Of a stretch of 64,000 bases of DNA, positions 1 to 64,000 are shown in pieces; within the stretch, counting starts at the first letter, position 1, and every line of letters starts with the position of its first letter. Both the position numbers and the translations under genes were made by a program. Under the pieces are notes generated by a model that worked only from the letters and a program-made list of their open reading frames with translations, ran no database searches and was not told the DNA's origin. The DNA is from Apophysomyces variabilis (taxonomy: Eukaryota; Mucoromycota; Mucoromycetes; Mucorales; Mucoraceae). The stretch spans positions 316,453 through 380,452 of the forward strand of contig MZZL01000055.1 in NCBI GenBank assembly GCA_002749535.1, given 5' to 3'.

Positions 1-36
1 ACTTTGATCGGTGGTGACATGTATTGTAGACTGCAT
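1..36 (-). CDS. Possible 5' end of a gene leaving the left edge
   Basis: An ATG on the minus strand opens a frame of 12 codons (MQSTIHVTTDQS) that runs off the window. It is preceded by a pyrimidine-rich leader and by a TATA-like element about 105 bases upstream, an arrangement seen at other genes here. Too little is visible to name a product. The start is inferred and could be chance. Confidence 0.3.
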   Translation of the reverse strand, partial: MQSTIHVTTDQS

Positions 37-140
37 TAGTTCTAATAAGGTGAGGTCGAGGCGAAGTGTAGGGTTATTGAAAAAGGAAAAGAGTAGACAA
101 AGTGAAGAGAAGAGATTTTGTCAATGAGATGGAAAGGGCT

Positions 141-148
141 TTTATATA
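141..148 (-). promoter_or_regulatory. TATA-like element for the left-edge gene
   Basis: On the minus strand this reads TATATAAA and lies about 105 bases upstream of the ATG at position 36. The spacing leaves room for a short leader. The match is good, but the gene it would serve is only inferred. Confidence 0.35.
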
Positions 149-306
149 CTAAGTTTAGGCAGTTGCACCCCTAAATTTTCATTTTTTACGTTTTTTGGCA
201 ACTCAGAAGCTCTGCTATTGGTTCATTTTTCTTAGTCTGTCTTTGTCACACCACGAAGTTTAGGGTAAAAAAAGGTATGATGTGGTTTGCTATCGATCTA
301 CTTATA

Positions 307-327
307 CATCATCATCATCATCATCAT
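307..327. repeat. (CAT)7 trinucleotide microsatellite
   Basis: Seven perfect CAT units lie in noncoding AT-rich DNA. This is a simple repeat with no sign of coding use. Confidence 0.9.
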
Positions 328-1390
328 AGCAGATAAAGCACCTACTTAAACCCCTCCCCAAAAGTTGGAGTATAAAATAACTTTGTACTGCAATCAATGC
401 TAATATACGCACACACTTCTTGATCTATATCGTTCACTTAAGGGAAAAGAAATCTGCATAAACTTTGTCCCTGAATCGCACCAACAATGAATATCACAAC
501 ATCCGGAAGTAAAAATAAGAAATAATAGCATCCGAAATGCCATAATCAACATCTGATTCTCAGGAGAATACATATGCATCAGTAAAACTAAGCCTATATC
601 ATTCTTTATCTTGTCTCTATCTGGTTCACTTTGTCAACATAACAACATCCCTTCTGGTCATAAGTTGTCAACGTTTGCTCCATATCTGAATCATATGACA
701 AACACCCACTTTAAAATAAACAACCAGGTAGATATATGGTGATTCAGAAATGATGAAAATCATCAAAAAACCGAATCATTTTGCATGATATGATGACAAA
801 AACGAAAAAAAGTCTGTTGTCATACGCAACCACTCGGTCTGGTTAAATGAAATTGTCATAAGAGATTCCCTTGCTTCTGCTTTTACCAAAAACGTGATTG
901 TCGCACCATGCCTCTTCCGATATGGTCCACCTGTTGATGACATGAATAAATGATGCAGAACCAGATAGCCAAATATCACGGGGTGGCATCCATCCAAAAC
1001 GACATCCATAAGAGGACTAATGTTTAATACTATGAGTTCCCAAGGCGACCGAGTAAATTAAGGTTTGGAAAGCCAAAGTAAAACCCTATTCGTTTTTTTA
1101 CTTGTATGGTAAATTGAGGCTATGTCGTTGCTATTTCCTTCGTGGATCAGTACTGTAAACAAGTGCCTGAGCTGTTTGAGCGCTTGTGTTTGGGTACCTC
1201 AATTCCGAGTATTCGAAACAAGCTGACGTTATACCAAATACAACTTCCCAACCAATAGCAAAGAATATTTGCTTGTTTCACGCTTTATTTATGATGCAAG
1301 TGTCTCGTAAAATCAAAACAAATAGTCAGTAATCGAAATAACTTGGTGAACGCTTAACCATGCAATAGTCTGTATGGCCGAATTTATTCA
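328..1390. other. Intergenic DNA without a supported gene
   Basis: Only short chance frames occur on both strands. No recognisable domain, RNA gene or repeat beyond the adjacent CAT microsatellite was seen. Confidence 0.6.
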
Positions 1391-2238
1391 ATGGTTTTCT
1401 TTAACATTGAGCCGCGTCGCATCTATCTTTTGCTTCCCCGCCTCCTTGTGTTTGTCACATATGCATTAGCCCTATACTAAAGGAGGAGGATGAGCTCTGA
1501 CTCTGCTTGCTTGAAACGTGCCGAGAGAATCGCCCTAACCATTACTAAACTTCGTACTTCTTTTGCATGGCGATCCTTAAGAGCTTCGCTGTTATTACTC
1601 TACGCACTATTCTCCTGCCATGGTTGCTAACAACGAGAAATCGCAACTCTTCTTACTGGCTAACTTCCTTGCACTGTTGCATGGTCTTTCCACACGCTTG
1701 TTCGCCCATGGAGTCCTTATGTTTACTCCTGCTGTTAGCTGCGATCTAAGCATAGTCTGACGCGAGATAAAAGAAAAATAGGCTCATGCGAAGCATTGAT
1801 GAATGTGTTGTATGAGAGCTTAATGCGTGGTTCCGAGTGAATTCCGCATAGTGAACCGTCGAAGATATTTACGGATCGCTATATTCAAACTCATGACCCG
1901 TATTGGTTTGCTTGGTTATCATCCTGGTCTTCCCTCTCATTGTTTTGACGTTGCACTGCCTGTCTTTTGTAATGCTTTCTTTATGTTGCGCTGCACGGGC
2001 GAACGTAACAACCCTTTGAGTCTTGCAGTGGCGTGAAGACGCCCCTGCACCTGATGGCATAGATCATCACACGTTCCTATGGGGAAAATTTTATGTGGGG
2101 CTTATGAGGGACATTAGTGATATCGATCAGTGGCATAACAAGTTTAATAAAGAAAAACTGAAATTAAAACAGAAGTTGGAACTGATAAATGATGGTTTTG
2201 TCGCTGTACAGCACACAGACTTCCTTTTGATGGGGTAA
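1391..2238 (+). pseudogene. Possible decayed or unresolved membrane-protein gene
   Basis: One plus-strand frame from 1391 reads like protein over long stretches, including an arginine/leucine-rich start and segments rich in hydrophobic residues, but it is broken by several stops (near 1478, 1627 and 1770). A second frame near 1905-2020 gives a strongly hydrophobic run. A final open piece (2035-2236) follows a good acceptor (TTGCAG) and ends at a perfect GTAAGT donor at 2237, so it looks like an exon. The pieces do not join into one frame with introns of normal size. It is either a pseudogene or a gene whose structure I could not solve. No family is recognised. Confidence 0.25.
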
Positions 2239-2414
2239 GTGATCGGCAATATGCAAACTTTTTCTTTATTATTGAACATGCGAAAAAAGTCATGAAAATC
2301 AAAAACAATTATTAATAAAAGAGAAAGAAAGGTATGGATAAGACAAAGGAGAGAGAGAAAGAGAGCGAAGAGCAATTAGAGTGCATGATAAGGGGAGAAA
2401 GAAGAATGGGACAC

Positions 2415-3535
2415 TTAGTTGGTCTTGAACAGAGCACGGAAATGATCGCCTATGGACGAGAAGGGTTAGGACAAATAGTTGTTAAGGCTAACGAACTGAT
2501 CTTACCCAAGGCCACCATACAAAGTGTCTGCCACATGCCAAGACCGACTCGTGGCAAAACACCTCTGTAAAATCCACCGATACCGTTGTTTTGGTAGATC
2601 CATTTGGTAGCTTTCATAATCGTCATGTTTTCGGGACGACCAGCAGCTTTGACCTGACTCTGCATCTCTACTCGAATCACTTCGATAGGTTGGTTCCAGC
2701 AAGACAGGGCACCACCGATCATTGACGCCAGCGCTTTGTCGATAGCTGTTGCCTTCTCCTTTACTCCCGGTCCCTCTCCATACCTTGCCTTGATGATGCT
2801 TTCTTGTACAAAACGCGTGATCCCGAACCGTGATGCCCAGTTCGTACACTGTCTGACAGCCACAGCGTTCACACCTTTGTTGATACCAGCAATACCTTCT
2901 TTCCTGAAAATATCGGCGGCAATCTTAAACGTAGATTGCTTTACTCCCGACTTGTGTCGCGTCACCTCGACTGTCTTCATAAATGTACAGAAACCCATGG
3001 TTGTGTAAGCTTGTGCGATACCGCCTCCCATACCGCCAGCAATCCCGCCCTGAATTTTTTTAAGATACCATCAGATTAGCTTTTGTTACACAAGACGATC
3101 GCATATGAAACCAGAAAGCAGAAAGAAAAGAAATAACATACCAGAAAAGGTGAAGCACCAGCCAGTCGTGCTCGATACTCAAATTCAGAGGCAGTGAACA
3201 ACAAGACAGCGCCTTTGGTACTTGCTTCGATCCAGGCCCATGGGATCAAACCTTGATAAAAGCCGAAAAGACCTCCGCGGCTGTAGATGGTTGCCATCGC
3301 CTGAGCAAACGATTGGCCTCGGTTGGCGGCCAACTGCGTCTTAATCACTTCAAATGGTTGACCTAGTGTGGAGACTTCGAACAGATTCAAGGCTATGTTT
3401 TTTCGTATTCTTAGTTAGAAGATCGACGAGATACGGTTGAAACTTACTGGCCCCCAGCAATAGGTTGGTATAGGAGATTGGCTTCTTCTTAAGCGGCGCG
3501 TTAGGATCCACGGGAGCAGTATCAATGGGAGCCAT
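2415..3535 (-). CDS. YHM2: Mitochondrial citrate/oxoglutarate carrier, Yhm2-like
   Basis: Member of the mitochondrial carrier (SLC25) family in the inner membrane. By homology to yeast Yhm2 it should exchange citrate for 2-oxoglutarate, supplying cytosolic citrate and reducing power. Four exons (3448-3535, 3142-3392, 2506-3049, 2415-2449) join in frame to 305 residues, close to the 314 of yeast Yhm2. Family-specific stretches are present: [17 protein letters not shown] after helix 1, [36 protein letters not shown] and [14 protein letters not shown], with the carrier-type PxE/D motifs. The last exon is short: reading through the third donor would give an unrelated tail, while splicing 2506 to 2449 restores a Yhm2-like end ([11 protein letters not shown]). 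There is no cleavable presequence, as is usual for carriers. Confidence 0.93.
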
Positions 3536-4782
3536 GAGGAGAGAAGGAGAAAGAGAAAGAAAGAGAAAGAGAGGATAGGTTGTGGAAGGAAAAGCAAGAA
3601 AAAGCGCAGGGCCAATTTAAATGGAGGGTTCGTTGGGCGAACCCAATGTGTCAAAGTTCCCCCGTTGGGGAGTTGACCGCGGAGACAGTCACACCTCGTC
3701 GCTGCTTTTGGTCGGCACCTGTTCCCAAAGTGGGAAGGCAGCCGAGAGGAAATCGCGAGTGGTTGTTGAGTTGACCCCAAATCCTGCGTGAACCTGGAAT
3801 CTCATTGGCCTTGACAAGTGTTGGCTCACTTTTCTCTGCTAAAAATGGTACCGGGAAGACCCGCGGTTTTTCCCTTTAGCACTTTGGCTCTTCATTTCCC
3901 GCTATCGCCTATCGATCTAAAGTTCCCCTCGTTCTCGTATTCGGAGCAAAGAAAGAAAGAAGAAGAAGAAAAGGAAATAAAGCCTTACGGACCTGCCATC
4001 CATCCCATAGGTTAAGAAAGCAACGCATTCACCCTGCCCCAGGGTCTGTGCGCAGGACAACTCGTCGACCAGGAAACCACACATTGCATGCTATGGCACT
4101 GCAGCCTTCTCTTTTTTTCTTGTGGGTGCAAAATAATAGGTCATGTGTATGCTTGTCAACGAAAAGAAAGCATCTATGAAGAAGATGCTGCAGAGAATCT
4201 AGGTTGTCCACGTCCCAGGAACAGTCTCTTTCTTTGGACAGAATCCTAATCTTCCAAACTTCTATCGTGCGGACGACTAATCGCAGCACATAGAAACCAA
4301 ACAAGAACCTGGATTTGATAAACAACGCGTTATGCAACGTGATCTTGCCTCTCGACAGACTGCCGATCCGTTCGCACTACCTATTTGATCAATGTTGTAC
4401 AAACACCGTTATCTATTGTCAGCTTGCCTACGAAAAACACCTGCCATTCTCTCTCTTTGCCTGTACGACACTATCCACGATTAAGACATTTGACCTCGTT
4501 CACCCATCCGTGGATGATGCAAGAAGGCGGTAGATTGTGCAATAACTCAGCTGATGGTTACATCAATCGATTTTTCCTTTTGGACGCTTTTGAATGGTCC
4601 TAATGCATATATCACGTATAAAGCAAATCAGAAACATACCTATCAGAACTGTATAGTTTATCGCCAGAGACAGACAGAAAATGCACTGGATAATGTACAT
4701 AAGAAATAGAATCATCTTTTAACCCTGTCGAAAGAAGATCATACATGATGTAACTTTGTATTACCATTTATTGAACCGCTTC
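3536..4782. other. Intergenic region upstream of the carrier gene
   Basis: It holds the presumed carrier promoter and a GA/TC-rich tract just upstream of its start codon (3536-3575). No credible gene was seen on either strand. Confidence 0.6.
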
Positions 4783-4818
4783 TTACGCTACCATAAACAA
4801 ATTTTGCGTCCTTGAAAG
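4783..4818 (+). repeat. Dispersed repeat, copy 1
   Basis: A 36-nt segment beginning TTACGCTAC and containing AAATTTTGCGTCC. It matches the segment at 38,794-38,829 with only about five differences. Its length and form suit a worn end of a DNA transposon, but the partner end was not found here. Confidence 0.6.
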
Positions 4819-6004
4819 GACCTTATTTGCTTTGAAAACGTAACGCAGACGCGTCGTTAGTGAATTAGTTATGCGGAATATATCTTAAATGTACATTGAT
4901 CCAATGAGTCAAAACTTAGACAGATATCATAAAAAATGCATTAATAAGTACACGGAAATGACGTTTGCTATCTTTGACTAAGCCGCCAAAAGTAATCTCT
5001 GTGCATACACAGGGGAACTACGGCGCATCCAATCACTGATGCTCACCAGTATGGAGAAAGCTGTGGCAGGCAAAAAAGAAAAGATATGTTGTCAGTATGC
5101 AGGCGTTCATTGAATAAAGGTTACTACATGCTTGGACGCCATATCCCCACCGAGGATATACGTACTCCGCTAGGAGGCGCTGCTGCTCATCCTGGGGCGA
5201 CAGAAGAAGAAAAACGAGGGAGCAAAAAAAAAAGGGGGGGAATAACTGACGTACAAACACTAAAAGCAGCTTGACCGCATCTACCATGAAAAGAATGCGA
5301 AGAAAATGAAGTAGAACTTAGGTCAAAAAGAGCATAATGCGTGTTGATAAGGATCACCCACAGCAAAGTGAATAAGCAAGTCCTAAGAAGAGGAAGATGA
5401 CAAGCACTGCAGACGTGTCTACGATTAGATCAATCTGACAACACAGTCATTGTGCTTTACCCAAGACGATCATGGGATACCAAGAACTAGACTCTTCAAG
5501 AACGGATAATAGCAGCACAAAAGCCTCGAGCAACCAATATGAGAATTGAAAGTGATGTTGCTCCTACAGTGAAAATGCCATCTAGATGAGATATATGGGA
5601 CTTGAGCCAAACAAATAGATTTAGACGTGCGCAGGGACACATATAGCCAAAAGCTCCTTTGCTGAACCATCAGCGAGGCGCGTATAATGGTACATTATAC
5701 AGACCGAACAAAAACATGGAATGCATGCAAATAGAGATACTCTCATGGAAGTATCACTTATCGTCACGCTTAGATGCATATTCTGAGAGGACGTGTATTC
5801 GTCCTGACTCCTGAAGTATGTCTGGAAAACTGAATGCAGTTTCCGCTGTCGTGTACTTGGATTCTATGCAGTTGTAGACATGCAAATCATTACTTTGGAC
5901 GTATTAACAAGTCTCTTCGGCTCGTTCCACTGCGTCGGATAGATCATAATCGCTTAGTAACACTGGCAAAGTCATGTGGATTTCACTCACCTATGCGAAC
6001 TGAG
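4819..6004. other. Intergenic DNA downstream of the Fanzor relic
   Basis: No supported gene. A small perfect inverted repeat (GTCCTT, then GAAAGGAC) occurs at its left end. If the Fanzor belonged to a transposon, its 3' flank and guide-RNA region would lie here, but I could not identify terminal repeats by eye. Confidence 0.5.
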
Positions 6005-9000
6005 TCACTTGCATGCCTTGCTTGGGGTTTGTCCCGGCAATTGGTTTTTTCTTTGAAAAAGTGATGGTCGGTTATTGTTATTGAGAGCCATATGCTCTGC
6101 AATACGTCTAATATTTCTGCTGGCGTTACAATCGCGATCCCAAACCGTTTTGCATTGCTCGCAGTGCACGACGGCATGCAACGACTGACCCAGCGATCCT
6201 TTTACGTTACGCAGTTTCTTTGCTCCACAGCCAGAACAAATTTTGGACGTTTTGAACTCGTCAACGTCTACGACCTTGCATCGTCCTCTTGCTTTATTCT
6301 CTTTAATCTTTCTTCTAATGATGTTGGAAATTCCTGCTCGTATGCCTTGCAAAGTGCTATTGAACATGGCACTTCCAAAAGCAAACAGTGGCTTTCTTTT
6401 CGTCGGATGCGGCGTAGCCTTTGACCATTCATTTCTACTATCATAGTCAATCTTTTAAATTATCTGTTGACTTTTACCTAGCAAATGTATTCGGCAGCCT
6501 TCGACAACTGGTTCTACTTCTATTTTCCAGGGAAGAGTCCAAACGACGACGACTTGTCCATGTCAGCGACAAAGCATCTATTTTCACATTTTAACTCTTA
6601 CTTCGGTTCAGTATCCGAAATTTCCGTTCGCTTAACTGTTCCTGCCTCGGTCTTGTTTTGTTGTTTCCGGCGTTTCTTCTTTGCTTACGATGTCTTCTCC
6701 GATTTCTGGTATTTTTTGTAGGATATTTACTGCCACCGGATATTAAACGTTCCGCAAACTCGTCACTAGCCTGTTGGCGACCAATATGTCTTCAATAAGC
6801 GGTACATAAAGTTAATGATGCACATAGAATGACGATTTTAAGCTTACCGCCAAAAACCGGAGGCATGCATACCTTCTGTCGTAGTATTGGTGTTATGTCG
6901 ACATGTGCAACAATAAAAAGCGAGCATACCGATCGAACTGAGATATACTGGCCGTCTTTACGCTAGGCATATCTTTTTCGATCTGCTGGATCTTAGCCTT
7001 TTCGTTTTTCATACGGACCATGATTGCTTTGCTTGCATTGTAATGGGCGAGGTGGTAAAATTCTTTCGTGGATGATGATATGATTTCATGGCTATATTTC
7101 TCATGACCATTGCTGGCGACATACGCATCCGTTATCCCAGGATTTACGCCTATCAAGTTAAGGCCATGCAGATCCCCCTGAAAGTCCTTCATAGTCTTTG
7201 CCGACTTCTTATCTTCAGTCAAGTGTTGCCTTTTCCTGGAGAACGTAAACGCTGCTGTGCAACCGTCTGTTGCGAGTGGCCGAAACATTTTCTGGTTTGA
7301 GTTCTTCATTTCATCCAATGATCGTCTTTATGAAATCAAACGCTTCCCAAAACATTTCGTCTTTGTTTGCTCTTTGGCTAACTCCAACCAATGATGCTAA
7401 TGTTTGGTGATCTATTTGGATATATCGCCAGGTAGTTGCCGTTCTGGCATGATTGTAAATAGACGTTCGCTGGAACCTTGGATTTTTGGCATAAAAACCC
7501 CTCTGACCGATTTTCTAGCAGTTTTTGCCAAAACTTTCTGTATGTAAACATAGTCTACTGAAGAAATATCGTCTTTGAGCACTGATCGTATCTCTTTCTC
7601 GAATAAGTTTGGCGCATAAGAGATGTTTGCTTAGCGCAAAGAATTATACATGTGACACCGTTGTCGTTTGCTTTTTCAAGCTATATCCCATTTTTAACAT
7701 GATGATTTCCTCCTTTTTGTTTTGTTACCTTAGGTAAATCTTCGGCTAGAGTACAAATAGCTTTTCGGGTCCTCCCTACCAAGAATGATTTTTTTCGTCT
7801 TGAAAGATTCTTGAAACTCTAATTTTTCTGAAAATTGCGAAATAACCACCCTCGAGAAGGGATCGGCATCGGTTTGCGGACTGGTGTACCACCTAAAGGC
7901 TCGAGGTCCTCAAAGATTTCGTGCAGAGGCCGCACATAGACATGAGATTTAGCCGCCATATCGGTTGATGTGACAGGAACATTTTCAGGACAAATATTGA
8001 CATTCTGCAAGACCGTATTGATTGCGGTCTTGAATTCGTCCCTTGGCACAACTGAGTACGGATAATGCGGTTGTCCCTTTGCCCCAATGTCATAGGCAAA
8101 CTTGGCCAGTTTCTTTATATCTTCCGTTGTGATATCTATCTTGAGCTTTTCCTGCGTTTGCACAAAGTGCGTTAACCTAAAAACATTGACAGGTGTTCTA
8201 CTTGCCAGCTCAACTTGGAGACAGTATTTGATATACTTCTCCATACGTTGACTATAATTTTCGACTACATCATTGGAAGCCGCGACTGCCATTTGAGCAC
8301 ATGTAGACGCGAAACAGTGCATTATATCATCAGATATGTCAACTGACGGTTTATCGTCTTGGCATATCCTTAATTTCGCATATTCCTTGTAGACAGTGTG
8401 CAAGTCTGCGAGAAATTCTGGTTGCTATAGTATTTGCCTTGAGGTGATGTTTCTTCCCAAAATCATTTTTCCGCATGCATAGAAAAAGTCCTGCTGAAAG
8501 CACAGATGCGAAATAGGCTTGCTGTTGGATAATCGCCAAAGGACAAAGCGTGAAGAAAGTAGCTCAGTTTCTTGCGTCAAAGCTAAACCACATTTCATGC
8601 GTGAGAGTTCAGCACAACAAAAAGAGAATACTAACTTCTTATAGATGTCTGTAAGTCTCTTATTCTAAGCCCTATGATTTCGCTGCACACCGCAGCCAAA
8701 CTGATCTTTCTCGTGTACTGTAGGGACGACTCCCCTAATCGTTCTTTGGCATCTTCCGATTTGGATGCGACATGGCTTGGACACAGGCTGCTTGAACGGC
8801 GAGAATGTGGTCGCATTGTCCTTGGCGACGAAATTCTACAGGTCTTGCAGTATTTGTTGGGATCGGTTATATAGACTTTATAGGATTCTTCGATTTTTGC
8901 CGCTTTTTTTCGCCTCGCCTCGGCCTCCTTCTCCTCATCGGTCTTCTTTCTTTTCTTTCGGACAGGTGGAGCTGTAGTTGATTTGCAGACTGTCTTCAGC

Positions 9001-9234
9001 CATTTCATGGTACTCTCTGACACTTGAGAAAGATCCACTTTGGCAAGAGTGTCTAATACAATATCTTAAAATAGTGAATCGCTAGTAAAAGCGATACCTC
9101 CGTTATCGTCTTCATCAGTGTTATGACACTTCTGTTTTCTTACGTCTGCCATTGCCATTAAGAAGACGTTCTTTTACAATGCATTTCGTCATACCTGTTC
9201 TTTTCATTGTTGATTTGCGCTTTTTAGGTGGCAT
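6005..9234 (-). pseudogene. Broken Fanzor gene (eukaryotic TnpB-like RNA-guided nuclease)
   Basis: Fanzors are transposon-linked RNA-guided DNA endonucleases. The N-terminus opens with PPKKRK, a nuclear-localisation-like motif, and two 45-49 nt introns (9146-9194, 9053-9097) keep its frame open. Further in come a basic stretch, a helical region (8540-7820), the pre-RuvC block RYIQIDHQTLASL (about 7430), LATDGCTAAF and RuvC-I at about 7150, the segment before the zinc ribbon ending FAFGSAMF (about 6375), DEFKTSKICSGCG, a second CxxC (HCEQC) and RuvC-III DRDCNASRN (about 6100). Damage: TAG at 8425-8427, TAG at 7819-7821, frameshifts near 7430 and 7320, TAA at 6893-6895, an unresolved break near 6440-6600, and RuvC-I GVNPG where the family has GxDPG. 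An intact copy would be about 900 residues. The family call is from motif recognition and is strong; exact exon limits are not. Confidence 0.82.
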
Positions 9235-11387
9235 CTTCTTGAAACTCGGAAGGAAAAAGAAGAAGCTTAAAGAAGAAAAGTGCAAAAGAAGATTGGAATA
9301 AAAGAAGGAAAACGATCAAACATATATGACAGAATAACTCTGTCATAAATGACTGAATCATTATGATTAAGACCGTAATAAATTGATGTGGGTATCTCTT
9401 CCGTTACCACGGGAAACCTTCTGAGGCTCCTCTGACTGTGATCAATGCCGTTGGATGAATCGCCGTTAAATATTCTCAAAAAAGATTTGATGTGTCGATC
9501 ATTTAACGCACAATTACGCTGCTCGTAATTGTTCTCCTTATCTATTATATAATTGCTCAGGTAGCTATGTTTACCTTTGAGTCTGGTTCGTTCTTGTGAC
9601 AACAGTGGTCAACGAAATCTCCATGTCCAGTAGGTAGAGTGATTGCTTGTATTAAGATATTCATATTTCACAGGTTCATGTTATCTTGATTAACGAAGGA
9701 ATAAGTATTCAAATGTCATTGATCGCAGCGACGCAGTTATACATATCAGAGGCGAAATGGATGACCTATGCGTTGGAAACGCTACCAAGCAACGTGGCAG
9801 AATAGTAAGACAACATTTATTGGCTCACCGAGAATGGTTAGTGCCTAAGCAAGTTAGATAATGTATTATGAAGACGAAGCAAAAACATGCGAAGTAAGTG
9901 TCTTTCAAGCAAAGTCAAAATGGCGCGATAATTTCTCAAAGGACATTTCGCAGTTTGACTATTTCCTAAGAAATCGAAACGAGATTACCCAGCAAATACA
10001 TCCCAATAGTATAGCAACGACTATTCAGATTAATGCCTGTTTTTCGGCCTCTTCACTGCTTGTTAGGTATCCGGAGAAACAAAATAGCTTTCTCTCACAT
10101 CAAAGTTTCCTGTCACGGCTTTTACGAATAAAGACACCGTTGTCTAAGGATGGTCAGCCTTGGCCCGGCTCGCTTCGCAGCGCGCCCGCCTTCCCCCTCC
10201 CACACCCCATCATCCCACCGCACCCACCTCCCATACCCATCCACCGCAGCCCCCCAATCGCGCCACCCAGCCATTTGGTGTCAGGTATAGGTTCGTTAGA
10301 CAGATATTACAGCAACGGTGAAAGTAATTTTTGAAGCTACTTACGCAGCTTCTCCTGGCCTAAGTACGAAAAGCTATTCTCAGTGCTTGAAGAGACAATT
10401 GTGTCAGAGGATGATATGGAAACAATTGTTGAAAACCTATTCCAAGTGCATGAAGAGACTATTGGCCGGCTGTTATTGTTATTTGTAAAGCTGTATACAA
10501 TATTCTCAGGATAGTACGGACAGAAACAACTCATAATATATAAATACGCCTTGAAGTAGAAAGGAGCGCAAGAGCTCCCTTTTTATAACCATGAGATGAT
10601 TGTTTTAAGTGTGGTGGTGACTATGTTTTTGATTGTAAAACGTTGCAATGATCACTCATCTTTCTGTTTTGGTGTATTGAGTAACCTTTTCCTATATTGA
10701 TGGATGAGGGTAATGCAGCCCAGTTTTTTTTTTGGTAGAAAACAGTGGCTTCCCTAATATATTCGCTAATCTTCAAATATGGAAATGGGTTTGATATACA
10801 ACGCATTGCTTCCCTTTCAAATACGCTGTTTACATGATTTGATGACAACAGTTTTCAGTAGTTATCACTACTTACATGTTTCCTTAACCAAACTGGTACG
10901 GAATGAAGAAAGATGTATCCCATTTTGCAGATCTCTTTGTATTCGTTCCCAATGCCAAGTAACTGATCATACAGGCCTTTGTATCCAAACATCTATACTA
11001 TATGGAAACGATAAAGCGACCTTGGTAAACCGATCTCGGCTGAAAGCAGAGTTTGTGTGCGTGACATTCTCACCTGTTCTATTAAGAGACCACTGCAATC
11101 ATGACAGAAAACTATGAGTATTTTATTGGCTGCAAACTGAGACTCAAGCGTGCGAGAGCCAAATGACACTGAGAATGGGAAATACCAAAGGTATTTTTAA
11201 GGTATATTTTTGGAGGGAAACGCCCAAGTCCCGGATGAGTCTTTCGGACAAAAATACGTGCTTTTTCTAATTCGCTCAGATTCTCAGTTGTTCAACCCCC
11301 TTCAGGAGGACTTGTGCTTTAGGCATTACATTAGTATGTGTATGGCATTGCTCGATGAGTTTATACTACTTTATACTGTATAGCTAG
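9235..11387. other. Intergenic DNA with a cytosine-rich segment
   Basis: No recognised gene. A frame at 9861-10334 encodes a proline-rich tail, but it merely translates the C-rich segment at 10,155-10,275 and has no domain. The region may be old transposon DNA flanking the Fanzor relic. Confidence 0.5.
10193..10216 (-). other. G-quadruplex motif on the minus strand
   Basis: Four C-runs (5, 3, 4 and 3 bases) separated by 1-5 bases on the plus strand give a canonical four-run G-quadruplex pattern on the minus strand, in otherwise AT-rich DNA. Formation in the cell is not shown. Confidence 0.6.
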
Positions 11388-12311
11388 TCATTTGCTTTCA
11401 TTAAAGCACACGTCAAATGTGGAGATTCCGATTTGGATCGTCGGCAGTAAATCGAGCGAGATGGGTTCGAATCCTTCTGAAGACCGTGACAGACGCGAAT
11501 GATATGTATCTAACGAACCCCTGCCGCTATCCTTCTTTTTTACAGCTGCTGCGGGTGGCGGTGATAAGGCCGGCTTATTCTCATACACCTTGACGTCAAC
11601 ACCTTCGTCAATGATAGAAGACGATAGTTGATATTTGGCTTCGTAGGGATCTTCTGTTCTGAACACCGTCACTTGCTCGTCCAGTGAAGATTGAGCCATA
11701 CGAAGAAGAGATAACAAAAGGCTCAGGACCCAACAAGCAATCGCCACAAATCCTTTTTTAAGTCTCGTGAGTAATCTAGATGAAGTCCGTTGGCTTCCTA
11801 CCGAGAAGAATCGTATCTCCGAGTAAGCTACAGGCCTGGACATATGAATCTGGTACAATAGGTTCATCCAACTGGCATCTCGACGACACTATAGGGCAAA
11901 CGAAACAAAAGAAAAAATGTATTATGCGTAAGTAATGCGGGAAGTTGAGAACAAGCGATGCATACTGTGAAGTTGGGTCATGACTACGGATGTCGCCAAG
12001 GTCCACAGGGCACTCAGGGCGATTCCGACCACAATATCTACGAATAGTATAGTCTTTGTAGAGGCAATGACAAATCGGTTTCTGGTGGATTTGAAACAGC
12101 TGTGTAGATGTAGGCATAGTAAGACGGAAGCACCCAATAGCGATGTTGCTCCAAGCACAAGTAACAGGAAATCCTGAGCATCGTTATGAACAGGACCTTG
12201 GATAGTAGAACTAGAGATCCTATATGCCGTAGCATTTAAGATAATGATGGCAATACTAATCCATTGGATAATAATGAGTAGTCCGATGTGGATCCGTGTT
12301 GGTTTGTGCAT
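11388..12311 (-). CDS. Four-transmembrane protein, MARVEL-like topology
   Basis: Two exons (11966-12311 and 11388-11878) join in frame to 278 residues. Four hydrophobic helices are visible: about residues 9-29 (IGLLIIIQWISIAIIILNA), about 47-70, about 82-108 and about 145-163. A charged, proline-containing cytosolic tail of about 110 residues follows, with serine-rich stretches. The loop between helices 3 and 4 holds a possible N-glycosylation site (NAS) formed across the splice junction. Short termini and a 4-TM plan resemble MARVEL-type or other fungal tetraspan plasma-membrane proteins. I do not recognise a specific family, so function is unknown. An alternative acceptor ten bases upstream also stays open at first but then needs a further splice that breaks the frame of helix 4. 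Confidence 0.7.
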
Positions 12312-14260
12312 GAAGTAGAAATAGACAAAAGGGAAAAAAGGGTAAAAAAAACTTGTATCTCGCTTTCATAATGCAAGTTATTTTCCGTTCCCTTTTTCGT
12401 TGCGCGCCAGTGCTTAACAGATAGAAAAGATTACCGAAAGAGCGCTGAGACTCCCTAAAAATTAGGGATGTAATGCTTACTCCCTTGTTGCAAGCATTTT
12501 TTCTCCTGTACGGAAACCAATTGCACGAAAAAAAAAAAAAGACGAAGAACCTCGCATGTCATCAGCGCGCATTCGGAAAAAGGGCTTTGCTTTTCTTCTT
12601 CATACTACAAGCTTTCACTTTTACTTCCCTATAGATTAGTAGACTCGGGAACAAATGCGCATCAAACATTCCGTTCGAATACTGCAGAACAAATGTTGGC
12701 AGGCAGGGACAACCTTCTACTATATCATGAAGGCCAGGTTCAAGGATCTTACAGTAGTTGGCCCTCCTGCGTTGCTTATAAAAGATGATGGTATATCTTG
12801 GAATGAGCCCTGATGATCCCAAAGGACTGTGAATGTTTATGAACGGGACCGAATGGTATGTAATCTGCACTATAAGGCCCATATCTTGTACCTAGCAGAT
12901 TATTGGGTGGAGATACAAGGGTGTAGCCTACGTAAATAAGTTCATCATACATTGAATTACAGAAACCATGTAGATAGCGACGAAAGAGGTCCGGCAGAAA
13001 GCAGAGGTGTACCTAGAAAACATGTGGAACGACATGTATGACGATAAAGTCGAGATGTGGCACAAGATCCCTTCCAACATGGCATGGAATGGTTGCCCAC
13101 GGATGCCATGGAGACAGCTGCCAAAAAAAGACGTAAATTAGGTTTGCGCAGCCTGTAGTATACTTTAAGAAAGCAGAGTTACGGTTCTGCTCCTGCGCAT
13201 ATCGACGGAGTGATGGATACACCATGGTCGCATGGCAAGTCGAAATGTTGCACGCATGAACTGCATAAGCAGCGAATGAAGGAAGCATGGTTATTTTATG
13301 ATGATTTGCAATGAATAACACAAAACGATCGCTGTTCTTACAGTGGGCATCATAGTTTTCCAGCGATACACAGTTAAACTAACATTTGACTTCTTCAGTG
13401 CGTATTCTACTTTGGAACAACATGGAGTCAACCAACTGATCGCACGTATGCAATAGCTCTTCATGCCATCCTTTATACAGTAAATGATCTCGAAGGAAAC
13501 TAACGATATTCCTCTCTTTCTTTCATATTTTCATCATATTTCACACTCATAATATATCAGTGACCGGCTTGTCCCAGCAGAACTTCTTTCACTGTTTATC
13601 TTCTATTTGATGGTTTCAGCCAATGTTTATGCGATGCTACGCGATAGTCCGATCTTGTCTCTATTCGAGGTTCTGTGAAGCAGCGATCAGCAAGTGACAA
13701 ACAACCTGATGCATCAGCCATTTCAAACAGTCAACCTTTCTGTTGACAATTGCACCAATAGAAAGACTGGTCTCTAAGAACAACATCAGGGAGGCTTTGT
13801 ATATGCATGCCGTTGCTTTTTACAGTCCTTAGTATTGGAGAGGTATGCCTAGTATGGTTCATCGGGACAATGAGAAAAGAAGTTCCTGCTCTCAAAATGG
13901 AATTGGTAAGATGAGGATGAAAAAAGTAGAGCATGTTGGCATGGAAATTTCGAGTTGGCAGTAGCTAATTCCGGTTTATTTGAGATGATAAAAAGAGAGA
14001 GAAATGACATTGCGAGGATAGGTTCTATGAAATTTTGTTTCTAGAGATAGTAAGGTTAACTATGAAGAGTAATCGAGCACTTGAATATTGCACTTAGCCA
14101 AAGATGCTGGATAACTTATAGAGGACCATTCATCTCTTCTGGTTGCCTACATTGTGGGTAGCTATAATCAGTGCAGATAAAGCATACGCTACTTGTGATG
14201 GTCTATACACACGCAAACCAATATGTATAGCAACTCTAAGGCCCAATCACTTTCACTTAG
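12312..14260. other. Intergenic DNA without a supported gene
   Basis: Several frames of 65-106 codons occur (for example minus 12,562-12,882) but none has a recognisable motif, a splice pattern or a good start. Nothing else was seen. Confidence 0.5.
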
Positions 14261-14327
14261 GGCGCCAGGGGATTGAACCTCGCGTGGCCACTACAAGCGC
14301 ATGGCAAGTAGATTCCTTAGCCGTCGT
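14261..14327 (-). repeat. tRNA-like relic or SINE head
   Basis: The minus strand carries GGTTCAATCCCC, a good pol III B-box, preceded about 45 bases upstream by a D-arm-like GGCTAAGG and an arm containing CTTGCCATG. The acceptor stem and anticodon stem do not close properly, so this is not a working tRNA. A tRNA-derived SINE fragment or a degenerate tRNA-Gly-like gene are the best readings. Confidence 0.35.
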
Positions 14328-14591
14328 TTGGGTCAGAGAAAGAAAAAGAAAATTTCATGATCGTATATTTTCCAACAAATTGTGCGTGTTGCGAGGATAA
14401 AAAGAAATATTTTACTACGTCATCCATATCAATTATTTCATGTTTAAAGGGCCTTTCATTGTAATTAGTGATTCTTTATCTCTCTTTAGTTAAAGATACT
14501 AATCACTATATTGTATTGAACAGGTCAAACCAATCTTCATCATATAAAGCCAGCCAATAAAATTGAGAAATACAGTACGTTATTGGACATC

Positions 14592-14706
14592 GGCGGAGTT
14601 AGCTCATCGGCAACGCAAAGCTGGATACACTCATCCAACCAAATGTCACCGACTGATAATGACTTGTCGGCCCTATGAAGGGTTTTAAAGTTCAAATCTG
14701 TTCGTT
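14592..14706 (+). other. Pol III A-box and B-box-like pair
   Basis: TTAGCTCATCGG (14,599) resembles an A-box and AGTTCAAATCTG (about 14,689) a B-box. The flanks do not pair as an acceptor stem, so no tRNA can be called. It sits just upstream of the 5'-nucleotidase gene and may be chance. Confidence 0.2.
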
Positions 14707-14751
14707 GCTCTCTTTTCTCTCTTCTTTCTCCCTTTTCTTCTTCTTCCGGCT

Positions 14752-17147
14752 ATGCAAACATTAGCGTTGCTTCATTTTAACGATGTCTATCATGTGTCAC
14801 CAAACAAGGATGAACCAATCGGTGGTGCCTCCCGGTTCGAAACAGCGATAAAGGCAGCGCGACAGGAGTCTTCAGTGAGTCCACTACTCCTCTTCTCGGG
14901 AGATGCTTTCAATCCGAGTTTGGAAGGTTCCATCACACGAGGAAAGCATATGTAAGTTAACATTTTTATATTCGTTACTTTATGCTTGGCTAAAAACAGA
15001 GAAATGTCATTTCTATCTTTTCCCCTTTCAGGACCGAGGTACTAAACCGCTACGAGATTGCCGCAGCATGTCTAGGCAACCATGACTTCGATTTTGGCTT
15101 ACCTCAGCTGCATAAATTACTCTCCGAAACAAACTTCCCTTGGTTACTTTCCAACGTTCTCTTTGAGACAACAAACCAACCACCAGAACTGGTGCAGCGG
15201 TACCTTGTCATTGACCATCCTGAGTCCGGTCTGCGTTTAGGCATCATTGGCCTTGTGGAGAAGTAAGTTCTTCCATCTGTTTTCAAGCGGAGAATAATAA
15301 TAACCAGAAACTTTTGCTCAGGGAATGGATCGATACAATTCCTTCGTAAGTAGAACCTCATTATCTACCCCCTGTTTTCCTATTTCTCCCTTTTTTTTTG
15401 ACAGAGTCGATTCATATTTCATATCAGGTTCCCTCCAGAATTGGTCTATCACGATTTTGTCGAAGTAGCAAAAGATCTCTCGAAAACGCTACGTGATCCC
15501 GAGGGTCCGCATAAAGTCGATCTAGTCATCGCATTGACTCATATGCGCGTTCCCAATGATGTCAAACTTGCCAAAAACTGTTTGGATGAAGTTGACTTGG
15601 TTCTGGGCGGGTAAAGTATAGTAAACGATGGACAAGAGAAAAAGAAAACAAGGAGTTTAGATTGATATGCTCGAGCTCACGACTTCTTCCATATGCACAC
15701 ATCCTTCTCCCCTTTTTTTTTCTTTTTTCCCTTTGCTTTATAGGCATGATCATTTTTACTATGTGTCCCAAAGCATTGAGATTATTGGCGAGCATTGGTC
15801 ACGGGAACAGAATCTATCGGGAGTTGGTTTTGATCCAGAAGAAGACCCTTCTTTACCGCCAGTACGCATCGTCAAGAGCGGAACAGACTTTCGGGAATTC
15901 TCCTTGCTCACATTAGCAGTGGATACCGATGAGGCGGGTAAAAAGTACATTGCTGAAGCTACAGGTAATAAGAATGGAAATGATGCAAGATTTATTGTGT
16001 TTCCCCAAGGCTAAAACGGATGAAATTAGCGGAACGCCGGATTGTAGATTCCACCGTTGCGCCCGATCCAGGGATGGATCAGGTCGTTGAACAGGTCGCG
16101 GAGTTAGTTGCTAATAAGACAAAACGTGCGATTGGCTACACTACTGTACCGCTGGACGGACGCAGCACAGCCGTACGAGCAGGCGAAACCAATCTAGGCG
16201 ACCTAACAGCCGATCTAATGCTATGGTCGCATCGTTATCTGGATCCACCCTGTGAACTCGCTTTATGCGTGGGCGGTACCATCCGAAACGATAGCATATT
16301 TGAAGTAGGTCAATTGACGCTTGGAGATATTATGGTGGCCTTTCCCTTCCAAGACCCCATCGTCGTCCTTCGTCTTACAGGTCAAGAGATCTGGGACGCT
16401 CTGGAAAATAGCGTTTCAGAATATCCAAAACAGGAAGGCAGATTCCCTCAGTTAGCGGGTATGCGTCTCGAATGGAACCCTTCTAACCCACCGGGAGAAC
16501 GTGTCCGCCGAGTCTACGTTCTCAAATCCTACGATCAAGGTTCACCAGCTGAACGTGATGGGATCATGCCGCGCCAAGAAGACGTGGCTGAACAATACAA
16601 ACCAGAAAACATGATCCCGCTTGATATGGAACGTGAATATGTGGTTGCTACCCGCGCTTATCTCGCCCAAGGTTATGATGGATTCAAAGCCCTCACGGTT
16701 CCCCCTGAACGGTACCTGATTGATGAGGAGAATGGCGTTTTGATATCCACACTCTACCGACGCTTCTTCCTGGGCCTCAAATACCTCAATGCCTTCCGTG
16801 AGTTCATCATCAAGCAACGACACGGTGACGATGAAGAACGTAAGAGAAAAGAACGGATTCAGAACCTGGTCGCTACTGCTGCCAATCACTGGCGGCATTT
16901 GGCCACGAAGTTTGAAACCAACCATGAAATCCAAAAGGAACCCCACCATCCTTCGGAGGCTAAGATTGTTCAGGCATTTGATAACGCAGTTCAAGGACAT
17001 CCTACTTGCCTGGTAGCAGAGGATGAAGAAGATGAACAATCGGAGCCCGAAGCCTTATACCCCGATGAGAGTCAAGATCCTTGGATCAAACGCTGGGCTA
17101 GCATAGCTCCCGTCATTCAAGGAAGAATCGTTCAGGTCGATGACTAG
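14752..17147 (+). CDS. 5'-nucleotidase/metallophosphoesterase family protein
   Basis: Two-domain phosphoesterase of the UshA/5'-nucleotidase family, expected to hydrolyse nucleotides or similar phosphomonoesters using two metal ions. Six exons (14752-14951, 15032-15262, 15322-15345, 15428-15610, 15744-15964, 16030-17147) join to 658 residues. The metal-binding series is complete: LHFNDVYHV, GDAFNPS, CLGNHDFDFG, ALTHMRVPND and GGHDHFYYV. The C-terminal nucleotide-binding domain is recognisable by ETNLGDLTADLM, NDSIFEVGQLTLGDI and ARAYLAQGYDGF. It has no signal peptide, so a cytosolic location is likely, like the yeast YHR202W-type proteins rather than surface enzymes. The C-terminus is charged and may be disordered. 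For the last intron an acceptor at 16,009 breaks the frame; the acceptor at 16,028-16,029 keeps it, with CTAAAAC as branch-like sequence. Confidence 0.9.
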
Positions 17148-17253
17148 AAAACAAAAATATCACGAAAATGTTTTTGCATACAGCATCTCTAGATTAAAAA
17201 TATTTATGTGCACGGTTTCTCATGTATATTCGCTTGATTTTATTTGTCGTTAT

Positions 17254-20200
17254 TCACTGTGTCAATCGCATAATGCCTGAAACAGGTACCACTTCCACAT
17301 CTCGTGCACGGGCTTTCACACTGAGGTTACGGTCTCCAGTCACCAGACAGACGGGAGCAACTGTTTGACGGTCGGATGGTTTGATCCACCATAGACATGC
17401 AGAAAGGACAAGGTCATCCAGATTTTTATCTGTCTCTCCAAAGATAAACTGCTCCGACCGAATGGAGATGTCATACATGAAATTGTTATGAGAGGTTTGG
17501 ATCCGAAGTGCGTTTGTGCGCTGCTTCAGTGATAACGTTTGCTCAATCAGTTCAAGAGCTCCTTTGGCTACTGTCCCAAGCTGGGAAGAGTTGCCGCAAA
17601 GGCCATCCAACTCTGTAATGACTGCAAATAAAAAAGTTTTACATGAGTTTACATATTCTTCATCCATGAAATAGTTAAATACAAACCCACAAGAGGAACC
17701 ACGATAAGCCATTTGGCCGATGCAATCAAACGTTTGACATGGTCGAAATGACCGATAAAGCAATTTGTATCTAAGACCAGTACTGTTTTGCCTGGAACTA
17801 CACGGTCTCGCAAATAATTCAATCGAGCTTCACGTTCTCTCATTCGGCTTGGTATTTTCTGATATTCGCGCGTATGATCTTTGGCCGCGGAAGTTAACAT
17901 CAACTGCAATTGTTCGCGACGTTTTTTTAGTTGTGTTAGCATGTCGTCATTCTCGTCTTCATCATCCACTGTATCGGTATCCTTCGACAGCAGGACGTCG
18001 TCATCCATTTCGATCAAACTTGGCGTCAATTTATCACCCTCATGCTCCTCTAGATTAGATATCTCCTGAGGAGCATAACTTTCCCTTGGACAAGGCTGTC
18101 CACCTTCTTCTTGAACATTCTTTGTCACTACAAAAGCCTCTTGAACCGGATCATAGTATATCAGAGGCGCCATTTGCTGCAAGTTAATCAGTACGTGCTT
18201 CATACATATTCACTTGACTTACTCTGGCCAGAATAAATCCATAATCCAGTATTTTTGCCTTTCTACGTATAGATATATCGCTAATCAGCAAAGCTTCAGG
18301 CCTCTCGACGGTCACTTGAGGCATCAGCTTCAAAATCTTGCCCGTTGCATCATCGATCCAACCCACACCGCGAAGATGCCGCTCTTCTGGTAACTCGGGC
18401 CGGTTTCCAAGCACTTTCGATATTAATCTAGCATATGCTATCTCACTGTCGCAGCCATCATCTTCCATTAGGTAATAGTCAATTATGCCATACTTCAAAT
18501 CGTCTGGAATGGAATGAAGCAACTTGTTCAAAAACTCTATAAGTAAGGACCAGAATGCGGGAGAAATCATGGATGTGGCCTCTGCGCCGTCTGTAGAATT
18601 AGTGGTGATATTTCCTACAAGCGCTTCCCACAAACTATTCACTTCACGATCCTCGCTGTGTCGGATACATATGCCGCTTAACGTCATCCATTGCAAAAGA
18701 AGCTCAATATAGATCATCCATGGCTCATTATCAACTCCCGTGGGAGATTCATTCGTTAAATCGCTCCTTTCACGTGGCTTGAACAGAAATCCTAAGTTTT
18801 CCCGGAAGCTCGTGGGGATGTCATACAGCTCACGGAGCGCTGGCGTTGTAGCTGCCGGAATATCTGCATGGCAAAATCGTTTGAAGAGTTCGACGGCAAT
18901 CTGACACATAAGGTCCATATCGTAGGCAAACAGTATGTTTTCCTTCAATTCATCCAACAGTAGGCCATAGTTTATAACATCTTCTTTGGATTGGCCATTC
19001 GAGTTCTCGGTCAACGAGCTCCTATCTTCTTCAGTCCTGTCAGCTGAAAAAAAAATTCGCTTGTTGTTGTAACATGTCAGTTTGAACAGTTTGGATGAAG
19101 AATAATCATAACTATAGAGGGACGAAAGGCAAAGGATAGCTGCTTCAAACCAAAATAGCTGGGAGCCGATAAGTCTATCTGGCGATGTTTCCTCAGCCTG
19201 CGTGTCTTCGGGAATGGTTGACGGTCTGGTCACAGGGAATAGAGCGTCAAAAAATCGTCGTTTGACGTGAGCAAACTGATCGAGCTCAATCTTAGTAAAC
19301 ATCATGCCGTGAAGACGTATGAATAGACCAACAATTGCGTCTGCATCCTTGACGGTTCGTTCAGTTTCCTTCTCCTGGCGCTTTGGTTCCTTTCGTCTCA
19401 TTTTACTTATTTTACGCTGGTTTTGTTGGATAGCCTCCAAATACTTTTTGATCCACCTTCGATTATTTTCAAACAGAACGATCATCCCTTCCCGTGCATT
19501 CAGAAAGCCATTGCGTCGCACAATCAGACTTCGCATGCTGTAGTACAGCTTATGCATTTCATCCGTAACATTCGCCTCTCGATCGCCGGAAAGATCGTGC
19601 ATCAAAAGTGATAAGTGAAAATACAACTTGCCAGTAGCAGGCATTAGCCATATGCCTAGCGCATACCATTGCCATGCTTCTGCATGTGCCCGTCTTATCG
19701 CAGATCGTTGTTCAGGATTATCTTTTTCCGATCCGTCGCCAGTACCAGCCACGTAAAGCCATCTATATCTCGCAATATCTCCTCGGTTCGGAATGCATTT
19801 ATACCATTTCAATCGTTTTGTGCGTCGCCATTCCTGCAAATGTCTCTCAACGTCGTCCATAAATTGCGCTGGGTTGCCAGATTCTTGCTCATCCAGATCA
19901 CGCAGCATCATCGCAAGTTGACGGTAAAATTCGTCTGCCTTGTCCAAAAAGTCACCAAAATGTCCTTTCAGCATGGCTATCTCTGTAGTTGTTATGACTT
20001 TCTTCTCTTCTTCCTCATCGTCACTATCCTCTGAAATCTTCATGAATGTCATGCCCGTTTCAGTCAATACAGGAAGCTCCATACATTCGTCAGCAGTATC
20101 GTTGTCATCATCGTCTTCTGTAACGGATTTACTTGCGCGAGTCCTAAGAGCGTTGCGAAACTGCTCCACTAACGAATACACGGCGCGTTTCCAACATAAA

Positions 20201-20886
20201 TTCTCAAGACTTTTTTTCTCTGCAAAAGCGTAATCCAACCGGATCAAATCCAGATACTTTTCGGCCAATTGGATATGCAAATCGATTTTCTTGCGCCAAA
20301 CCTCTGACGCCAACTGCAAGTCGGTCTCAGTCAAACCAGCACGACTGACGCGAGTCTCTGTACTCCGTGCAAGATACTGACCTCCCTCTCTGTAGCGCAT
20401 GTTTGCTGGAAGATCGTCAGTCTGAGTCGTAGTGTCGCAAAAGAAAGCTAGGCTTTTGGCGTCGCTAGTCACCTCCGCAATCTTCGCTTCAATAGCTTGC
20501 AAGTCAGCAAAGGCTGCTTTAATTCTTTTCTTGTGCTGATCCCTTACGGTCGGCACCGGTTTGGACTCTTCGCATGCTGGCGGCTTTGTGGCCACTGGTT
20601 CTGGTTTTGGTCGATCATCTGTTGGTTGCCACAAACGGCGAGTGCCAGTCGATGGCTTTTCGGAGGGAGCGTTTGAAATATTACGCAGTAAACCTTCTCT
20701 ATGTTGGGCCATATACGATCTACGGCTCGAACCTTGGTTGGCATTAAACGTGATAGGATGGTCTGAAAATGGATCAAACAATTGTCTTGATTGCGTCTCA
20801 TGCTGGGATGTATTCCGGCTGTAATCGTTGTTAAAGCGTCGGGATGAAGCTGTGCGATCCGTCTTTCGTGCTGAATATCTGCTCAT
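17254..20886 (-). CDS. SMG6: SMG6/EST1A-like NMD endonuclease
   Basis: Homologue of SMG6, the endonuclease that cuts mRNAs with premature stops during nonsense-mediated decay and is also related to telomerase-associated Est1. Three exons (18223-20886, 17687-18176, 17254-17621) give about 1,173 residues. The N-terminal 150 residues are basic and low in complexity. The Est1-like TPR and helical region spans roughly residues 170-870. The C-terminal PIN nuclease domain starts near residue 1020 with VLDTNCFIGH, continues across the last intron as VVPLVVITELDGL and ends with CLVTGDRNLSVKAR, supplying the three acidic residues of an active PIN domain. An acidic linker (about 955-980) precedes it. 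Near 19,040-19,075 a T-run ending in CAG looks like an acceptor, but the frame is open through it; a short cryptic intron cannot be excluded. Confidence 0.88.
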
Positions 20887-21038
20887 AGGTTTCGATAGCA
20901 GTTACAGATAATCACTGCTAAGATGTTTTTTCTGTGTTCTCTTGTACTTCTTTAAACGTTAAATGAAACTGGAATGCTTTAACAATGGTTTTGATATCGT
21001 GCGCTTGATAGAAATCTCTGACTTGGCAAGATGACACA
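20887..21038. other. Upstream region of SMG6
   Basis: It presumably holds the SMG6 promoter. No clear TATA element was recognised. Confidence 0.4.
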
Positions 21039-21449
21039 TGAGTCAGAAGCAATTACAGAAGCCACAGGTTTTTCGGATACGGGACAACGCGAAGCGCTTC
21101 AAAAAGAAACTCAAGTTAATATGATGCCGACGATAGCCGTGAAAGTAGAAGGGAAGCGTATTTTTTGCAAGGTGATTTTGCGCCAATTGAAATTAGTGTC
21201 TTGCGCCAGCGAATAAGATACCTTTGCGCTGACGGAGCCACACTTTTACTACATACCGTCCAGCAGGGACTACCTTGCTACGCATGCGTGTGTATAGACA
21301 GCTCATCTGTACGAACAAAAAATAAGGAAAGACAAACTTGCTTTCCTATAGTATTGTACTATAGTCTAGTCCTCTCTATCGTAACACTGCCTGAACCCTA
21401 TGTAAACACATTGTTAGCGATAAAACATGACAGATACCTTGAATATTAG
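21039..21449 (+). other. Possible small gene with a frame break
   Basis: An ATG at 21,039 opens a lysine-rich frame (MSQKQLQKPQVF...) that stops at about 21,122. In another frame, 21,123-21,449 reads well (FLQGDFAPIEISVLRQR). The two would join only through an intron of about 34 nt, shorter than any other here. Either this is a decayed gene, a small gene with an unusual intron, or chance. No family is recognised. Confidence 0.22.
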
Positions 21450-22182
21450 GGTCATGTATGATAGTTGAAACGTTGCCATGCAATTCCTTATAGATAGATT
21501 GCATCGGGCTTAATTAGCTGCAGCTGTTTGCCCAGATGGCGTCTGCTAAACCAAGCTTTTCAGCAAGACATGAACCGGAATGTACGATATGATATGCATA
21601 GGGGCTCCATAGTAGGGCATGGATTTGTCTAGATACTGATACCATGGTTGCATTTACGTGAGATTTTACGGTGTTGATAATCTTGCTCCTAGTTTCTGAA
21701 TGACAAATTGAAAGAAAAGCCGGTACTATTAAAGTTTCTGAATGGTTCCTGCAAAAACTAATTGCAATCATCTGCTTGGTTCACCGCTTGTCCAGTATGC
21801 TTTATCCTCCTCTTGCTGCAGGATAATTTTTGGTTACCTCGATTATTAGGTAAAAAAACCATCAGAGAAGACTACAAGACTGGATTATGGAAGACTCTAA
21901 AAAGTTTTGCCAGACAGGAATGGTTATAGCGTTGTTTGTAAAATCTGCAAACGAGGTGTTTCGTCTAATGGATGAAAATCTTCAAATTGGTTTGGTCAAT
22001 TATCCGAAATTGCATTCGGTACTGTCTAAAATTGATTGGCGCAACTCCCCAAAAAACCGACAGCCTGTCCCTCTTCGAAAACGCAGTCGGATCGTAGTCA
22101 CACAGCTGGTGGCAACTTTTTTTTCTTGTTCCCGCTCGCAACGCGCAAAAACTACCTCAAAAAGTAGAATCTCTATAGACAG
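21450..22182. other. Intergenic region upstream of UTP5
   Basis: No credible gene. A frame starting at 21,887 overlaps the UTP5 start in another phase and lacks any motif. Confidence 0.5.
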
Positions 22183-24570
22183 ATGGGACGAAATCAGTTT
22201 AAGCCGAATCCTGACACCTCTATAACTACCACAGCCGCGACTACTGCAGCTGCGGCTGGAATTCTCTTATCCGGATTTGATACAACCGCCGCAGCGGATC
22301 ACTTTGCTTTGGTCTCCCATGGCATGGATCGTCATAGGTTACGTATTTTCAACGTACGATCGGGCACGGTGAATAACGATTACGCATCGGAAAACAAGGA
22401 ACAGTTCACATGTTTAACGTGGGGTAATATCATTGACTCAGCCGATCTCGGTCAGGTAAAGGAGCTGGTTATGTATGGAACGTACAGCGAGACTAAGGAG
22501 AAAAAATAACGATAGACGCTGGACAATAAAATTAGCAAGAAGCGAAAGACATCGGCATTGACCAAAGTTGTTGCGCTGGGTACACATACGGGTGCGATCG
22601 TTTTGTATTCACTTGTGCATGGCGCCATTGTCCGACGTCTGTCAGGGGCACATACTATGCCTGTCACCGATTTCGTACTTCATAAAGCAGGCAACAAAGG
22701 CTACTCGGTCTCCGAGGATAATTACATTGTGGAATGGAATATTGAGGAAGCAAAAGAAATAAGGTACGTTGATCAAAGCCATAAAGGAGAAGGGCAGTTA
22801 AGGGGAAGAACTAAATCATGAATTACTAGAAAATGGAAGGCCGACGTCAAGCATGCACATACATTAAAATTGAGTCACGATGGGAAAAAGTTGGCAGTTG
22901 CAGGACATACCATTAGTTTATTTGATCTTACTACACAACAAGTGGTTAAGGTAAGCCGGAGAATATTCCCGGAGCAGATGGAAAAAGACATGTTAAATAA
23001 CGGAAACGGTCTGAATAGAAATATATGGGCCATGCTAGTGTCATCACCGAACTTGCGTTTTCACAACAAGACGATGTTTTAGTATCCATTGCGGAAGATG
23101 ACCGATATGTTAATGTTTGGGACGCGAACGTGGAAAATAACAACACAAACAATCTGACTGCCTTGACACTAGAAAATAACGCAGCCCATATTGACTTCTC
23201 AGCGACAGAAACGTCAGTTTTGGCAGTATCACAGGATGGATTGGTTGGTGTTTGGCAGAACGCTTCGTCTCAGGCGTCAAGTATTTCAAGTGGATCGCGA
23301 AGAAAGATGATTCGATCTATGACAAGGTCGGCAGATACCACGATCAAGGTTGTATCGCTCCAGTCCGACCAGGCAGCTATTCCTATTCTTTCTGCCAGAT
23401 TTGTGGTGGACAACGAGGGCAAATCGATTATGATCGCACGCGGGTCGAGCGTCAAGCCCACGTTCGAAGTTGTCGTAAGTTAAAGAGAAGTTTTCTACAG
23501 ACTTTTTTTTATACGATATTGATTGGTTTTGATGGATTTAGCAATATGTGAATGCGGAAACAGGAGCTATGTTGGACGAAATTACATTAACAAGACAACC
23601 TACGTCTAATTTTTTGATTGATGAAGCGTCTGTGGCGGCAGCGAATCTGGTACAGTAAATTTGTTCTTCGCATAGCGCAGGGTGAAAAAAGACTGACAAC
23701 AAGTTCAATTACTTAGAAAACCACGCGCAAAGCATACAATGAACGGGCTGTTACAGTTTTAGCCAATACAGATTTTGTCATGAAAGCACCATCCGTGGCT
23801 ACCGACAATCTTGCGGAGCCATCGATAGAGCAACGACTCCAGGAATTGGGTGTTGAGGATGGTCTGACAACGAATGACATAAGGAAACAAAGGAAGAATC
23901 TTTCTATTCCATCTGCTGGTTCATTGCAACAAGTTCTTATGCAGGCACTTCATTCTAACGATATGCAGTTGTTGGAAGCGTGTTTGCAGCATAACAAGGT
24001 GGAGGTTATCAACAGTACAGTGAAGCGCCTGCCAACGACTTGCGTAATTCCGTTACTGTTACAACTAGTTGCTCGATTTCAAGAGAAGCCTGGTCGAGCA
24101 CTGGATATGTTGACATGGGTGCGATCGATATTATATATTCATAGCACATATCTGATGACGGTACCCGACTTGGTTGGCAAGTTATCCAACTTTTACCAAG
24201 CCCTGGATGGCCGTCATGCTGTGTTTCCCAAGCTTCTGTCTTTGCGGGGTCGTCTTGAGATGGTGCAGACTCAGATACAGACACGATCAACTCAGACTGT
24301 GAAGGAAACGGAGAGAATCTCGGCACTGAATGTTTACAATGAACAGGACTCGGATGATGAGGCAGCAGCAGCAGCAGGATTTTCAGAAGAAGAGGAAGAT
24401 TTGATGGATCTTGAAGACGAGTTTCAGAATGATGAGGTAACACACGGCCGGAGGTGTCGGAATCGGATTGATTTTGACACATATTACTTTTTTTTTAGGA
24501 TGAGGAAATGTCTAGTGGTGAAGAAAGCGACGAAGACGACGAAGAAGAAGATGAAGATGAAGATTTGTAG
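22183..24570 (+). CDS. UTP5: UTP5/WDR43, U3 snoRNP t-UTP subunit
   Basis: Nucleolar WD40 protein of the t-UTP (UTP-A) subcomplex of the small-subunit processome, needed for pre-18S rRNA transcription and processing. Seven exons (22183-22455, 22516-22763, 22830-22950, 23019-23474, 23542-23649, 23717-24436, 24499-24570) keep one frame for 665 residues, close to human WDR43 (677) and yeast Utp5 (643). WD repeats occupy about residues 25-380 (for example GHASVITELAFSQQDDVLVS and DRYVNVWDA). A C-terminal Utp12 domain (about 460-580) contains SLQQVLMQALHSNDMQLLEA. The last 60 residues are highly acidic, as in the family. The fifth donor is GTACAG rather than GTAAGT-like, the only one that keeps phase. 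WDR43-type identity is inferred from architecture and the Utp12 domain. Confidence 0.85.
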
Positions 24571-24836
24571 ACTAAAAGTTTCTTGTTCACAAACCCTTCG
24601 TGGAAAGGGAGAGTGTTAGATATCCACGTCATTTTTTTCTCATTGTACTGTAATAATTAACATGCAAAGCTTATGGCAAAAAGGCATTTTCTTCGGAGAA
24701 CTGAATGGATCCGGCAAGTTTGTCAAAGGAAAACTAAGTTACACGAGCTAAAAAAGACGTGTATAAAAAAACGTGTTACTGCTGTGCCTGTTTTCTTTCC
24801 CTGTTTCCACCCAAATAACAGAAAAATAAACCAAAG

Positions 24837-27800
24837 ATGTTTCTCACGGATTTGGCGAGCAAAGTAACCGAAGGGTTTTCCGAGATGTTCACCAGCACGG
24901 AAGAGGAGGAACAGCGTGAACAAGTGTTTGTGAAAGATCATCACCGTTACGACTCCTTTGCACCTGTCCGTCACGATACTCAAGTCAAATATTTCATTGA
25001 CGGTCAGGACTATTGCTGGTAAAACCGTCGTGCTATTCACTGTATTGGATACGCTGAGCGAACTTTGGATGTACTTTAGGGCTGTCTCGGAAGCCATCGA
25101 GCATGCACAGGAATCCATCTTTATCGAAGATTGGTGGTTGGTAAGTCAATGGAACTAAGCAGACAGGACAGAATGACGGTTTTTTCTTACTTGTTTATTG
25201 TCACGTTAGACGCCTGAGTTGGTACGTCCCTTATTGAAAAATGAACAACGACATGACGTATAGGAGAATGATGTGTATCTTACGCCACATGTTTTTCACT
25301 TTTTCCAGTACTTGCGACGTCCTCCGGCTAAATATCCGGAATACCGTGTTGATGCCTTGTTGAAGCGCAAGGCTGAACAAGGTGTTAAGATTTATATTGT
25401 GGTGTACAAGGTATGCTAAGCCGGAAACAAGACATCCGAAATTCACATGTTTTCCAGGAAGTCGAAATGGCGTTGACCTTAGATAGTGCTCATACTAAGC
25501 ACACTTTACAAGCTCTTCATGAGAATATTATCGGTAATGTAGTTGACAAAGAAGAGAAGAGAAAGAAAAAGAGGTGAAGAAACGAACCCAGCTCATTCGT
25601 CGTCGGCTTTGCAGTTCAAAGACATCCCGACCATGCTATCGGCGGCACCTTTTTCTGGTCACACCATGAAAAATTTGTCGTTGTAGACAACCGTATCGCC
25701 TTCCTTGGTGGTATTGATCTTTGCTTCGGGTAAAAGGGGGAGAAAAGCGGAAACGGTCGGGTGGGAAACGTTGTTCCCTCTCTTTAACTCTTGTTTTGTT
25801 CTGCTTGTTAGTCGTTGGGATACGCACGCTCACAGATTGGCTGACTTCCATGCAAAGGATCCTCGCATGGAATTGTTCCCTGGTAGGTGTACTACCTAAC
25901 ATTTGATCGGGACTTTAACCTGCTTCTAGGTCAGGACTATAGTGACGCTCGCGTGCGTGATTTCGAAGATGGTAAACTAAAGAAAAGAAAAAAAAGAAAA
26001 TGAGGTAGCCTTCTTCTTTACTAAGCTATATTTATACTAGTGAAAAACTGGGATATGCGTCTTATCGACAAGACCGTTGTTCCCAGAATGCCATGGCACG
26101 ACATGTCGCTGTGCGTGGTACGTAGACCTTTTTTTGGCTCGATGTAACCCAAGTCATTTATGGCTTTGATTAAACCCTCCATATTTAGATTGGGGGTCCT
26201 GTATTGGATGTTGCCCGTCACTTCTGTGAGCGTTGGAACTTTGTCAAGTATGAAAAGGCCATGAAGAAAGAGCACATTGGATTCTTGAAGCCTCCCGTGG
26301 GTGGATACAGTACAAACCAACGCTTCACCATTCCCATGGAAGATCAAATCGAAGATGAAGAAGGCCACACTTGTGTCAAACGTTGTGAGTTTAGACACGG
26401 AACCCGCGGTGTCAACGGCACATGTCGTGCACAAGTCCTTCGTTCTAGTGGTTTATGGAGTTTGGATATTGAAACGGAGGTACACCTTGGAAGATTAAAA
26501 AAGAAAGGAGACTAGTCACGGAGATACTTACCTGATGTTTTCTATTCGGACGCTAGAATTCGATTCAAAATGCTTATATTGCTACTATTTATGCTGCTCA
26601 GCACTATGTCTATATTGAGAATCAGTTCTTCAGTAAGTGTTTGCTCTTTTAAATCACTGGAAAGAGAAAATTTCGATCAGACTATGGGAAACTTAGACCT
26701 CGTGCTTAGTTACTGCTGTGGAGGATGACAAAGATTATATCCTGAAGAACCAGATCGGTACTGCCATCCTCAGACGTATCATCCGGGCACATGAAGAACA
26801 AACCAAATTCAAGGTTATTGTCATGATGCCACTCATGCCTGCTTTCCCTGCCGATCTGAGTACCAAGGAGGCTGCCACTGCCCGTTTGGTGATGCACTTC
26901 CAATATATGTCGATCTGCCGTGGCAACAACAGTATTGTCAAGCGATTGGAGGCCGCAGGCATTGATCCCAATGAATATATCCGTTTCTATAGTTTAAGAA
27001 GCTATGACCGTATTAACCGTAGCCGTATGGAAGAGATGCTTGCAGAGGCTGCTGGATTCTCTCTGAAGGATCAGCAGCTGGCTAATGCAGGTCAGACAGA
27101 AGACGATAAGCAAGCAGAGTTTGTCACCCGCGTTGGCAACCCAGACTTTGTAGAAGGCACTGAAGGTGCGTCCAATGTGGAGGAGGAGGTCGAGTACGCA
27201 CGTGTGCCTGGTGAGGAAGAAGCCGAGCGATTACGTGAAGACTATCGTCGTCGATACAATGAGCTTCAGGAGGGTAACGAAGGCATTGCTTCGGATTCCA
27301 TTGCTCAGGATGCAATGGAAGGAGGCGATCTGGAATCCGAGCCTTGGGTTGGCGATACCGTAAAGTCACAACCTCGTGATGAAGAGGCTGAGAAAGAAGA
27401 AGCAAGCGATTACGTATCTGAAGAACTTTACATTCATGCCAAACTCTTGATTGCTGATGGTAGAGTGATTGGAGCAAAAAAAATGATTTGTCTTTGCAGA
27501 CAAGAAACTGACGATGGTTTTGGGGGGATTATTCAGATCGTACGGTCATTATGGGTTCGGCCAACCTCAACGATCGTTCTCAGTGCGGTGACCGTGATTC
27601 GGAGATTGCTCTGTTAGTTGAAGATCAGGATCTGATCCCATCGCGTATGAATGGTCGCTACGTAAGTACAGCTGCGATATATGTATACCTATCACGGTTT
27701 CTGACAGTTAACCAAACGAATATTTTGTTTTTCCTAGTATGAAGCCAGTCGTTTTGCAGCCAAATTACGTCGTCAACTTTGGAAGGAGCATTTAGGTTTG

Positions 27801-28279
27801 ATTCCTGACCGCCCTACCGATGAAGTGACGGCAGATATGTTGCCTCTTCCTGTGCCACAAGATGACAATGAGGATGAGGATGACGAGAAAGTGATGGATC
27901 CTTTGGATGATGATACTTTGGCTTATTGGAATGAGGTGGCGAAGACGAACACAGAAGCTTTCCGACATGTGTTCCATTGTGTGCCTGATGACACTGGTAA
28001 GACAGATTGGATAGAAAAAGGAAATGGTCGTCACTGATACTGAGTTTCAAATTTCTAGTGACGAATTGGGAAGAATACAAGGCGTTCTACCCTGATCCCA
28101 ACGTGGTGGACATTGGTCATGTCCATGATCCGGAAATGTCGGTTGAAGAAATCCGTGAAAATTTGGGCCGTATCCGTGGTCATCTTGTTGAATTCCCTTA
28201 CAAATTCTTGGAGAATGTTGATCTCGCTGAAGAATCGATTCCCTTTATCAGCAACCTGACACAGGAGCTGTATACCTAA
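24837..28279 (+). CDS. Phospholipase D with two HKD motifs
   Basis: Hydrolyses phosphatidylcholine-type lipids to phosphatidic acid at membranes. Fifteen exons join in frame to about 819 residues. Catalytic motif 1 is HHEKFVVVD (H162, K164, D169) and motif 2 HAKLLIADD (H611, K613, D618), followed by GSANLNDRS. Eukaryotic PLD signatures include WWLTPELYLRRPP, IENQFF and [10 protein letters not shown]. No PX or PH domain precedes the catalytic core, unlike yeast Spo14, so targeting must differ. A long acidic insert (about residues 470-600) lies between the two halves, as in other fungal PLDs. Oddities: exon 3 is only 12 nt (25210-25221, encoding TPEL), and an intron (27460-27536) interrupts the second HKD motif right after its aspartate. 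Exons: 24837-25018, 25080-25140, 25210-25221, 25309-25410, 25458-25533, 25615-25729, 25812-25882, 25930-25971, 26041-26117, 26189-26479, 26557-26632, 26710-27459, 27537-27661, 27738-27996, 28059-28279. Confidence 0.92.
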
Positions 28280-28720
28280 GCAAGGTATAACCCCACGTTA
28301 TGTATAAAAAAAAAAGAAGGAAATAAAAAGGATATGGTAGTCCGGCGTACTGACCGTAATACGAGATAAGCTTTCCTTTTGAGCGTGCTAAGCATTTCTA
28401 TTTTTGCGTCCCGCTTTACGGAGAAGCAGTTTTGCCGTTACCCGATTCCCATTAAACATAAAAAATAAATAGATAAGGAGGGGGGAAAGTGGATTGCAGA
28501 AGGGAATGAAAGTACGGGATAAGGAAAAGTGAAAGACAAGAACAAGAGTAAATTATTTTATAGGTGAAAGAGGAAAGAGGATGAGGATGAGAAGAGCGGA
28601 GGAAAGGGAAAGGGGAACGGAAGAAGGATGAATCATCCGGGTGGAGACGGAAAAAAAGGAGACCCGGTAGGAATGGACTATCTACTACTTGGGTGGCTTT
28701 CCCCCTCAGTTTCGTCATCC

Positions 28721-28728
28721 TATATAAG
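28721..28728 (+). promoter_or_regulatory. TATA box of the small zinc-knuckle gene
   Basis: TATATAAG lies about 85 bases upstream of the ATG at 28,806, a typical distance for a fungal TATA promoter with a leader of 50-60 bases. Confidence 0.6.
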
Positions 28729-28805
28729 TTTCAGTGAGGGAGGGGGAATTTTTGTTGCGCCACTTTTTTTTTGCTTATTGTTCACTACTCCACTTTAACA
28801 CAAAA

Positions 28806-29156
28806 ATGACGATCCTTGGAAGCTTTCCCATCTTTGGTTCTCTCTTTTCTTCTACTTCCAAACCCGATCGTATCCGCAAGAGCATCGGTCCTATCTCAAC
28901 CGTCCTCAAGCGACAACAACCCTTCTCCACTTCAGCAGCACGTTCACATCCTCAAGTCAAGTCAACAGTAGATACGAATCCTGATGTGGTCACTGAATCT
29001 TCAATCCTAAACAACTTCCCTCGTCCAAACCTCATGCCAACGTTGCACTTTTCTCTCTTTGGTCTTCAATCCTCACCACCAGCAGAAGATAACTTCAGAG
29101 CCAAAAAATGTTCGAATTGCGCAGGTCCACATTCAACTGATTTTTGCCCTTGCTAA
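28806..29156 (+). CDS. Small protein with a C-terminal CCHC-like zinc knuckle
   Basis: Single-exon frame of 116 residues. The start was chosen at 28,806 (ACAAAAATGA, good context) because the TATA box places transcription start downstream of the alternative ATG at 28,734. The N-terminal 60 residues are basic and rich in Ser/Thr and Arg, resembling a possible mitochondrial or disordered segment. The very end carries CSNCAGPHSTDFCPC, a C-x2-C-x3-H-x4-C pattern close to a zinc knuckle but one residue shorter in the middle. No family is recognised. Codon use and the promoter suggest it is real. Binding of nucleic acid or of another protein through the knuckle is possible but inferred. Confidence 0.5.
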   Translation: MTILGSFPIFGSLFSSTSKPDRIRKSIGPISTVLKRQQPFSTSAARSHPQVKSTVDTNPDVVTESSILNNFPRPNLMPTLHFSLFGLQSSPPAEDNFRAKKCSNCAGPHSTDFCPC

Positions 29157-29804
29157 ACAACAACAACAACATCATCATCCCTTATCACTTTGACTTCTGC
29201 TCAAATCCCCAAGTATCTCTTTATTCAACTATCATCCTCACCCCAAACCCCATCCAAGTTTTTCCGTGTTCTTTTTATTTTTTTTTTTTTGCTAGTCAGT
29301 TATTCTTCATTTTTTTCTTCATGTACTATAACATTATTTTTTCCTTCTCAGGGAGCGAATGGCCCTTGTAACAAACATATATTCAAATGAGACATATACG
29401 TTGTAATTCCAAAAATAAAAACCAACAAAGATATTTTTGGATAAGCTTTTACAAATCATTTCTTTTTTGGAGAGGTGATGGCTCGATTAAATATGGCCAA
29501 TGCCGATTCGATTTCACTATTGTATGGCCATATTTACCCCACTTATGAACATTTGTAGCACAAATTGATCCATTACCAGTTATGATCACTCATCCAAAGT
29601 GTATATACTCAATAACAACCCATTGAATCCTCTCTCTCTCCTTTTCCTTTTGTTTTTTCTCTTTCTTTTCTCAGTCAAAAACCGGCTTTGTTATACTTCT
29701 TTTCTTTCTCTCTTGGCTTTCCCCCTCCCCCTTTCCCAACGCCCATTCCTTCCTATTAGACGACATTTCCTCATTTCTTCCCTTCATTCCTTTTTCCTCT
29801 CACT

Positions 29805-31134
29805 ATGTTGCAAGAAAAATACATTGGACTTATTCTTGCCATGAGTTCAAGTCTGTTTATCGGACTTTCCTTTATTATTACGAAGAAAGGCCTTATGATC
29901 GCAAGGAAACATCACGGTAAGCAAAGCGGTTGAATAAAAAAAAACGAGAGTCACTGGAAATTAACCCCCCTCATCCCATCCTTTTACCTTAGGCGTTTCG
30001 GCTGCGGATGGAAAACATCATTATTTGAAAAATTGGACATGGTGGGCTGGCATGAGTACAAGTAAAAGATCATTTCGTTTACTGAAAGGGAAAACCAAAG
30101 TAGCAAAAGACTGACTTAACCTTTTCAGTGGCCGTGGGTGAGATCCTCAATTTCTCTGCATATTCCTTTGCACCACCCATTCTCGTCACACCGTTGGGCG
30201 CATTGAGCGTGATTCTTGGGTACGGTCTTTTTACTTTTGTCTCAGCATGTGAATATCCCTCGTTGACTTCTCGTTACTGTAACAATCCAAAAAAAAATAT
30301 CCAGAGCCATCTTTGCATCGATCTTTTTAAAGGAAAAGTTGGGTCCTATTGGTAAGATCGGCTGTCTCCTTTCAGTAGCCGGCGCTTTGATCGTGGTTCT
30401 GCATGCTCCAGAAGATAAGGAAGTGACATCGATCAATGAACTTTTGTTCTATGCATTACAACCTCCTTTTATGATGTACTGTGCCATCGTGATTTTGGTC
30501 AGTCTGATCATGATTTACGCTATCGTGCCAAGGTACGGAAAATCCAATCCGTTTGTTTATGTATCCATCTGCTCCTTGGTCGGATCCGTTTCGGTCATGG
30601 CCATCAAGGCGTTCGGCATTGCTCTGAAATTGACATTCGCCGGTCATAACCAATTTAAGCATACTTCGACCTATTTTTTCGCAGCAGTGGTTGTTGTGTG
30701 TATTATGACTCAGATGAATTATTTCAACAAAGCATTGGAGCAATTTTCGACCAATGTGTAAGTACAATGTTGGGTGACATGATCAGACATAGTTCCAACC
30801 CGAGCATCTTTGCGGTTTTAGTGTCAACCCTATCTATTTCGTGTCTTTTACATCTGCCACCATTGCCGCTTCTGCCATTCTGTACCAAGGCTTTAATACA
30901 GATAATCCGGTCAACGTGGTCTCGCTTATCTGTGGATTTGTCATTATCTTTGCGGGTGTGTACCTGCTCGATTCGATTGCTCGAGGTGCTGGCACCAATG
31001 AAATAGAGTCTTATACCCGATATGGCGAAGAAGAAGGGTTATTGATGAGTGAGGCAGAACTATTAGAAAATGAGGAGTCACTCGGATTGACGGACCTCCG
31101 CGCATCAGAAAATCGTGAACGGACAGGACGATAA
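29805..31134 (+). CDS. NIPA-family magnesium transporter
   Basis: Membrane protein of the NIPA family (PF05653, DMT superfamily), known in animals to carry Mg2+ at the plasma membrane and early endosomes. Five exons (29805-29916, 29993-30061, 30129-30219, 30305-30757, 30822-31134) join to 345 residues. About nine membrane helices are visible. Family motifs include MSSSLFIGLSFIITKKGL at the start, WWAGMSTMAVGEILNFSAYS, PPILVTPLGALSVILGA, FLKEKLGPIGKIGC and VVNPIYFVSFTSATI. The last 45 residues form an acidic, cytosolic tail. The first intron lies after the first helix, the last in the conserved NVVNP segment. Substrate is inferred from the family; related members can carry other divalent cations. 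Confidence 0.9.
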
Positions 31135-31478
31135 GACAGAAATTAAAAAAAAGAAAAAGGAACAAAAAGAGGCAATAGTTTTTTATTGTAAATTTAGTCA
31201 TCTTTTCATTCATTAAAAAAGTAAGAAAAAAAAAAAGAACGGGTGAATTGACTTCACTTATGAATCGGAGAGTCGCGTAGGTAATTTAGTGAAAAGGGAA
31301 AACACCAAATTTGTGACCTGACCGACGTGGCTAAAAACATTCACGCAGCGGGGACGCGTTATCCCATAATTTGCATCCGCTCGTCGCGCGTAACCTAAAA
31401 AAAAAAAGGGAAGGGTAAAAAAAAGCCCAGTCCTCGCTTGTTAGGCCTAACTTCCATGCACGCTGATATACACGTAAT

Positions 31479-33011
31479 ATGACGGAAAATATACCACCTT
31501 CAAGTCAAAGAGGTGTGAAACGTGCTGATGACCGCGAACCCTTAAAAGAACGGCAGAATGAACCCAGCAAACCACAAACCAGACCACCAAAAGAGAAACA
31601 TGTCATGCCAGATGATCTTGCCGATTATCAGAAACTATCCAAAATCGGGGAGGGCACTTACGGTGTGGTTTACAAAGCATATCAGAAAGCGAGCAATAAA
31701 CTGGTAGCGCTGAAAAGAGTACCTCTCCATTACGATCAGGGCATCCCAATGACAACTGTGCGTGAAATAGCCCTATTAAAGGAAGTCTCCCACCGCAACG
31801 TGGTAAAGTAAGTCATCCGCTTTCTTTTCGTTTCGGGTCAAGACTGAATTTCATGCGATCTCTTTAATAGACTACTTGATCTTATCCAAAAAGATGCCAC
31901 CGTCTATCTGGTCTTCGAGTATCTCGATATGGTATGATCCAAATCGATCTTTTATTCGTACTATAACTCAGTATACGGGGACAACATAGGATTTGGGCAA
32001 ATATATGAAGAAAGTGGGTCGACAAGGTCTCACTGCAAAACATATCAAGGTAAAAAACTAGAAAGAAAGGGAAGAAATTGGATTTGGACGGGCAAGAAAT
32101 AGAATACTTATATCCCCGAACGGTAGAGTTTCATGCATCAATTATTAAACGGAGTAGCCTATTTGCACTCTCACAGAATTCTTCATCGTGATATGAAACC
32201 ACAAAACCTGATGATTGATCGAACTGGAAAACTATCCATAACTGATTTCGGTCTATCAAGGGCATTCGGTGTGCCAATGAGGACATTCACAAGTCAGGTA
32301 ACTAGCGTCTAAGTTCTGTCGAGGCGTCACTTACTTGTTAATACGTTTATATAGGTTGTTACTCTTTGGTACCGAGCGCCAGAGATCTTACTTGGCAGTC
32401 CTCATTATTCAACCGGAGTGGATATGTGGAGTGTCGGATGCATCTTCGCCGAAATGATGACAATGCAGCCCTTATTTCCCGGTCGCACACAAATTGGAGA
32501 ATTATTCTCCATTTTTCGGTATATAATCCGTTTCCCCTTTGTTGTTTCCTTTCTTCTAATGTTGGTGTTAGGATAATGGGAACACCAACGGAAGAACGGT
32601 GGCCGGGCGTAACCACTTTGCCAGACTATAACCTACACTTTCCCTGTATCTATCACAGAGTGTGAAAATCAATCTGAGCTAACTTCTTATTCTGTTTCTC
32701 CCAAAGCATGGAAACAGATTCCTTTCAAAGAAAAATTTCGATCCTGGTCACAAAATCTGGAACTAAGTGACTCTGCCTACGAGTTGCTTGAAGTACGTTT
32801 GTTTCGTTCGAAAAGAAGAAATGACACGACTAACCACGACAATTGATCAGATGATGCTTGCCTACGATCCATCGGAACGTATATCTGCGAAAACGGTAAC
32901 AGAACGTCATTGTCCTTGTTTATCATATCATGGCTGAATTAATCGTTTTTCTTTTTGAAGGCTTCGCGACACCCGTTTTTTTATGACGATCGGACCATAT
33001 TAAGTCTCTAA
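31479..33011 (+). CDS. CDK1-like cyclin-dependent kinase with a PMTTVRE helix
   Basis: Ser/Thr kinase of the CDK family, nearest in sequence to CDK1. Nine exons (31479-31807, 31871-31931, 31990-32049, 32127-32297, 32355-32518, 32572-32645, 32707-32792, 32851-32895, 32961-33011) give 346 residues with a basic 45-residue N-terminal extension. Intact features: glycine loop GEGTYG with the inhibitory Thr60-Tyr61 pair, Lys79 in [23 protein letters not shown], an activating-loop threonine before [10 protein letters not shown], and [16 protein letters not shown]. The cyclin-binding helix reads PMTTVRE instead of PSTAIRE, retaining the catalytic glutamate. This suggests a lineage-specific paralogue with its own cyclin partner rather than the essential CDK1, though the latter cannot be excluded from this window alone. 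Confidence 0.88.
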
Positions 33012-33783
33012 TTCCCTTTTTCTTTTTCCCTTGTCCACAACAAAAAAATCATTAATACATGCATACCACCTCCGCATGGGTACTAGTCACTACTACAACA
33101 ACAACAACTTATGGTCGTCCTCTTAAAGTTATTTTCAATTTCCCCTTTTATTCCAGTTTTGATATATGGGAGATTAGGCTCCAATTAGCAAACAAGATTT
33201 TTGATTTTCCCTTTCCTGCGCTAACCAATTTTTGGATAATTTTGGGTCTAGTAAGTACAATAAACTCAATGCTGCATAGTCTACTGAGAAACTGCAATCC
33301 ATAGTAATCTATACAAAAGGGTGCCTTTTAACAACCAGAGTACAACGGCATATTTTGAGTTGCTTAGCGTTTGATTAGGACACAAGCATATAAACTTGAC
33401 TTTTTCATTTTAATTATGCATCTATTATACTCACTATTCATCCTTAGCTTCCTGTTTCCTCAACTGAAACCATCGGATTGAAAAGAAAGAAACCCCGAAA
33501 AAACGGTTCGATCCGGTGCGGTTTTTGAATCGAACCGAGCTAATGGAGTCAGACAAGCCATTTTGAGAAACCTACATGATCGCTGCAAGACCCGGGAACA
33601 TGATGACTTCCTCTTTTTTGAATTTTCCATTCAAATCTAAAGTTTTATGTAAGCTTCCGAACCGATAGATGATAGAAACGAACGATGGATGAATCGAAAC
33701 TGCCGAAAAAGCACCTTTGCTAAATGACTTTCCTGTTTGCCCTTCTTTTTCTTACCAAAACGATGAACATCCCACATTAGCAA
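33012..33783. other. Intergenic region upstream of RPS2
   Basis: It holds a short (CAA)-rich run near 33,098 and presumably the RPS2 promoter. No gene is supported. Confidence 0.5.
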
Positions 33784-34699
33784 ATGGCTGACTCTGCAAC
33801 GGCCGATAGTAAGTCGTCATGATGACATGCGGATGGGAGAGAATTAAAGGATGGCATCTAGGACGTGGTGGATTTGGACGCGGACGTGGAGGTCGTGGCC
33901 GCGGACGTGGCGCTCGTGGACGTCGCGGTGAAGAGAAGAACGAATGGTAAGCAATCAGTGCATTTCCATGCCCGTGTTGTGTTGTGTGGGGTTGGAGAAG
34001 ATGACCGAAGAAACCCGGCATTGACATATCTCTCTATTTAGGGTTCCCATGACGAAGCTCGGTCGTCTTGTCAAGGCTGGCAAGATCAAGAGCATCGAGG
34101 AAATCTATTTGTTCTCTCTTCCCATCAAGGAGTACCAAATCGTGGATTACTTCTTGCCCAAACTGAAGGACGAAGTGATGAAGATCATGCCTGTTCAGAA
34201 GCAAACCCGTGCCGGTCAACGTACTCGTTTCAAGGCATTTGTTGTCATTGGCGATTTCAATGGCCATGTTGGTTTGGGTGTCAAATGCTCCAAGGAAGTG
34301 GCTACTGCTATTCGTGGTGCGATTATCCTGGCCAAGCTTTCGATCATTCCTGTTCGTCGTGGTTACTGGGGCTCCGCTTTGGGTGAGCCTCACACTGTGC
34401 CTACCAAGGTCACCGGCAAATGTGGTTCGACTCTTTGCCGCCTGGTGCCTGCTCCTCGTGGCACTGGCCTTGTCGCTGCTCCGACTTCAAAGAAGGTCTT
34501 GCAGTTGGCTGGTATCAGCGACTGCTACACCTCCTCGCGTGGTTCCACTCGTACACTGGGCAACTTTGTCAAAGCTACTTTTGCTGCCATCGGCAACACT
34601 TATGGTTTCTTGACCCCTGACTTGTGGACCGAGACTGAATTCACCATGGGCCCTTACCAGGAATTCACTGACTTCCTTGCCCAAAAACAGAGAAAGTAA
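33784..34699 (+). CDS. RPS2: 40S ribosomal protein S2 (uS5)
   Basis: Structural protein of the small ribosomal subunit, near the decoding centre and mRNA entry site. Three exons (33784-33808, 33862-33946, 34042-34699) give 255 residues, matching yeast Rps2 (254). The N-terminus carries an RGG-type arginine/glycine repeat ([16 protein letters not shown]), typical of eukaryotic uS5 and a known arginine-methylation target. Core motifs include [19 protein letters not shown] [49 protein letters not shown] and [11 protein letters not shown]. The first exon is only 25 nt, ending MADSATAD, an arrangement common in ribosomal protein genes. It is followed by a short duplicated 3' segment. Confidence 0.97.
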
Positions 34700-34743
34700 A
34701 TAATAGTCCAGATAATGGAACAGGCCGTTTGTGCTCTTTTATC

Positions 34744-34846
34744 TTGCTCTTTGCTTGATCGACGCTCAGAAAAGCACGAACAGGCGACGAAATAAAAATT
34801 GTTTGAAGTTCTTTGACTTTGCTCTCTGCTTGATCGACGCTGAGAA
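34744..34846 (+). repeat. Two 28-nt direct repeats 3' of RPS2
   Basis: 34,744-34,771 and 34,819-34,846 are near-identical (about two mismatches) and share the core GCTTGATCGACGCT. They lie in the presumed 3' UTR or terminator region of RPS2, 47 bases apart. Confidence 0.75.
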
Positions 34847-35402
34847 GAATACAAACATTAAAAAAGTGACCCATGACCCTATTTCGTTTTACTGATGTAT
34901 TGGATGAGTCCATAACGAGATTTATCATATGGATAGAAACCAGGAGGTTTGTTCTGGACGATTGAAAACTGTAACAACGATGCTTTTCCTTTTCTGTGTC
35001 AGCATAGTGGAATGAGGAGTAGTACGCTGTTTTCATCAAGTGAATTCGTACCGGGTGTAAAGTCGTGACACCCTCTTTCAAGAATGAGTATATTTCAGTA
35101 TACTGAGAAATGAGATGTCGTATTTCCATGATGTCTTGTCGGCATTTTGAATCGTATCAACGGCTTTGATGTTTTTGCGTTAGGATATTCTTCTTCTATT
35201 ACCACAACTGCACCGGAGCCTTTATCATAACAAGCATTCAATTCCGTATGAAGATGGAAAAGGCGCTGTTATGCATGAGTACGGCAAGCCAGAGACAATG
35301 GATTCTACGGTTGATGATAAACAGTATAGCCTTGAAATTTTGACCTCTTATACACAGTATTTATTCACATCGCGTCAATAAGCAGCAAACGATACAGAGT
35401 CC
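34847..35402. other. Intergenic DNA
   Basis: No supported gene. The minus-strand frame at 34,665-35,129 runs over the RPS2 3' repeats and shows no motif. Confidence 0.5.
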
Positions 35403-35774
35403 ATGCCAATAGCAGACAAACTAAAGGTTGATATTGACCTTGCTGTGAAGGAGTTGTCGGTGAAGTGTAATTATATGCTTCACACAGATCAGGACAGCGC
35501 AAAGGGAGGTTCTTTAAGTTCTTTTTCGAAGTGTCTGAGTGCTTCAGCAGCTACGCACCAGTTAGAGATCCACGTCTGCACGGCACAAAGATGGTCCAAA
35601 CAGTATGAGAGACAATCTGATAGCATTTTTTGGAAACGAAGGAAGACTGGTTGTTCACATCTCTCCTCAACGAGGAGCTCAGAAAAGCTCATCATTGAAT
35701 GCATCGATGAGCGCACATCAGTCGTCCTGAAACAAGGTCATAGAGCAACTAAGACAGGTATTTACAGGGCTTAA
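35403..35774 (+). pseudogene. Tc1/IS630-type transposase N-terminal relic
   Basis: A 123-codon frame resembles the helix-turn-helix region of Tc1/mariner-like transposases common in Mucorales: CTAQRWSKQYERQSDSIF, then KTG, then LIIECIDERTSVVL. The first 40 residues and the stretch around GCSHLSSTRSS look worn. No DDE/D catalytic domain follows within the next 700 bases, so only the DNA-binding part survives. The call rests on remembered family pattern, not on alignment. Confidence 0.6.
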
Positions 35775-36437
35775 AATATCCAAAAAGCACACCTTTTCTC
35801 AGGTCAGGATGCGCTCTTTCTTTTGTAGTTGGTAACTTTCATTTGGGTGATATCTTTCATTTCTCTTTTGGATACGAAACTTCCTTGGCACATGGCAAAT
35901 ACCGGGGAACAATCACGAGGTACTCTATCAGCATCGCGCTTGATCTGTTTGCTACGGCGCTAATTGTTGCAGCTGTTTTCTTTTCTAGAATCACAACCTA
36001 TCTGGTGCTCTGCGAAACAGTTGCTGCTGTATTATTGAAACTAATAGAACGAGAAGGCATCCATAAAGATTAGCAAAGACCATATCTTGCTAGCAACAGT
36101 ATTTTTGATGGCTCCGATGCTTGAGAAAGGAAAAGCACTCACTTTAGGCGATGGGTACAAATGTGAAAGGAATATGCATGACTAATCATATGTTGACTGA
36201 CATTGATAACCTGCACACAGAACGGATTGTGCGATTTTGATACGGCCGTCCCATTCAATTGCTCGATCCATTGAGGCTGATACAGAGTATCAGTCCATAT
36301 ATATCAGACAAACATGTCGTATGCGACCTGTCCATATGTATACCCTATTTTGACCATGAACTCTGTAAAAGTTCTATATTTCATGTATCTATTCATCTGC
36401 GTGTCTATGGTATTCTAGTTGCACTGTGCATCTATGT
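35775..36437. other. Intergenic DNA after the transposase relic
   Basis: A hydrophobic frame at 35,843-36,073 has no recognisable family and may be chance. The missing transposase C-terminal part is not visible. Confidence 0.5.
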
Positions 36438-37670
36438 CTAAATCGCAAAATCAGCAACGCCTTGAATATAGTAAGTTGGTTTGATAGGATTTGTTGGCGC
36501 CAAGATCTCTTCTTCCGTAGTCACACCTATTATCATGTTACGCTTGTTTGGTTCGTTATATCATTTAACTTTACCCGTTAACACACATAGTGTCTCGATA
36601 CCCCCCTTCAATCCAAAGTCAATGTCGGTATCCAAACGATCACCAATCATACAGGTCTTGCTAGGATCCAACTTGTATCTTAAAGAGACGTGTTAAAAAA
36701 AAAGAGAGAGAACATCAGAACATACTCAGCAAAGATCGTTTGTAGCATGTTTTGAGCTGGTTTGCCTAAAACTACATCTGGTCTTCTGTTCAAAGCAGTT
36801 ATGATGGTTGCGGCAATCGACCCAGCACCTATCATACTTGTAAGTTATTGTTGGCTATGTTTCCTTATATTTGCATACCAGGCTGCAAGGTTCCGTGCGT
36901 TGGAAACGTCGTATCTTCATTAGTAACAATAAAGTGACAGCCAGGGTTATTGCGAAGGTAAAAGAACGCCTTGTTGAACTTCTTATAGTTAACCTGGGTG
37001 TCAAGCCCAATGACAACTGCTCCCACTTCAGGGTCCGGCACGATTGGGTCATTATCGAATAGCCCGCTATCTTCCTAAAGAGCAACAAAAAAAAAAAAGA
37101 CCACTATTACATTGCGGGCTAAGGCACAATTTCCTACCTCAGCTCCACAGGTTCGGATCCCCTCTGCAGTAAGCTCTTCTCGAATGCCTGCCATTCCGAT
37201 GATGTACACCTTCTTATCGCTTGGGAATTTAACAATATGTTTCAGGTAAGCCGCCGTAGCAAAAGCAGAGCTAGCAATTTCGTTCTAATACAACGTTTTT
37301 CAGTAAAAAGATGGGATTCTATTATTTCTGCTTACCAAATGAGCTTCGATTCCTAGCTTTTCAAACTTCTTCAAAAACGACTGTCGCGATTGAGTGCTAT
37401 TGTTTGTTACAAAGAACACGCGTTTTCCTATCAAGAGTTCAATTTTTTGCCAATATATGCTCAATATACCTTTTTGTCGAAGTTTCTCCATCGCAGTTGT
37501 CACTCCTGGGAGCACTTCGGGACCATGCCACAAGACACCTGTTCAAGGTTCATTATTTTCTTGACAATTACATCTAAGGGATGCTACTTTCCATCACAAT
37601 CAAACAAAAAGTTGTCGAACTTATCGAGAAACGCTTCGCGCTGAGCAGAAGTAGTAAGTTTAGAGCACAT
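36438..37670 (-). CDS. PHO13: Pho13-like HAD phosphatase (4-nitrophenylphosphatase/phosphoglycolate phosphatase)
   Basis: HAD-superfamily phosphatase of the NagD/Pho13 group, a metabolite-repair enzyme in yeast acting on 2-phosphoglycolate and related by-products. Eight exons (37592-37670, 37470-37538, 37336-37427, 37138-37284, 36879-37074, 36726-36828, 36575-36678, 36438-36526) give 292 residues (yeast Pho13 has 312). Motif I is FDCDG/VLWHG with the nucleophilic Asp, motif [12 protein letters not shown], and the late motif [12 protein letters not shown] binds Mg2+. The C-terminus ends [11 protein letters not shown]. Oddity: the first intron falls between the codons of DG in motif I, and the only join that keeps the protein uses GAAAGT as donor, that is GA-AG. 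Canonical GT sites nearby shift the frame or delete the motif. Confidence 0.88.
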
Positions 37671-38052
37671 AAGGAAAAGAAGCTGAGACAGAAAAGATCT
37701 TGAAACTTAAAAAAGCTCTCTTTTAAAGGAACGGGAATCTAAAATTACTTTGGCTTCTTATCAATCTATCTACTACTGATTTTCGCATCAAAATGATATA
37801 GAAAACATTTAGTATCTCAATATAAATGAATATGTAAGGCTTATTATGATGTTTTAAGGAAACAAGGATGAGTAATGCTGCAAACATGATACTGATTCTG
37901 TCAAGTAATGTATTTTTGAAATGTGACCTGAAAATGCTACATTTTCTGTGAATAATCTACACATTTCTTGTGATTTTTACGCAAATTCCGCAGATTTCGA
38001 TGTCTTATTGTTTTTTGTTATCTATAACTCCCCACTTCACCAAAAAAGTAAA

Positions 38053-38125
38053 GGGGCTATGGCCAAATGGATAAGGCGCCTGACTACGAATCAGGAGATT
38101 CCAGGTTCGACCCCTGGTAGCCTCG
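38053..38125 (+). tRNA. tRNA-Arg (anticodon ACG)
   Basis: A 73-nt gene without intron. The acceptor stem GGGGCTA pairs with TAGCCTC (one G-U) and leaves discriminator G. The D-arm begins GGCCAAATGGATAAGGC. The anticodon arm CCTGA-CTACGAA-TCAGG places ACG in the loop, which after A-to-I editing reads CGU, CGC and CGA. The T-arm carries GGTTCGACCCC. It is followed directly by a T-run terminator. Confidence 0.97.
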
Positions 38126-38131
38126 TTTTTT
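38126..38131 (+). terminator. Pol III T-run terminator
   Basis: Six T residues directly follow the tRNA-Arg discriminator base, as expected for RNA polymerase III termination. Confidence 0.85.
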
Positions 38132-38154
38132 CACTTTTGTTTTTTGACGTTACA

Positions 38155-38211
38155 CGAATTTGTCGTCGCCCAAATCTGTGCTGGTAGTCCAAGAGCCAGA
38201 TAAGGGCGAGA
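38155..38211 (+). repeat. Local repeat, copy A
   Basis: About 57 nt starting CGAATTTGTCGTCGCC and including CTGGTAGTCCAAGAGCCAGA. It matches copy B at 38,378 at roughly 75 percent. It sits just behind the tRNA gene, a common landing place for retroelements. Confidence 0.55.
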
Positions 38212-38377
38212 TTTAGGGTAGAAGGATGATATCTTTTATTTTTGTGTGTCCCTGCTAATTTATAGTTAAATAAAAATTTTACATTGATAAAGCTGAATGG
38301 TGCTGTTTCAGTAGGGCCGGTCCTGACCCTGACCTCTCCGTTGATGAGCTGTCACTTTGTTCTAGCTTAAACTACGA

Positions 38378-38434
38378 CAAATTTGTCGTCGCCGTATTCT
38401 TGAGCTGGTAATCCAATGGCCAGAAAAAGACGAG
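38378..38434 (+). repeat. Local repeat, copy B
   Basis: Second copy, with CTGGTAATCCAATGGCCAGA in the middle. It begins with the palindrome GACAAATTTGTC. A shorter third match (CTACGACAAATT) lies at 38,710. The three may be worn pieces of one element. Confidence 0.55.
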
Positions 38435-38793
38435 ACAAAGATAGTGAACGATAGAATCACAATAAAAATAAGTGGATAAGATGATGTTTTATTCTTCGTT
38501 GATCTCATGGATATTTATATCTTTTTTTTCTATTTCTAAATTATGTAATCTTCTCGGTACGGTGATAGAAAAGAGGATCGGTTAAAAGACAAAAGATAAA
38601 GTGCGGTAGATGAGAACTTCTTGGAGATTCGATCTTTTTTGGACAAACACCGAGAGAAGCAAAGACTTGCCTTCTTCGGTGCTTAAGCGTGATTGGCCGA
38701 TGGTCTGTACTACGACAAATTCTCGTTTTTGTTCCTATTAATGGCATGCCGGACTGTTGTTGATGGACGAACGCGACTTAGGTGGTTACTACT

Positions 38794-38829
38794 TTACGCT
38801 ACTGTAAATAAATTTTGCGTCCATGGAAA
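38794..38829 (+). repeat. Dispersed repeat, copy 2
   Basis: Same orientation as the copy at 4,783-4,818; it reads TTACGCTAC and later AAATTTTGCGTCC. Likely a transposon end. No partner end was found nearby. Confidence 0.6.
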
Positions 38830-39955
38830 CGTCAAGTATGCATGAACGCAAAACCGCTCGAAACAGCTGGAAACTAATGTTCAAGAACTTCTATTTCCAT
38901 CTGAATTTCGAAATCGTAGTTTACTGCACCAAGAGATATACATTGGTTTGAAGAAAATCTGTTGTCGAATGTACGATAAGAGTGGAAGTAGCTCTTGCTA
39001 TTCTTTTCATTACAATTTCGGCAACAGTTGGATTATAGTATCATTGGACTCGTGTTCCTCTTATCGGCTTTCTGCAACAAGCTATCAAGGAAGACGTGAA
39101 TGCTACTAAGCACGGCAAAAATATACACATTTTTATGCCAGGACTAGACAAAAAACGTCTATCCACATCAGTTAACCGCACCGATGAGGCCTTTACGTGC
39201 GCGCGGTCAAATATCATGCTCAGCTGGGATTTCCAGTCCAAAATGTGATATTTACGGCTCATACGTAGAAAAGGTGTAAGATATGGTCAATTTATGCACT
39301 TACATAATGGTATAGGCACTGGATTATAGGAAGAAATCGCCATACACTAACTGACTTATCAATGTCTTGTAAACAGTTGTAACGCGCTCTCTTTAGGAGC
39401 AGACAAAGCATATGTTTCTGTGGGAATAAGATAGTTGCACAAACCTCGTAAATAATTGCTCCCCTCAGTTGTTGCATGAAGCAAGCGCCTTGTATCCGTT
39501 ACACAAAAATGGCATAAAATCGGTTCTACCGAATGAATGGGAACTTCATACTATTTGCTTTTCCGGTATCTCGAAGTGTCCTTGTTCAGGTCACTGCTGA
39601 AAGACCTCAGCCGATACAAAATCTACATTTCCCACTGAGATGACGTAGAAAACCAGTTTTGTTCGTGAGAACTTTTGATGCGCGAAGTATTGTCTCACAG
39701 CGGAGCTTAGTATGAACATCTACGCATCTTGCATTTGAATATTCCTGATAGTGGGACAGCAAACTAGGTTCTATCCGACCGAAAATAAATAGACTCTATA
39801 CGTTTCCTCATCTCGGATCCATGGTGCTACATGATGTTGTTGCGTACAGTCCGACATCGGACGCTCAAGAAAGCTGAGATCCCAAAACAACGTAGATACG
39901 TTTAGTATTTCCTAAATACAATCCAGAAAGAAAAAGGGTTTATTTGAAGTCATCA
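38830..39955. other. Intergenic DNA
   Basis: No supported gene on either strand; only short frames without motifs. Confidence 0.5.
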
Positions 39956-41320
39956 TTAAGTGTTAATAGTCTGAAATCTATATTCCTTTTCATCTCCCTT
40001 GAATGGAACACCTAGTTCAATAAGCTTCTTGAAAGCCTTTGCGAAATCTTCATAAAACTTGTCCTGATCCTTTGCATACAGTTCAAAGTATTTCCTGAAC
40101 GATTTGTCGTTATACATGGAGATTTCCGCAGGAAGCATCATCACATCGTTGTTATTCTTGTCCACCCATTGCCAACCACCAGTTGGAAGGTTCTTCTTAA
40201 TCCATGTACGCTCAGTAATCGCCTTGAAATACTCGTTGGAGAACATGGTTGGTGCTTCTTGCCAAGGTCCATCGAAGCCGCTACGGTCTGGATGACATCT
40301 TCCCAGAGCATGTGCACCTGTTAGTGCTACAATCTCTTGGTCATCAAATCCCTAAGTTGCAAATTTAGCCGGGTTACGGTGAAGGGGAACATGCTTACCA
40401 TGCGATAGAAGATGCTACGGATGTGGTCTTCTGCTTTTGTAGCATCCGGTAAACGACCATCAGGTGTGCATTTTTCACCTGTAAGTGCATCTTGACGTCC
40501 GGGTCTCCACGGAATTGTCGGACCTCCCTGTAAACCGAAATTAGAAAATAGTTCATTCACTCTGCCTCCCACGCGTGGTTCGCTTACCAGTTCTTGGATG
40601 GCGCACACACCAGCAAGCGTCCAAAGATCACCATGACTAACTTCAGGATACTTGGCATGGATCTTTTCCATCAGATCACGGGCAATTTTCAAGCCGTTGT
40701 TGGCACCATGAAGTGCTTCTGGCTCGAATCCTGTAGCAAAACGCGGCATCCTTTAGTCAAGCTCCTTACACATCAAGCAAGCCACTTACGCATCGTAGCG
40801 CCATTGCTACCGCCAGTTTTTGTTTCTTTATCGTAGGTACCGGAAGCATGCCACGCTAGCCGAAGAAGTACAGGTCCGTACGAACCATCATCATAGCTAA
40901 AGCCTTTTTCAGCATTCGGGCATGACTTCACGAATTTTGAATACTTACTCTGGGTTTTCTTCCAGTAATTCAGCGATATCTTTGTAGATCTTAGTATAGT
41001 CTATCTCTTTTCTTTGTTCGGCGATTGGCTTGGTTTGAACAGTACGGGTGGAGTTAGTATAATAATAACCAGCGGCGCCGCCCAGAGCAGTGAGACCTGT
41101 TGAATGGTTAGATCGTCCTCAACACTGAAATTATCCACGTACCCAAGAATAACAATACATTGTTTCCGCCCTTCTTTGGAGCACTTTCTGAAGCGTATCC
41201 ACGAGTGAACTGTTGCTGCACGGGGCGCGCTGCAATACGAGAGGTGGCAGAGCCTGTTGTTAAGGTGAAAAGTCCTGCACGTCGAGGCGTTAATTGTCGG
41301 AGAGTACGTAAAGATGCCAT
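39956..41320 (-). CDS. CCP1: Cytochrome c peroxidase, mitochondrial
   Basis: Class I haem peroxidase that reduces H2O2 with electrons from cytochrome c in the mitochondrial intermembrane space. Six exons (41143-41320, 40949-41096, 40790-40896, 40588-40730, 40399-40527, 39956-40351) give 366 residues. An arginine-rich presequence (residues 1-50) is followed by a short hydrophobic segment near [13 protein letters not shown], the usual bipartite sorting signal. The distal site [11 protein letters not shown] has the catalytic Arg and His, and [12 protein letters not shown] carries the proximal haem ligand His. [22 protein letters not shown] spans the third intron; a nearer acceptor with an ATG breaks phase, while that at 40,731-40,732 restores it. 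[17 protein letters not shown] and [16 protein letters not shown] complete the family pattern. Confidence 0.95.
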
Positions 41321-42645
41321 TTCAGTAGAAGAAAGAAAAGATAAGTGAAAGTTATGAAAGAAACCGAGTGTGTGGACGCCTTTATATTGTGAGGGAATTG
41401 AACCGTTGCCAATAAAAATGGAACGATCGGCTGACTAACACCCATAGAGAGATGAGAAATCGGGGAGCGCTTGCTTGTTATGGAATTATCAAACCGAGTT
41501 GCATCCAATCATTTATAAGACAGCATCTTAGTAATAACTATCCCAGCAGCAAATTCAGTCGTGTAACCAAAGATTTTGTCATTTCCGGGCTGGAGTGCTT
41601 GCAGTAAAACCCGATCTATTCCATTTCGCGAAATCACGTATCTCCACCTCTACGTCAGACACGTTCCTCATAATAAGCAGAATATCCCAGGCACAAGAGA
41701 AAATATAACGCATGGTGTCTGCCACTAATTTGCCCGCTTTATCACTTGCTAATCTCGATTTACTATTGTCGATTAGCATGGAGAACCTTACAATGGTAGC
41801 TTAAAAAGATAAAACTGGCATATGACTAAGGCAGCTGGTAATGATCAGAAAAGCGTAAACTCTCGCATCGCTCCAGGGTTTGAATGTGATCGAAAAGGAA
41901 ACCATTGCTATTTGATTATGCTTACTTAACCTTGCAAAGGTCTCATTCTCTGCTGCCTGGTGATGTAGAAATAGCTGTCGATCACCGCGTTTTAGGTTAT
42001 TCACTATGAAACATGTCTGAAATATTCCCTTTATAAGTGCATTCCAAGGGAAACAATTACAAGGTTATCCACGTTTCTACGTTGCGTCTACTACATATGA
42101 GTCCATTGTCATTTCTGGATCTAGCGATGCTAATGGTCTGGTCTCTTTCCATAACTGAGAGAATCGTTCGCCAATTGAACATCTTCCTTTCTAACTTTGT
42201 ATCATATGCTTGGCTTCGTCTCCGTTGCCTATCTCTTCATAAAATATCAACTGCATAAACTAAGAGCGGAAATAGTGTATAAGCTTTAGCCCTTTTCCCT
42301 GTATCATATCGATGTTCAATAACCATGGGCATTTTTAAACTAGTCTTTTATTGCTCTAATGGCTCTAGGGTTTTTACCATTATTTAAGGATTTTCTTATT
42401 ATGCTTGTATTTAATGACACAGAATTAGTTGTCGACTACAAAATTAAGTATGTCAGGCTGCCATCCGTGACTGGACCGCCGTGCAACCTATTCGCATATG
42501 TAGCAAAGCAATTGCCCATGTGGTAAGATACTCCGTCCTGTCCAGTTATTCGAAGTTTGACAGCTACAGAAGCAGGCGTTCAAAGTCACTGTAGCAAAAG
42601 ATCCCCGACCAACCGAAATGAGCAAGCGCTTCTTTTACCACAAAT
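41321..42645. other. Intergenic DNA between divergent genes
   Basis: It should hold the promoter of the peroxidase gene and that of the acidic gene. No further gene is supported. Confidence 0.5.
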
Positions 42646-43438
42646 ATGTCTACTGATGATCGTGTACCTTCGTTTATACAAGTTGACATGCCAACGCGAA
42701 AGCGAAAACTAGAAAGTAGTGACGGAACACCCACAAAACGCAAAGGTAGTCATGACGAAAGATTTCCTAGTGCGGATAAATCTGACGCAGTGAAGCGCTG
42801 GTGAAGACACATAGACGCCACGAGAGCATTAAGAATGATAAACTGGAAAATGTAAGATGAAGTTTACTGCAGATCATGGATGTCGTCTTGTTCAACGTTT
42901 GTAGAACGAGCAGAGTATTACGCCATGCATAGATGAAGCTGTGAGGAGTGGTGAAGAGCAGCGGAAAGCGGTGGAGAAAGAAAAAAGTGATAGGATTGAA
43001 GGAAGCGACGAAGCTGAAGCAAGCCGAAACGTTGAAGCAAGCCAGAACATTGAAGAAAGCCAGAACACGGAACAAAGTAGAGACATATTTATACATGCAG
43101 GAAGCCAAGACGAAGCCGAACATGCATCACACATAGATGAGGGACTTGAATCACAAACTGAAATGGACGTCGAAATGCCGGATGTGAATAGCGCTAAGGA
43201 AGGGCTACCGTCAGAAAAAGGAGAAGAAAATGAACATTGTGAATCCGCTGGCGAGACGACGATTACGGAAGGTGAACAGGTTATTGAACTCCCAACAAAT
43301 CAAGCAGCAGAAGGTGCCGAAGAGGAACCGAAAGTGCATTTGCCATCCTCCTCGCTGGCGTCCATGGGAGCCGTGAACAGTTTCCTTGACTTTCTTATGT
43401 CGCCATTTAGTATCCGGCGGAGAACAGGGTTCATGTAG
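42646..43438 (+). CDS. Acidic, probably disordered protein of unknown function
   Basis: Three exons (42646-42745, 42796-42851, 42905-43438) with introns of 50 and 53 nt give one open frame of 229 residues. The N-terminus has a bipartite basic patch (PTRKRKLESSDGTPTKRK), a likely nuclear-localisation signal. The middle (residues 55-190) is rich in Glu, Ser and Gln with imperfect repeats of the type EASxNxExSQN. The C-terminal 30 residues differ: a hydrophobic stretch (SLASMGAVNSFLDFLMSP) followed by basic RRR, possibly a short membrane-associated or binding helix. No known domain is seen. The exon joins are plausible but not unique, so the gene model is moderate. Nuclear location is inference. 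Confidence 0.5.
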
Positions 43439-43934
43439 TGTTACAAGGACTCCTTTTATACCGAAACATCTCACCATAGGCACTATCGTACTCCGCGCTT
43501 ACGTTCTTACAAGACAATTATGACTTAAAATGTAAGACATCTCCGTGCGTTACGTAGAATGATACATTTGTTTGTCTGTAATTTTTCCTATGATACCAGA
43601 TACGGATCGGCTAAATAGATATCATTGTTCAACGATCATCCTATGCAGCAATCGTGTATGTGAAAGACTTAGCTACCTGAAGTCATTAACTTCATTTTTT
43701 TTTTTCCAAGATTTTTAATTGCAAAACTTGTACTGGTACATGTTCTTGATTTTGATGCTCATTACTCTTTACCCTTGCAAAAGCAACCAATACACCCACA
43801 ATAAAGAAAAGAAATCCAAGAACACAAAAAGAAATTACAAGAAAGAGGGCAAATATAAAGAAAACAGTGTTCAACACATAAGAAAGAATTATGATGGCCT
43901 TAGAGTGCACAATTATGTCAGCAATGAAGGTGGT
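43439..43934. other. Convergent intergenic region
   Basis: Separates the 3' ends of the acidic gene and the LSM14 gene. Only AT-rich frames are present. Confidence 0.5.
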
Positions 43935-45709
43935 CTATTTTGCTTGCTGCACTTGTTGCTAAGCGATCAAACGGTGTCAGTGTTTCAGTTTGTATTTCAA
44001 CTATTACTCACCCCTTTGGTACCTTGACGGTAGTTATTGCGGTTACCGCGGTAATAGCCACGACCGCGATGACCACCCCTTCCACGATAGTTGCGGAATC
44101 GGGACTGGTCAATAGTAGCTTGACCAAAAGTTTCCATGTTTAATCTGCGTTCCTCCTGGAACTTTCCACGGCGGTCAACGTTCCTAACATATAAAAATTA
44201 GCATTGACTTATGTATGTTTACTATCATTACCCATTCTGCTCACTACGCTCTTTCGATTCACAAGAGATGTTGTCAAAGAAGCTCTTTGCCTATTCTGCC
44301 ATCAGAAACTATCAACAAAGCGTATCTAAAAAACAAACCCTGTCATAAAATGCTTCCTCTTCCGGAGGGATTTCAATTTCTTCTTCTTGATCCGCCAACT
44401 CTTCTTTCTGCTCTTCTTCTTCTGTAGATTTCTTCGTCACTTCTTTCAAAAGTTCGTCCTTGTTGAATTTAGCATTTGAAGACTCAAAGTCAAAGTCAGA
44501 TTTGGGAATGTTCAGACTTTGCTTATTGTAGTGATGACCATGTTCACCACTATGGCCATAGCGTCCACGAGTGCCTCCGCTTGCTCCTCCTCGGTAATTA
44601 TTGTAGCGACCACGTCCAACAGATGACCGGTTCTGCGTATCTGCCTGCACAGCATGTTGCTGTTGCTTCTGCTGTTGTCCACCTTCAACAATCTTATTTG
44701 CCTTCACATCTACGTCTAGCTCACTGACTTGTTTAGCCAAGGATTCAATGGCCGCACCGTCGATCTCGTGGGCCAAATCGTCACCTAGGTCCGATTTCAA
44801 CTGGTCTAGAGCTCTTTTTGCAGACGAAGAGACTTGTTCATTTTCTGCACTTTCGGTACGAACAGTTGTCACAGTTGTTTCGGTAACCGATTGAGATGCC
44901 ATTTGTGCAGCTGGAGGGGCTTGCAGCGGTGTCTGGACTGGTTGCTGTACAGCTGTTCGATGGGGAGGTTGCCCTACATTAGCTTGTTGCTGCTGCTGCT
45001 GTTGTTGCTGCTGTTGTTGCTGTTGCTGTTGCTGCTGCTGTTGATGATTCTGAGGCGTAGGATACATGGGAGACTGCCAGTATTGGGGAGCTGATTGATA
45101 AGGAGGCATCATGTAGGGATTCATCGGGGTGTAACCCTTCATCACAGAATTCTAATACAGTATAAGATAGTCGCTCCTTCATCATTAATCAAAGTACCAT
45201 AATCGCTGGGTCATTCGGAATATTTGCTGGTGGCGGTGGAGGAGTTGGTTTGACAGGAGCTTCAAAGACCTGAAGGTCCTTAATATCCGACCCACGGAAC
45301 ACAACAAAATCAAAGACATTTTCAGTTGGTGGAATTTCCTGTTCAGGTTTTCCTCGCCGACCTTCTGTACCAAACGAGCGAACTAAACATGTTGCGTCAG
45401 ATTACATGTATCACTCATCCCTGCCCACACTTTTGTACATCAGCCCAATTATTGCCGCATCTTAGCATAATGGTACACAAACGCGCAAGAGTAACTTAAC
45501 CACAGCAGCAATCTACCTACCTTTCTCTAAAGCAACTGTAGAATCCTGAGTGTTTATACTGTGCAAAGTGCCTACGTAACGAATGTCGCTCAAACTGATG
45601 AGCTATAAATACATAGATTAATACATCTCTCAGTTATTGGAAGTTGAATCACTCATGTTCCATTAGTACATACCGAAATTTTAGAACCGATATAATTCTG
45701 TCCACTCAT
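43935..45709 (-). CDS. SCD6: Scd6/LSM14 (RAP55) family P-body protein
   Basis: Translational repressor and decapping activator of P-bodies and stress granules. Seven exons (45674-45709, 45521-45602, 45198-45382, 44339-45151, 44232-44290, 44012-44183, 43935-43958) give 456 residues. The N-terminal LSm domain reads YIGSKIS/LISLSDIRYVGTL and continues to VFDFVVFRGSDIKDL. An FDF box (SDFDFESSNAKFNKDEL), an FFD box (YDRAKSFFDNI) and a TFG box (RRLNMETFGQ) occur in the expected order, separated by RGG-type segments (GRGGHRGRGYYRG). A run of about 20 glutamines encoded by CAG/CAA lies near residue 135. The last exon is short, encoding QQVQQAK; reading through its donor would instead end after VSNS. 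Partners in other fungi are eIF4G, Dhh1 and Edc3. Confidence 0.93.
44985..45044 (-). repeat. CAG/CAA microsatellite encoding polyglutamine
   Basis: Sixty bases of mixed CAG and CAA codons on the minus strand inside the LSM14 gene give about 20 glutamines. Length variation between strains is likely. Confidence 0.85.
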
Positions 45710-46269
45710 GATGAAGAACGATGCAACGCAAGAGGACAACGGGAAACCAAAATAGTTCAAGTCCTGGATTTGGAATAATCAAGGAAAATTTTTGGACCAA
45801 GCAACGAATGAAATTGACAGAAATGGCTAGCAAAATTGGACAAAAGGATAAGCGATTCGGGCACTTTGCTATTGGTCACTGCTCCCTCAACCATTGCGCA
45901 GCCGTTAACAAGTGTTGTTGTCTGCGTTTGGATGCTATCCCGGCTTTGTAGAACTCATTTATGACAACATACATGCGTATGCAAGAATCAATAACGGCTA
46001 CATTACAATGGATAGGGTGCGGATTCACTATCCCATTGATATGGGGCAGCGTGTTAACTCACCAGTATATAGATAGGTATATGGTCTCCTGTGCTCTTCC
46101 CTAACTCACTTGTCTTGAGCAGTATTCGCTTAGTTCAACCAAGAGATCTTTGCGAAGTGAATTACATGCGTATTAATCCAATTTATTGTACTGCGTTTCT
46201 GTATGATTAAGGGTATGATTGATTTACTCTACTACTTTTGCTTTGGTTTTCTTTTCTGATTCCTTTCTT
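45710..46269. other. Intergenic DNA upstream of LSM14
   Basis: Contains the LSM14 promoter side and the 3' flank of the small secreted-protein gene. A basic frame at 45,721-45,951 has no motif. Confidence 0.5.
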
Positions 46270-46793
46270 CTACAAAGGTTCTTGCTGGGCTTGATTTACG
46301 AGGAGTAATGGGCGAATTTTAGTAATAGACACGGACCTTGCTTTGGGAGCCCATTTTCTAAACTTTTGAGAAGGGCGAAATGCGTCTAGGGATGGACCTC
46401 GGCAATCAGTTGACTATTAACTTTTAGTTAACGTAAAAGATATAACGGTTTGACATACTTACCCTATAGAACGTTATCTTTATCATTGGATCATTAACAT
46501 CGAGAGACCCAATATGGCTTGACTGGAGATTCCAACAAGGTCTGCCTATTACTATCGAGTCTGATTAACGCTACAATTGTCCCACTGCTTGGCTTACCAT
46601 TATTATTCATTCGTATTTGTTGAACAATGCCCTTTCGGTTCGGTCTCGAATAGATCTCCATTTGAAATTGACGTGGCCTTCTCATTTGTAAGGTCGCTGG
46701 CATATCTCGTTCAATGGCTTTTACGATTGTAATCATCTGTGATAGAATTACAGCAATGATACAGAGAATAAATAATGAAGGCTTATGCAACAT
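46270..46793 (-). CDS. Small secreted beta/gamma-crystallin-like protein
   Basis: Three exons (46598-46793, 46463-46545, 46270-46413) with canonical GTAAGC/GTAAGT donors give 140 residues. Residues 1-26 form a clear signal peptide (hydrophobic FILCIIAVILSQMITIV ending in KA). The mature part looks like a beta/gamma-crystallin fold: IYSRPNRKGIVQQIRM, then CWNLQSSHIGSL, IKITFYR, CRGPSLDAF and APKARSVSITKI, alternating strands with a Y/FxxxxxxG pattern and two cysteines (C68 and C97 approximately). Small secreted proteins of this kind occur in Mucorales, but no function is established here. Left unspliced, the first exon would end in an unrelated tail. A TATA box lies about 50 bases upstream, which supports real expression. 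Confidence 0.68.
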
Positions 46794-46842
46794 TGATATA
46801 TGAGCGATAAAAACAAAAGGATAACAGTAAGGGCATCCGTAC

Positions 46843-46851
46843 CCTTTTATA
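46843..46851 (-). promoter_or_regulatory. TATA box of the secreted-protein gene
   Basis: The minus strand reads TATAAAAGG about 50 bases upstream of the ATG at 46,793. It is the best TATA match in the window and suggests an inducible or strongly expressed gene. Confidence 0.65.
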
Positions 46852-47687
46852 GCTTTGAATTGGAATGTACTATGCCAAAATCGTTCTCATGCAAAGCCTT
46901 GTTAGAAATCATTGCCCGCCAACCATCCTACCCTGAGTGTCCTAGCAGACGCGCCACCATCAGTCTGTAACAGCATCATGGCTACAAGCTATCCGCAGGT
47001 TCCCCTTGCTCCTGTATCACTTCACAGCTTCTCCCTAGACTACTTTATTCCTACTGTTGTTAGACCCCTTACTGCACATGTTCCCCTTAGAAGGGAAAGG
47101 ATCGCAGCCTGCCAATCGGACATCGTTGAACCATCACGTTGCAGGCTGAAGTGTAAACTTGCTGCTGGGTTTCAGTCCGTGCATAGTGTATAAGCGCAAT
47201 TATCAAACCCTCACTTGGACTATAAAAATGAATGTTGCTGCGAAAATTAGTGTCATATAGTAACGAAAAATCTGTTATACTGAGGATCTGTTGAGTTAAT
47301 ACGATTTGATGCTATAAACGTAAGCGTTATGGGGAGAAATTTGTTAATCTCACAGATACCATCCCAATGTAAAATGTGATAAAGAGGTTATTCTGGCAAC
47401 CTTATATGGAAACTTGTTCGCCATCCGACAAATGTATGCCATCTATTATCACTAGATCTGTAGTCTGTGTACAAAAGGTTAGAATGATAGGGCTTCACAC
47501 TGAAGACGTGGAAATGTCCGCTATAACAACGGTCAAAAACAGTTACTTCTTTTTTTTCTGCCTCTTGTCCAAAAATAAAGGTGGTAAATCCCCCTTTTCC
47601 GTGTCACATTTGGCACTTCTGTAACGCATGCTTATCAACTGTACGACTCATCTATAACCGAGAGCTTTTTTCCGCTGTATAGTAAAT
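46852..47687. other. Region 3' of glutamate synthase, no beta-domain exons
   Basis: Examined for the missing glutamate synthase C-terminal domain on the minus strand; no cysteine-cluster or nucleotide-binding motif is present. Nothing else is supported. Confidence 0.65.
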
Positions 47688-50600
47688 TTATTGACGTGCA
47701 TTTTGCCGTCTCTTAGAGCTAATGGTGTTTCTGATGTTTTCTAATTTGACACGACGCCGTAAAATAATCTCTTCGTCTAAGATACTATCTTCTAAATCTG
47801 CTAACTGAGCTTCAGATTTCTTGGACGGTGACGCCGGCATTGTGACCATGGCCACTGTTTGTTGGCAAACCGTAGGTACAACCATCATGAACCTTCTTAA
47901 ATAGGTATCGAAATTGCTCAGGATACGATCTGCGAGAGCTGAACCAGTGTGACGACGGTGTTCATCGATCATTTTATGCAATTCCTCAATATGTTCCTCC
48001 TTATCGACTGATCGAACAGCAACTGTGTCCATATTGACATTTGCACTGAATTTACCATCGAGATCAAGAACGTATGCGATACCGCCAGTCATACCCGACG
48101 CAAAGTTACGCCCAGTTGATCCCAGGACAACCACTCGGCCAGCAGTCATGTATTCACAACCGTGGTCGCCAACGCCTTCACATACGGCATGTGCACCGGA
48201 ATTACGCACACAGAATCTTTCAGCCGCAATACCACGGAAGTATGCTTGTCCTGCAGTTGCACCATATAGACAGACGTTGCCCACCAATACATTTTCTTCT
48301 GACTTGAATACGGATGATTTTGGAGGATAGATGGCGATTTTACCACCTGACAAGCCTTTTCCAACATAATCATTGGCATCACCCTCTAGTTCAAAAAAGA
48401 TGCCAGGTGCCAAAAATGCGCCCAGGGACTGGCCAGCAGAGCCTGTGAGCTTAACATGAATTGTGTCTTCAGGTAAACCTTTTTCTCCGAAGCGTTTGGA
48501 GACGTGGTAGGAAAGGGTAGTTCCAAGAGCTCGGTCGGTGTTTACAAGCTCGCTATCAATCACAACTGGCTGCGTCTCCGTTAATGCAGGTTCAGCTTCG
48601 TCGATCAGATAGTTGTCGAGACGCACATGAAGGTTATGTTTCTGCTTATGAACACAGTGACCAGCCACACCAGGACGAAGAGAAGATGCGGGAGTAAGGA
48701 TCGGTGAAAGGTCCAAGTTCGCAGTCTTGTACGTGCGGAGACTGTCATTAACCTTGAGCATATCCGCTCGACCAACCATGTCATTGATTGTACGGAATCC
48801 GAGTTGTGCCATGTATCCTCGTAGTTCTTCAGCAACATAGTAAAAAAAGTTCACTACTTGCTCTGGTGAGCCTGCAAACTTCTTGCGCAGTTCAGGATCT
48901 TGTGTGGCAATACCAGCTGGACATGTGTTCTAAAATGAAAATCAGTCATCAAAACTATTATGCAAACATTGGCTTACCAAGTGACACTGGCGCATCATTG
49001 TGCAACCAAGTGCGATCAATGGAGTGCTGGCAAATCCCCATTCTTCTGCGCCCAGTAAGCAGGCAATGGCCACATCACGACCAGTCTTCATTTGGCCGTC
49101 GACCTGGACGACCACACGACCACGGAAATCGTTCAACACGAGTGTTTGGTGCGTCTCAGCCAGACCCAGTTCCCATGGCAGACCAGCGTACTTAATACCA
49201 GTCCAACCAGAGGCACCAGTACCGCCATCATGTCCAGTAATTAAAATATGGTCAGCTTTGGCTTTAGCGACGCCTGCAGCAACCACACCAACGCCAACAG
49301 CTGAAACGAGCTTGACAGACACACGTGCGCGCGGATTGGCGCATTTCAAATCGTAAATAAGCTGGCTCAAGTCTTCAATTGAGTAGATGTCATGATGAGG
49401 TGGAGGGGAAACCAAGTCGACGCCAGGGGTTGTCTTACGCAGACGAGCAATAGCCTCTGAAACCTTATCACCGGCCAATTCACCACCTTCTCCTGGCTTG
49501 GCGCCTTGACCCATTTTGATTTGGAGTTCATCGGAATCAGATAAGTAATAACTAGTAACACCAAAACGACCTGAGGCTACCTGTTTGATTGCTGAGCGAA
49601 CATTGTCACCATTGTCTCGAAGCACAGATCGGCTCGATGACTCTCCGCCTTCTCCTGAATTGGATTTACCACCGAGCTTATTAAGTGCGATTGCCAATGT
49701 TGTATGGGCTTCCATAGAGATAGAACCGTAAGACATGGCTCCAGTAACAAACCGCTTAACAATTTGCTGCCATGGCTCAACTTGTGCAATAGGTATGGGA
49801 GTAGCTTTTTCATATGCGAAATCAAGCATACCGCGCAATGTACATTTCTTGATAGCTTCATGCGTATGACGGACATAGTCGTCATATGAGCTCTGGCTCT
49901 TTTGACGTACAGCATCTTGCAGACTCGAAATACTGTCAGGATTGGCCAAGTGCGGCTCGCCTTCTTCACGCCAGTGGTATTCACCGAACGACTCCGCCAA
50001 TGGTCGCGGTAACGTCTGCTTGTTAGAGGGGTAACCAGATTCGTGCATTGCAAGAGTGTCCAAAGCGAGGATATCAAACGTAACACCTTTAATACGGGAA
50101 GCTGTTCCAGCAAAGCAACGTGAAATCACAGTATCGTCGACACCGAGAGCTTCAAAGATCTGAGCACCCTTGTACGAGGCAAGGGTCGAGATACCCATTT
50201 TAGCCATTACTTTGTATAACCCATTGTCCGCTGCCTTCTTGTAATTAGCAATGATAGTTTCGCTCGACAGTTCTGTGTTGCAGAGCTTTATAAGGGTTTC
50301 CATAGCAAGGTAGGGGCAAATGGCGTCAGCACCGTAACCCAGCAGGACGGAGAAATGGTGGACTTCTCTTGCTTCTGCTGTTTCAACCATGAGCGCGATG
50401 CGGCTACGTTTCTTGCTTCTGACCAAGTGATGATGGACTGCACCCAATGCCATAAGCGAAGACACCGAGACACGCTCAGCAGAGATAGCGCGATCAGATA
50501 GGACGATGGCCATGAAATCTTGTTCGATGGCTAGGGAGACTTCATTGCAAATCCGCTCAAACGCTTCAAGATAGCCTTGCACGCCATCGACCTTCGCAAA

Positions 50601-52465
50601 GGTAATATCGACTGTGGCAACCGTCCAGTCAGGATATAGCTTGGACATAGATCGAATAGCTGCCAGCTCTTCCATTGAAAGGATTGGTGATGGTAACGTG
50701 AGTTTGTGGCATTGTTGTTCGTTGATTTCCAGAATGTTCCCTTCAGAGCCAACATAGCATTCAAGCGACATGACAACTTTCTCGCGAACAGGATCGATGG
50801 GTGGGTTTGTTACCTGGGCGGCCAATTGACGGAAGTATTCATAGATCAGACGCGGTTGCTCAGCCAAGCAAGCGAGTGGTGTGTCATTGCCCATGGAGCC
50901 AGTGCCTTCGCTTCCCTCAGTGGCCATGGGACGAAGAATCAAATCAAGCTGTTCAAGTGTATAGCCAAATGCCTTCAGACGAGGATCACTCTGAATGGTA
51001 TCCGAGTTCAATTGTATGCTGTATTGAGGCGCTTTACTGACGATTTCCTCAAGTGTAATCGCTTGGTTCTTTATCCATTGCAAGAACTTGTGCTTTGTTG
51101 CGGTTTGATGTTTCAACTCTTTGTCATCAACAATGACACCTCTGACTGTATCGACCAAGAGCATACGACCAGGCTGGAGACGGCCTTTCTGTACAATGGT
51201 TGATGGGTCAACAAAGACAGTACCCACTTCGGAAGCACAGATCATAATGTCGTCTGATGTCAAGTAGAAACGACAAGGACGCAGGCCGTTACGGTCAAGC
51301 GACGCACCGCAATAACGGCCGTCAGAAAACGTAAACAAGGCGGGTCCATCCCAAGGTTCCATCAGGGAGCCAGCCCATTTGTAGAAGGCTTTGAGCTCCG
51401 GTGCCATCTGCTCGTTTGTCTGCCAAGCCTCTGGAACCATCATCATAACAGCTTCGGGCAATGTTAGCACGCCGTTAATAACCAGTAGCTCCAATACGTT
51501 GTCGAAAGCCGCCGAGTCAGAGCCGCCTTCTTCAATAATAGGGTAAAGCATTTCGAGCTCATTGCCAAATTTATCAGAGGTCATGACGCCTTCACGCGAT
51601 CGCATCCAGTTCTTGTTACCACGCAGAGTATTAATTTCGCCTAATATAAAAATCAGTTTTGCATACAATAATAACTACTATGTTTCTAAAACTACTTACC
51701 ATTTTGAGCGCACCAACGCATTGGTTGAGCACGGTCCCATGAAGGAAACGTGTTCGTAGAAAATCGAGAGTGGACAAGAGCAAAGTGGGTGACATACTGT
51801 ACGTTTCGCAAGTCATAGAAATAAGCGTACACTTGACTGGGAGTAAGTTGACCCTTATAGACGATGTTTTTGTTCGATAGAGAGCAAATGTAGAACCAGT
51901 GTTTCATGGTTAGGGTATGGGTGGCATGCTTGCGAAGAACGTAAAGCTGACGTTCAAAATAAGACTCATCAAAATCGTTTGCCAAAACAACAAACGGCTG
52001 AACGATTGAGGGTTCTTTAGACTTCGCTGCAGGGCCGAGAATAGAGGAATCTCGAGGAACGTCACGCCAACCCAAGACGCGAAGATCGAGCGACTTGGCG
52101 ATGTCTTCGAATACGCGTTTGCTGTCGACAACAGATTCGGCCTTCATGAATATATTACCAACTGCATAGTGACCTTCCTCTGGTAGGGTAAATCCTAATT
52201 CACGGGTTTCGTTGATAAGGAAACGGTGTGGGATGCTCGTCATGACGCCTGCACCATCGCCATCACGAATGTCGGCACCGCTAGCTCCACGATGGGTCAT
52301 ATTGCACAAGATGTCATTGGCGTTGCTTAAGATCTTGTGGGAGCGATGGCCTTTAACGTTTACCATGAAACCTACACCACAGGAGTCCTTTTCATATTCG
52401 GGATCATATAAGCCTTGGCGTGCAGGAATAACACCAGCCCATGATTTGTTGTCAAGCGTAGCCAT
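47688..52465 (-). CDS. GLT1: Glutamate synthase, alpha-type only (no NAD(P)H domain)
   Basis: Makes two glutamates from glutamine and 2-oxoglutarate. Three exons (51700-52465, 48978-51640, 47688-48929) give 1,556 residues. A 28-residue propeptide precedes the nucleophile Cys29 (DSCGVGF) of the amidotransferase domain. The FMN-binding synthase domain contains [11 protein letters not shown] and [13 protein letters not shown]. The 3Fe-4S cluster ligands C-x5-C-x4-C (C1135, C1141, C1146) span the second intron. The GXGXG domain follows ([23 protein letters not shown]). The frame then ends after a linker-like [11 protein letters not shown] and a basic tail. Fungal NADH-GOGATs run on into a beta domain of about 500 residues with more Fe-S clusters and FAD/NADH sites; none follows here. 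An AATAAA signal overlaps the stop codon, so the end looks genuine. Electrons must come from a separate protein, or the enzyme has lost function. Confidence 0.92.
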
Positions 52466-53853
52466 AGTAGTAATAGAAAATAAACAAAAGGAGAAAGGAA
52501 CAAAGGAAATTGTGGGGTATAAAGAAAATTTTTGGAGTCTTTTAAACGAAAATAAAAACAAAATACTGACATGTCGATGTCCGATCAGCAACTTTTTTTC
52601 TTCCCAGGTCTCGTTATTCGATAACTGATTTTTCTGGCCAATGATTAAAGCTGCTATCAAAACTATAGTTTCACTGGTTACCTTGTGTAACTTGGAAATT
52701 CATCCACGAGGCCCAAACGAATCTTATCTGGATCCTAAAAAATCTAATCTATAACTCCGAACTGAACCTTAGGACATGTTTAGCTTGTTTAGTAATCATC
52801 AAATATAACGATACCAAGCATGCACCAATCTTATATTAACTGGAGAAACCTCTAGTATAAGAAATTAGCAAAAGGAACTGGGTTCCTTGCTTGCGGTGTT
52901 GGAAAAGCACATGCAGTACAGATCTTACGACCCAATCAAATTCACGCGGTGTTCCTCAACAAAAGGAACGTAGATTAAGTTAGCCAATAAAAGCCGACAC
53001 ATCTGATAGTGGGACTTGGGCCTGAGCTATCGGAGTACGCGGAAAGGCTCGGAAAATTGCCCCACTTCATCGACTTATTGCGCACTAAAATAGAATGGTT
53101 TTTCTCACGGCTTGTGTTGTTTTCGACGCTATTGGTTGAAACGTCACAGCTGTCTTCAAACACGAGCACTTCCTCCGCGGCAAATAACCTGCATAAAGGT
53201 TGATAATCTCCTCACAATTGCAACCAACGAATAAAACTTGTACTTCTATAATAGAGAAGTGCCACTGGTAGACTTATTACTGAATGATTATAGAAGTCTT
53301 TTGCTAAATGATTGTGAATATAATCCATTCTAGCGTTGAAAGTGCTCTATTTTGTTGTACCGCGTGCCAATACCATGAGGTCCCAATGACCACGCTATAC
53401 CTAGCTTTTACTTGTTACCATGTGTAATACATCGGTTTACGCTAAACACTTCCAAAACATGAGAAAAAAATAGCTTAACTCCTCATGTGTTTGAAAATCG
53501 ACATCACTAACTGGAAGATAAGGGTGAAATGATAGCAAGATAGCCTGTATGGATCGAATCGAACTTGATAGCGTGTTATATTATAGGCAAAACAAGGAGG
53601 CCATCTAAATGATAGGTTGCGATCGTCGTAAAAGAATCTTAGCCTAGGTCTCGAAAGACATGAAGCGGGATGTATATATACCCTTTCTCGGTAACGTTCA
53701 TGACCGCGGCATCCTGTGAACAACATAAAAAAATTTTTTTTGTTGAGCGGAGATCGTTCATTGTCAAGCACACTTTGGGTCTTTTCAATGACGCAGCCTG
53801 ACTAGAAAATAAAATTACAGATTGCCTGTCCAACTGAAAAAAATATATACATT
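52466..53853. other. Upstream region of glutamate synthase and 3' flank of the P450
   Basis: No gene is supported. A G/A-rich leader lies next to the glutamate synthase start. Confidence 0.5.
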
Positions 53854-55795
53854 TCAACGTCTTTGAACCATCAATTTCATGCCGTTCTTCATAGGCAAAG
53901 TCAAGGACACTTGATATGTGATGTTTTGCTGTGGCAACAGGGTGAATTTGTAACGTTTGACTAGAAAAACAATGACCACCAGTGCTTCCAAGGTTGCCAG
54001 GTGTTGGCCTAATTCAACGATTAATACTTTAGTTCTGCCTTCCGTTTCCAAAGTTACCTAAACAGACCCGTGGTCCTTTGTAACAAGCAAAAACATGTCA
54101 GCGGGTGATACAAACTAGCAAACAGGATGCAACTTACCAGCATGGAATGCCGGCCATTGTCCTTGAGTTTCACGGCGAAGTTCACCTGTATCTTTGATCC
54201 ACCGTTCCGGCCGGAAGTTCTTTGCATCCGGACCCCAGACCTTTTCGGATCGTCCCTGAGCGTAGGGTGACCATAAGACGTAATCTCCCTTGCGAATATG
54301 GGTTCCATCCGGCCAGATATCGTCGTTCAGCGCATACTTTTGATTTGCTGGGACAGATGGGTAATGACGTAGAACTTCGTAGAAACTTTTTTGTCAGGTA
54401 ATGCATCATTGACTCAGATTAGTTACATGTATTTTAGGACAGGAGGAACACGTACACTGCATGCGCGTATGTCATGTCCTTGATAACTTCGTATAACATA
54501 TTGGAATCTTGCATAACTTCGTCGTTGATGTGCTCATTGATCTCGTCCAGTAATTTAGCTTCAACACGTGGATGGCACAGCAGCATAAAGAAGGTCCAAG
54601 AGAGGGCTTGTGCAGTTGTGTCACGACCAGCAATGACAAAGTTAAGAATCATATCGCGAAGCTCATTGTTACTGAGCAACTCTCCTTGTGGGTTACGAGC
54701 ATTCATAAATCTTGATAATAGGTCTTTGTGCTCTTCGCCGTTGGCAAGTTGAATACGACGCTTCTCTATCACCTCACGTGCAAATGTGTCCACTGTCTTG
54801 AGATTTTGGGACATGCTTGTGCGCCATGGTGTCAGAAAGTCTATAATTTTCTCAGACACTGGCCATGTTGGGTTGACGAAGCGCAAGAAAGTGTTCTTTT
54901 GGGCTTCATCAAAGGCGGCCGCAAACGGCACCTTTTCTTTTGAAGCCAATGCGTTTAATTGAACACCAAATCCAATCCTAGTAGTTTGATTGGTTAAACA
55001 AAATTTGCGATTTAAAATGAACCATACATGATAAATGAATCCAAGGTGAATTTGTACATCAGGTCATGGAAGTCGATGACAGTATTGTTATCCACGGCCT
55101 TATCCAAAATCTTATCCTTCATGTATCCAATTTCCTGAATAAAAACACTGCTTAAAGTTAGAATAATGTTAATAACACGACAAGATCGACTTACTCTGTG
55201 AACTGGTCACGGAAATTTTTGACATTAAATATATGGCTCGCGGTCTTTCGTTGGTATTTCCACTCTTCTCCGTTTGCATTAAATATACCATCGCCGAATA
55301 GATCGTTCATTGAGCTATGAAATTCGGGTCCTTTGATATAGTTCTCAAAGTTTGCTATGCAATAAATGTGTCAGTTGAAGCGATAGATTTTCGAATGCTC
55401 TACTTTTCAGAATGTGTTCAACGTTGCGCGGATCAAGAGTACCCACATGGCGAGGGATACCAAGTGCTGACAATGTTCTATGCATCCATAGGTTAGATTC
55501 AGCTAGCCCAGCTCATAAACCTGAGATGAGGTTATTACAGTGTCATGGAGTCCAGTTGCGTAAATGCTTCAAGCAAGAACTCATGGAGATAAGGTAGCCA
55601 TTGTAGCAAGAGAGGAAGATTTCCGACTAAAGGCCATCCTGCTTGAGTCTTGATATCCTTGCGGTTTTCATCAAATATAGCACGATCGTGATAGATGCAT
55701 GCTAGGACGCCAACACTTGTCAGCACGGCACGGCCCCAATAACGACCGATGGGGAGACTTTTGATGCCATCAGCGATAGCGGTTCCCACAGACAT
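53854..55795 (-). CDS. Cytochrome P450, membrane-anchored, CYP52/CYP86-like
   Basis: ER-bound haem monooxygenase. Eight exons (55539-55795, 55404-55477, 55195-55354, 55028-55150, 54456-54977, 54138-54385, 54058-54075, 53854-54008) give 518 residues. An N-terminal hydrophobic stretch (about 20-37) is followed by GWPLVGNLPLL. KTNFENYIKGPEF and DLMYKFTLDSF resemble fatty-acid omega-hydroxylase-type P450s (CYP52/86/704). The I-helix has AGRDTTAQALSW (about 321), the K-helix FYEVLRHYP (ExxR, about 382), and FRPERW follows. The haem ligand Cys466 lies in FHAG-PRVCLG-QHLATLEA, where an 18-nt micro-exon (54058-54075) supplies PRVCL. Substrate is unknown; alkanes or fatty acids are plausible from similarity only. 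The partner would be a separate P450 reductase. Confidence 0.93.
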
Positions 55796-58700
55796 TGCAA
55801 GGTAAAATATTTAGGGAAAGAAAATTTCGATGGGAGCTTTTTCTGCGAAAAATTACACTATTTATTCTTCGCATAAAATTTACTAACATGCGGGGTACCA
55901 ATTAGGTTCTTAAGATGTGAAAATGGCCCTTTTTACCCCACGGTTTTGATCGTGTATTCACATGAGCATAGCAAAGTGCTGGATTCACGTGTAATTCACA
56001 GTAGACATGATCAAACCCCAAACGAAAGTGACATAATACGTTTCTTATCATCTCTTTCAGCAAGTCGTTCATATACCGTTCCAAAACGTCTTTTCAGGAA
56101 TAGAAAATCCATGAACCCAAATTTAGGAAAAGGGGCTTGGCTGGCGATAGATAACTGCATCAATGCATCCAACTGGGTCTGTCAAACCCAGTTATTTTGG
56201 CATGGCGCAATAGAAAGTCCAGAGTTAATTCTCGATTAGTATGCTAATATAGTTAATCATGCTGTAAAGTGGGCATTGACGGCATTTTTTATGTACACCA
56301 TTTACTAAGTTAATTATAATCTATTGTAGGATGCAAAAGCTTCTTTATATTCAGGTCCTGGACCCAGTCAGTGTGTAGCGCAGAGCAGCGCAATTAGGGA
56401 AATATTTGATGACATGTTATGCACTTCAGCACCATGGCCAAGTTATCCGTGAATGTGGAAACCTAGATTTATATTCTAAGGCGCTAACTATTCCTAGCAA
56501 GCCGCCTGCATGCATGCAAAGAACAACAACAGGTACCTATTAGTGATAAGACAGCTTGGCAGAGTGCCCTATGTGATCAAAGCTAATCGTGCATTCTGTA
56601 TATGCTCGGGTAGTATTTGCCTCACTATGCTTGCATACCAGCCAAATTTTACTATAATATCTGATGGAAGGAAACAAAGTCTAGGGCAGAGTCTGCTTCC
56701 ATTTTACATGCATGACGTTTACGATATAAGGTTTCCCGATAACAACTGACTTCGAATCTAGAAAGTAGCTACAGGCTTCCTATCCGTAACAATTCGGCAT
56801 TAAGGCTGGCTGATATAGTTATCCTTAATTAAACAGACCCACTTAACTGGTAGGTTACGATGACACTTTTATTAAACGGTACTTAGTTCCTTCTCTTAAT
56901 GTGAGTACAAAAAAAATTTCATGGCAGATGTTTGTTATTTCACTAACGACGGGTATTTGGCGCAGTTGTCACACAATGCAGCAATCTTCTATTTGTGCAT
57001 GCGTATACATAGTATGTTACATAGCAGCTTAATGATTCCGAGTAAGCCTAATGGGATTAGATGCACTTACCCTAAATTCAATGCTAAGTGCATGAAATTA
57101 ACGTGCGCTGGCACAATAGGATAATGTCCAACTTGTCAGGGAAGTTGCAAAGCGCGCCAACTGCATATAATTGATTGTATCAATATCAGGAAGTCCATTG
57201 TTTCTTTTTCTTTGCGAGTTACTTCCGTTATAAAGATAAAGAGGCAAAAACAAGAGCAAGGTGCAGCTCCGCCATGAAAACGGCACCTATGAAGTTTGTA
57301 TGGACTTTGGGTATCCAGTCGCCGATAGCTACCACTGCCTGATTTAGCCGTAACTTTGCATAATCTTGCGGGCTACGGAAGCTACTTTAAGTCTGCTGCT
57401 GCTGCACGGGCAGCTAATCTTTGTAGTGCTAGCTTGATAAGTGTCAATTATATGATGTTCTATAGCAAATACGTCCTGCTCACTTTTTCAATAATAATGC
57501 GTAATCCTTATAGCCGTTACTGGTGCAAACGGAAGCCAACAATATAAGGTTTATTATCATGGTTTTAGCTGAAACAGCGAAAGGAAATGGGTAGGACTGC
57601 GCTTAAACTTGTTTGTGAACGTATTTTGCTAATTTTATTTTCTTGCCAGCTCTATTTTTGTGCTCTATGTAGTTTTGACAATACCCCAACGTACACTCTC
57701 CTTCAAGCACTCGTCAATGGGAATATCTCATAAAATTTTGTTGTTGAAGACATGCCTTCCTGAGAACGCAACAAGAAGAAAAGAATAAGCTAAGGTATAA
57801 GAATGCTCCAGTAGAAAAAAGTCCAGGGGTGGTGGAAGCAGTGGATCGCCGTTAGCTGAGGAAACATTTCTTGCACATGCGGCTAACTACGCAATTCCAA
57901 TCTAACAAAGGCGTAGCAAGGATTACTTATCAAGTATGATCAAATCACATAAAGAAGTTGCCATTGCCTTTATTTTTGGATGCAGATATCCTTTATTTGC
58001 TTGCCTGGATACGTCATTTTTGCTCTGTTTATGCGGAGTGTAGGATGTTCATGCGCTACATACGATATCGATCGACGTTGAGAGCTTAAACGCGGTAAAT
58101 CAGTTGCTGCATCGTGGTTTGATTGTCTCATCCGGTACGGAAACCGTGACGGATAATCTGGAGCTACTTACACTAAATAAAGTTTCGATCAAACTATGGT
58201 CGAACACAAGGTAATACAGATCGGACCGTGTATCCGCACAAGGCACATCATTATGTTTCACTGAAATGACGCAGTTGAATACTTTAATGACATAGTTTGC
58301 TGCGATCTTGACCAATTTCACCAGCTCAATCGAGATATACAGACATGTGCTCCTTCCTTTACAATTAGGACCTACAGCAATTCCCGTTCATTAAGGAAAT
58401 TGATTGCTATCACTGACGGGAACGAAGTACTCCTGTTCTTCAAACTCGTCATCAACAACAAGGCAGAACACTTTAGGCTCCAGAGCAAGCACGGAAGGAA
58501 TTAGCCTTCCTAACAAATGCGTTTTTCGGCACTACTTCTTCAGCATGTGTATTCGCAGAAATTTGCTATGGAAAACCTAAATATAGACCTCCGTTGTAAA
58601 AAACGCTGTCATATAACGTAAAAGGATTCTTGGAGCATGTATTTACAGCCAATAATCACTCGTCGTCGGTCATCATAGTTAAAATATGTCGACATTGCTA

Positions 58701-58819
58701 TTTTGTGCAATACTAACAGCACTTCCACAGCAAGCTGAAATAGTAAGCAATGCATAAAGATATATGGCATAAACGTAAATGAATACGTTGAGAGCTAAGC
58801 AAAGAAAAATATATATTAA
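55796..58819. other. Gene-poor intergenic region
   Basis: About 3 kb in which I find only short frames without motif. The few longer frames (55,946, 56,510 and 57,356 on plus) do not look like protein. Confidence 0.5.
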
Positions 58820-60090
58820 TTAAACCAACTTTTGAGCTAATCTATCCAACACTAATTCCTTGGTCCTTTGCAAGAAGAGCTTGTGTTCTCCAATGTTTAC
58901 TGTGGGACAAAACAGTTTTATGTGTCGCATAAATCCTATAAATCGCATACAACTTCTACAGAAATTGCATGGCTCAATGTAATTTGAAGCCACATATTGT
59001 ATGACATACAACTTTCCGGCGACGTGTTCAACATTTCTATCCCGTAGTGTGTCCGAAATGCGAAACGAAGCTATGTAGCCTAAAGAAACGGATGATGAAA
59101 TTAGAATAATATATACAAAGATGACAAGTGCATCATACTCGTTGTGACATTGGCTTAAAGTTTTGAAATATTTCTAAAAACCGTCAACTGTGGAAGTTTT
59201 TGGGGAGCTCTTGTTTAGTTTGTCATAACATGTTTCCTGAATTTCGGCAGTTTTACGTTTTTGTAGTTTGCCAGCTATCTCCCAGTTGAATTTTGATCCG
59301 TCCCTAGATAACGAGTAGTTAACCTTCTTCAATCATTGCTTCAATCAAATTGGTGGGCTTACTGGTAGTCGTTGTTCTTTATCGAAAATATATAGGCTTC
59401 GCTTTTGCTTTATTTTTCTTTAGCCACAATGACTCTCCGGAATCCGCAGCATTTATGAAGACTCGGGTTCCTATGAAATCTTAACATCCTATTTCCGGAT
59501 CTCTATTTCATACCGGGATGGATGCCTGCAATGCGTGTATTTGACGCATTGCCCAAATTCTGTGGCTTTTTCTCCAGTGGATAGATATCACGGTTCAGGT
59601 TTGTAAATCCAGGTTTTTAGGTAAAAAGTTAAATTCCGTCTTGCTGCACGGATACAAGGATACCGGGAATTGTTAGGTAATTAGCATGAAACACCTTTGT
59701 ATACCTCCTCCCGCTCGTTCGAAAAGAATGGACGTATCAACACTATCTGTCTGTGTGTAAAATGAAAAGGACTGCGCCTTTGTGTCCGCTATGAAACAAT
59801 GACGTACGATTACCATAAGAAAACTAGTTAAACCAATTGGCGCTCCACGCATACCTTGCCCAACAAGCTGGAAATGTCTCTTGGACGGTCCTAACTGGTC
59901 CAGGTAGAACACATTTTCCCATATTCCACTCACGCCACTCGTAGCCTCTACATTTTTCCTGGAATTTGTTCCTGGATATGTAACCGGTTCTGCTAAAGAA
60001 AATCAGCCAGTCAAAAGGATCACTCTAAAAAATATTTACCCGAGTTTGCCCCACCTTGACCTTCTTCCCTTTACTGCTGGGTCCAGACAT
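58820..60090 (-). CDS. Putative multi-exon gene, unrecognised
   Basis: Several pieces read as exons. An ATG at 60,090 starts MSGPSSKGKKVKVGQTR, ending at a GTAAAT donor. After TTCTTTAG at 59,993 a frame continues through GIWENVFYLDQLGPSKRHF to a GTATGC donor near 59,856. After CATAG near 59,793 it runs through DTKAQSFSFYTQTDSVDTSI to GTATAC. A final open stretch ends at 58,820 (AQKLV) and includes YVASNYIEPCNFCRSCMRFI. I could not connect the middle (59,040-59,700) in one frame. It may be a gene with many small exons or a decaying one. No domain is recognised; the last part has three cysteines in NFCRSC and LFC. Confidence 0.35.
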
Positions 60091-62640
60091 GTGTAGATAA
60101 GGAAATCAAGAGAATACAACGTAAGCAGGGTAGAAAGAGCAAGAATGCATGTTTGCCGGGGCTGTGTTTATGCTTAAAGGCGATGGGCTTTTGAAAACAA
60201 TCGTCGCTGAATGTTTGGTCATGTGTGGTTCTTTTCGTTTTTTATTATGTGAGAAGCAATAAGGGATAAAGAAAAGAGGATTCGAAAGCGAGACGAAAGA
60301 AAAGATTCCAGGTAATGTCTTTTTCTGCTGTGTCGAACTACATGTTGCAGATAACGAATTGTCAAGAATTACACTTCATCTGATGCTTGTTTTAACCGTA
60401 ATAAAGAGTTACTTCGCAGGTTTTTATCTAGTTTCAATTTATCCATCTATATGTCTACGGGTTATAATCACCATTTCACTAATAATTGCTCGATCATAGA
60501 TTAGCAAGGTTTGAGAATAAGTTTTCACCAGAAGACATATAGGTTGGTGTGTATATACATATCAATTCAGTGTCAGAAGTAAACGATCCAGTTGACGTAC
60601 CAGTTTGAGCGTACAAAAACCGCGTTCTCGCTACAAGTGAAGATGGATAATCCCGGAATTCAACTGATTTGGGATGAACCATTTTTGAATTGATGGAACA
60701 GTAAAATTGATTATTTCCTTAAGCAGGAAAGAAATAAGCCTATATCAAGATGTTCAGCAAACCAAAAACACTGTATCAATACTGCTTATTGCTACTAAAC
60801 CTAACCGCTGTTCATTCTTTGCATTCAATAGCATAGCTTATGGCGATGCTGACCTCTGAGGATCACGAAATGTCATGGCCCGCTTCCTGCGAAGATAATT
60901 CTTGCCTACCAGATATAACAAGTCAAATACAGTATAAATGGACCTTTTTATTTCTGAAACTAATAGAAGGTATCGTCCTGTTATTTTGGACGCAAACACC
61001 CGTTGTCCTTGTCGTTATATACAAAACAAGTAAAGTGTACCCAGAATTTGAGTATATGCAATACCGCTGTTTGCGACAACCTACTTTGACAACGGCTGTC
61101 CTTAGTACAGAAACGCATTGCTTGAAAGGCGATACATTGAGATGATGCTACTGCGTCAATGACAACACGAAGGCGATTTGTCTTACATCTGCATGAAAGG
61201 AAAAAACCAATAGGCACTATAGTTGATCTTAAAAAAAGGCGGGCTAACCAGACGTTCCTGATCTGTAGTTTTGAATGACTGGCGCTCAAAGCTTACCCTG
61301 TCTAAAGATGCACGCACCAGGATCCCATCTGGTAAGAAGGCTAGAGAAACTAGGAGTTTTACTCATACAGTTTTCTTATGTACAGATGTGGGATAGAGAT
61401 GTAAACAAAGGGAGAGCATTAGGAAGGTCTTGAGAGCCTATGGAGCACGAAGAGAAATTTTTTTTGAGAGCAGCGTCATCGCATCGTCCATCTCAAGATG
61501 TGAACGCTTAATAAACTGGTTGTCTTAGAATTTAATGCTTACGATGACTCTGAATCCATGTCAGGGAAGCTTTCTTACTAGATATCAATTTGCTTTGGAT
61601 ATACCAAACACAACGAACAACAGTAGATTGGTCATGTATGGATGGAAGGCGATGCCTGCAAAAAAGGTTGTCGAGTTGTATTAGGTGGGACAACATTTGC
61701 TTATGACACGCACGTACTACGTCTCACAAGAAGACCTTTCATTGATCGTTGCGCAATCCGTTTTGTTAAAGTTAATTTCACTCAATCTTCCGATTTTCTG
61801 TTATCGGCTTCTGTTATTCACTGAATCTTTGCACTGTTTTCTACATCATACTGAATTTCAAGATGATGTTTGCCTCAGATGCTCTCGGATCTGATGGGAT
61901 AAAAATGGTCAGTCATGGGAATTCAACCTCTTCCTTTTTTTCTCCCGCAAAACCTTTTCTTCACATCCTTTACTCAATCTCCAATGCATGATTCGTAAGT
62001 CTATTCTTTTAAAGAGATTTTTTTTGGTCTTTTCATACATACTTCGACTAAAGCTGTTTTTAAGACTGTTTTACATATCCAACAAGCCCTGTCGTAATTC
62101 CATCCAAAGAAAACTGGTATTCGATCATGTAAAGTACCCATCTTTACAATCATAAAACAGTAATGTCCTCTTTTTTAAGCCAGGATGCTTATGTTTCTTG
62201 CTTGAACCGCTGATATGAGACATCAAGTTAAAGTTCAATACAGTCAAAGGTAGAATTCTAATAATGCTTTCCATTTCTCATTATCTATTTTGTCAGTATC
62301 TTAAGCCGGTCAAGAATCTGTCAAACGGAAGTTACTTTGTACTTCTTTTGGTCAAGCTGCAAAGGTAAGACTTAAACGACGTATCAGGTCGATTTGTCTA
62401 ACCGAAATATGCACATTTAACTTTTTATCCATCGTATTAAACACGTTTTCATGTCAGTTTCTCGTCGGGCATCCAATAATTGAATTATCTTGAAGTATAC
62501 ATCGTATGCCAAAAATGGCTTACGCTTTATCTAATATTACCTTTTTAGCCTACAAAGACAAGAGCAAGGTTTCACAAGGTCTACAACAATGACAGGCAGC
62601 TCCATAGGTGACTGGGCACACAGGCTGATTATGAGGTACA
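60091..62640. other. Gene-poor intergenic region
   Basis: Frames at 60,494-60,682 (minus) and 60,840-61,145 (plus, one hydrophobic stretch) lack motifs and splice context. Nothing is supported. Confidence 0.5.
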
Positions 62641-62915
62641 TCAAGTCACTTTTCGAGTGGTAAGGCGGTTAGAGACCCGTCATCCTAGTCTCCATGATAG
62701 ACCCGGCTCTCTGATGCTCTCTGTTGAATTTCCGGAGAACAGTGTTGATGCTTTCTGTCTGATTTTCCGGAAAGTGGCAATGTCAGTAAATACAGCTTTT
62801 AAATGACGGCGGTTAACTGGTACGGATGAATGTTTCCAATACAGATGGATCACAATGATAAATAGCCTTAACTTCACCATCCTTGACATTGTCCCTCGTA
62901 AACTGCAAACTTGTC
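62641..62915 (-). pseudogene. Possible decayed coding fragment
   Basis: After a TTTGCAG acceptor-like site, one minus-strand frame reads FTRDNVKDGEVKAIYHCDP, then is cut by two stops within about 60 bases before reading on to about 62,655. Amino-acid composition looks coding, but the family is not recognised. It could be a transposon relic. Confidence 0.25.
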
Positions 62916-63692
62916 TATGTCCTACGTAACATTTTTCTTTAACAATAGATAATCATTCGCTAAAAACTTTTGTCAGATCCAGGAAATGGAACCGTGATTT
63001 GCGTACAAAATCAGGCTTTAAATTTTTCTTCCTGTAACAGCACGGTTAGATGCTGATTGACTGAAGACTTTAGCGGAGAGCTACCAATATTACCATAGAT
63101 ATGCTCCATGAGAGTGAAATAAACTTTTACTACGTTTATAAGCCAGAAAGCAGTTCAGCGGTCTGCTTGACAAAATGGATGGGTTTTAATATCAGTTTAG
63201 GTTGTTAGCAAGTATAGCATATGATGTTCAAATTTCTGAAAGGGGATTTTGTACGGACTGGGAAAGCTTAATACGTAAGTCAACTACGGCGCGCTATTGT
63301 ATCCCGGTCTAGTTTTCCTAACCGCACATGCTGTATATAATGGATAAATTCGTCTGATAAGGAACATATGGGCGCTTATTTAACTTAAACAATGTTCTTG
63401 CTTGTTGCATGTATATAGGACCACAGAGACGAGCTGATCCTGAATGTGCTATAACGATAGTCAGGTGATATACAGTGCCAAAAAACACGTTGCTCACACA
63501 AGCCTCAGAAGGCAGCAAGAAAAAAAAAATGCAAAGTCGAATTATTTCTTTTTAATTGGCGTTGCTTGAGTTTACTTCCGGGTAGTTCACGTACCGAATT
63601 GGTAATTGGATTTTCCATACCTTCAGGTTTTGTAATCCCGATTTAACTTTATATGGTAGTGCGGCGTTTGGAAACAATGGCGGGATGGGCTC
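62916..63692. other. Intergenic DNA upstream of the right-edge gene
   Basis: No supported gene on either strand. Confidence 0.5.
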
Positions 63693-63700
63693 TATATAAT
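63693..63700 (+). promoter_or_regulatory. TATA-like element of the right-edge gene
   Basis: TATATAAT lies about 55 bases upstream of the ATG at 63,755 and fits a TATA promoter with a very short leader. Confidence 0.5.
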
Positions 63701-63754
63701 AAAATGCGAATCCTGATCTCTACATTTTAATTCTTTGTATTTATCATTGGACTT

Positions 63755-64000
63755 ATGTCTCAAAATAGCCTCACCTCTGTCATCATTGTACACAAAGGTT
63801 CAACAAGTGTTGAAGCAGATGGCCGCGTTATCAGTTTTGGTAATGGAGCCAATTTGGAAACCATCCGTGGCCTAGCGGCAGAGAAGCTTGGTATTACCGG
63901 TCCTCAGACAGACATTCTACTATTGGACAGCTCCGGAAAACCGCTTGATGGTGTAGATCATGCTCGCCAGCAGCAAGTAATCTATATCGATATGAAAGAC
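63755..64000 (+). CDS. Partial gene with a ubiquitin-like N-terminal segment
   Basis: The frame is open from ATG at 63,755 to the window edge: 82 codons, incomplete at the 3' end. The pattern of hydrophobic strands (SVIIVHKGSTSVE, ISFG, ETIRGLAAEKLGI, DILLLDSSGKPLDG, QQVIYIDM) resembles a beta-grasp or ubiquitin-like fold, with alternating strands, one helix and a turn before the last strand. I do not recognise the full protein; such a domain may simply be the N-terminal module of a larger enzyme. The TATA box and clean codon pattern make the gene itself likely. Confidence 0.65.
   Translation, partial: MSQNSLTSVIIVHKGSTSVEADGRVISFGNGANLETIRGLAAEKLGITGPQTDILLLDSSGKPLDGVDHARQQQVIYIDMKD

Follow-up and report, generated by a model that had tools for sequence, protein, structure and literature searches.

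A broken Fanzor gene and its decayed sister copies in the genome of Apophysomyces variabilis

The minus strand of the window, a 64,000-nucleotide stretch of a chromosome of the fungus Apophysomyces variabilis, carries at positions 6005-9234 a broken gene for a Fanzor, the eukaryotic form of TnpB. Fanzors are the eukaryotic cousins of CRISPR-type DNA cutters. Our strong confidence goes to the reading that the locus was once a multi-exon Fanzor gene, now dead, on a transposon of about 5 kb that multiplied in one burst and whose copies then decayed neutrally. In the corresponding scenario the ancestral copy would have used about six exons to code for a TnpB/Fanzor nuclease (RuvC with a TNB zinc ribbon), presumably RNA-guided. 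A single burst brought near-full copies to no fewer than 11 places of this Mucorales genome, each copy then decaying neutrally by some 2-3.6% per lineage. The window copy has lost its 5' end, its reading frame at nine places and the RuvC-I Asp; some copies, already broken, may have been mobilised in trans. The family, the copy number, the lesions, the ends and the past selection rest on direct observation, whereas introns, RNA guidance and mobilisation in trans are deductions. The novelty resides in a Fanzor family unseen in protein databases; the kind of element was already known. Its value is that of a fossil record that documents the propagation and the death of such elements. From insertions that form a dated set and stem from one burst, one can examine whether spread requires the nuclease in cis, what the element has for ends and targets, and which of the shared breaks are introns; a recently mobile Fanzor family of the same genome serves as a comparison for the dead one.

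The gene and its motifs

The initial annotation, made from the letters of the sequence, had assigned the minus strand to the Fanzor/TnpB family. Profile searches bear this out. The PF07282 zinc ribbon matches the last piece of the gene (6005-6454) with an E-value of 1.6e-13, at 51 bits against a cut-off of 26.3. When the same profile was run on the six frames of the host genome (126 contigs, 38.7 Mb), the window locus ranked first among the 73 matches listed; as the scoring covered 150 of 164 candidates, 73 is a lower bound. The NCBIfam guided_TnpB profile gives 2.7e-8 for the window gene, under that profile's cut-off. A search of the rest of the genome retrieved ten further near-full DNA copies, and the window Fanzor is therefore not a chance reading.

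Between five junctions, the column majority of the copies yields a short first exon followed by frames of 144, 324, 282, 64 and 149 amino acids, all on the minus strand. The predicted exon 1 (9144..9234) opens at 9234 with MPPKKRK, the start that had been described as nuclear-localisation-like, a likeness by resemblance only; its ATG is found in 10 of the 11 near-full copies, with a gap in the codon of the eleventh. Predicted exon 2 (8650..9065) contains at 8769-8849 a C-x2-C...H-x-R...C-x3-H motif that is also present in loci L090, L052 and, differently placed, L004. This is perhaps a small zinc finger, and a Pfam scan of the exon matched no zinc-finger family. Predicted exon 3 (7729..8655), whose frame is open in the copy on contig C94, is 34.6% identical to L090. 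Predicted exon 4 (6840..7680) holds the RuvC-I block and is 34.8% identical to the diverged locus L007; its frame is obtained with one column set aside, absent in four copies and in both outgroups. Predicted exon 5 (6600..6791) is 68.6% identical to L007 over 35 amino acids. The same exon resembles DUF7302 (PF23976) at 6.1e-4, 20.5 bits, under the cut-off of 24.9, and Pfam hits of exons 2-4, weak at E 0.01-0.1, were put down to chance. Predicted exon 6 (6005..6454) combines the zinc ribbon and RuvC-III; an AlphaFold2 model of it has a pLDDT of 37 and is useless.

Exon 6 of the window copy displays, in order, DEFKTS, CSGC, HCEQC and WDRDCNAS. The C4 ribbon (CSGC...HCEQC, 6152-6238), recognised by PF07282, by motif reading and by alignment, and the RuvC-III motif DRDCNAS (6119-6139), with an RD invariant across seven aligned sequences, are present as announced. 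Directly before the ribbon, the Glu of DEFKTS (6257..6259) occupies the position of E541, named as catalytic in SpuFz1 (PMC11423790). In the seven-sequence alignment the other distinct loci read DEYNTS or DEYKTS in four cases out of five and DKY in one; in another alignment, SpuFz1 reads DEYKTS. As for the RuvC-I region, the announced block is present, but the catalytic residue is not: the window reads GVNPG (7136..7150), with Asn in place of Asp, and is alone in this among the 11 near-full copies, the 10 others keeping DPG. The motif proposed for the TnpB/Fanzor superfamily, D-X(125,275)-[TS][TS]-X2-C4-X(5,50)-RD (Bao and Jurka, PMC3627910), fits the window family, with about 229 residues after the D (a hand count across the predicted exons), TS before C4 and five residues to RD; the window copy keeps this spacing, but has Asn for the first Asp.

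Family membership suggests that the ancestral nuclease was guided by an OMEGA-type RNA, the scaffold of which would be expected in the 3' noncoding end of the element (5906..6004, minus strand). These 99 nucleotides, 71-82% identical in L031, L032 and L035, are about as conserved between diverged loci as coding positions, as an omega RNA would be. A search in them for a covarying fold found none (three pairs, no compensatory change), the fold of one copy has a z-score of -1.24, and Rfam gave no match above gathering.

The element, its copies and their spread

The initial annotation delimited a feature at 6005..9234. The gene is there, but the mobile unit is longer, running on the minus strand from about 5906 to 10794, with some 1.5 kb upstream of the gene. 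These limits come from blastn with the full copy on C94 (5026 bp, from ACATTATACTAAAG to GAGACTTGTT), of which positions 140-5026 match at 92%; the window copy thus lacks the first 139 bp or so on the 5' side. The 5' noncoding part (9235..10794) is common to copies and holds no long conserved frame. Past activity of a mobile element, already proposed, is now documented by DNA searches of the host genome: 11 near-full copies, the window included, are 92.7-95.7% identical pairwise and spread over ten contigs of the 38.7-Mb genome. All 11 share the 3' end. On the 5' side, the copies on C94, C68 and C71 start at base 1 of the full copy and that on C78 at base 2, C11b retains its initial bases and misses a few hundred directly after them, and the remaining ones are truncated or interrupted at differing places. 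The copy on C87 is in two parts, separated by about 5.7 kb (C87:1158609-1164293), as if something had been inserted.

No target duplication was detected in the flanks of the 11 copies, where the longest shared word is of 4-7 bases, against up to 10 in mismatched pairs. Five of the 11 copies have a recognisable 5' end; for the rest the comparison is weak. Little weight attaches to C87, for which the edge of its interruption served as left limit, and to several other copies truncated in 5'. The ends of the C94 copy gave no terminal inverted repeat above chance (score 5, equalled in 413 of 500 shuffles). A search for tyrosine recombinases (PF00589) found 18 matches in the genome, none tied to the window's element.

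The copies drift neutrally. Relative to the column majority, codon positions 1, 2 and 3 have diverged evenly, by 3.1, 2.9 and 3.0% in exon 3 and 3.0, 3.2 and 3.2% in exon 4; exons 2, 5 and 6 show 2.0-4.2%, with no third-position excess. By contrast, comparison with the diverged L007/L090 locus counts 231, 162 and 335 differences at the three positions over 520 codon comparisons (about 15 codons of exon 6, where two matches overlap, being counted twice). Against the paralog C71b, exons 3 and 4 together give 104, 91 and 134. As a counterpoint, exon 6 has no third-position excess against C71b (31/28/28) or against C112 (17/25/16). The bias relative to the diverged locus, together with the evenness among copies, indicates that the protein was under selection before the burst and that the copies have been drifting since. 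In the tree of copies, terminal branches measure 2.1-3.6%, that of the window 2.5%. Among copies, the changes C>T and G>A have about double the frequency of A>G and T>C. Repeat-induced mutation was considered as the cause of the stops and rejected, C>T being highest at CpG (4.7%) and not at CpA (2.8%).

Every one of the 11 near-full copies is broken, with 6-14 lesions each, adding up to 92 distinct lesions, 80 of them private and 12 shared. The shared ones bear on how the element spread. C71, C42 and C19 have in common a stop in exon 1 and a stop in exon 2, each produced by a transversion (AAG to TAG, TGT to TGA), and these three copies group together with support of 97 and 75. Being five codons in, the first stop could be bypassed by a later ATG; the second could not. 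Since the three share two stops and form a group, copies that were already broken probably kept spreading. C83 and C87, grouped at a support of 98, have one frameshift in common, and a one-base insertion in exon 4 is found in seven copies while absent from the window, C68, C11b, C42 and both paralogs. Further shared lesions conflict with the tree, such as a stop at a CGA codon in C78, C11b and C87 and another stop in C68 and C19; this discordance means that recurrence or gene conversion also acts.

It could be that intact source copies alone drove the burst, all shared lesions being recurrent or converted. The discordant stops fit such a course of events, as do the 13 sites that C11a and C11b share, which look like conversion on one contig, and the many frameshifts that sit in short runs. 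The two transversion stops of C71, C42 and C19 and the frameshift of C83 and C87, each coinciding with a well-supported group, fit it poorly, and we consider it rather unlikely, while granting it real weight. That already broken copies went on spreading appears likely, short of proof, from the pattern of lesions. A wider proposal would have the Fanzor lineage keep multiplying after loss of the nuclease frame. Its broken copies, at least C71, C42 and C19 and perhaps the majority bearing the exon 4 frameshift, would have been mobilised in trans by an element whose 3' end is retained and whose 5' end is often lost, with neither terminal inverted repeats nor target duplications. We put this forward as a speculation that is probably wrong as a whole. 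Were the conserved 3' ends still to make omega RNAs, a Fanzor coded elsewhere could obtain guides from such dead copies.

Introns and true damage

The initial annotation counted at least three stops and two frameshifts and read them all as decay. Decay is real, although the tally is different and part of the apparent damage is probably due to five introns, seen as breaks present in every copy. In the 11 copies, no open frame of at least 60 amino acids crosses any of the five junctions. At four of these a GT-AG pair joins the frames, and at the exon 2-3 junction no convincing splice pair was found. The predicted intron at 7681..7728 (minus strand, GTAACA...ATATAG) joins two frames, with GT in 10 of 11 copies and AG in all 13 rows that have letters there. 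The diverged locus L007, although a broken sequence in its own right, shifts frame at the same place as the exon 4-5 and exon 5-6 junctions; at the former of these its donor is other than GT. Breaks common to the copies are read as introns because of the uncrossed junctions, the GT-AG bridges and these frame changes, and the stops located at the junctions are probably intronic.

Could introns account for everything, the window gene being spliced into a working Fanzor? The uncrossed junctions, the four bridges and the two that correspond to frame changes in L007 are what such a view would draw upon. What remains within the predicted exons of the window copy disagrees with it: two in-frame stops and seven frameshifts, distributed as one stop and two frameshifts in exon 3, one stop and four frameshifts in exon 4 and one frameshift in exon 5, with no lesion counted in exon 6. 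Seven of these nine lesions are private to the window copy and already disfavour a working gene; the loss of the RuvC-I Asp in this copy alone, and burst copies devoid of codon bias, do so further. We find a functional locus very improbable, and retain that of a dead copy of a multi-exon gene.

Relatives in the genome and known systems

The initial annotation also expected intact relatives. For the window's own family the expectation fails: no intact member exists among the 11 near-full copies, and the sister locus L007/L090 (on C69), 35-69% identical to the window Fanzor depending on the exon, is interrupted by a stop in exon 5 and has its frame broken in exon 6. Some support comes from another family. 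Six loci, among the matches listed, have a PF07282 frame of 279 amino acids; two copies of this second family (C79:221203-226829 and C95) have long open frames and share 99.5% identity across 5.63 kb, a closeness that points to recent movement. In these copies (L064, L065, L068, L069) GVDPG and MNRD motifs are present, and the family matches Apophysomyces ossiformis proteins at 74-91%. The C79 copy is flanked by a repeat of 11-13 bp with one mismatch by eye, the C95 copy is not, and the ends show a weak inverted similarity (6 of 500 shuffles as good).

In a third family (L002, L004, L006, L008) a GTDPG or GADPG RuvC-I block follows directly downstream of the CxxC...H...C motif and in a different frame, as though the intervening part had been deleted. 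Loci L066 (C92) and L067 (C90) have a 5' region in common with the window's element and no Fanzor frame, and end in ACAACTTGTTAA; the C90 element is flanked on both sides by TTGTTAAAGCACTAA, with a shared word of 13 bp. Their 3' part is an abundant repeat, with at least 51 matches (40 of 81 candidates scored). A retrotransposon-like reading of this repeat was dropped, since ten copies checked at their ends gave no target duplication and a longer element includes its left part.

That the zinc-ribbon match might betray an old bacterial or viral TnpB contaminating the assembly, as the best matches of the C-terminal profile, to TnpB-type chains, might suggest, is an idea with next to no probability, in view of copies on ten contigs of a 38.7-Mb genome, of the nearest annotated neighbour, a mitochondrial carrier gene (Mito_carr, 3.6e-20), of the predicted introns and of the proteins of A. 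ossiformis that match the second family.

Several of the database searches speak against the Fanzor reading. In a set of 5.8 billion proteins, neither the 149-residue exon 6 (4 candidates) nor the joined reading of 980 amino acids (6669 candidates) has a match at E <= 0.001. In the PDB, the joined reading finds no chain at E <= 0.1 and the RuvC-I exon none at E <= 10. The C-terminal profile retrieves TnpB-like chains only, with no Fanzor1 chain at E <= 0.01, and the best single match of exon 6 is TnpB-like L79 (PDB 9b0l, 1.6e-4). The window gene resembles the latter in exon 6 but differs from it by an N-terminal half without database match and by its predicted introns. Length, introns and host suggest Fanzor1 rather than Fanzor2 as the more likely assignment. 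SpuFz1 of Spizellomyces punctatus and PpFz1 of Parasitella parasitica, as described in the accounts we cite, have the same order of RuvC-I Asp (that of the family), Glu, C4 ribbon and RuvC-III Asp (PMC10432273, PMC11423790), whereas the sequence has no significant match to these chains and, in the window copy, the RuvC-I Asp is missing.

The closest parallel by description is with MCi-2 and MCi-5, presented as Fanzor1 elements of Mucor circinelloides (Bao and Jurka, 2013, PMC3627910). According to that description, these are also multi-copy Fanzor elements of the order of 5-7 kb in a Mucorales genome, without recognisable terminal inverted repeats, with a constant gene-bearing 3' part, variable or fuzzy 5' ends and no assigned class. 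MCi-2 is reported there to have target duplications of 11-12 bp, ATAATTNNNN(N), whereas none was detected around the Fanzor-bearing copies of the window family. Finally, the 3' parts of MCi-2 are given as 99% identical (PMC3627910), while the window family is older (92.7-95.7%) and broken in all its near-full copies.
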